Below, one piece after another: positions 1-25,534 of a stretch of DNA of 25,534 nt. The position numbers were made by a program, and so were the translations under genes. Numbering within the stretch: the first letter of the stretch is position 1; every line of letters begins with the position of its first letter. The notes beneath the pieces were generated by a model. It was not told the DNA's origin. It did not search any database and saw only the letters and a program-made list of their open reading frames with translations. The DNA is from a virus: positions 1-25,534 of the IMG/VR virus record IMGVR_UViG_3300042429_000116. One strand, given 5' to 3'.

Positions 1-29
1 TTCGCACACATCACAATTGAAAAACCTGC

Positions 30-197
30 TTAGCCCTTGTTCTTTTGAAGCGTTTGCGCTTCTTTGATCTTTTTTGATAGCTCTTGGCGTAACCACTTTG
101 GGCCACCCAAGCGTTTCCATTCTGCATAGTGTGCAGGGATTAACCGCACACCGATGCTCACAGCCACACCTGTCAGTTCACTTTTTGGTCTTGGCAT
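30..197 (-). CDS. small basic protein, 55 aa, unknown function
   Basis: The protein starts MPRPKSELTG and continues through a motif around WKRLGGPKWLRQEL to a lysine-rich tail. The start is supported by a strong GGGGGAG Shine-Dalgarno site 8 nt upstream. The start lies inside the end of the upstream gene (25 bp overlap), which fits the compact style of this arm. The composition (basic, amphipathic, an N-terminal PRPKSEL segment followed by a helix) would suit a small DNA-binding protein of ribbon-helix-helix type. That is only inference, because no diagnostic motif is visible. It is the last complete gene on the left; the few bases beyond its stop are too short to interpret. Confidence 0.65.
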   Translation of the reverse strand: MPRPKSELTGVAVSIGVRLIPAHYAEWKRLGGPKWLRQELSKKIKEAQTLQKNKG

Positions 198-340
198 TTG
201 TGCTGCTCCCCCACTACCCTATTTAGAAAAAGCATTTTGCACTCTGTGCAACGCCACAGGTCGCCTTCAACCACTATGGTTTGCTTCTCTGCGTGTTGTC
301 CACGAACTTTTCCAAAGAACGTTCTTATCTTCTCAAGCAT
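173..340 (-). CDS. small zinc-finger-like protein, 55 aa
   Basis: This short ORF encodes a protein starting MLEKIRTFFGKVRG. A putative metal-binding set follows: CTEC at residues 31-34, then H47 and C49 in QHKCQ, spaced like a C2HC zinc finger. The start has a GGGAG Shine-Dalgarno site about 8 nt upstream. The start overlaps the previous gene's stop by 8 bp and the end overlaps the next gene's start by 25 bp, so translational coupling is likely. The zinc role is inferred from residue spacing only. No wider family is recognised. Confidence 0.65.
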   Translation of the reverse strand: MLEKIRTFFGKVRGQHAEKQTIVVEGDLWRCTECKMLFLNRVVGEQHKCQDQKVN

Positions 341-545
341 TTTGGTTCTCCCATCTTCTGCACAAATCTTTCACGGTCTGGCTTTTGCGCTTGCCCTTGC
401 ATACGTTGCTGATTGACTTCTGTTTGGCCTTGGCTTGCAACTGCGCTGGGGTCAGAGGCTTTACTGGTTCTGCTGTAGCTGGAAACAAACCTGTCACGCC
501 CAGCCAACAGCACACGGCGGCGACAAGTAGTCGGTCAAATATCAT
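333..545 (-). CDS. small predicted secreted protein with two C-terminal cysteines, 70 aa
   Basis: The N-terminus MIFDRLLVAAVCCWLG is a short charged stretch followed by a hydrophobic core. An ATA/EP signal-peptidase-like site follows at residues 23-26. The mature part would be about 45 residues, basic and proline-containing (EPVKPLTP), with cysteines at 49 and 62 that could form a disulfide in the periplasm. AGGAGG lies 6 nt before the ATG, and the ATG overlaps the upstream stop by 4 bp. It resembles a small exported phage protein. A spanin-like or superinfection-exclusion role is possible but unsupported. There is no convincing lipobox, since the AAVC context is poor. Confidence 0.7.
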   Translation of the reverse strand: MIFDRLLVAAVCCWLGVTGLFPATAEPVKPLTPAQLQAKAKQKSISNVCKGKRKSQTVKDLCRRWENQNA

Positions 546-754
546 TCTTCCTCCTGATGTTCTTTAAGTCTGCGTTGTAGCCGAGCTATACGCTCGACGT
601 TGTAGGTGACGATTGAAGCCGCATACTCCACTGCGCTCTCAGCTTCTAACTTCTTGATGACGGCCTCACGCATTTCTTTCTCGATGATTTCGCTGATTGG
701 CTTTGGCTTCATCAGTTCCTTGATGTACTTGAGTGTTGAATCTTTCCAACTCAT
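542..754 (-). CDS. small helical protein, 70 aa, unknown function
   Basis: The protein is highly charged and almost entirely predicted helical. Heptad-like stretches (IIEKEMREAVIKKLEAESA, then VERIARLQRRLKEHQ) suggest a short coiled coil. It has no catalytic motif. The start overlaps the upstream stop in an ATGA arrangement and lacks a strong Shine-Dalgarno site of its own (only an A/G-rich AAAGAAA), so translation is probably coupled to the preceding gene. The stop overlaps the next start by 4 bp. Confidence 0.65.
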   Translation of the reverse strand: MSWKDSTLKYIKELMKPKPISEIIEKEMREAVIKKLEAESAVEYAASIVTYNVERIARLQRRLKEHQEEE

Positions 755-1176
755 GTGTTTCTTTCTTTTAATGCGGCTTCAATGTCACGCACCATCTCCA
801 GCAAAGTTCCCTTCCCGCAACCGCACTGAAAGTCTTCCCAGCCCCAGTAGCTTTCTACCTCCTCATCCGTCAGCCCTACCCATGTGCGCTGTGGCTCAAC
901 ATAGCCAACGACTTGAGCGTTAATTGCAATCTGTGGCTCTTGCTCTGTGCGCTGTGGTGGTGTGCAGGTATGGATATCGTTTGTGCGTTTGCCGCATCGT
1001 GGGCAGAAGTTGCGTTCTTGGCTTTCCAATTCTGCAATGGCTTTGGCGGCTACCAGTTTGGCAAAGGCTTCAACATATTGAGTTATTTCGTGATCTTCCA
1101 CCCAAGGTGAAGCCTCATCGTACTCACTCATAAGACGAGCCTGTCTAGCCATCTCAATGATTTCATCTTGTGTCAT
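751..1176 (-). CDS. phage protein with CxxC zinc-ribbon motif, 141 aa
   Basis: The N-terminal helical half contains YVEAFAKLVAAKAIAE. A cysteine knuckle FCPRCGKR follows at residues 57-64, then a histidine/cysteine pair (IHTC). The C-terminal part includes the WVGLTDEEVESYW motif and a CGCGKG cluster. This combination (a short helical unit, CxxC, then a 'GLTDEEV' element) recurs in hypothetical proteins of many phages, but no function is known to me. AGGGGA lies 7 nt before the ATG. The start overlaps the upstream stop by 4 bp and the stop overlaps the downstream start by 4 bp. Confidence 0.75.
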   Translation of the reverse strand: MTQDEIIEMARQARLMSEYDEASPWVEDHEITQYVEAFAKLVAAKAIAELESQERNFCPRCGKRTNDIHTCTPPQRTEQEPQIAINAQVVGYVEPQRTWVGLTDEEVESYWGWEDFQCGCGKGTLLEMVRDIEAALKERNT

Positions 1177-1376
1177 TTCAATCCCCTGATAAAAATAGCA
1201 AACGAATTGATCGTGTCCTGACCAAACCCTTGCATCTTCTCAATGGCTTGCGCCACTTCCTCGATGACTTGGGCTCGGTATGGGTTCAGCGATACGTTGG
1301 CTTTCACAGCCTCCTTGCGTTGCTGTGCTTGCCGTTCAATCTCGTTGAACGCTTCATCTTCGGGGTCATCAATCAT
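1173..1376 (-). CDS. small acidic/helical protein, 67 aa, unknown function
   Basis: The start MIDDPEDEAF was chosen because GGAGG lies 5 nt upstream. A longer in-frame start at 1403 has no such support and would run further into the preceding gene. The protein has an acidic N-terminus, then a Gln/Glu-rich helix (FNEIERQAQQRKEAVKA), then a segment around YRAQVIEEVAQAIEKMQ. No family is recognised. The stop overlaps the next gene by 4 bp and the start overlaps the upstream 39-aa membrane peptide by 8 bp. Confidence 0.65.
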   Translation of the reverse strand: MIDDPEDEAFNEIERQAQQRKEAVKANVSLNPYRAQVIEEVAQAIEKMQGFGQDTINSFAIFIRGLK

Positions 1377-1488
1377 TCTTTCCTCCGTTCTGCATCCAGT
1401 CAAGTGCGTACAAGAACACTGCTATGGCTACACCACCAAGCCCAAGGCCGATGAACAGCACAGCTATCAAAGCCATTACATCCCACAT
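1369..1488 (-). CDS. 39-aa single-pass membrane peptide
   Basis: This short ORF begins MWDVMALIAVLFIGLGLGG and has one membrane-spanning helix at about residues 4-28, followed by a short polar tail (WMQNGGKND). GGAGG sits 5 nt before the ATG, which is as good a ribosome site as any in the window. It is placed between the winged-helix-like gene (2 bp away) and the 67-aa gene (8 bp overlap). A small membrane peptide in an early phage operon could affect host membrane proteins, but nothing in the sequence defines a target. Confidence 0.6.
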   Translation of the reverse strand: MWDVMALIAVLFIGLGLGGVAIAVFLYALDWMQNGGKND

Positions 1489-1489
1489 G

Positions 1490-1996
1490 TCAACCTCCAA
1501 ATATTTTCTTGAGGGCATCATACATAGCGCGTGCTTGCACAATACTCATACCATTGAGCATGGTTTCCACATCAGGCGCAGCCTTTGGGGTAGTACCGAC
1601 ATTGAGCGCGGCAATGCCAACACTCTTTGGCTTGCGCACAAGTTTGTTGACGCTTTTACCCTCGGTTCTTAATTTTTTGGATGACTTCAACGGCGCATAA
1701 GCAGGAATAAGTGTTGTGTACTCTCCTGCGTCAGTCTTAGCCATTTGCCCTTGCTTTGTGAACTGCGTGAGCAATGAGCCCACTGACCCTTCGTTCAACC
1801 CTTTCTTTGCAAGAGCTTTGCGTATCTTATCGCCCGTCAGGCGAGGGTTGTCTCGCACGTAGTTGAAAGTTTCTTGGGTCACGTTGGTTGTTGATTTGAA
1901 TAAATGTTTTGGCACTTGTTTCTCCTGTTGAATTTTTTGGTCGTCTTTTTCCCACTCTGAAAGCGCGGTGGTCAGCGCAGTCTGGATGTCAGGCAT
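1490..1996 (-). CDS. winged-helix-like DNA-binding protein, 168 aa
   Basis: Residues about 40-95 have the pattern of a winged helix-turn-helix. A helix (TQETFNYVRDNP) leads to a turn and GDKIRKALAKKGLNEGSVG, then the recognition-like helix SLLTQFTKQGQ and a beta wing (MAKTDAGEYTTL). The C-terminal segment is basic and linker-like and ends in a helix with ARAMYDALKKIFGG. The start has GGAGGG about 8 nt upstream. It follows the AAA+/VWA/DUF3150 module by 15 bp, so it may belong to that operon and regulate it or another early gene. The fold assignment is by pattern only. Confidence 0.7.
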   Translation of the reverse strand: MPDIQTALTTALSEWEKDDQKIQQEKQVPKHLFKSTTNVTQETFNYVRDNPRLTGDKIRKALAKKGLNEGSVGSLLTQFTKQGQMAKTDAGEYTTLIPAYAPLKSSKKLRTEGKSVNKLVRKPKSVGIAALNVGTTPKAAPDVETMLNGMSIVQARAMYDALKKIFGG

Positions 1997-2011
1997 GAGT
2001 GTTCCCTCCTC

Positions 2012-2899
2012 TTAGAAACTAAATTTGCTTAAGATTGCATCGACGTTCTTCTTGACGTCTTGACGCACAGCTTCGTTCTTACGCAACTCAGTTGGCGTAA
2101 CACCAACCAACACTTGCTCAAGGTCACGACGCGCTGTTTCTAATGCAGGGTCGTTGACAATGTTAAGTGCTTTGGTCAGGTCGCACAACTCCAATGCACT
2201 TTCTACCAACGTATCGTGGAAACGTCGGGGCTTGGCTTCGCCTTGTACGTAATCAGTAGTCAACCTGTCGGACATGCGCTTCAAGTGGGAACTAAGTCGT
2301 TCACGCACATCTGACATAGCGTTGTCAACGCGTTCCTGTGTCAGCTTGTCCAGCCTAGCTTTAAGCTCAGCTTGTGCGGCATTGCCTACGTCTACGCGGA
2401 AGTCGCCCGATGTGGGTACGGGCATGTAGTTCACGCGGAACGAGAACTTGGTCATGATTTCATTCGCGCTTGGGTAATCATCTCTCTTGAACATATCACC
2501 CAGAGCCATAGCTTGAGCAGTAATCAACGAGGGGTAGATTGTCACAAACGACTTGACCAACGCAGTGAACTCATGCTCGAAGTCATCGAGCTTCTCAGTG
2601 AACGCCATGAACGATATGTTTGGCAACAAGCGCAAGCCGGAGTCAGACCAAGGCGATGTTTTGTCGTAAACATACTGACGCGCACGACCAACAGCTTGTT
2701 GGATAACCTCCAACTCTGTGCGACCTGCAAGCAGGTGCTTGCTGACACGCGCCGCATCCTTGGCGGCGGCATGCTTAGTTGCTACAACTTCATCGGTTGT
2801 TGTCTTGTCCAGCTTGCGTGCTGTCCATACTGATGCATTGAATTCAACAAGCATCGCGCATGTGTCAATGTTGTAACGAGGAGTGGTGTTTGTATTCAT
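2012..2899 (-). CDS. DUF3150-like protein, partner of the AAA+/VWA module, 295 aa
   Basis: Features I associate with DUF3150 are present: an aromatic/arginine segment ARQYVYDKTSPW at about residues 72-83, a GLRLLPN motif, and the string NYMPVPTSGDFRVDVG near residues 157-172. The N-terminal half is helical, and the C-terminal half (about 180-290) is a long charged helical region. As I recall, DUF3150 proteins in phages and mobile elements are often encoded beside MoxR/CobS-like ATPases, and here such an ATPase is 21 bp upstream. No catalytic residues are evident, so an adaptor or structural role for the ATPase-VWA pair is an inference. The RBS is AAAGGAAA in a leader nearly identical to that of the ATPase gene. 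Confidence 0.8.
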   Translation of the reverse strand: MNTNTTPRYNIDTCAMLVEFNASVWTARKLDKTTTDEVVATKHAAAKDAARVSKHLLAGRTELEVIQQAVGRARQYVYDKTSPWSDSGLRLLPNISFMAFTEKLDDFEHEFTALVKSFVTIYPSLITAQAMALGDMFKRDDYPSANEIMTKFSFRVNYMPVPTSGDFRVDVGNAAQAELKARLDKLTQERVDNAMSDVRERLSSHLKRMSDRLTTDYVQGEAKPRRFHDTLVESALELCDLTKALNIVNDPALETARRDLEQVLVGVTPTELRKNEAVRQDVKKNVDAILSKFSF

Positions 2900-2926
2900 G
2901 ATTGGTTTCCTTTGTGTTGATTACTT
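2894..2926 (-). promoter_or_regulatory. translation leader nearly identical to that of the AAA+ gene
   Basis: Read on the minus strand, the sequence before the DUF3150-like start contains AATCAAC, then CAAAGGAAA, then CCAATCATGAA. The leader at 4040-4072 has the same elements with only a few base changes. The AAGGAAA core is the ribosome binding site and spacing to ATG is conserved. Confidence 0.6.
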
Positions 2927-4045
2927 GGTGCCGAAAAAGATTTTGTGCTCAGCCAACATCTTGCCGAAGTTAGTGTTGGTAACGAACACGCCTACACGCT
3001 GAGATGTGGACACTGTGTTGCAGAAGATTGACTGCATCTCTGCACGCATGCGCCACACATACTCAGTAACTGCCGCCGCTTCTTCTCTCGTCTGTGCACG
3101 CGACACAAACTGAAAGACTTGAATCAACTGCGCAGTGGGGTTGTCGGACAGCGGTGCTTTAGCAGGGTCAGCGATGACGCGTGCATAGTCACAGATGTCA
3201 CGACCGAAGCGAACAAACGATGCCATCGCCTCAGCAGTAACGACACCGACAGTACCGATTAGAGCTTGCTCAAGAGTGTCGTCGTCGAGTACGTGCATGC
3301 CCTCATCCAAGACATCACCAGCGGCGGCGAGTGAACGAGGAGTTGCATACGCGAGTTGCACAGACTTGGGATTGAAGATGTGTCCGTTGTCTTTGGATAA
3401 CGTCTTGCCCTCATACTTGCCGCCCTTCTCATAGTCGAGGAACGAGTCCATCACCATCGGGTTGTTGTCAACGAATGCGATGACCATAGGATTGATACCC
3501 GCATCGGTAGCCCAACGCACCCACTCGACAGCAGTCGGCTTACGCATCTTGACGAACACAAGACGATTACGCAAGTGAGCTTGAATGGAATCGCCAAGAC
3601 CCTCGACCGATAGATTGGTAGCGGCGAAGACAATACTGTTCTCAACGAAGTGGTAGTTGCCAACACGTTGCTCGTACACGATAGGCGCGAGTACGTTCTT
3701 GATGAACTGCGGTGCTTTGGCAATCTCATCTAAGAACGCGATGATTGGTTTGCCACCATTGACACCACGTTGATTGTTCTTCGATACACCGAAGCGTTCA
3801 TTGGGAAGCTCACGCGACACGCCGTTCTCGCGGTCAAGGTCAGGCATCCACACAGAACCATCGGACAACTGAGTGCAGTCGATAGGGTCAACGGCAATGT
3901 GATTGGCAAACTTAGGCATACGCTTGAGTTGGTGGAACAGCGCAGTCTTGCCGATGCCGTTCTCGCCCTCGACAATGATGGTGCGCTTGTGACCAACAGC
4001 GGCGATTAGGTCGATGACTTGAGAAGAAGAGAGATATTGATTCAT
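2921..4045 (-). CDS. CobS/MoxR-like AAA+ ATPase, 374 aa
   Basis: This is an AAA+ ATPase with Walker A GENGIGKT at residues 27-34, Walker B IIAFLDE at about 101-107, sensor-1 FAATN at about 140-144, and a likely arginine-finger region HLRNRLVFV near 157-165. The pattern fits the MoxR/CobS/AAA_5 group, whose members act as hexameric remodelling chaperones paired with VWA-domain proteins. The start MNQYLSSSQ was chosen for the AAGGAAA site 8 nt upstream; the longer ORF would overlap the upstream gene. The stop of the VWA gene is 20 bp upstream and the DUF3150-like gene is 21 bp downstream, so the three are probably co-transcribed. Chelatase function itself is unlikely because no other tetrapyrrole gene is present. 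Confidence 0.88.
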   Translation of the reverse strand: MNQYLSSSQVIDLIAAVGHKRTIIVEGENGIGKTALFHQLKRMPKFANHIAVDPIDCTQLSDGSVWMPDLDRENGVSRELPNERFGVSKNNQRGVNGGKPIIAFLDEIAKAPQFIKNVLAPIVYEQRVGNYHFVENSIVFAATNLSVEGLGDSIQAHLRNRLVFVKMRKPTAVEWVRWATDAGINPMVIAFVDNNPMVMDSFLDYEKGGKYEGKTLSKDNGHIFNPKSVQLAYATPRSLAAAGDVLDEGMHVLDDDTLEQALIGTVGVVTAEAMASFVRFGRDICDYARVIADPAKAPLSDNPTAQLIQVFQFVSRAQTREEAAAVTEYVWRMRAEMQSIFCNTVSTSQRVGVFVTNTNFGKMLAEHKIFFGTK

Positions 4046-4072
4046 GATTGCTTTCCTTGAGTTGATTAAAGA
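4040..4072 (-). promoter_or_regulatory. translation leader of the AAA+ gene
   Basis: On the minus strand this reads AATCAACTCAAGGAAAGC followed by AATCATGAATC. It is a near copy of the leader before the DUF3150-like gene, and the last 18 nt also match the leader of the 209-aa acidic protein at 7936. Confidence 0.6.
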
Positions 4073-5256
4073 GAGATATGCAAGACCTTGCCGTGAGTGG
4101 GAACGAACGAGTCGTTGTCCACCACACCCCACAGTGACGGCATCGGGGTGCTAGGCGTATCGCAACCGAGGTATCCATCGGTCAGCCATACGATTCCTTT
4201 GGCATCTATCTTGTGCTCACGAATGTAGTCAACGACAACTTGCGGAGTTGTGCCGCCACCGCCTTGAGGTTTCAAGAGAGATGCAATCAGTTCATATTCA
4301 TTTGGTTTGAATACTTGGTCGCCACACACAGCGTCATCCCACCACAAGATGCGAACAGTCTCGGGCTTGACTAGCTGACAGATGCGAGAGATTTCACCAA
4401 AGAGCAGACGATAATGTGGATACATAGAACCTGAGGTATCGGGTGCGAGTATCAACTCACCGACTGTCTCGGTGTAGTGCGATGGCATGATGTAGCCAGA
4501 CGCAAGCAGTCGCTTGTTGGGGGGACAGAAGCGTGAGTTGTCATCACCTTGGGACACAGAGGTTATCCAGTCTTGCATGGAGGGTATCCAGTCAGTGATG
4601 CGTTCCTTGGCATGACCAAAGATGTCACGACCACCTGCACCTTGACCTGCTAACTTACGCGCAAGCATCTCGCCTTGCCTATTGGCATCGTCAATCTGTT
4701 TGCCTAGCTTCTCTTTCTCGTCCTCAGCAAACTCACCATCCTCATGCGCGTCGATGGGCTCATCGTATCCGTGGTCATCGCCACCCTCACCATCTTCGGG
4801 TTCTTTGCGCCCTTGTTTGATGAGGTCATTGAGTACCTGAGGGAAAGACCAACCGAAGTACTTGCGGTCAATCAACAGGTTTGGTGTTGGACGTTCAACA
4901 AACTCGAAGTTAGGGTCAAGCTCTTCGATGAGTGCATTGACCACATAGTCCTGAGCAATGTTGCAAAGCTTAGGCATGCGCTTGTTCTCTGCGCGATACA
5001 ACACACAATGCTTGAGTGCAACGTGGAAGTTCTCATGCAGTGCTAGATACCGCAGTTGCTTGCGGTTGAGTGGGGTGATGAACGCTGAGCCGTACTTCTT
5101 GTCACGCCCATTGGTTGATGCAGTAGGCACCTTGTCTGATACCTCAGACTTGCCCATACATATCACTGCGCTGAGCAGTGCAAATTTTGGATGCCGCATG
5201 CAGTCTATGTTGACCGCTTGTATGCGTTGGTTGAGGGTCATCTTCTCGAAACTCAT
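4066..5256 (-). CDS. metallopeptidase-like plus VWA domain protein, 396 aa
   Basis: The N-terminal domain contains HENFH at residues 74-78 (the zincin HExxH pattern) followed by AQDYVVNALIEE at 101-112. This is the arrangement seen in the putative metallopeptidase domain often fused to VWA (DUF2201-type). A very acidic linker spans about 150-185. The C-terminal VWA domain has a complete MIDAS: DTSGSM at 273-278, GGGTTP at 333-338 and LTDG at 358-361. Known MoxR/CobS-type ATPases work with VWA partners of this kind, where the MIDAS binds a substrate acidic residue through a metal ion. The RBS is AGGAG 7 nt before ATG. The gene leads the three-gene module and lies just downstream of a palindromic operator-like region. 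Whether the HENFH site is proteolytically active cannot be judged from sequence alone. Confidence 0.88.
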   Translation of the reverse strand: MSFEKMTLNQRIQAVNIDCMRHPKFALLSAVICMGKSEVSDKVPTASTNGRDKKYGSAFITPLNRKQLRYLALHENFHVALKHCVLYRAENKRMPKLCNIAQDYVVNALIEELDPNFEFVERPTPNLLIDRKYFGWSFPQVLNDLIKQGRKEPEDGEGGDDHGYDEPIDAHEDGEFAEDEKEKLGKQIDDANRQGEMLARKLAGQGAGGRDIFGHAKERITDWIPSMQDWITSVSQGDDNSRFCPPNKRLLASGYIMPSHYTETVGELILAPDTSGSMYPHYRLLFGEISRICQLVKPETVRILWWDDAVCGDQVFKPNEYELIASLLKPQGGGGTTPQVVVDYIREHKIDAKGIVWLTDGYLGCDTPSTPMPSLWGVVDNDSFVPTHGKVLHISL

Positions 5257-5279
5257 TTGCTTCTCCTGTTATGTTCAAC

Positions 5280-5319
5280 ACTATAACACAAGCTGTCAAA
5301 GCTTTGACAGCTTTGACAG
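5280..5319 (-). promoter_or_regulatory. promoter/operator before the VWA-AAA+ module
   Basis: Three contiguous 9-bp half-sites occupy 5293-5319 (plus strand CTGTCAAAG, CTTTGACAG, CTTTGACAG). The first two, with flanks, form a perfect 22-bp palindrome at 5291-5312. On the minus strand an extended -10 (TGT then TATAGT, the hexamer at 5285-5280) lies just downstream, so the half-sites cover its -35 region. This is a typical layout for a dimeric repressor or activator controlling the 5256 gene. There is no U-tract, so it does not look like a terminator. Confidence 0.55.
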
Positions 5320-5328
5320 AGCTAGGGA

Positions 5329-6288
5329 TTACCCTTTAAGCACGATGTTTGTGCGGGGGTAATCACTCTCCACAACGAATTGTGGAATCTCTACCAACTC
5401 GGTGCGTTCGTGTGCACCTGTCAGCCTATTGATGCGCCCGATGATGGCGGAACGAAACTCAGGCGGGGTTATTGGTTTCTCAAGCTTGTCGATGGAGTCA
5501 GCGGGTCTTTTGTGGTACGTTGACCCCATGTTGAAGTTGGGTTGCGCGTATGCCCGCTTGGATATAAGCACTTCGTATGCGTTCTGACACATCTGAAAGA
5601 AGTGATTGATAGCTATCTGGTCGGTGCTACCTTCTGACATATCAATTATTGATTCTTGATACCTGCGTTCACTGCCCCCACTGAAGGGTGTGCCATAGTT
5701 TTTGTTGACCTCTGTGTTTGCATGGAACTCAGGCATACGCATCTGTGCCATCATGATGTATGGCTCGAACATCTTGACTACCTTAGCACGATGTGCTTTG
5801 TCGTCTTTGCTTGAGACTTTGCGGTAGTGTCTTGTGTGCACTGATTTGCTGGTGTCCAACACGCCATCCACGTATAGGTAGTCGGCACTGAAGTCATTGC
5901 CATCGTGGTGTAGCGACGACCTGTGATAGATGGGTGCTATCACCTTTGTCCCATCAGGCATGACTTCTCTAAGCCCTCTCTCCACACCCAACACATGGTA
6001 CATAAAGTCTCTGCTTGTTATGGACTGGTCGCCCATGTACAGACAGCGTTCATGTAGCTTGCCGTCGATAGTCTGCGGTGTGAAGTACCTTGCCATCACT
6101 GTGCGGTACAGCATCAAGTCATAGTACTCGGCGTGCTTGACCACACGATAGTGGTGGTACGTTTTATACAAAGGGCGTTCGTTCTCTGCCCACTTCTTAC
6201 TACGCACTACGCCGCGTACATTGAATTGCTTCTCTGCCTCGGCGTAGTCACGCACCCAAGGTAAAGCTCTGACTGTGTTTCCAAACAT
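5329..6288 (-). CDS. phage protein of unknown function, 319 aa
   Basis: The start MFGNTVRALPWVRDY was preferred because GGAG lies 8 nt upstream; an upstream in-frame ATG lacks a site and would overlap the neighbour. The protein is rich in Tyr, His and Arg (YKTYHHYRVVKHAEYYD) and contains mixed alpha/beta stretches with no membrane segments. Several His/Asp positions (SSLHHDGNDFSADYLYVDG) might bind metal, but no known catalytic signature is recognised. It sits directly upstream of the VWA-AAA+ module, separated from it by the 72-bp operator region, and 5 bp after the 129-aa gene. It may therefore belong to the same functional block or end the preceding operon. Confidence 0.75.
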   Translation of the reverse strand: MFGNTVRALPWVRDYAEAEKQFNVRGVVRSKKWAENERPLYKTYHHYRVVKHAEYYDLMLYRTVMARYFTPQTIDGKLHERCLYMGDQSITSRDFMYHVLGVERGLREVMPDGTKVIAPIYHRSSLHHDGNDFSADYLYVDGVLDTSKSVHTRHYRKVSSKDDKAHRAKVVKMFEPYIMMAQMRMPEFHANTEVNKNYGTPFSGGSERRYQESIIDMSEGSTDQIAINHFFQMCQNAYEVLISKRAYAQPNFNMGSTYHKRPADSIDKLEKPITPPEFRSAIIGRINRLTGAHERTELVEIPQFVVESDYPRTNIVLKG

Positions 6289-6293
6289 GTTGC

Positions 6294-6683
6294 TTACTCC
6301 TGTGTTGTTGATTTGATTGCGGGGAACTCTGTGTTGAGTGAGTGCGATGTGTAGATGTAGTCCCAAATGTCGTCTGTATCACCGCCTTGGTTTGACTCTT
6401 CTACACCATCCTCACCCATCTGCGTGATGCGGTAGCCTGCCTCTGGATAAAGCTCGATTGACCAATCCAGAATTGCGTTGTGTGCTTTCACATCGTCGTA
6501 GTCTGCGTACCACTTCACATCCTCTACCTCGAATGTGATGATTGGTTGCTCATACCTTGTCTCGCATTCTTTGATTGCCTCTGACATACCATCGTTGCGA
6601 TGCCTGACCAACTCAACGAATGTGTCTCGTTGCTCTGCTGTTTCAAAGCGTATGACATACGCTACATCTGACCTATACCCCAT
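6294..6683 (-). CDS. phage protein with GYRSDVAYVI motif, 129 aa
   Basis: The start MGYRSDVAYVIRFET is supported by GGGGGAG about 7 nt upstream. The N-terminal GYRSDV motif followed by a beta strand is a recurrent opening of small phage proteins of unknown function. The middle is acidic with aromatic residues (VKWYADYDD, ILDWSIELYPEAGY), and the C-terminus is acidic and probably disordered. The start overlaps the upstream gene by 11 bp. No function is assigned. Confidence 0.7.
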   Translation of the reverse strand: MGYRSDVAYVIRFETAEQRDTFVELVRHRNDGMSEAIKECETRYEQPIITFEVEDVKWYADYDDVKAHNAILDWSIELYPEAGYRITQMGEDGVEESNQGGDTDDIWDYIYTSHSLNTEFPAIKSTTQE

Positions 6684-7344
6684 CTTGCATCTCCCCCTTG
6701 TTGTTAAATCTCCAACCATTGATGTATATGAGTTCTTTGAATGATTCCTCACTCGTATAGCCCTCATACGCCTGTCTCAAAGCGTCATAGATTTCATCGG
6801 CGTATTCCTTTGCCCGACTAATCGCAAACTCTTCAAGCTCACAGACCAAGCGCTCGGTGTCGATTGCTTGCTCTAGTTCATAGACTGACGCACCTTCCAA
6901 GATGCCTCTGTCTATCAAGTCGCCGTAGTCCTCACCCAAAGATGCGTGGGATTTGATGCTTTCGTAGCTCATCGTCCCTGAGTGGTTGTAGTAGAACGAC
7001 CTGCGTGACACGCCCATCGTTGGGTCTACCCACGCATTACGCATAAGCTCTACCAGTACTGTGTACCTTGAGAACTCTGGATGGTCTTGTGGCACACACG
7101 CTTCTATGAAGCGAATCAATTCAATATGCCCTGTCCAAGAAGCACCATCGCCTTGAGAACAGAACCCGCTAAATTGAATATCATCAATGACGAAACCCTT
7201 AGCGCGTCCATCTTCTTTGAAGCTGTCGTACACACACTCGTACCAATCATCGGGCGGCTCGCCATACAGGTGTATGGCGTTGTCCTTGGCTCGTTGGTCG
7301 AGGTCTTCAAATTCCACGATTTCTGTCCCACACGACTCGTACAT
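6673..7344 (-). CDS. conserved phage protein with FSGFCSQGDGASW motif, 223 aa
   Basis: The protein opens with a segment around FEDLDQRAKDNAIHLYG, then WYECVYDSFKEDGRAKGF, followed by the distinctive motif IDDIQFSGFCSQGDGASWTG at about residues 54-73. Proteins carrying this 'FSGFxSQGDGA' element are common in caudoviruses and have no established function that I know of. Acidic, helical sequence follows, with a Tyr/Glu-rich C-terminus. The start was placed at 7344 because GGAGG lies 6 nt upstream. It overlaps the end of the upstream acidic gene by 38 bp. Confidence 0.75.
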   Translation of the reverse strand: MYESCGTEIVEFEDLDQRAKDNAIHLYGEPPDDWYECVYDSFKEDGRAKGFVIDDIQFSGFCSQGDGASWTGHIELIRFIEACVPQDHPEFSRYTVLVELMRNAWVDPTMGVSRRSFYYNHSGTMSYESIKSHASLGEDYGDLIDRGILEGASVYELEQAIDTERLVCELEEFAISRAKEYADEIYDALRQAYEGYTSEESFKELIYINGWRFNNKGEMQDGV

Positions 7345-7936
7345 TCCATTCCTCCATTTCTTTGTGTATTGCTTTCTCAACATACTCGTCTATCACTTTG
7401 CTCAGTGCTTCTTTTAATTTCTTGTCAAGCATCTCCTCCACAGTTTCAGTAATCATTTCCTCCACGCGGTCTGCGTCGGGATAGTCGTTGTTGTCTAGGT
7501 ACATCTCAATCTTGTCGTCAACATCGTACGCATCAAACTTGTCATCGAAGTCATAGTCTGTGATTGCGTCGTGTATCTGGTCGCTGATGTCTGTGTCCCG
7601 CACCTCTCTGCGTACTTGCTCGGTAATCATGTCGTCCATGATTTCACGCACGCTTTCTTGAGTCAGGTGTTCCTCACTGTCCTCATGCTCACGCACACAG
7701 TTCTCTGATATTTCTTGGATTGCGTCTTTAAACGACTCGTCGATATATCGCACGGCACTATGAGCTTCTAGGACGGCGCTGACCTTCTCGTTGACTTGCG
7801 TGTCGATGTGTTCATTGATGGCGTGAAGCAGGGTGTGGATAAGCGTTTGCTTGGGCTGAGGCGTTGGGGCTACCTCGGGGGTGGGCTGTGTTGCTTGTTC
7901 CAAAGCTTGCGTTTCGGTTTGAGTTACTTGGTTCAT
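7307..7936 (-). CDS. very acidic helical protein, 209 aa, unknown function
   Basis: The start MNQVTQTETQALEQ has an AAGGAAA site in the shared leader type. The first 35 residues are Gln/Pro/Thr-rich and probably disordered. The rest is strongly acidic and helical, with repeated patterns such as DYDFDDKFDAYDVDDKIE and a C-terminal coiled segment (RVEEMITETVEEMLDKKLKE). The composition recalls DNA-mimic or scaffold-like proteins, but that is speculation. Its 3' end overlaps the next gene by 38 bp, so the next ribosome site lies inside this reading frame. Confidence 0.7.
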   Translation of the reverse strand: MNQVTQTETQALEQATQPTPEVAPTPQPKQTLIHTLLHAINEHIDTQVNEKVSAVLEAHSAVRYIDESFKDAIQEISENCVREHEDSEEHLTQESVREIMDDMITEQVRREVRDTDISDQIHDAITDYDFDDKFDAYDVDDKIEMYLDNNDYPDADRVEEMITETVEEMLDKKLKEALSKVIDEYVEKAIHKEMEEWNVRVVWDRNRGI

Positions 7937-7952
7937 GATTGCTTTCCTTTTT

Positions 7953-7976
7953 AAAATGTTGGTGAAGCGCACCAAC
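7953..7976 (-). terminator. weak terminator-like hairpin in the leader of the 209-aa gene
   Basis: On the minus strand GTTGGTG and CACCAAC (7976-7970 and 7964-7958) pair around a 5-nt loop and are followed by ATTTT. The stem is only 7 bp and the U-run short, so this may be an attenuator or merely an RNA hairpin before the ribosome site at about 7948. Confidence 0.35.
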
Positions 7977-7981
7977 GACGC

Positions 7982-8008
7982 AACTGGCAGACACCATGTC
8001 TGCGAGTT
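7982..8008. repeat. dispersed palindromic element, copy a
   Basis: The left arm AACTGGCAGACA and right arm TGTCTGCGAGTT are separated by CCA, giving a 12-bp stem with one mismatch. It lies 20 bp after the stop of the 27-aa ORF. On the plus strand it runs into a T-run; on the minus strand it does not, so it is not a simple leftward terminator. Confidence 0.8.
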
Positions 8009-8027
8009 TTTCTACGATGAGTGTTCC

Positions 8028-8111
8028 CTACGCTATGCGCCATGCGAATAGGTCGAGGAGGAGTACTACGAGTGCGGCTGTGTACACAAGCACAAAGGTG
8101 AGGTTGGTCAT
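8028..8111 (-). CDS. putative 27-aa membrane peptide
   Basis: This short ORF begins MTNLTFVLVYTAALVVLLLD and consists of one hydrophobic helix followed by FAWRIA. An AAGGAAA site lies upstream, but with a long spacing of about 12 nt, so expression is uncertain. It fills the gap between the 69-aa gene (4 bp upstream) and the palindromic element. It resembles the 39-aa membrane peptide at 1369-1488 only in general form. Confidence 0.4.
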   Translation of the reverse strand: MTNLTFVLVYTAALVVLLLDLFAWRIA

Positions 8112-8115
8112 GTTG

Positions 8116-8325
8116 TTAGTCTTTCCTTGGGTTAAATAAATGTCCCATCATGTGAAGCAATTCAGCAAACGATTGCTTGCTTGCCAAGTAACACAACACT
8201 TCCTTGTTCTTGGCTATGTCCACAACCAAGCGGTGCAAGATTGACTCTAAGTCTTTTTCGTCTATTGGGTTCATTCGTCTCTCCAAAATAAGTTTGTTTA
8301 TAAATTCCGACATGTCCTTGTTCAC
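8116..8325 (-). CDS. small helical protein, 69 aa, GTG start
   Basis: The ORF starts with GTG, preceded 7 nt upstream by GAGGGGG. An in-frame ATG four codons later has no good ribosome site, so GTG is preferred. The protein (VNKDMSEFINKLILERRM onwards) is helical, of mixed charge, with HRLVVDIAKNKEVLCYLA and a C-terminal HMMGHLFNP segment. No family is recognised. Confidence 0.55.
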   Translation of the reverse strand: MNKDMSEFINKLILERRMNPIDEKDLESILHRLVVDIAKNKEVLCYLASKQSFAELLHMMGHLFNPRKD

Positions 8326-8340
8326 TCTGCTACCCCCTCT

Positions 8341-8526
8341 TTACGAGAACGTGTTTTCTTTGACCCGCTCAAGATACAGTTGGTTTAGCCGTTCCTGTAC
8401 CTCCAGCCACTTGTCCTCGTACAGCACTTGCAGTGCCATGCCGACAGACCAACGCACATCATCTTCATCCTCCATGTGTTTGACCGCTTCCTCAATCAAC
8501 TCATCAATATCAATTTCAATCTTCAT
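8341..8526 (-). CDS. small acidic protein, 61 aa
   Basis: The protein begins MKIEIDIDELIEEAVKHM, is strongly acidic and helical throughout, and has a WLEVQERLNQLYLERV segment near the end. GGAG precedes the ATG by 6 nt. Its start overlaps the stop of the DUF2591-like gene by 11 bp. Its function is unknown. Confidence 0.65.
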   Translation of the reverse strand: MKIEIDIDELIEEAVKHMEDEDDVRWSVGMALQVLYEDKWLEVQERLNQLYLERVKENTFS

Positions 8527-8869
8527 TTACTTCTCCTTGTGTTAACTCTGTTGGTATCTCGACTTCATCGCCAAGCTTGCTTGCTACATAGCACCGCATA
8601 GCGGCAATCAGTGGGGTGTCGCCATAAAAGCGCATCAAGTCACCCTCATCATTTACTTTACGCGCCCCCCATTCAACATTGCACAATGGGTAAATCTCAA
8701 TAAGCTCCCGCTCAATAATCGGCCCGCCTTGCTCCCAAGTCAGGTAGTCGAGGAACCAGCCGTTGTCATCACCAATAGTGATGTTAAGAATAGCCGTATC
8801 GTGGTCTATGCCCTCGACCTGCGACACCGCCCAGTTAAGGGCGTGTCTTGTCAGTTCACTTGTTTTCAT
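8516..8869 (-). CDS. DUF2591-like phage protein, 117 aa
   Basis: The start MKTSELTRHALNWAV was chosen for the AAGGAG site upstream. Hallmarks of the family I know as DUF2591 are visible in order: the opening K-T-S-E-L with LNWAV, the WEQGGPIIERE motif at about residues 45-55, and the C-terminal TPLIAAMRCYVASKLGDEV at about 85-103. These proteins occur in many phages and prophages with no known function. It is one of a row of translationally overlapping small genes; its start overlaps the upstream stop by 4 bp (ATGA). Confidence 0.88.
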   Translation of the reverse strand: MKTSELTRHALNWAVSQVEGIDHDTAILNITIGDDNGWFLDYLTWEQGGPIIERELIEIYPLCNVEWGARKVNDEGDLMRFYGDTPLIAAMRCYVASKLGDEVEIPTELTQGEVNED

Positions 8870-9045
8870 TTGCTTTCTCCTTGGGTTAGTTCGCACAGCT
8901 CATGTATGCGGTACAGCACATTCTCAAGCTTCAGTGCTACTTCGTGGCGTTTGCTGATGCTGTCAAGGTTGTCCACTGCATAGCTCAGTTGCGCCCTTAT
9001 GTGCACAAGCTCGATGTGCCAATCGTGTTCTTGTTCTTTAATCAT
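8866..9045 (-). CDS. small helical protein, 59 aa
   Basis: This short ORF starts MIKEQEHDWHIELVHIRAQL and is predicted helical throughout, with a second helix RHEVALKLENVLYRIHELCE. A strong GAGGAGG site is upstream. It overlaps its neighbours by 4 bp on both sides (ATGA arrangements), which supports it as a real coupled gene. Its function is unknown. Confidence 0.65.
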   Translation of the reverse strand: MIKEQEHDWHIELVHIRAQLSYAVDNLDSISKRHEVALKLENVLYRIHELCELTQGESK

Positions 9046-9221
9046 TCTGTTTCCTCCTCATTCTTTTTAAACCAATACTCCCGCGCCCACATCGCTTGGA
9101 GTAACGCAATGCTTGCGTAGACAGGGTCAATCAGGTTGTCCCTCTGCATCCTGTCCACCGCAAACTTGGTACGCCGCGCCATGTACTCATGGAACGGCAA
9201 CGCAAACAAGTCATCATTCAT
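9042..9221 (-). CDS. small protein, 59 aa, unknown function
   Basis: The protein opens MNDDLFALPFHEYMARR and continues with a helical segment IDPVYASIALLQAMWAREYW and an acidic tail. GGGAGAG lies about 5 nt before the ATG. The stop overlaps the next start by 4 bp. There is no recognisable domain; its size, packing and ribosome site support coding. Confidence 0.65.
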   Translation of the reverse strand: MNDDLFALPFHEYMARRTKFAVDRMQRDNLIDPVYASIALLQAMWAREYWFKKNEEETE

Positions 9222-9243
9222 TCTTCTCTCCCAAAGTTGTTTA

Positions 9244-9285
9244 TCAGACTTCGTCTGAAACTCGCAGACACCATGTCTGCCAGTT
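9244..9285. repeat. dispersed palindromic element, copy b, plus adjacent hairpin
   Basis: The arms AACTCGCAGACA (9259-9270) and TGTCTGCCAGTT (9274-9285) flank CCA, with one mismatch. The right arm touches the stop codon of the zinc-ribbon gene. Immediately to the left, TCAGAC (9244-9249) and GTCTGA (9253-9258) form a second small hairpin. On the minus strand the two hairpins follow the gene end, but no long U-run follows them. Confidence 0.75.
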
Positions 9286-9922
9286 ACTTACGCCGAGCCA
9301 GTAGCTCGGGCACTTTCATGTTCGCTTTGTCCTCCTTCCTTATGCTTATCCACCTGTCACGCAAAGACTCGACCCCGAACTCGGACACCAAGTCCCACCA
9401 GTTTTCTTTAATGCTTTTGTACTTGTGTGGGTCTGCCTCGAAGTCGAGCAGTATGCGTCCCTTCTCTCTTCTAAGTACCGACTCGTACTTCTCCAACAGC
9501 CCTTCGTACTCGCCATGCCCCGCTTGGGCGGCGTAGCGTATCTGTGCCTTCACCTTGTGGATTTCGTATGTCATGGGTGCAAGGGTTTCTTTGAGTTGTT
9601 TACGCCACTTATCTACCCACGCTTCGTAGCGTGCTCGGCTTTGTAGCAACACCGCCATCCTTTGGCGTTCAGCCAGTATCTGCTTCGCCCTCGCTTCGCT
9701 GATGTCGCCACTCACCACCATGTTGTGCAGTTGCTTGGGCGTTTGCTTGCTCGGGGGCTTGCGCTTGGGTTGGCAGTCTTTGCAGTTCTTTGAGGTGATG
9801 GTCATGAGCACTTCACCTTTCATGCCACGAGCATGCATTTGTGCACGAGATAAGCGGCGTTTGAATTGGGCAACGGGCTTTTCTGTGCCGCACTTGTTAC
9901 ATTTTTTGTAGTCCTTTTGCAT
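9284..9922 (-). CDS. zinc-ribbon protein with long helical domain, 212 aa
   Basis: The N-terminus has CNKCGTEKPVAQFKRR (cysteines 8 and 11) and a second pair KNCKDCQ (about 47-50), forming a four-cysteine zinc ribbon of the type found ahead of phage HNH nucleases. However, no HNH signature follows. The remainder is helical and basic, with a Gln-rich AERQRMAVLLQSRARYE stretch and a C-terminal segment WWDLVSEFGVESLRDRW. A role in nucleic-acid binding is inferred from the ribbon. It is the first gene left of the 9923-10370 control region, and its site (AAAGG, 8 nt) lies within that region's edge. Confidence 0.72.
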   Translation of the reverse strand: MQKDYKKCNKCGTEKPVAQFKRRLSRAQMHARGMKGEVLMTITSKNCKDCQPKRKPPSKQTPKQLHNMVVSGDISEARAKQILAERQRMAVLLQSRARYEAWVDKWRKQLKETLAPMTYEIHKVKAQIRYAAQAGHGEYEGLLEKYESVLRREKGRILLDFEADPHKYKSIKENWWDLVSEFGVESLRDRWISIRKEDKANMKVPELLARRK

Positions 9923-10268
9923 GAGAAAGACCTTTCATTTCACTAGACAATACCCACTTGTTGGTCGAGCATACCCACCATTTTGCTGAGTCGGACAAAC
10001 TAGTGGGTATCGGGAATGCTCGATGTTTACTGGCAATTCTACTACTTCATCCCTCGATACCTATCTGATTTCCAGAAAGCTTCAACCTTTTTTCTTTTTT
10101 TTCTTTTTAAGTGTCCACTTGTATGTATATATATATATATTTATCTTTTTATCTCTTATATATAGATAGGTATTGTGGGCTGGACATTGGTTGAAACCCC
10201 GCCAGTATTGAAGATGCCGATACCCACTAGAGTGGCAAGTTGCGCAAAATGGTGGGTATGATACCCAC

Positions 10269-10288
10269 TACTGTATATAAACACAGTA
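10269..10288. promoter_or_regulatory. LexA/SOS-box-like site
   Basis: TACTGTATATAAACACAGTA differs at two of 20 positions from the enterobacterial SOS consensus and keeps CTGT-N8-ACAG exactly. The same motif class is known for beta- and gammaproteobacterial LexA. A second, weaker match (CTGT-N8-GCAG) lies at 10302-10317. Confidence 0.6.
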
Positions 10289-10334
10289 GAAGGATTAGTT
10301 ACTGTATATTGATGCAGCTTTTTGTTATTTTTTG

Positions 10335-10361
10335 AACTGGCAGACACCATGTCTGCCAGTT
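10335..10361. repeat. dispersed palindromic element, copy c (perfect)
   Basis: The arms AACTGGCAGACA and TGTCTGCCAGTT are exact reverse complements over 12 bp around CCA. It lies 9 bp after the stop of the 55-aa gene at 10371-10538. Confidence 0.8.
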
Positions 10362-10370
10362 TGCCTGTTG

Positions 10371-10538
10371 TCAGAGGAGTTTGAGCTGTCTGCATTCGGT
10401 CTTTATGGTTTGCCATTCTTCTTTCCACCGCTGTTGGCGTAGGACTTCAGCACGCCTTGGGTCTTTGAGCCTGAGTTGCTCGTCTGCTCTGAGTTGCGCC
10501 TTGAGGGCGCTGAGTTTGGCTTTGATTTCGGGTTTCAT
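10371..10538 (-). CDS. small basic helical protein, 55 aa
   Basis: The protein opens MKPEIKAKLSALKAQLRADE, is highly charged, and is probably one long amphipathic helix or helical hairpin (DPRRAEVLRQQRWKEEWQ). AAAGGA lies 7 nt before the ATG. The gene takes precedence over a longer minus-strand frame at 10156-10428, which would run through the palindromic element and has only a poor ribosome site. Its function is unknown. Confidence 0.6.
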   Translation of the reverse strand: MKPEIKAKLSALKAQLRADEQLRLKDPRRAEVLRQQRWKEEWQTIKTECRQLKLL

Positions 10539-10550
10539 TGGTGAGTCCTT

Positions 10551-10658
10551 TCAGACGAACAGATACCAGATGGGCGAGAAGCTACGCTTGCAGGCGACAG
10601 CTATGCGGTATTCGTAGTTGAGGATTTGGCGGATTTCTTTCAGTTGTGCTTTGGTCAT
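10551..10658 (-). CDS. 35-aa peptide, unknown function
   Basis: This tiny ORF reads MTKAQLKEIRQILNYEYRIA followed by VACKRSFSPIWYLFV. TTTAGGAAAGC precedes the ATG, similar to other leaders in this arm. It lies 12 bp upstream of the 55-aa gene and just after a double terminator, so it would be the first gene of a new leftward transcript. Its short length makes the call moderate. Confidence 0.5.
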   Translation of the reverse strand: MTKAQLKEIRQILNYEYRIAVACKRSFSPIWYLFV

Positions 10659-10680
10659 GATGCTTTCCTAAAGATGTTTG

Positions 10681-10722
10681 ACAGAAAAAAGAATAGCGGC
10701 GGGACAAGGCATCCACGCCGCT
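10681..10722 (-). terminator. leftward intrinsic terminator
   Basis: On the minus strand AGCGGCG (10722-10716) pairs with CGCCGCT (10701-10695) across a 14-nt loop, followed by ATTC and then six T (down to about 10685). It is the second terminator-like structure after the 133-aa gene. Confidence 0.6.
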
Positions 10723-10723
10723 T

Positions 10724-10755
10724 TGAAAAAACTCGCAGACAAGTTGTCTGCCAGT
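10724..10755 (-). terminator. palindromic element copy d acting as a leftward terminator
   Basis: The arms AACTCGCAGACA (10730-10741) and TGTCTGCCAGT (10745-10755) flank AGT. Read leftward, the hairpin begins 2 bp after the stop of the 133-aa gene and is followed by a run of T (10731-10725), which is the classic form of a rho-independent terminator. It belongs to the same repeat family as copies a, b, c and e. Confidence 0.7.
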
Positions 10756-10757
10756 CG

Positions 10758-11159
10758 TTACACAGAAGCCAAGAAGCGGCGCTTCTCAGCCGCAGTCAAC
10801 TTATTGAAACTTGTTACCAAACGAGCAACCTTGTCACTCTTGCTGTTGGTCTTGGGTTTCTTGAGCTTGGGTGTGTCCTTGTTCACATCCACAAAGATGT
10901 TGTCAAGAATCCTGTCGGTGCGTCTCTGCTCGGCAGTACCTCGCCCGAATGTCCAGCCACGCTGACCCTCGTAAGGCTTGCGTGTGACCTTGGGCAGTTG
11001 CGTCACATAGAACACGACATAAGGCACTGCATCCTTGCGTGTGCCTACACCATTGCTGAGCAAGGTGTCTAGCAAAGTCGCAGACTCAATGTCTGCGAGT
11101 TTCAGAGTAGGCACGATTGCACGATAGGTGCGTGTGTTGATTGCTGTTGCAAGTTTCAT
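10758..11159 (-). CDS. first gene of the leftward arm, 133 aa, unknown function
   Basis: The start MKLATAINTRTYRAIVPTLK was chosen because GGAGAG lies 6 nt upstream; an ORF extending to 11309 would cross the promoter and attenuator. The central part YVTQLPKVTRKPYEGQRGW is followed by a basic lysine-rich linker (KLKKPKTNSKSDK) and a helical C-terminus (FNKLTAAEKRRFLAS). It has no recognised domain. It is a single-gene transcription unit bounded by a promoter and attenuator at 11173-11243 and by two terminators, so it is likely an early-expressed regulator or host-interaction protein. That role is inferred from position only. A degenerate copy of the palindromic element lies inside it. Confidence 0.7.
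   Translation of the reverse strand: MKLATAINTRTYRAIVPTLKLADIESATLLDTLLSNGVGTRKDAVPYVVFYVTQLPKVTRKPYEGQRGWTFGRGTAEQRRTDRILDNIFVDVNKDTPKLKKPKTNSKSDKVARLVTSFNKLTAAEKRRFLASV
11076..11101. repeat. dispersed palindromic element, degenerate copy e, within a gene
   Basis: GCAGAC (11080-11085) and GTCTGC (11091-11096) are separated by TCAAT inside the 133-aa gene. The flanks match the family only partly. On the minus strand it encodes KLADIESAT, comparable with the KLADMVSAS that the other copies would encode in one frame. Confidence 0.5.
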
Positions 11160-11172
11160 AGATAGCTCTCCA

Positions 11173-11198
11173 AAAGAAAAACCCCGCAACTGGCGGGG
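11173..11198 (-). terminator. attenuator-like terminator in the leader of the 133-aa gene
   Basis: On the minus strand CCCCGC (11198-11193) and GCGGGG (11187-11182) pair with a 5-nt loop and are followed by TTTTTCTTTT. The structure lies between the predicted promoter and the ribosome binding site, not after a gene, so it could regulate read-through. Confidence 0.65.
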
Positions 11199-11234
11199 CG
11201 ACAGACCGACTGAGTTCCCCCAATCGATAAATCT

Positions 11235-11243
11235 ATTATAGCA
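11235..11243 (-). promoter_or_regulatory. leftward extended -10 promoter
   Basis: On the minus strand TGC followed by TATAAT (11243-11235) forms a perfect extended -10. The -35 region is weak (ATT/TTGTGA near 11260). Transcription would begin near 11228, giving a leader of about 70 nt that contains the terminator at 11173-11198. Confidence 0.6.
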
Positions 11244-11526
11244 CAAACGAGTTTCACAATACCCTTGACATGAAAAATCGTAATACCTTAGACCCCACCA
11301 TACCCCCACTACCCCTTATGTCAGCAAGGCGTGCGTTGTCCCGTGAACACTATTCCCCACCCGCTCCCAGAACTTCTGTAATACTTAATAGCACGCTAAC
11401 ACCCCACCCCCAAATTTTATAAAAATTCTAAATAACCTTTGTCAAACATTGGACAACTCAGCACATAAAAAAACCCCCGCCATTGCTGGAGGGGGCTGAA
11501 AAGACCTTGAAGGTCTAGGAGAAGCA
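11244..11526. other. divergent intergenic region between early and late arms
   Basis: No gene is supported here. The plus strand is C-rich in clusters (11293-11315, 11355-11367, 11402-11411), so the minus strand carries many G-runs of 3-5. An AT-rich patch lies at 11412-11432, a short inverted repeat TTGTC/GACAA at 11439-11456, and a leftward terminator at 11467-11497. No clear rightward -35/-10 pair for the late genes is visible. Confidence 0.5.
11467..11497 (-). terminator. strong leftward intrinsic terminator
   Basis: On the minus strand CCCCC-T-CCA-GCAA-TGG-C-GGGGG folds into a two-part stem closed by a GCAA tetraloop and is followed by seven T (11473-11467). It would block leftward transcription arriving from the terminase side. 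Confidence 0.7.
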
Positions 11527-11560
11527 ATGGTTGCCCACTACTTGAAAAGTAGTGTACACT
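11502..11560. promoter_or_regulatory. cluster of palindromes before the terminase genes
   Basis: AGACCTT-G-AAGGTCT spans 11502-11516, CACTACTT-GAA-AAGTAGTG spans 11536-11554, and the overlapping AGTGTACACT palindrome spans 11551-11560. They surround a GGAG ribosome site and the ATG at 11527, so they could be operators or RNA hairpins controlling late-gene translation. Confidence 0.45.
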
Positions 11561-11670
11561 GCGACCCAACGCGCAACAACCCTGTGAAAAACCACAGCTA
11601 TAAAAATGTTGGAGCATTTGGTGCAATTTTCACCAGACGACGCCGGTCTGGAAGACTTCATGTCAATTGA
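11527..11670 (+). CDS. putative 47-aa basic leader protein overlapping terS
   Basis: The ORF reads MVAHYLKSSVHCDPTRNNPV, then KNHSYKNVGAFGAIF, and ends with an arginine cluster TRRRRSGRLHVN. It has GGAG 5 nt before its ATG, whereas the terminase ORF that follows has no ribosome site at its first ATG. The two reading frames overlap from 11606 to 11670. It may be a genuine small basic phage protein, a leader peptide for coupling, or the true N-terminus of terS if a frameshift intervenes. No homologue is identified with certainty. Confidence 0.42.
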   Translation: MVAHYLKSSVHCDPTRNNPVKNHSYKNVGAFGAIFTRRRRSGRLHVN

Positions 11671-12220
11671 TGCTGTAGATACGGCGGGACTTCTGTCGGC
11701 GCAAATAGCCACGGCGCAGTGGCTAGAAGAATTGGGCGCTACGCCAGATGAGAAGATAAACACAGAAAACCAAGCGCATTTGGCGCGGGATGCTTTTAAG
11801 ATGGTGGTATCCGACAATGATACCGAAGACCAAAAAACCAAACTCTTACAACTTAAAACCCCCGCCGCTGTGCGCCATATCACTGGCATGCTCACGGCCT
11901 ATGACTGGGAATTTGTACAGATGGCCAAAGAACTCCGTGGATACACGGTGGCCAAGCTGTTTGAAGAAACCCAGTCACCCAACGCCAACATCCGCCTCAA
12001 AGCCTTGGGCCTGCTGGGTAAAGTCACCGAAGTTGGGCTGTTCACCGACAAGATCGAGGTCAAGAAGCTTGACTTGACCGAAGACGAGATCGACAAGAAG
12101 CTCAAAGAGAAGCTGGCCAAGTTCATGAATGTGTCCGACGCTGAGTACACAGACATAGAAATTACCGACCAGACCGACCCCGCGCCAGCCGAAGAAACTC
12201 CGGAACCTCAAGATGAGTGA
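11606..12220 (+). CDS. terS: terminase small subunit (probable), 204 aa
   Basis: The gene lies immediately before the large terminase with an 8-bp overlap, the usual terS position. The protein is helical, with a central region (residues about 60-135) of short helices and KTPAAVRHITGMLTAYDWEF, then a helix containing IRLKALGLLGKVTEVGLF. This resembles phage and Rhodopirellula-like small terminases whose C-terminal helices form the oligomeric ring. The C-terminus (about 180-204) is acidic and proline-rich. The first ATG lacks a Shine-Dalgarno site, and an in-frame ATG at 11660 has GGAAG about 6 nt upstream, so the real start could be there. Small terminases recognise the packaging site and deliver DNA to TerL. 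Confidence 0.75.
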   Translation: MLEHLVQFSPDDAGLEDFMSIDAVDTAGLLSAQIATAQWLEELGATPDEKINTENQAHLARDAFKMVVSDNDTEDQKTKLLQLKTPAAVRHITGMLTAYDWEFVQMAKELRGYTVAKLFEETQSPNANIRLKALGLLGKVTEVGLFTDKIEVKKLDLTEDEIDKKLKEKLAKFMNVSDAEYTDIEITDQTDPAPAEETPEPQDE

Positions 12221-13742
12221 GCGGTTACTTACACCGCAAGAAGCTACAGCTCTGTATGCCAAGCTGCCGATGATGAGTCCCAGAGAGAAGCTTGAGACGT
12301 TGGACATGCTGGACAAGTCAGAGTCGTTCAAGACTGTCAGGTTAGCGCGCACTAACATGATCGAGTTCGCCAAGTACGTCTACCCCGGATTCAAGGTGGG
12401 GCCGCACCACAGGAAGCTGGCCCGCATCTTCGATGCGGTGCTGAAGGGGGAAAAGAAAAGAGTAATCATCAACATTGCTCCTCGTATGGGCAAGTCAGAG
12501 TTCTCGTCTTATTTATTTCCTGCTTATTTTTTGGGCAACTACCCTGAGAAGAAGATCATCATGGGAACGCACACGGCGGGCCTGTCAGAAGACTTTGGAC
12601 GGCGGGTTCGTAACTTACTCGAGGATGAACAGTACCATGAGCTATTTCCTAAAACAGGCGTGGCAGATGACCAGAAGGCTGCTGGAAAATGGAGTACTAG
12701 TGCTGGGGGCCAGTATTATGCTGCTGGCGTGGGTGGCGCTCTGGCTGGGCGTGGTGCTGACCTATTTGTTATCGACGACCCTCACTCGGAACAAGACGTA
12801 AAAGCCAACAGTCGTCTAGCGTTTGACACGGCGTGGAGCTGGTTCCAAACAGGCCCGTTGCAGCGTCTGATGCCGGGCGGTGCGATTATTGTCATCATGA
12901 CCCGCTGGGGGCCGTTGGACTTGACCGGACGGCTGATCCAGTATCAGGTGAGCAACCCAGACTCCCCGCGCTGGGAGATCGTTGAACTGCCAGCCATCCT
13001 GCACGAGGACACGGACAATGAGAAGTCGCTCTGGCCGGAGCAGTGGCCGCTGGAGGCACTGAAGTCTGCCAAGTCCTCGATGGATCCCCGGTATTGGAAC
13101 GCGCAGTACATGCAGCAGCCCACATCTGACACGGCAGCGGTCATCTCTAGGAAGCAATGGCGCATCTGGCCAAAGGACGATCCTCCCCAGTGCGAGTACA
13201 TCATCCAGTCATGGGATACGGCCCATGAGACCAAGAGCACATCTGACTACAGCGCCTGTACAACGTGGGGCGTTTGGTACAACGAGGAAGAGAATGACAA
13301 GCCCCAGCTCATCTTGCTGGATGCTTTCAAGGACAGGATGCCCTTTCCTGAACTCAAACAGATTGCGTTCAAGCACTGGAAGGAATGGCAACCCGATGCG
13401 TTCATCGTGGAGAAGAAAGCCGCTGGTGGGCCACTGATCCAAGAGCTACGCAACATGGGCATCCCCGTCCAAGAATTTACACCCAGCCGTGGAAACGATA
13501 AGATGGTGCGTGTCAATGCTGTAGCCGACATGTTTGCGTCAGGCTTGGTATGGGCTCCCGACACTCGCTGGGCGCGTGAGGTAATTGAAGAGGTCGCGGC
13601 TTTCCCAGTGGGCGAGCACGATGACTTTGTGGACACAACCACGCAGGCACTCCTGCGATTCAGACAAGGCGGATTCATCCAGCTCGACACAGACGAGAAA
13701 GATGAGCCACTGTATTTCAAGCGCCGAGCGGCGTACTATTAA
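12213..13742 (+). CDS. terL: terminase large subunit, 509 aa
   Basis: The DNA-packaging motor has a complete ATPase domain: Walker A APRMGKS at 89-95, Walker B LFVIDD at 184-189, and the TRW coupling motif at 230-232. A C-terminal RNase H-like nuclease follows, with acidic residues in QSWDTA (D335), FIVEKKAAGG (E400) and HDDFVD (470-474). Its length is typical for TerL. The ATG overlaps the terS stop by 8 bp, and GGAA lies upstream. The protein sits at the portal vertex, hydrolyses ATP to pump DNA, and cuts concatemers. All motifs are intact, so it is probably functional. Confidence 0.97.
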   Translation: MSERLLTPQEATALYAKLPMMSPREKLETLDMLDKSESFKTVRLARTNMIEFAKYVYPGFKVGPHHRKLARIFDAVLKGEKKRVIINIAPRMGKSEFSSYLFPAYFLGNYPEKKIIMGTHTAGLSEDFGRRVRNLLEDEQYHELFPKTGVADDQKAAGKWSTSAGGQYYAAGVGGALAGRGADLFVIDDPHSEQDVKANSRLAFDTAWSWFQTGPLQRLMPGGAIIVIMTRWGPLDLTGRLIQYQVSNPDSPRWEIVELPAILHEDTDNEKSLWPEQWPLEALKSAKSSMDPRYWNAQYMQQPTSDTAAVISRKQWRIWPKDDPPQCEYIIQSWDTAHETKSTSDYSACTTWGVWYNEEENDKPQLILLDAFKDRMPFPELKQIAFKHWKEWQPDAFIVEKKAAGGPLIQELRNMGIPVQEFTPSRGNDKMVRVNAVADMFASGLVWAPDTRWAREVIEEVAAFPVGEHDDFVDTTTQALLRFRQGGFIQLDTDEKDEPLYFKRRAAYY

Positions 13743-13751
13743 AGGCACAAA

Positions 13752-16259
13752 ATGGCAACAAACATCGACAAGGCCCTGTACCAGAACCCCGTGGGGATCG
13801 ACGACGCAGCTCTTAACGAGGAGGCTATCGAGATTGAGATCATTGATCCCGAGCAGGTAAACATCCACGCAGGCGACCTTGACATCAGCATCATCCCCGG
13901 TGAAGACGAGGATGAGTTTGACATGAACTTGGCCGAGGACATGGACGAGGGTGAACTCCAGACACTGGCTGGCGACTTGGACGGTGATATTGAGAACGAC
14001 AAGAACTCCCGCAAGGACTGGGAGAAAGCCTACGTCGAGGGTATCAAGCTGTTGGGCCTCCAGTACGAGGAGCGCACAGAGCCTTGGAACGGAGCCTGTG
14101 GCGTGTTCCACCCTATGATTACCGAGGCCGTGGTGCGCTTCCAGTCTGAGGCGATCATGGAGGCGTTTCCAGCCCAAGGGCCGGTGCGTACAAAAATCTT
14201 GGGTAAGCAGACCCCTGAGAAGCAGTCAGCGTCTTTGCGGGTTGAGAACGACTTGAACTACGAGCTGACAGAAGTCATGCGCGAGTTCCGCCCCGAGCAT
14301 GAGCGCATGCTGTGGAGCTTGCCAGCTACCGGTTCAGCGTTCAAGAAGGTGTACTTCGACCCGAGCTTGGACAGACAAGTGTCGATGTTCATCCCAGCAG
14401 AAGACATCATCCTGCCCTACGGCGCGACAGACTTGGACACCTGCTACCGCGTGACCCACGTCATGCGTAAGACCAAGAACGAGATTGTCAAGTTGCAGCA
14501 AGCGGGCTTTTACCGCGACATCGAGCTGCCAGACACCGACAAGACGCAGACAAACATCCAGAAGGCCAAGGACAAAGAGACCGGCTTCAGTGACATGAAC
14601 GACGACCGGTACACACTGTATGAGTGCCACGCCGACTTAAACCTGCCCGGATACGAAGACAAAGACGATGACGACGAAGAAACCGGCATTGCGTTGCCAT
14701 ACGTAGTTACCCTGATTAAAGGTACAAACGAGATTCTGGCCATTCGCCGCAACTGGAAAGAAGACGACGTCCTGCGCCTCAAGCGTCAGCACTTTGTGCA
14801 CTACCAGTACATCCCCGGCTTCGGAGCCTATGGCTTTGGTCTCTTCCACCTGATCGGTGGATACGCCAAGTCGGCCACCAGCATCATCCGCCAGTTGGTT
14901 GATGCGGGAACATTGTCAAACCTGCCCGGTGGCCTGAAGTCCCGTGGCCTGCGCATCAAGGGAGACGACACACCCATCGCCCCCGGCGAGTGGCGAGATG
15001 CAGACGTAGGCTCTGGCAACATCCGCGACAGCATCCTGCCCCTGCCATATAAAGAGCCGTCAATGGTTCTGTCTGGCCTGCTGGACAAGATCGTGGACGA
15101 AGGCCGTCGCTTTGCAGCAACAGCCGATATGAAGGTCAGCGACATGTCTGCGCAGGCTCCGGTGGGCACAACACTGGCCCTGCTCGAGCGCCAGCTCAAG
15201 ATCATGTCTGCCGTGCAAGCCCGCATGCACTACAGCTTCAAGCAGGAGTTGAACCTGCTGGCCGACATCATCAAGGACTACACAGACCCTGACTACGATT
15301 ACGACCCAGACAGCGATGCCCCACGCAAAGCCAAACGGGAAGACTACGCACACATCGACATCATCCCTGTGAGCGACCCCAACGCGGCCACCATGAGCCA
15401 ACGCGTTGTCCAGTACCAAGCCGTGATCCAGATGGCGCAGATGGCTCCGGAGATTTACGACCTGCCCAAACTACACCGTGGGATGCTCGAGGTGCTGGGT
15501 ATCAAGGATGCCGACAAGCTCGTGCCCCTGCCTGACGACCAGAAGCCCCGCGACCCAGTGGCCGAGAACATGGCAGTGCTCAAAGGCGAGCCGGTCAAAG
15601 CGTTCTTCTACCAAGACCACGAGTCACACATCAAGGTGCACATGAGCGCCATGCAAGACCCCATCGTGATGCAGTTGATCGGCCAAAACCCCAAGGCTCC
15701 GATGATTCAGGCAGCCATGATGGCCCACGTTGCTGAGCACGTTGGCTACGCGTACAAGCTGAAGATCGAGCAACAGTTGGGTATGCCCCTGCCTCCCGAA
15801 GACGAGAAGATGCCACCTGAGATCGAGATTCAGTTGTCGGCCATGATGGCCCAAGCTGCACAGCAGGTTCTTCAACAGAGCCAAGCGCAAGCGGCTCAAC
15901 AGCAAGCGCAGCAGCAACAGCAAGACCCGATGGTTCAGATGCAGCAGCAAGAGTTGCAGCTCAAGCAACAAGAGTTGCAGCTTCGTCAGCAAGAAGTCCA
16001 AGGCAAATTGCAACTTGAGCAACAACGCTTGCAGATGGACGGCATGGCCAAGATGGAACAAGCAAAACAAGCCGACAAGAAGATGCAGCTTGATGCGTTG
16101 GCCAAAGCAGGTCAACTCAAGAACGACAAAGCTCGCCAAGAGTTTGAGAACAAGAAGTTGCAAGTGGATGCCCTGAACAAAGCAGGTCAACACAAGATGC
16201 AAAAAGCCCAGCTTGCAAACCAAGCTGCACAAAACCCAAAGGAGACGCCTAAACAATGA
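13752..16259 (+). CDS. portal protein, 835 aa, with long Gln-rich C-terminus
   Basis: Its position right after terL, its large size, and the segment around FGAYGFGLFHLIGGYAKSAT (residues about 357-376) support portal identity. The residues before this, EPWNGACGVFHPMITEAVVR, are also typical of portals from uncultured aquatic phages. The N-terminal 80 residues are very acidic. The last about 140 residues are a Gln/Lys/Ala-rich coiled coil with near-repeats (LDALAKAGQLK, VDALNKAGQHK), longer than in many portals. The portal ring is the entry pore for DNA and the docking site for terminase and tail. AAAGG precedes the ATG by 6 nt. Confidence 0.88.
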   Translation: MATNIDKALYQNPVGIDDAALNEEAIEIEIIDPEQVNIHAGDLDISIIPGEDEDEFDMNLAEDMDEGELQTLAGDLDGDIENDKNSRKDWEKAYVEGIKLLGLQYEERTEPWNGACGVFHPMITEAVVRFQSEAIMEAFPAQGPVRTKILGKQTPEKQSASLRVENDLNYELTEVMREFRPEHERMLWSLPATGSAFKKVYFDPSLDRQVSMFIPAEDIILPYGATDLDTCYRVTHVMRKTKNEIVKLQQAGFYRDIELPDTDKTQTNIQKAKDKETGFSDMNDDRYTLYECHADLNLPGYEDKDDDDEETGIALPYVVTLIKGTNEILAIRRNWKEDDVLRLKRQHFVHYQYIPGFGAYGFGLFHLIGGYAKSATSIIRQLVDAGTLSNLPGGLKSRGLRIKGDDTPIAPGEWRDADVGSGNIRDSILPLPYKEPSMVLSGLLDKIVDEGRRFAATADMKVSDMSAQAPVGTTLALLERQLKIMSAVQARMHYSFKQELNLLADIIKDYTDPDYDYDPDSDAPRKAKREDYAHIDIIPVSDPNAATMSQRVVQYQAVIQMAQMAPEIYDLPKLHRGMLEVLGIKDADKLVPLPDDQKPRDPVAENMAVLKGEPVKAFFYQDHESHIKVHMSAMQDPIVMQLIGQNPKAPMIQAAMMAHVAEHVGYAYKLKIEQQLGMPLPPEDEKMPPEIEIQLSAMMAQAAQQVLQQSQAQAAQQQAQQQQQDPMVQMQQQELQLKQQELQLRQQEVQGKLQLEQQRLQMDGMAKMEQAKQADKKMQLDALAKAGQLKNDKARQEFENKKLQVDALNKAGQHKMQKAQLANQAAQNPKETPKQ

Positions 16260-16450
16260 TTTCAGAATTCGCACGCGTATTGCGCGAACAAATACGCACC
16301 GACATGAACAACTACGCCGATGACTTGGCTGGTGGGATGTGTCGCAACTTTGACGAGTACCAAAAACTTTGCGGAGTCATTCAGGGTCTGGCCACCGCAG
16401 AGCGCTATCTAATCGACCTTGCTGAGAAAGTGGAAAAAGCAAATGAGTGA
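16256..16450 (+). CDS. small helical protein, 64 aa, downstream of portal
   Basis: It starts in an ATGA overlap with the portal stop, so translation is coupled. The protein MISEFARVLREQIRTDMNNY is helical, with a single cysteine pair region (GGMCRNFDEYQKLCGVIQG) and a C-terminal LIDLAEKVEKAN helix. Small coiled proteins at this position are common in phages with this gene order, and their role in assembly is unknown. Its stop overlaps the GroES-like start by 8 bp. Confidence 0.7.
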   Translation: MISEFARVLREQIRTDMNNYADDLAGGMCRNFDEYQKLCGVIQGLATAERYLIDLAEKVEKANE

Positions 16451-16880
16451 ACTCGTTCTAGAACCGGGGCAGTTCGCCCTGCCTGAAGCCATCCAACCCA
16501 TCGACGCTCCCGAGCAAGATGCAGACGATGTAACCAAAGCCACGATGCTGCCAGCCCCTACGGGTTGGAAGTTGTTGTGTGCTGTACCAGAGGTCGATGA
16601 AAAGATCGCTGGCACAAGTCTCGATTTGGTTCGAGATGCCACAACCATGCGACAAGAAGAAAGCGCCACAACCGTTTTGTTCGTGTTGAAGGTAGGCCCA
16701 GACGCGTACAAAGACCAGACCAAGTTCCCCGGTGGCCCGTGGTGCAAGGAAGGCGACTTCGTGCTCGTGCGTACATATTCCGGTACGCGCTTCAAGATTT
16801 TCGGAAAAGAGTTTCGACTGATTAACGACGATCAGATTGACGCTGTTGTGCAAGACCCTCGCGGCTTGACCCGCGCATAA
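16443..16880 (+). CDS. GroES-like co-chaperonin, 145 aa
   Basis: Residues about 36-137 follow the Cpn10 fold order: PTGWKLLCAVPEV is the opening beta strand, residues 52-76 the mobile-loop region, and VLFVLKVGPDAY the middle strand. FPGGPWCKEGDFVLVR matches the GroES 'VKVGDxVLF' region and INDDQIDAVV the last strand. A disordered acidic N-terminus of about 35 residues is added. In phages, GroES-like proteins such as T4 gp31 replace host GroES to enlarge the GroEL cage for capsid folding. Its position between portal and scaffold supports that. No GroEL is encoded here, so host GroEL would be used. The start at 16443 avoids a long overlap but has a weak ribosome site. Confidence 0.85.
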   Translation: MSELVLEPGQFALPEAIQPIDAPEQDADDVTKATMLPAPTGWKLLCAVPEVDEKIAGTSLDLVRDATTMRQEESATTVLFVLKVGPDAYKDQTKFPGGPWCKEGDFVLVRTYSGTRFKIFGKEFRLINDDQIDAVVQDPRGLTRA

Positions 16881-16889
16881 GGAGTAGGA

Positions 16890-17840
16890 ATGGCTGAACC
16901 ATATAAGTTCCCCGACGAAACCGAAGTTAATGTCAATGGCAAAGATGTCAATGTGACAGAACAAGAGGATGACGTTGAAATTGAAGTCATCGACGATACC
17001 CCCGTCCAAGACCGTGGTCGTAGACCATTGGACAGAGAGGTTGAAGACCCAACCGACGATGAGATCGAAACCTACACCAGAGGTGCGCAGGATCGAATCA
17101 AGGAGTTGACCCATGCCCGTCACGACGAGCGTCGGGCTAAAGAGTCCTTGGCTCGTGAGAAGCAAGAGCTGGAGCGTCTTGCACAGCAAGTGTTAGAGGA
17201 AAACCAACGCCTCAAACAATACGTCAATACAGGGACAGCGCAGTACACCCAGATGGCTCAGACCGCAGCAGGTGCGGAGTTGGAGAAAGCTCGGCGGGAG
17301 TACAAGGCTGCACAGGAAGCGTTTGACACGGACGCTATTCTGGCCGCGCAAGAAGCGTTGCTGGAAGCAAAGATGAAAGTGGAGCAAACAAAAAATTTCC
17401 GACCACCCCCTTTACAAACGCAAGAAGTTGATGTACAACCCCGTTACCAAGAACCCCAACAGGTTCGAGCCGACGAAAAAACCTTGCGCTGGCAAGCCAA
17501 AAACCAGTGGTTCGGCTCAAACGGGTTTGAAGAAGTTACCAGCTTTGCACTAGGGCTGCATCAAAAACTAGTCAACTCAGGAGTCGATCCTCGCACCGAT
17601 GAGTACTTCGAGCAGATTGATGCTCGCGTGAAGTCAACGTTCCCCGAAATGTTCGGTGGTTCGGAAGACAGGCCAAGGAACGGCAATGCTCCAAGAAAGC
17701 CTGCGGCAGTGGCAGCGCCAGCGACACGTTCGTCTGGAGCTAAAAAGATCCAATTAACTCAGACTCAGATAGCTCTGGCTAAGAAATTTGGATTAACCCC
17801 GCAGCAGTATGCTGCTCAAGTAGCAAAATTGGAGAATTGA
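16890..17840 (+). CDS. capsid scaffold protein (probable), 316 aa
   Basis: The protein is acidic at the N-terminus, then a long coiled coil (about 60-175) rich in Glu, Lys, Gln and Ala with few hydrophobic folds, such as REKQELERLAQQVLEENQRL. The C-terminus is basic and helical (QTQIALAKKFGLTPQQYAAQ), the usual site where scaffolds bind the capsid shell. It lies two genes before the major capsid region, as scaffolds do. AAGGAG precedes the ATG. There is no protease motif, so scaffold removal may not involve self-cleavage. Confidence 0.8.
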   Translation: MAEPYKFPDETEVNVNGKDVNVTEQEDDVEIEVIDDTPVQDRGRRPLDREVEDPTDDEIETYTRGAQDRIKELTHARHDERRAKESLAREKQELERLAQQVLEENQRLKQYVNTGTAQYTQMAQTAAGAELEKARREYKAAQEAFDTDAILAAQEALLEAKMKVEQTKNFRPPPLQTQEVDVQPRYQEPQQVRADEKTLRWQAKNQWFGSNGFEEVTSFALGLHQKLVNSGVDPRTDEYFEQIDARVKSTFPEMFGGSEDRPRNGNAPRKPAAVAAPATRSSGAKKIQLTQTQIALAKKFGLTPQQYAAQVAKLEN

Positions 17841-17841
17841 A

Positions 17842-18294
17842 ATGGCTGAAAACCGTACCCCTCGTGACAACGTCTCACGCGATAAGCAAGCTCGTGCTGT
17901 ATACGTACCGCCGACTGCACTGCCCGATCCGACACCTGAACCCGGATATGTCTACCGTTGGGTAGCCACACATGTCTTGGGTCAGCACGAACCAACCAAC
18001 GTGTCACGTAAGTTTCGCGATGGCTGGGAGCCGGTGAAAGCAGCAGACCATCCTGAGTTGATGATTACTGGTAGTGAAAAGACAGGAAACGTCGAAATTG
18101 GTGGACTCATGCTTTGCAAGATGTCTGCCGAAAAAGCGCGTTCTCGGGACGACTACTACGACCAGCAAGCTCAGAACCAGATGGAATCAGTGGATAACCA
18201 CTTCATGCGAAACAATGATTCGCGTATGCCTTTGTTTGCTGACCGCAAGTCAACAACCAGTCGCGGCGCGGGTTTTGGTTCAGGTTCAAAGTAA
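17842..18294 (+). CDS. conserved head-region protein, 150 aa
   Basis: The protein starts MAENRTPRDNVSRDKQARA, followed by YVPPTALPDPTPEPGYVYRW near residues 21-40. It has a middle segment (KFRDGWEPVKAADHPELM) and a Ser/Gly-rich C-terminus. Proteins with this 'PEPGYVYRWV ... GWEPV' order are common near capsid genes in uncultured aquatic phages, and I know no assigned function. It may be a structural or assembly component. GGAG lies 7 nt before the ATG, at the end of the scaffold gene. Confidence 0.7.
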   Translation: MAENRTPRDNVSRDKQARAVYVPPTALPDPTPEPGYVYRWVATHVLGQHEPTNVSRKFRDGWEPVKAADHPELMITGSEKTGNVEIGGLMLCKMSAEKARSRDDYYDQQAQNQMESVDNHFMRNNDSRMPLFADRKSTTSRGAGFGSGSK

Positions 18295-18309
18295 ACAAGG
18301 AGTCTCTAA

Positions 18310-18912
18310 ATGGCATCTACAGCTACCCCCTACGGGCTAATCCCCGTAAATCGTAATGACGGCATGCCCTATGCTGGCGCTACGAGTCAGTTCTTGATTG
18401 ACCCCGCTGGTGAAGGCACAAACCTGTTTTACGGGCAAGTCGTCATCATTGGCGCTGATGGTTACATCGCTTTGTCTACCGCTACTGGCGCAGACTTAAC
18501 TACCAACAACCTCGGTGGCAACAACTTGGGTGCTTGGGGTGTGTTCGTTGGTTGCTCCTACGTTAACGCGCAGGGCCAAGTAATCTACGGTCAATACTAC
18601 CCATCTGGCACAACTGGTGTGGTGACTGCATACGTTATCACCGACCCCAATGTGACTTTCCAAGCACAATTGGACGGCGTTGCTGACCAGTCAGACCTCG
18701 GTGCAAACACTTTCTTTGCTGCTGTGCAGTCCACTTCTACAGGTAATACCCGTACAGGTAACTCAACCAGCGCATTGGAGTCTACCACTCAAACCGCCGC
18801 TGCCGCGTTCAAGATCATTGGTTTTGCTTCCCCAATTACCGATGCCTTCCCAGACGTGTTGGTTAAGTTCAACCCCGGCGCACACGCCTACACCAACGCC
18901 GTTGGCATCTAA
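18310..18912 (+). CDS. capsid-associated/decoration-like protein, 200 aa
   Basis: A small, Gly/Thr/Ala-rich, beta-predicted protein begins MASTATPYGLIPVNRNDGMP. It has no charged coiled segment. Its location immediately before the major capsid gene, its size, and its composition resemble head decoration or cement proteins, but no diagnostic motif confirms this. It has a strong AAGGAG site (7-9 nt) and codon use like the capsid gene. Virion incorporation is the likely role. Confidence 0.65.
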   Translation: MASTATPYGLIPVNRNDGMPYAGATSQFLIDPAGEGTNLFYGQVVIIGADGYIALSTATGADLTTNNLGGNNLGAWGVFVGCSYVNAQGQVIYGQYYPSGTTGVVTAYVITDPNVTFQAQLDGVADQSDLGANTFFAAVQSTSTGNTRTGNSTSALESTTQTAAAAFKIIGFASPITDAFPDVLVKFNPGAHAYTNAVGI

Positions 18913-18923
18913 GGAGCACATAA

Positions 18924-19853
18924 ATGGCTATTTCACGCGCACAACTACTCAAAGAACTGCTCCCCGGCCTGAACGCTTTGTTCGGCATGGAATATGCACG
19001 TTACGGCGAACAGCACAAAGAGATCTACGAAACAGAGAAATCTGAGCGTAGCTTTGAAGAAGAAACCAAGTTGGCTGGCTTCGGTGCAGCACCTGTCAAG
19101 AACGAAGGCTCTGCCATCGCTTACGACAATGCGCAAGAAGCATTCACCGCCCGCTACAACCACGAAACCATTGCTTTGGGTTTCTCAATCACTGAAGAAG
19201 CGGTTGAAGATAACTTGTACGACAGCTTGTCTGCTCGCTACACCAAAGCCTTGGCCCGTGCAATGGCCTTCACCAAACAAGTTAAGTCCGCTTCCGTCAT
19301 CAACAACGGTTTTAACGGTTCTTACTTGGGCGGTGACGGTGTCACATTGTTCGGTAACAACAGCTCCAGCACTCGTGTTGGCCACCCACTGGTTAACGGT
19401 GGTGTGAACTTCAACAGCCCCTCCGTTGGTGTGGACTTGAACGAAACCTCTTTGGAAAATGCCGTGATTCAAATCGCAGCATGGACTGATGAGCGTGGTC
19501 TGTTGATTGCCGCCAAGCCTCGCAAGATGGTTATTCCTCCTTCACTGATGTTCGTTGCCAAGCGTTTGCTTGACACTGAACTGCGCGTCTCTACTGCTGA
19601 CAACGACATCAACGCGTTGAAGCAAATGGGCGTAGTGCCAGAAGGCTATACCGTCAACAACTTCTTGACCGATACAAACGGCTGGTATTTGATTACCGAC
19701 GTTCCAAACGGCATGAAGCATTTCGAGCGTATGCCTTTGGCTAACTCGATGGACGGCGACTTTGATACCGGCAACGTCCGTTACAAAGCTCGTGAGCGTT
19801 ACAGCTTCGGCTGGTCTGATCCTCTCGGTATGTGGGGTTCAGCAGGCGCGTAA
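18924..19853 (+). CDS. major capsid protein, 309 aa
   Basis: The order scaffold, decoration-like protein, then this gene, followed by a strong terminator, indicates the major shell protein. The sequence is typical of HK97-fold major capsid proteins: an N-arm with MEYARYGEQHKEIYETEKSE, the E-loop region around EEETKLAGFGAAPVKNEGSA, and a P-domain with SITEEAVEDNLYDS and ARYTKALARAMAFTKQVKSA. The C-terminal part holds KPRKMVIPPSLMFVAKRLLD and the ending FGWSDPLGMWGS. AAGGAG lies upstream. No N-terminal pro-domain is obvious. Confidence 0.9.
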   Translation: MAISRAQLLKELLPGLNALFGMEYARYGEQHKEIYETEKSERSFEEETKLAGFGAAPVKNEGSAIAYDNAQEAFTARYNHETIALGFSITEEAVEDNLYDSLSARYTKALARAMAFTKQVKSASVINNGFNGSYLGGDGVTLFGNNSSSTRVGHPLVNGGVNFNSPSVGVDLNETSLENAVIQIAAWTDERGLLIAAKPRKMVIPPSLMFVAKRLLDTELRVSTADNDINALKQMGVVPEGYTVNNFLTDTNGWYLITDVPNGMKHFERMPLANSMDGDFDTGNVRYKARERYSFGWSDPLGMWGSAGA

Positions 19854-19865
19854 GCGACTTGAGGG

Positions 19866-19891
19866 AAGGGGGCTAGCGCCCCCTTTTCTTT
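19866..19891 (+). terminator. strong intrinsic terminator after the major capsid gene
   Basis: GGGGGC and GCCCCC (19868-19873 and 19878-19883) pair around TAGC and are followed by TTTTCTTTT. It begins 13 bp after the capsid stop. Confidence 0.9.
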
Positions 19892-19992
19892 TGCTGTATA
19901 TTCAAACCATTCCGGGGTTTTCCGGTGTATCTGACAGTCCCGGCTGACGACATGCAGACAGATACGCCCCACTTGCATGTAAGGAAAAAATC
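19892..19992 (+). promoter_or_regulatory. leader region of the second late block
   Basis: The 101 nt between the terminator and the next gene contain TATATT near 19897, a CCGG..CCGG hairpin near 19912-19926, and a GTATCTG/CAGATAC inverted repeat (19926-19933 and 19958-19970). An AAGGA site precedes the ATG. A promoter here is likely from context, but no clear -35/-10 pair stands out. Confidence 0.4.
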
Positions 19993-20571
19993 ATGGCAAA
20001 TACCACGTTCTCCGGCCCAGTCATATCACAAAATGGCTTTATCTCCGGAACAGCTTCCAGCCCCGTCGTTGAGACTACTGCGGGCAATATCTCCGAGTCA
20101 TACGCCACCACTTCAGCTACCACTGGCGATACACGCCTGTCGTACAACCGCTTGGAATTTACTTCCACCGGTTCTGGCGAAACCATTCGCGCATTGACAC
20201 GAGTCACAGGCGCTGATGCAGCTACTGGCGGTACTGTCAACGGTGCACACGTTAGCTTGAGCATCAACGGTTCCGGCACTATTTCTGGTGCGGGTAACGC
20301 TCTTCGCGCTACTTTGGGTGGTACATCCACAAACCCCGGCGGCACAATTGCAGCTATCCAAGCTGATTCTGACTTTGCTTCTGGCGGTACTTGGACAAAT
20401 GCTTCGTTCATCCGCTTTACAAACAGCGGTACAGGCACTGTTGCAAACTTGTTCAATGTGCCATCAGGCATGGTCACGGCCAACACCCAAGGCGCAGCTA
20501 CAAACTCGTTGAAGATTGTGGACAGCGCAGGTACTGCGTACTACATCATGTTGACTACGACCAACTCATAA
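19993..20571 (+). CDS. beta-rich virion-like protein, 192 aa
   Basis: The protein MANTTFSGPVISQNGFISG is very rich in Gly, Thr, Ser and Ala, with few charged residues. It has alternating short strands such as NRLEFTSTGSGETIRAL and TGGTVNGAHVSLSINGSG. This composition fits a surface fibre or decoration protein of the head or tail. It is the first gene of the block after the capsid terminator, and its stop overlaps the next start by one base (TAATG). The family looks familiar from uncultured phages, but no function is known to me. Confidence 0.6.
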   Translation: MANTTFSGPVISQNGFISGTASSPVVETTAGNISESYATTSATTGDTRLSYNRLEFTSTGSGETIRALTRVTGADAATGGTVNGAHVSLSINGSGTISGAGNALRATLGGTSTNPGGTIAAIQADSDFASGGTWTNASFIRFTNSGTGTVANLFNVPSGMVTANTQGAATNSLKIVDSAGTAYYIMLTTTNS

Positions 20572-20741
20572 TGCAGATTACCAAGGAATTTCTGGAAGCA
20601 GAAATTGCTGATTTGAGAAAAGAGGCAGGGAGGGCGGAAGCCTTCCTCCTCAAAGCTCAGGGCACAATTGAGGCGTACCAGATGCTCATAAACAGGCTAG
20701 AAGCGCCAGAACCGGAGCAACAAAATGACGATGCAATATGA
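20571..20741 (+). CDS. 56-aa coiled-coil protein
   Basis: It starts at the A of the previous stop (TAATG), giving coupled re-initiation. The sequence MQITKEFLEAEIADLRKEAG is an amphipathic helix followed by AQGTIEAYQMLINRLEAPEP, together a short coiled coil with an acidic tail. It overlaps the next gene by 17 bp. Proteins of this size and form are frequent after virion genes, and a role as a small chaperone or adaptor is a guess. Confidence 0.65.
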   Translation: MQITKEFLEAEIADLRKEAGRAEAFLLKAQGTIEAYQMLINRLEAPEPEQQNDDAI

Positions 20742-21006
20742 CGTTAAGGCGGCGCATACAGAAGCCACAGGCACAATGGTGTCTGGGCGCAACCGCCTTA
20801 AAGGATACCAGTGTATTTCTGGCGGTACAGCTGGAGATATTATTTTCCGTGACGGCGGTGCTTCGGGTACTATCCGGTTGCAGTTTAATATTGGAACTGG
20901 TACACAACCAATCGGGTTGCCAATCCCCGGCGAAGGTATTTTGTTCACAACAGATATCCATGTGACATTGCCCGCAACCGCAAAAGCGACTATTTTCTAT
21001 GGCTAA
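20725..21006 (+). CDS. small beta-rich protein, 93 aa
   Basis: The protein starts MTMQYDVKAAHTEATGTMV and continues with Gly-rich beta strands (GGTAGDIIFRDGGASGTIRL, IPGEGILFTTDIHVTLP). There are no motifs beyond this. GGAG is 7 nt before the ATG. The pattern resembles small virion decoration or receptor-binding components, but evidence is limited to composition and place. The stop overlaps the next start by 8 bp. Confidence 0.65.
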   Translation: MTMQYDVKAAHTEATGTMVSGRNRLKGYQCISGGTAGDIIFRDGGASGTIRLQFNIGTGTQPIGLPIPGEGILFTTDIHVTLPATAKATIFYG

Positions 21007-21253
21007 ATCCCCAGCATGGACGCGCAAGGAAGGGAAGTCCGAGAGCGGAGGCTTGAACGCCAAAGGTCGGGCTTCCTACAACAAGGCGAACCCCGGGAAG
21101 CCCGGGCTGAAAGCTCCTCAACCAGAGGGCGGCAAACGCCGCGACTCCTTCTGCGCCCGTATGGAAGGGATGAAGAAGAAATTAACGAGCGAAAAAACCG
21201 CCAAGGATCCAAATTCGAGGATTAACAAGAGCCTGCGGGCTTGGAAGTGTTGA
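20999..21253 (+). CDS. small very basic protein, 84 aa
   Basis: The protein is rich in Lys, Arg and Gly: MAKSPAWTRKEGKSESGGLN, then KGRASYNKANPGKPGLKAPQ, and a cysteine-containing segment GKRRDSFCARMEGMKKKL. It ends NKSLRAWKC. This order (AWTRKEGK, GGLNAKGRASYN, SFCARMEGMKKKL, SRINKSLRAWKC) is a recurring phage family of unknown function in my memory of viral metagenomes. Its charge suggests binding DNA or RNA. It overlaps the upstream gene by 8 bp and lacks a clear ribosome site. Confidence 0.7.
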   Translation: MAKSPAWTRKEGKSESGGLNAKGRASYNKANPGKPGLKAPQPEGGKRRDSFCARMEGMKKKLTSEKTAKDPNSRINKSLRAWKC

Positions 21254-21260
21254 GGTAAAC

Positions 21261-21587
21261 ATGAAAAAAATTGGTAAAAAACCTACTGATGACCAGATGC
21301 TTGAAGGTGGCGGTGGGGGCGGAGGCTTTCGTAGCATCCCGTCTTCGACATTAAATCCTCGTCCTACCGGTAGCCGCTCTTCAAAAGACTACAAAGAAAA
21401 AGCTGACCGAGAATCAGAGTTTTCTGGTGAAATGAGTTTTGGCTCCCCCAGAGGTAGAAGTTCTGATTCTAGTGACAGATCCCCGCGCACGAGCGATGAC
21501 TACGCCAAAGGTGGAAAAGTCTCTAGTGCCTCCAAACGTGCTGACGGCTGTGCCGTCAAAGGCAAAACCAAAGGACGGATGGTATGA
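21261..21587 (+). CDS. Gly/Ser-rich protein with C-terminal KGGKV...RADG tag, 108 aa
   Basis: GAGG lies 5-7 nt before the ATG. The first half is Gly-rich (EGGGGGGGF) and Ser/Arg-rich, so it is probably disordered. The last 26 residues contain KGGKVSSASKRADG followed by VKGKTKGRMV. Closely similar tails occur in 21756-22118 and 22388-22702. A nucleic-acid or capsid-lining role is plausible for such basic tags but is unproven. Its end overlaps the holin-like gene by 4 bp (ATGA). Confidence 0.6.
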   Translation: MKKIGKKPTDDQMLEGGGGGGGFRSIPSSTLNPRPTGSRSSKDYKEKADRESEFSGEMSFGSPRGRSSDSSDRSPRTSDDYAKGGKVSSASKRADGCAVKGKTKGRMV

Positions 21588-21772
21588 ACAACGACATAAA
21601 AACAATGACTGATGGCGCTGCTGTGGTTGTTGGACTTGGCGGTTTCATGGGCTGGATGACCCCTGTTGTAGCACTCATTGGTGGAGTATTGACCATTGTG
21701 TGGATGACTATCCGCATCTGGGAAACTGAAACTGTTAAAAACTTGGTGGCTAAGTATGCCAAGCACGAGTAA
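21584..21772 (+). CDS. probable holin, 62 aa
   Basis: This small protein has two hydrophobic segments (about residues 12-24, VVVGLGGFMGWM, and 26-44, PVVALIGGVLTIVWMTI) joined by a short Pro-containing turn. A charged C-terminal tail follows (RIWETETVKNLVAKYAKHE). Size, topology and position in a late operon fit class II-type phage holins, which open the inner membrane for lysis. No endolysin or spanin is visible next to it in this window, which lowers certainty; other small membrane proteins look similar. It overlaps both neighbours. Confidence 0.6.
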   Translation: MNNDIKTMTDGAAVVVGLGGFMGWMTPVVALIGGVLTIVWMTIRIWETETVKNLVAKYAKHE

Positions 21773-22118
21773 GAAGCAGCACAATTTCATGGAAGCGGTG
21801 GCCCACAACCCATCGTTTGCCAAGAAGGTGGGAGTCCCACAGTCTGTGGGCAAGGATTTTTCAAACGCCGACAAAGGCAAAACTTTTAAAAGAGGTGGTG
21901 ATATGGCTAAAGCAAACCCTTTCATGGAAATGATTGCCAAGAAAAAAGACATGGCAAAAGGCAAGAAAGAAATGCCAATGAAGAAAATGGCTTCTGGTGG
22001 CATGACATCAATGGGCAAAGTTAAAACGGCTGCCCCAAGCAAAGATGGTATTGCTGTAAAAGGCAAAACCAAAGGCAAGATGGTCACCATGAAGTCTGGC
22101 GGCAAAGCCTACTGCTGA
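21756..22118 (+). CDS. basic two-part protein with SKKQHNFMEAV motif and shared C-terminal tag, 120 aa
   Basis: The first part (1-48) has SKKQHNFMEAVAHNPSFAKK followed by VGVPQSVGKDFSNADKGK, a combination I associate with small phage proteins of unknown function. The second part, from residue 50 (MAKANPFMEMIAKKK), is Lys/Met-rich. It ends with DGIAVKGKTKGKMV and KSGGKAYC, related to the tails at 21587 and 22702. GAGG lies 8 nt before the internal ATG at 21903, so a shorter 71-aa product could also be made. The start overlaps the holin-like gene by 17 bp. Confidence 0.6.
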   Translation: MPSTSKKQHNFMEAVAHNPSFAKKVGVPQSVGKDFSNADKGKTFKRGGDMAKANPFMEMIAKKKDMAKGKKEMPMKKMASGGMTSMGKVKTAAPSKDGIAVKGKTKGKMVTMKSGGKAYC

Positions 22119-22119
22119 C

Positions 22120-22395
22120 ATGATGTCCAGCCGTGGTATGGGGGACATCAACCCCTCAAAGATGCCCAAAGGCGTGAAGACTCCGCGCCGCGATGACACC
22201 GATTTCACCCAATACAAAGAGGGTGGGAAAGTCAACGCGGCGGGGAACTACACCAAGCCGGAACTCAGGAAACGTATAGTCAGCCAAGTGAAAGCAGCGG
22301 CAACACACGGCACCGGTGCAGGCCAGTGGTCAGCCCGTAAGGCTCAGTTGGTAGCCAAGAAGTACAAGGCAGCAGGTGGAGGATATCGTGACTGA
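22120..22395 (+). CDS. small protein with GQWSARKAQLVAKKYKAAGGGY motif (DUF5872-like), 91 aa
   Basis: The C-terminal half has YKEGGKVNAAGNYTKPELRK, IVSQVKAAATHGTGAGQWSA and RKAQLVAKKYKAAGGGY. This signature recalls DUF5872-type proteins found in phages and large DNA viruses. I state that from memory without a search. Small basic proteins of this kind are abundant in aquatic phages, and their role is unknown. The gene starts 1 bp after the upstream stop and overlaps the next by 8 bp. Confidence 0.7.
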   Translation: MMSSRGMGDINPSKMPKGVKTPRRDDTDFTQYKEGGKVNAAGNYTKPELRKRIVSQVKAAATHGTGAGQWSARKAQLVAKKYKAAGGGYRD

Positions 22396-22702
22396 AAAGA
22401 AAAAGACCGGTACAGCTAGGTTTACTACAGAGCCTGAAACGCTTGGCGGGACTGATAGTCAAGGACAAACTAGCGACGATTTTGGCGTCCCAACTGGGAA
22501 AAGTTATATTTACCGAACAAAGAACGGCAAAGGCCGTACTATTGGGCCGGGGCTTACACTGCCTGACGCTAAAGCTAAAGAGTATGCTTCCGAATTGCAA
22601 CGCGAAACTCGTGGCATGAAAAAAGGCGGCACGGTCAAGTCAGCTTCATTTCGTGCAGACGGAATAGCGCAACGCGGTAAGACGCGGGGTATGATGAAGT
22701 GA
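22388..22702 (+). CDS. protein with the shared RADGIAQRGKTRG tail, 104 aa
   Basis: The GTG start at 22388 is preferred because GGAGG lies 5 nt upstream; the frame is also open from 22376 (GTG), but without this support. The N-terminal part is polar, with a segment GKSYIYRTKNGKGRTIGPG. The end carries KKGGTVKSASFRADGIAQRG followed by KTRGMMK, the best-formed copy of the tag. The stop overlaps the next start by 4 bp. Confidence 0.6.
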   Translation: MTEKKKTGTARFTTEPETLGGTDSQGQTSDDFGVPTGKSYIYRTKNGKGRTIGPGLTLPDAKAKEYASELQRETRGMKKGGTVKSASFRADGIAQRGKTRGMMK

Positions 22703-22932
22703 AAGCGCCGCAGGCTTCTCTTAAAAACTGGGGCGACCAGAAATGGCGCACCAAGTCAGGGAAGCCTTCATCTAAAACGGGCGAGCGTTACCTGCCAGAA
22801 GCCGCTATCAAGTCCTTGTCGCCAGCCGAATACGCTGCGACAACCAAGGCCAAGCGATCTGGTAAAAAGGCGGGTAGGCAGTTTGTAGCACAACCCAAAG
22901 TGATTGCCAAGAAAACGGCAAAATTTAGATAG
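22699..22932 (+). CDS. small basic protein with KWRTKSGKPSSKTGERYLP motif, 77 aa
   Basis: The frame opens with GTG at 22699, which overlaps the upstream stop. The protein is basic, with SLKNWGDQKWRTKSGKPSSK and GERYLPEAAIKSLSPAEYAA, and ends VAQPKVIAKKTAKFR. This order of segments is shared by many uncharacterised phage proteins in viral metagenomes (memory, not searched). No nuclease or binding motif is visible. The charge suggests nucleic-acid association. Confidence 0.68.
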   Translation: MKAPQASLKNWGDQKWRTKSGKPSSKTGERYLPEAAIKSLSPAEYAATTKAKRSGKKAGRQFVAQPKVIAKKTAKFR

Positions 22933-22941
22933 GAGAACATT

Positions 22942-24018
22942 ATGGCAGGCGGCGGCGGAACAACTGGAGGCGTCGGGGCACAAAGCCCTGCGGTAACCCC
23001 TCCCAACCCTATGGGGCAAATTGGCAACGCCGTTGGCGGAGCTTTGGGCGGCATGGGCGGACAACCTCAAAACCCGATGGGTAGCATGGGCGGTGGGTTT
23101 GGTGGCAACATGGGTCAACACTCATTTGGCGACTTGAGATCAATGCAAAACCAACCCAACATGGGCGGTGGGTTTGGTGGCAATATGGGTGGACAACTTA
23201 CACCTCTACCGTCACCTAATATGCCCGGTATTGATTCATACGGTGGACAACCTCAAGTAGGTGGCCCAGCCCAAATGGTGGGCACAGATGATGCGTTTTT
23301 CCAATCGCCCGAGTTCAAGGAATATCAAAACGACCCGCGAAACATGATGGCCACTCAAGATATGTATAACTCCCCGTACTTTGGACAGATGGGTTCCGGG
23401 TCGGTTGGCAGAGCACAAGATGCTGCCTACAGAAAATACAAAGGTCTTGCCGATCCAAATCAGCTTTACGGTCAGATACCTCAAAATCCCATGCCGCAAC
23501 CCGGCGGCTCTGGCAACAACAACCAACTAGGCCAGTTGGGTAACCGATTTGGCCAGTTGGGTAATATGGCCAACATTCCGCAACCCGAGATTGGCATGCC
23601 CGGAGGACAGGGCGGTCAAACACAGGGTGGTATGCCCGGTTTTGCACAGCCTTATGGGCAACAAATGGGTCAGATGGCCCAACAGGCGGCTCAGCAACAA
23701 GCTATGCAACAGGCGGCTCAGCAACAAGCTATGCAGCAAGGTCAAGTGGGTTTAGGACAAGCTCCCCAAGCAGGCTTGGAAAGTTTGGCAGCACTTTTAG
23801 GTGGCAAGCCCACCCCTCCAATGACGACTGTACCAACTGCACGTCCTACACCAATGGCAAAACCTTCGGTGTCACGACCCGCCCCTGTGGCACCAAAACC
23901 AGTTGCACCACCAATGGCAAAAGCAGCGGCCAAGCCTTCTGTTGTGCCCCCCAAGACTCCTCCGGCTGTGGCCCGCGCCATTCAAAAGCTGGCGGCGAAA
24001 AAACAAAATAGACGGTAA
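22942..24018 (+). CDS. low-complexity Gly/Gln/Met/Pro-rich protein, 358 aa
   Basis: GGAG lies 7 nt before the ATG. The protein is dominated by Gly, Gln, Met, Asn and Pro. It contains two copies of a 10-residue unit MGGGFGGNMG (residues about 49-58 and 74-83) and a tandem QQAAQQQAM repeat (about 247-264). The C-terminal 100 residues are Pro/Ala/Lys-rich and end in a helix (PAVARAIQKLAAKKQNRR). The central portion (residues about 113-165) is less repetitive (DDAFFQSPEFKEYQNDPRNM). Such sequence is probably disordered. A virion internal or tail-lining role is possible; no motif supports an enzyme. Confidence 0.7.
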   Translation: MAGGGGTTGGVGAQSPAVTPPNPMGQIGNAVGGALGGMGGQPQNPMGSMGGGFGGNMGQHSFGDLRSMQNQPNMGGGFGGNMGGQLTPLPSPNMPGIDSYGGQPQVGGPAQMVGTDDAFFQSPEFKEYQNDPRNMMATQDMYNSPYFGQMGSGSVGRAQDAAYRKYKGLADPNQLYGQIPQNPMPQPGGSGNNNQLGQLGNRFGQLGNMANIPQPEIGMPGGQGGQTQGGMPGFAQPYGQQMGQMAQQAAQQQAMQQAAQQQAMQQGQVGLGQAPQAGLESLAALLGGKPTPPMTTVPTARPTPMAKPSVSRPAPVAPKPVAPPMAKAAAKPSVVPPKTPPAVARAIQKLAAKKQNRR

Positions 24019-24021
24019 AAA

Positions 24022-24957
24022 ATGGCAACAACCTCTGGACAAACAGGCTTTACCTTAGACCTCACCGAACTGGTGGAGGAGGCGTTTGAGCGAGCTGGTT
24101 CAGAGTTGCGCACTGGATATGACCTGAAAACGGCTCGCCGGTCGCTGAATTTGCTGTTTGCTGACTGGGCAAATCGCGGTATCAACATGTGGACGTTCGA
24201 GCAGGGCACGATTACCCTAACTCAAGGCTTGAACACCTACGCAATCCCCACAGATACTGTCGATTTGCTCGATCACGTCATCCGAACACAGGCAAATGTG
24301 GCCGCAACACAGTCGGATTTGACAATCACACGCATCAGCGTCTCGACCTACGCCACCATCCCCAATAAAATCACGCAAGCCAGACCAATTCAGGTCTGGT
24401 ATCAGCGTTTGGACGGCCAAATTACTCCTACCACGGCGGTTTTGGCCACAAATATCAACGCCACGGACAACACAATCGTCCTGTCCAACGTGGTTGGTTT
24501 GCCCGCCATCGGGTACATCAACCTTGACAACGAAACCATCTTCTACAACTACATTGATGGCAACACTTTGGGGGACTGCTTCCGTGGCCAGAACGGCACG
24601 ACTGCCGCTTCTCATACTGCCAGCGTCAATGCCAAGATTTACATCAATAACACCCCTCGCGTGACCATGTGGCCAACGCCTGACGGCTCCCAGCAGTACC
24701 AGTTTGTGTACTGGCGCATGCGCCGGGTGCAGGATGCGGGCAGCGGTGTTAACGTCATGGACGTGCCCTTCCGGTTTGTCCCTTGTATGGTGGCTGGACT
24801 GGCCTACTACATCGCTTTGAAAGTGCCCGGTGGCATGGACAGGCTCCAAGTGCTGAAACAACAGTACGACGAGGCTTGGATGACAGCGGCTGATGAAGAT
24901 CAGGAACGCGCCGCACTGCGGCTCGTGCCTAGACAGATGTTCATTGGTGGTGGCTGA
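24022..24957 (+). CDS. head-tail connector/tail tube-like protein with inserted domain, 311 aa
   Basis: The N-terminal region (TLDLTELVEEAFERAGSELR, then YDLKTARRSLNLLFADWANR) resembles gp4-like or tubular connector proteins that attach the tail to the portal. Residues about 134-208 look like an inserted beta domain with NATDNTIVLSNVVGLPAIGY and FRGQNGTTAASHTASVN, a module seen in various phage tail proteins. After it the connector fold resumes (RVTMWPTPDGSQQYQFVYWR). The stop and next start share the A of TGATG. The ribosome site is weak. The assignment as connector is by pattern. Confidence 0.65.
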   Translation: MATTSGQTGFTLDLTELVEEAFERAGSELRTGYDLKTARRSLNLLFADWANRGINMWTFEQGTITLTQGLNTYAIPTDTVDLLDHVIRTQANVAATQSDLTITRISVSTYATIPNKITQARPIQVWYQRLDGQITPTTAVLATNINATDNTIVLSNVVGLPAIGYINLDNETIFYNYIDGNTLGDCFRGQNGTTAASHTASVNAKIYINNTPRVTMWPTPDGSQQYQFVYWRMRRVQDAGSGVNVMDVPFRFVPCMVAGLAYYIALKVPGGMDRLQVLKQQYDEAWMTAADEDQERAALRLVPRQMFIGGG

Positions 24958-25385
24958 TGGGAAATAGGTTTTCCTCTGGCAAAAACTCGATTGCCGAGTG
25001 CGACCGCTGTGGATTTCGGTTCAAGCTGACAGTTTTGCAAAAGCTCGTCGTCAAGACCAAGACGTATGACCTGAAGGTGTGCCCCCAGTGCTGGGAGCCT
25101 GACCAGCCGCAATTGCAGTTGGGCATGTATCCGGTGGATGACCCCCAAGGTGTGCGTGACCCACGTCCCGACCTGAGCTACCAAGTTTCTGGGCGCACAG
25201 GTTTGCAGGTTGTCCTGACCAACAGCCCAAGTGTTGATGCGCAAGGCGTGGTTGGTGGCGGTAGTCGGATATTTCAGTGGGGTTGGGCACCAGTTGGGGG
25301 CTCGCGGGCAAATGATGCAGGTTTAACCCCAAATGACTTGGTTTCTGCGGTAGAAATTGGTACAGTTACAGTAGCAACGACATAA
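24957..25385 (+). CDS. zinc-ribbon phage protein, 142 aa
   Basis: The N-terminal domain has C15xxC18 (ECDRCGF) and C42xxC45 (VCPQCWEP), a four-cysteine zinc ribbon. The C-terminal half is Gly/Pro/Val-rich beta sequence (PDLSYQVSGRTGLQVVLTNS). It follows the connector-like gene with a one-base overlap. Proteins with the opening IAECDRCGFRFKL are common in aquatic phage contigs near tail genes, with no known function. Start coupling rather than a strong ribosome site likely drives translation. Confidence 0.7.
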   Translation: MGNRFSSGKNSIAECDRCGFRFKLTVLQKLVVKTKTYDLKVCPQCWEPDQPQLQLGMYPVDDPQGVRDPRPDLSYQVSGRTGLQVVLTNSPSVDAQGVVGGGSRIFQWGWAPVGGSRANDAGLTPNDLVSAVEIGTVTVATT

Positions 25386-25395
25386 GGAGTCGATC

Positions 25396-25534
25396 ATGGA
25401 CAAGAAATATTTAGCGCAAGACAAAAAGATGATTAAATCTGCTGTGGGCAAGCATGAAAAAAACATGCACCCCGGCAAAAAACCCACCAAGCTCAAGGCT
25501 GGTGGTAAGACCAATAGCGACATGCTGAAGTATG
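25396..25534 (+). CDS. small basic protein, cut by the window edge (46 aa seen)
   Basis: AAGGAG precedes the ATG. The visible protein MDKKYLAQDKKMIKSAVGKH continues with EKNMHPGKKPTKLKAGGKTN before the end of the window. The KAGGxT element is in the same style as the KGG tags in 21261-22702. The arrangement (QDKKMIKSAVGKHEKNMHPG) recalls a widespread phage family of unknown function. Its true C-terminus is not in the window. Confidence 0.65.
   Translation, partial: MDKKYLAQDKKMIKSAVGKHEKNMHPGKKPTKLKAGGKTNSDMLKY

Follow-up and report, generated by a model that had tools for sequence, protein, structure and literature searches.

A conserved AAA+ ATPase, VWA protein and DUF3150 protein trio of phages and plasmids as a candidate complex-remodelling machine

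The window analysed here, a 25,534-nucleotide stretch of a viral genome (IMG/VR record IMGVR_UViG_3300042429_000116, positions 1 to 25,534), contains three closely spaced genes that code for an AAA+ ATPase, a protein combining a metallopeptidase-like head with a VWA domain, and a DUF3150 protein. This raises the question of what task such a trio performs for the elements that carry it. Complex remodelling at mid-infection is the most likely role. Pairs of AAA+ and VWA proteins are already known in phages; the third component, DUF3150, is the under-described part of the system. The trio consisted of three adjoining genes on the minus strand, in the order VWA, AAA+ and DUF3150, located in a leftward early operon with a direction opposite to that of the structural genes:

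4066-5256, minus strand: VWA protein of 396 aa, with an N-terminal putative metallopeptidase domain (HENFHVALKH, HExxHx4H) and a C-terminal VWA/MIDAS domain
2921-4045, minus strand: AAA+ ATPase of 374 aa, MoxR/midasin-like (phrog_1297, midasin profile, invariant motifs)
2012-2899, minus strand: DUF3150 protein of 295 aa, presumed third component or adaptor (Pfam, AlphaFold2)

Domains and invariant residues of the three proteins

The genes lay where an earlier sequence-only reading of this DNA had placed them and were as closely spaced as it had claimed, with gaps of 20 nt (VWA to AAA+) and 21 nt (AAA+ to DUF3150), the next gene coming 15 nt after DUF3150. For the AAA+ gene, the start codon is the ATG at position 4045 and not the GTG further upstream from which the program-made open reading frame begins, giving it a span of 2921-4045. 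Profile searches assigned the proteins to DUF2201 (VWA protein), AAA+ (PHROG and PDB profiles) and DUF3150, in line with the families proposed for them.

The VWA protein matched the Pfam domains DUF2201_N (6e-12; 46.2 bits versus a cut-off of 23.2 bits) and DUF2201 (1.3e-9; 38.7 versus 26.4 bits), as well as phrog_1314 (1.6e-57). Its head contained the metallopeptidase-like residues H74-E75-H78-H83 plus D103/N107, hence an HExxH motif with a further ligand, as in zincins, which makes it a putative metallopeptidase. The HExxHx4H motif was kept in 142 of 143 distinct VWA homologues; D103 and N107 were invariant among 70 aligned sequences, as were the MIDAS residues D273, S275, S277, T336 and D360. 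The zincin-like motif and the MIDAS are thus both intact, as had been read from the window. Two copies on Paraburkholderia plasmids have lost the HExxH and the other metal ligands together and retain the VWA domain, indicating that peptidase activity is not universal. In the AlphaFold2 model (pLDDT 79.5), the VWA part matched the VWA domain of CLCA1, ArnAB and the MIDAS domain of human midasin. The database label of phrog_1314 and of the RefSeq family, phage N4 gp25 included, is HNH endonuclease. That the protein is such an enzyme is extremely improbable, as Pfam yielded no HNH match, most of the protein's length is taken up by the DUF2201 domains, the C-terminal half of the model is a VWA domain, and the invariant residues of the family are those of HExxHx4H and the MIDAS. 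The label on N4 gp25 is almost certainly wrong.

The AAA+ protein matched phrog_1297 'ATPase' (5.8e-37), and midasin was its best PDB profile match (1.2e-17), hence the closest among solved structures. Invariant residues were G30, G32 and K33 of Walker A, D106 of Walker B, N144 of sensor 1, R161, and a sensor-2-like P236-R237, so that the ATPase motifs previously described as intact are so, and the protein possesses a full AAA+ core (Walker A/B, sensor 1, arginine residues and sensor 2). Within the family, Pfam AAA_5 was matched by 10 of 19 members, and AAA_3 and bpMoxR by two; the window protein fell below the Pfam cut-offs, and its placement in the MoxR clade therefore rests on profile similarity to midasin.

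The DUF3150 protein matched its Pfam family at 8.8e-6 (25.7 bits versus a cut-off of 24.9), this family being matched by 49 of the 67 members scanned, the window protein included. Its AlphaFold2 model (pLDDT 84.8) displayed two long helices. A fold search of this model against the PDB returned nothing significant (best E-value 0.46), and significant matches in a viral fold search were mostly to unnamed proteins, the best one being a DUF3150 protein. DUF3150 is hence without a solved relative, by sequence or by fold, and a literature search found no paper directly on it.

Linkage, distribution and selection

Among the distinct loci whose flanking DNA allowed a test, DUF3150 had both partners in the same orientation within 5 kb in 65 out of 66. 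Conservation of the trio across phages and mobile elements, which the sequence-only reading had made a condition of its proposal, was thereby found. The gene order varied (A, AAA+; V, VWA; D, DUF3150), being A-V-D in 37 loci, V-A-D in 19, A-D-V in eight and D-A-V in one, and the maintenance of linkage despite this reordering argues for a joint function. Pairwise distances of the three proteins correlated as well (r = 0.95-0.96). This was rejected as proof of coevolution, since TerL distances correlated almost equally (r = 0.89-0.97).

As a unit, the trio occurs in hundreds of phages from freshwater and also in a number of plasmids, conjugative ones among them. All three genes were present in Planktothrix phage Pag-Yong1, and the trio was also found on plasmids of Burkholderiales and Rhodovastum and on cellular contigs beside primase/Rad52/RadC-type genes. 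The cellular contigs with RadC, toprim and methylase genes are probably integrative elements. Within the phage group, 17 phages had a related terminase together with sufficient upstream sequence, and only eight of them carried any trio gene, indicating that the trio is dispensable there. Where present, it is under strong purifying selection, with dN/dS values of 0.02-0.17 versus 0.22-0.45 for the flanking genes. DUF3150 was retrieved by tblastn in only three of 50,697 phage records and was not found in the 16-kb stretch of N4 searched, suggesting that the AAA+-VWA pair can work without it; nor was it found in two stretches of the IncA plasmid pRA1, together about 100 of 144 kb.

Comparison with known systems and possible function

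The gp24/gp25 pair of phage N4 is homologous to the AAA+ and VWA proteins of the window (4.6e-74 and 2.2e-58, respectively). It is a core pair of the Schitoviridae, transcribed in the middle phase and of unknown function (PMC4193335). In N4, the genes of the AAA+ and HExxH-VWA proteins likewise adjoin, the AAA+ gene coming first; N4 differs in the absence of DUF3150 from the stretch searched and belongs to another phage group, and N4-like proteins share only about 19-27% identity with those of the window. The MoxR-vWA ternary conflict systems (VMAP/FtsH/beta-propeller; PMC7159879) similarly combine an AAA+ protein, in their case of the MoxR clade, with a vWA protein and a third protein. In the trio, however, this third protein is DUF3150 instead of VMAP, fused effector domains are lacking, the metallopeptidase-like head is nearly constant, and the carriers are phages and plasmids. 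Indeed, Pfam and NCBIfam searches revealed no VMAP or effector domain, which sets the trio apart from the MoxR-vWA-VMAP systems. Acidianus two-tailed virus also encodes a MoxR-VWA pair (p618/p892), but this is a virion component of an archaeal virus with a role in tail development, and no DUF3150 has been described for it. Midasin (Rea1/MDN1) is the closest solved AAA+ protein by profile (1e-17) and its MIDAS domain is among the closest VWA folds, although it is a single giant eukaryotic polypeptide acting in ribosome assembly. RavA-ViaA, NorQ-NorD and CbbQ-CbbO resemble the trio in that an AAA+ ring with a VWA partner remodels a protein complex. The clients of these three pairs are metabolic enzymes; their partners are not known to have a DUF2201_N head, nor are the pairs known to include a DUF3150.

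Taken as a whole, the trio is best read, with a probability of about 0.6, as one remodelling machine of the MoxR/midasin AAA+-VWA type, with DUF3150 as third component, acting in the early-to-middle phase. The AAA+ protein would form an ATP-driven ring, onto which the VWA protein would dock via its VWA domain, its MIDAS gripping a peptide or acidic ligand and its zincin-like head (HExxHx4H) binding or clipping the client. The long-helical DUF3150 protein, with no recognisable catalytic residues, may present the client as a substrate adaptor or may itself be restructured. What the machine would remodel is a protein complex of importance in the element's early-to-middle phase, be it for replication or host take-over, and not a virion part. 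NorQD, in which a MoxR hexamer is plugged by the VWA partner, offers a mechanistic precedent (PMC9976466), and the general vWA-MoxR model includes a third component (PMC7159879).

Several other functions were weighed. It is possible, if doubtful, that a host complex, maybe one of defence, is inactivated or taken apart by the trio soon after entry of the DNA of phages and conjugative plasmids. Its occurrence in phage early regions, plasmids and probable integrative elements, which are settings of establishment and anti-restriction genes, and its accessory nature within the phage clade agree with such counter-defence. Yet, the slow evolution mentioned above is unlike that of a typical arms-race protein, the pair is a core feature of N4-like phages with diverse hosts, and a PADLOC search of the trio gave no credible match to known anti-phage defence systems, only P-loop-level matches (best E-value 0.01). 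A proteolytic machine, in which the AAA+ ring would hand clients over to the zincin-like head of the VWA protein as an active peptidase, is rather unlikely. The near-universal HExxHx4H, the invariant D103 and N107, and the Pfam name of the domain, putative metallopeptidase, point to it, as does an M28-like metallopeptidase gene in the same early region of a trio-less haplotype; the joint loss of metal ligands in the two Paraburkholderia plasmid copies that retain the VWA domain speaks against it. In addition, the M28 gene and the trio occurred together in three loci, which means that the one does not simply replace the other, and the idea of mutually exclusive cassettes was dropped.

Tail assembly and metal chelation both fit poorly. 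A chaperone of virion (tail) maturation, for which p618/p892 is an experimental precedent as a viral MoxR-VWA pair (PMC4124505) and to which the virion genes near the gp24/gp25 homologues of roseophage RPP1 might also point, is quite improbable given the orientation of the trio operon against the structural genes and the plasmid-borne copies, for which the stretches read had no annotated virion genes. A role in metal chelation or insertion, as for CobS/CobT or BchI/BchD, would agree with the general AAA+-VWA architecture, but its likelihood is very small indeed: neither Pfam nor NCBIfam placed the trio or the neighbours tested in a CobS/CobT or chelatase family, no cobalamin or chlorophyll gene was seen near the loci examined, as had already been remarked for the window, and the trio is conserved in phages and plasmids.

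Returning to the remodelling machine, the link of the N4 core genes to a three-part system gives them a testable assignment as an AAA+ remodeller and its metallopeptidase-VWA partner, and the third component is now named, as DUF3150, a protein with no solved fold. Cultivated models are available in N4 on E. coli K-12 and in Pag-Yong1. Quite tentatively, AAA+-VWA(zincin)-DUF3150 might represent an undescribed class of ternary NTP-driven machines specialised for mobile elements, be they phages, conjugative plasmids or integrative elements; N4 gp24/gp25 would be the two-part version, and incoming DNA would become established through the dismantling of some host complex. Should the target indeed be of host origin, phages and plasmids would turn out to share a step of host take-over.

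Promoter site and neighbouring genes

The following elements surround the trio or recur elsewhere in the window:

5291-5312, no strand: 22-nt perfect palindrome AGCTGTCAAAGCTTTGACAGCT, putative operator, with a conserved TGTCAA-N4-TTGACA-like core
5312-5319, no strand: third half-site TTTGACAG after the palindrome, from the sequence
5280-5285, minus strand: -10 element TATAGT of the trio promoter, from the sequence, about 8 nt past the TTGACA of the palindrome
11440-11455, no strand: the operator core once more (TGTCAAACATTGGACA), with the leftward early operon on one side and the terminase genes on the other
5329-6297, minus strand: upstream gene (322 aa) of the trio-bearing early-region haplotype, adjoining the trio in most close relatives
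1490-1996, minus strand: downstream gene (168 aa) with weak winged-helix/MarR-like similarity (phrog_1687, 0.0053)

The palindrome and promoter, described by the sequence-only reading as the trio's own operator, are real and conserved. Relatives with the VWA gene first had the core in 26 of 28 distinct upstream regions, and those with the AAA+ gene first in 22 of 41, with 0.04 expected; wherever an upstream region tested had the site, a TANANT-like hexamer came after it. The site is not private to the trio, though, but a copy of a phage-wide one. Its core recurred at 11440-11455, at the early/late divergent promoter on the terminase side, as it did at the equivalent position of relatives, in 55 of the 89 regions upstream of the terminase (0.2 expected), and it was present in trio-less phage relatives as well, because of which a private operator was rejected. 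The palindrome was also listed as terminator-like by a scan; lacking a real T-run and being positioned upstream of the -10 element, it was discarded as a transcription terminator.

The 322-aa upstream gene was absent from the trio-less relatives examined. Its product had no significant match in Pfam or PHROG and shared no similarity with the 451-aa protein encoded in the other haplotype. Downstream, the 168-aa gene adjoined the trio in the majority of its loci, yet trio-less relatives had it as well, and it is hence not strictly part of the trio; with its winged-helix/MarR-like similarity, its product is a candidate regulator.

Linkage and family assignment

The DUF3150-bearing trio is real, conserved and functionally linked. 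In the window, a 25.5-kb virus record, it belongs to the early region, which is transcribed leftward and spans about 0.3-11.3 kb, followed from 11.6 kb by a rightward packaging and structural region with genes for a small terminase-like protein, TerL, the portal and the major head protein.

4066-5256 (-), VWA protein, leftward operon
2921-4045 (-), AAA+ ATPase, leftward operon; true start ATG 4045, 374 aa
2012-2899 (-), DUF3150 protein, leftward operon
8516-8872, P22 NinX family protein, early operon (Pfam, 5.5e-15)

The three genes are closely spaced, as the sequence-only reading had stated, with gaps of 20 nt (VWA-AAA) and 21 nt (AAA-DUF3150); the next gene, coding for a 168-aa protein, begins 15 nt past the DUF3150 gene. 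A nearly identical ribosome-binding spacer, AAGGAAAgCAATCATGAAT, occurs at 2900-2920, 4046-4065 and 7946-7955, preceding the DUF3150 gene, the AAA gene and a third gene, whose start is at 7945.

A DUF3150 scan of IMG/VR confirmed at least 579 stretches, of 600 candidates among the matches listed. The neighbourhood survey covered 66 distinct DUF3150 loci, each flanked by 4.5 kb or more in both directions, and revealed conserved linkage on phages and plasmids: 65 of the 66 had both partners in the orientation of DUF3150 and no farther than 5 kb from it, a count biased towards linkage because some loci were retrieved with the VWA protein as query. Loci retrieved with DUF3150 alone displayed the same linkage. 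The gene orders were AAA-VWA-DUF3150 (37), VWA-AAA-DUF3150 (19), AAA-DUF3150-VWA (8) and DUF3150-AAA-VWA (1). The single exception was a Manganitrophus plasmid, in which DUF3150 came after a different AAA gene, DUF1257 and DUF2997. Trio-bearing plasmids were from Simplicispira, Paraburkholderia, Caballeronia, Cupriavidus and Rhodovastum, several with a PRTRC cassette or type IV secretion genes nearby. The trio was also present on cellular contigs, adjoining toprim/primase, RadC, Rad52 and methylase genes; these contigs look like integrative elements or plasmids. Near its contig end, one related locus (L029, 1-1130) repeats, inverted, the 322-aa gene found upstream of the trio and part of the AAA gene; this may be a terminal repeat or an assembly artefact.

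Profile searches placed the proteins in the AAA+, VWA and DUF3150 families proposed earlier. In Pfam, two domains of the VWA protein scored above cut-off, DUF2201_N, a putative metallopeptidase domain, at 6e-12 and the VWA-like DUF2201 at 1.3e-9. The DUF3150 protein only just passed (25.7 bits; cut-off 24.9), Pfam DUF3150 being matched by 49 of the 67 family members scanned. The ATPase stayed under Pfam cut-offs and was assigned via phrog_1297 ('ATPase'; 5.8e-37) and midasin, its best solved relative (profile search, 1.2e-17). The Walker A/B and sensor motifs described as intact indeed sit in invariant columns (Walker A G30/G32/K33, Walker B D106, sensor-1 N144, R161, P236-R237), as do the zincin-like head (HExxHx4H, H74, E75, H78, H83, plus D103 and N107) and all MIDAS residues (D273/S275/S277/T336/D360) of the VWA protein. 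HExxHx4H was kept in 142 of 143 distinct VWA proteins (all loci). In two Paraburkholderia plasmid copies (L037, L365), candidate pseudoenzymes, HExxH and the downstream ligands were lost together and the VWA domain was kept, which suggests that the head is a real metal site, dispensable for some lineages.

The AlphaFold2 model of the VWA protein (pLDDT 79.5, pTM 0.52) matched, in its VWA half, VWA domains, among them the MIDAS domain of human midasin (Foldseek, 1.1e-4). The DUF3150 model (pLDDT 84.8, pTM 0.51) contained two helices of more than 40 residues each and had no significant Foldseek match among solved structures (best 0.46); among viral folds, eight matches were significant, one to a DUF3150 protein and the others to unnamed, similarly sized phage proteins.

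Occurrence among phages and selection

Both the AAA protein and the VWA protein have homologues in phage N4, namely gp24 (4.6e-74) and gp25 (2.2e-58; both by profile). The core set of 14 genes in N4-like phages includes both; they are middle transcripts, described as unknown and 'vWFA domain' (PMC4193335). The label 'HNH endonuclease' on the VWA/gp25 family was backed neither by Pfam nor by the conserved residues. A DUF3150 homologue was retrieved by tblastn from only three isolate-phage records; DUF3150 is therefore an added component, characteristic of uncultivated phages.

Of the phages that combined a related TerL with sufficient upstream sequence, 17 in all, 8 had at least one trio gene; among the others, two contigs of 61-67 kb were free of trio genes over the sequence read. 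Several trio-less relatives possessed another type of early region, which encodes an M28-like metallopeptidase (phrog_4191, 4e-69) and an adjoining, unassigned 451-473-aa protein:

L271 (related locus) 2875-5352, M28-like metallopeptidase and adjoining protein
L291 (related locus) 2143-4694, M28-like metallopeptidase and adjoining protein

The 168-aa gene occurred in both types of early region. The M28 cassette and the trio are not strict alternatives, because they coexist in three loci.

Pairwise distances among the three trio proteins correlated (0.95-0.96), those of TerL nearly as well. The dN/dS ratio was about 0.02-0.17 for the trio versus 0.22-0.45 for the flanking 322-aa (5329-6297, -) and 168-aa (1490-1996, -) genes. 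Among near relatives (window versus L004-L027), synonymous distance was 0.2-0.5 for VWA and AAA versus about 0.4-1.2 in most flanking-gene comparisons, which may reflect recombination, codon bias or hidden constraint.

Possible mode of action

In known MoxR-VWA couples, such as NorQD, the VWA partner plugs the pore of a hexameric ring and contacts the client (PMC9976466). In the general model, VWA captures a peptide, followed by ATP-driven release of the altered client, and in ternary systems a complex with a third component is restructured (PMC7159879). The simplest reading, by analogy, is that the trio would perform remodelling of this type, with DUF3150 as adaptor or client. The MoxR-VWA kind is already known, and the DUF3150-bearing trio would be a new form of it. 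A virion-only role, as for ATV p618/p892 (PMC4124505), is disfavoured because the trio occurs on plasmids. Defence or counter-defence, raised in the sequence-only reading, is a hypothetical role.

Putative regulatory sites

The palindromic promoter/operator noted upstream of the trio was recovered, but it is not the trio's own.

5291-5312, perfect 22-nt palindrome, upstream of the VWA gene
11440-11455, same core, in the region separating the terminase operon from the divergent early operon

TATAGT lies 8 nt beyond the palindrome. The core TGTCAA-N4-TTGACA, with small variations, was found (0.04 expected) in 26 of 28 distinct upstream regions of the VWA-first type and in 22 of 41 of the AAA-first type, named after the leading trio gene. 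A -10-like hexamer came after the core in every core-bearing trio upstream, and the outer arm bases displayed compensating changes among relatives. Between the early and terminase operons, the core was present in 55 of 89 relatives (0.2 expected), including trio-less phages; on the large contigs read, its copy number was low (11 in 373 kb). Given this recurrence at the terminase side, the trio is controlled by a phage-wide putative regulatory site. Its early-operon position and this shared regulation argue for activity in the early-to-middle phase. The 168-aa protein is a candidate regulator only, because of its weak winged-helix similarity (single weak matches).

In many AAA-first relatives (L071, L072, L080, L083, L105 and others), a strong palindromic element around GGACACnGTGTCC lies right before the ribosome-binding site, about 30 nt from the AAA start on its upstream side; it differs from the trio operator. 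Further elements in the window were:

11470-11497 (-), GC-rich hairpin and T-run, CCCCCTCCAGCAATGGCGGGGGTTTTTTT, an apparent intrinsic terminator that directly precedes the leftward early promoter
7982-8009, 9259-9286, 10335-10362, 10730-10757 and 11075-11102, five early-region copies of a 28-nt near-palindrome, AACTsGCAGACAccaTGTCTGCcAGTT

Some of the latter copies fall within predicted coding frames; the element may be an operator, a terminator or a mobile palindrome.
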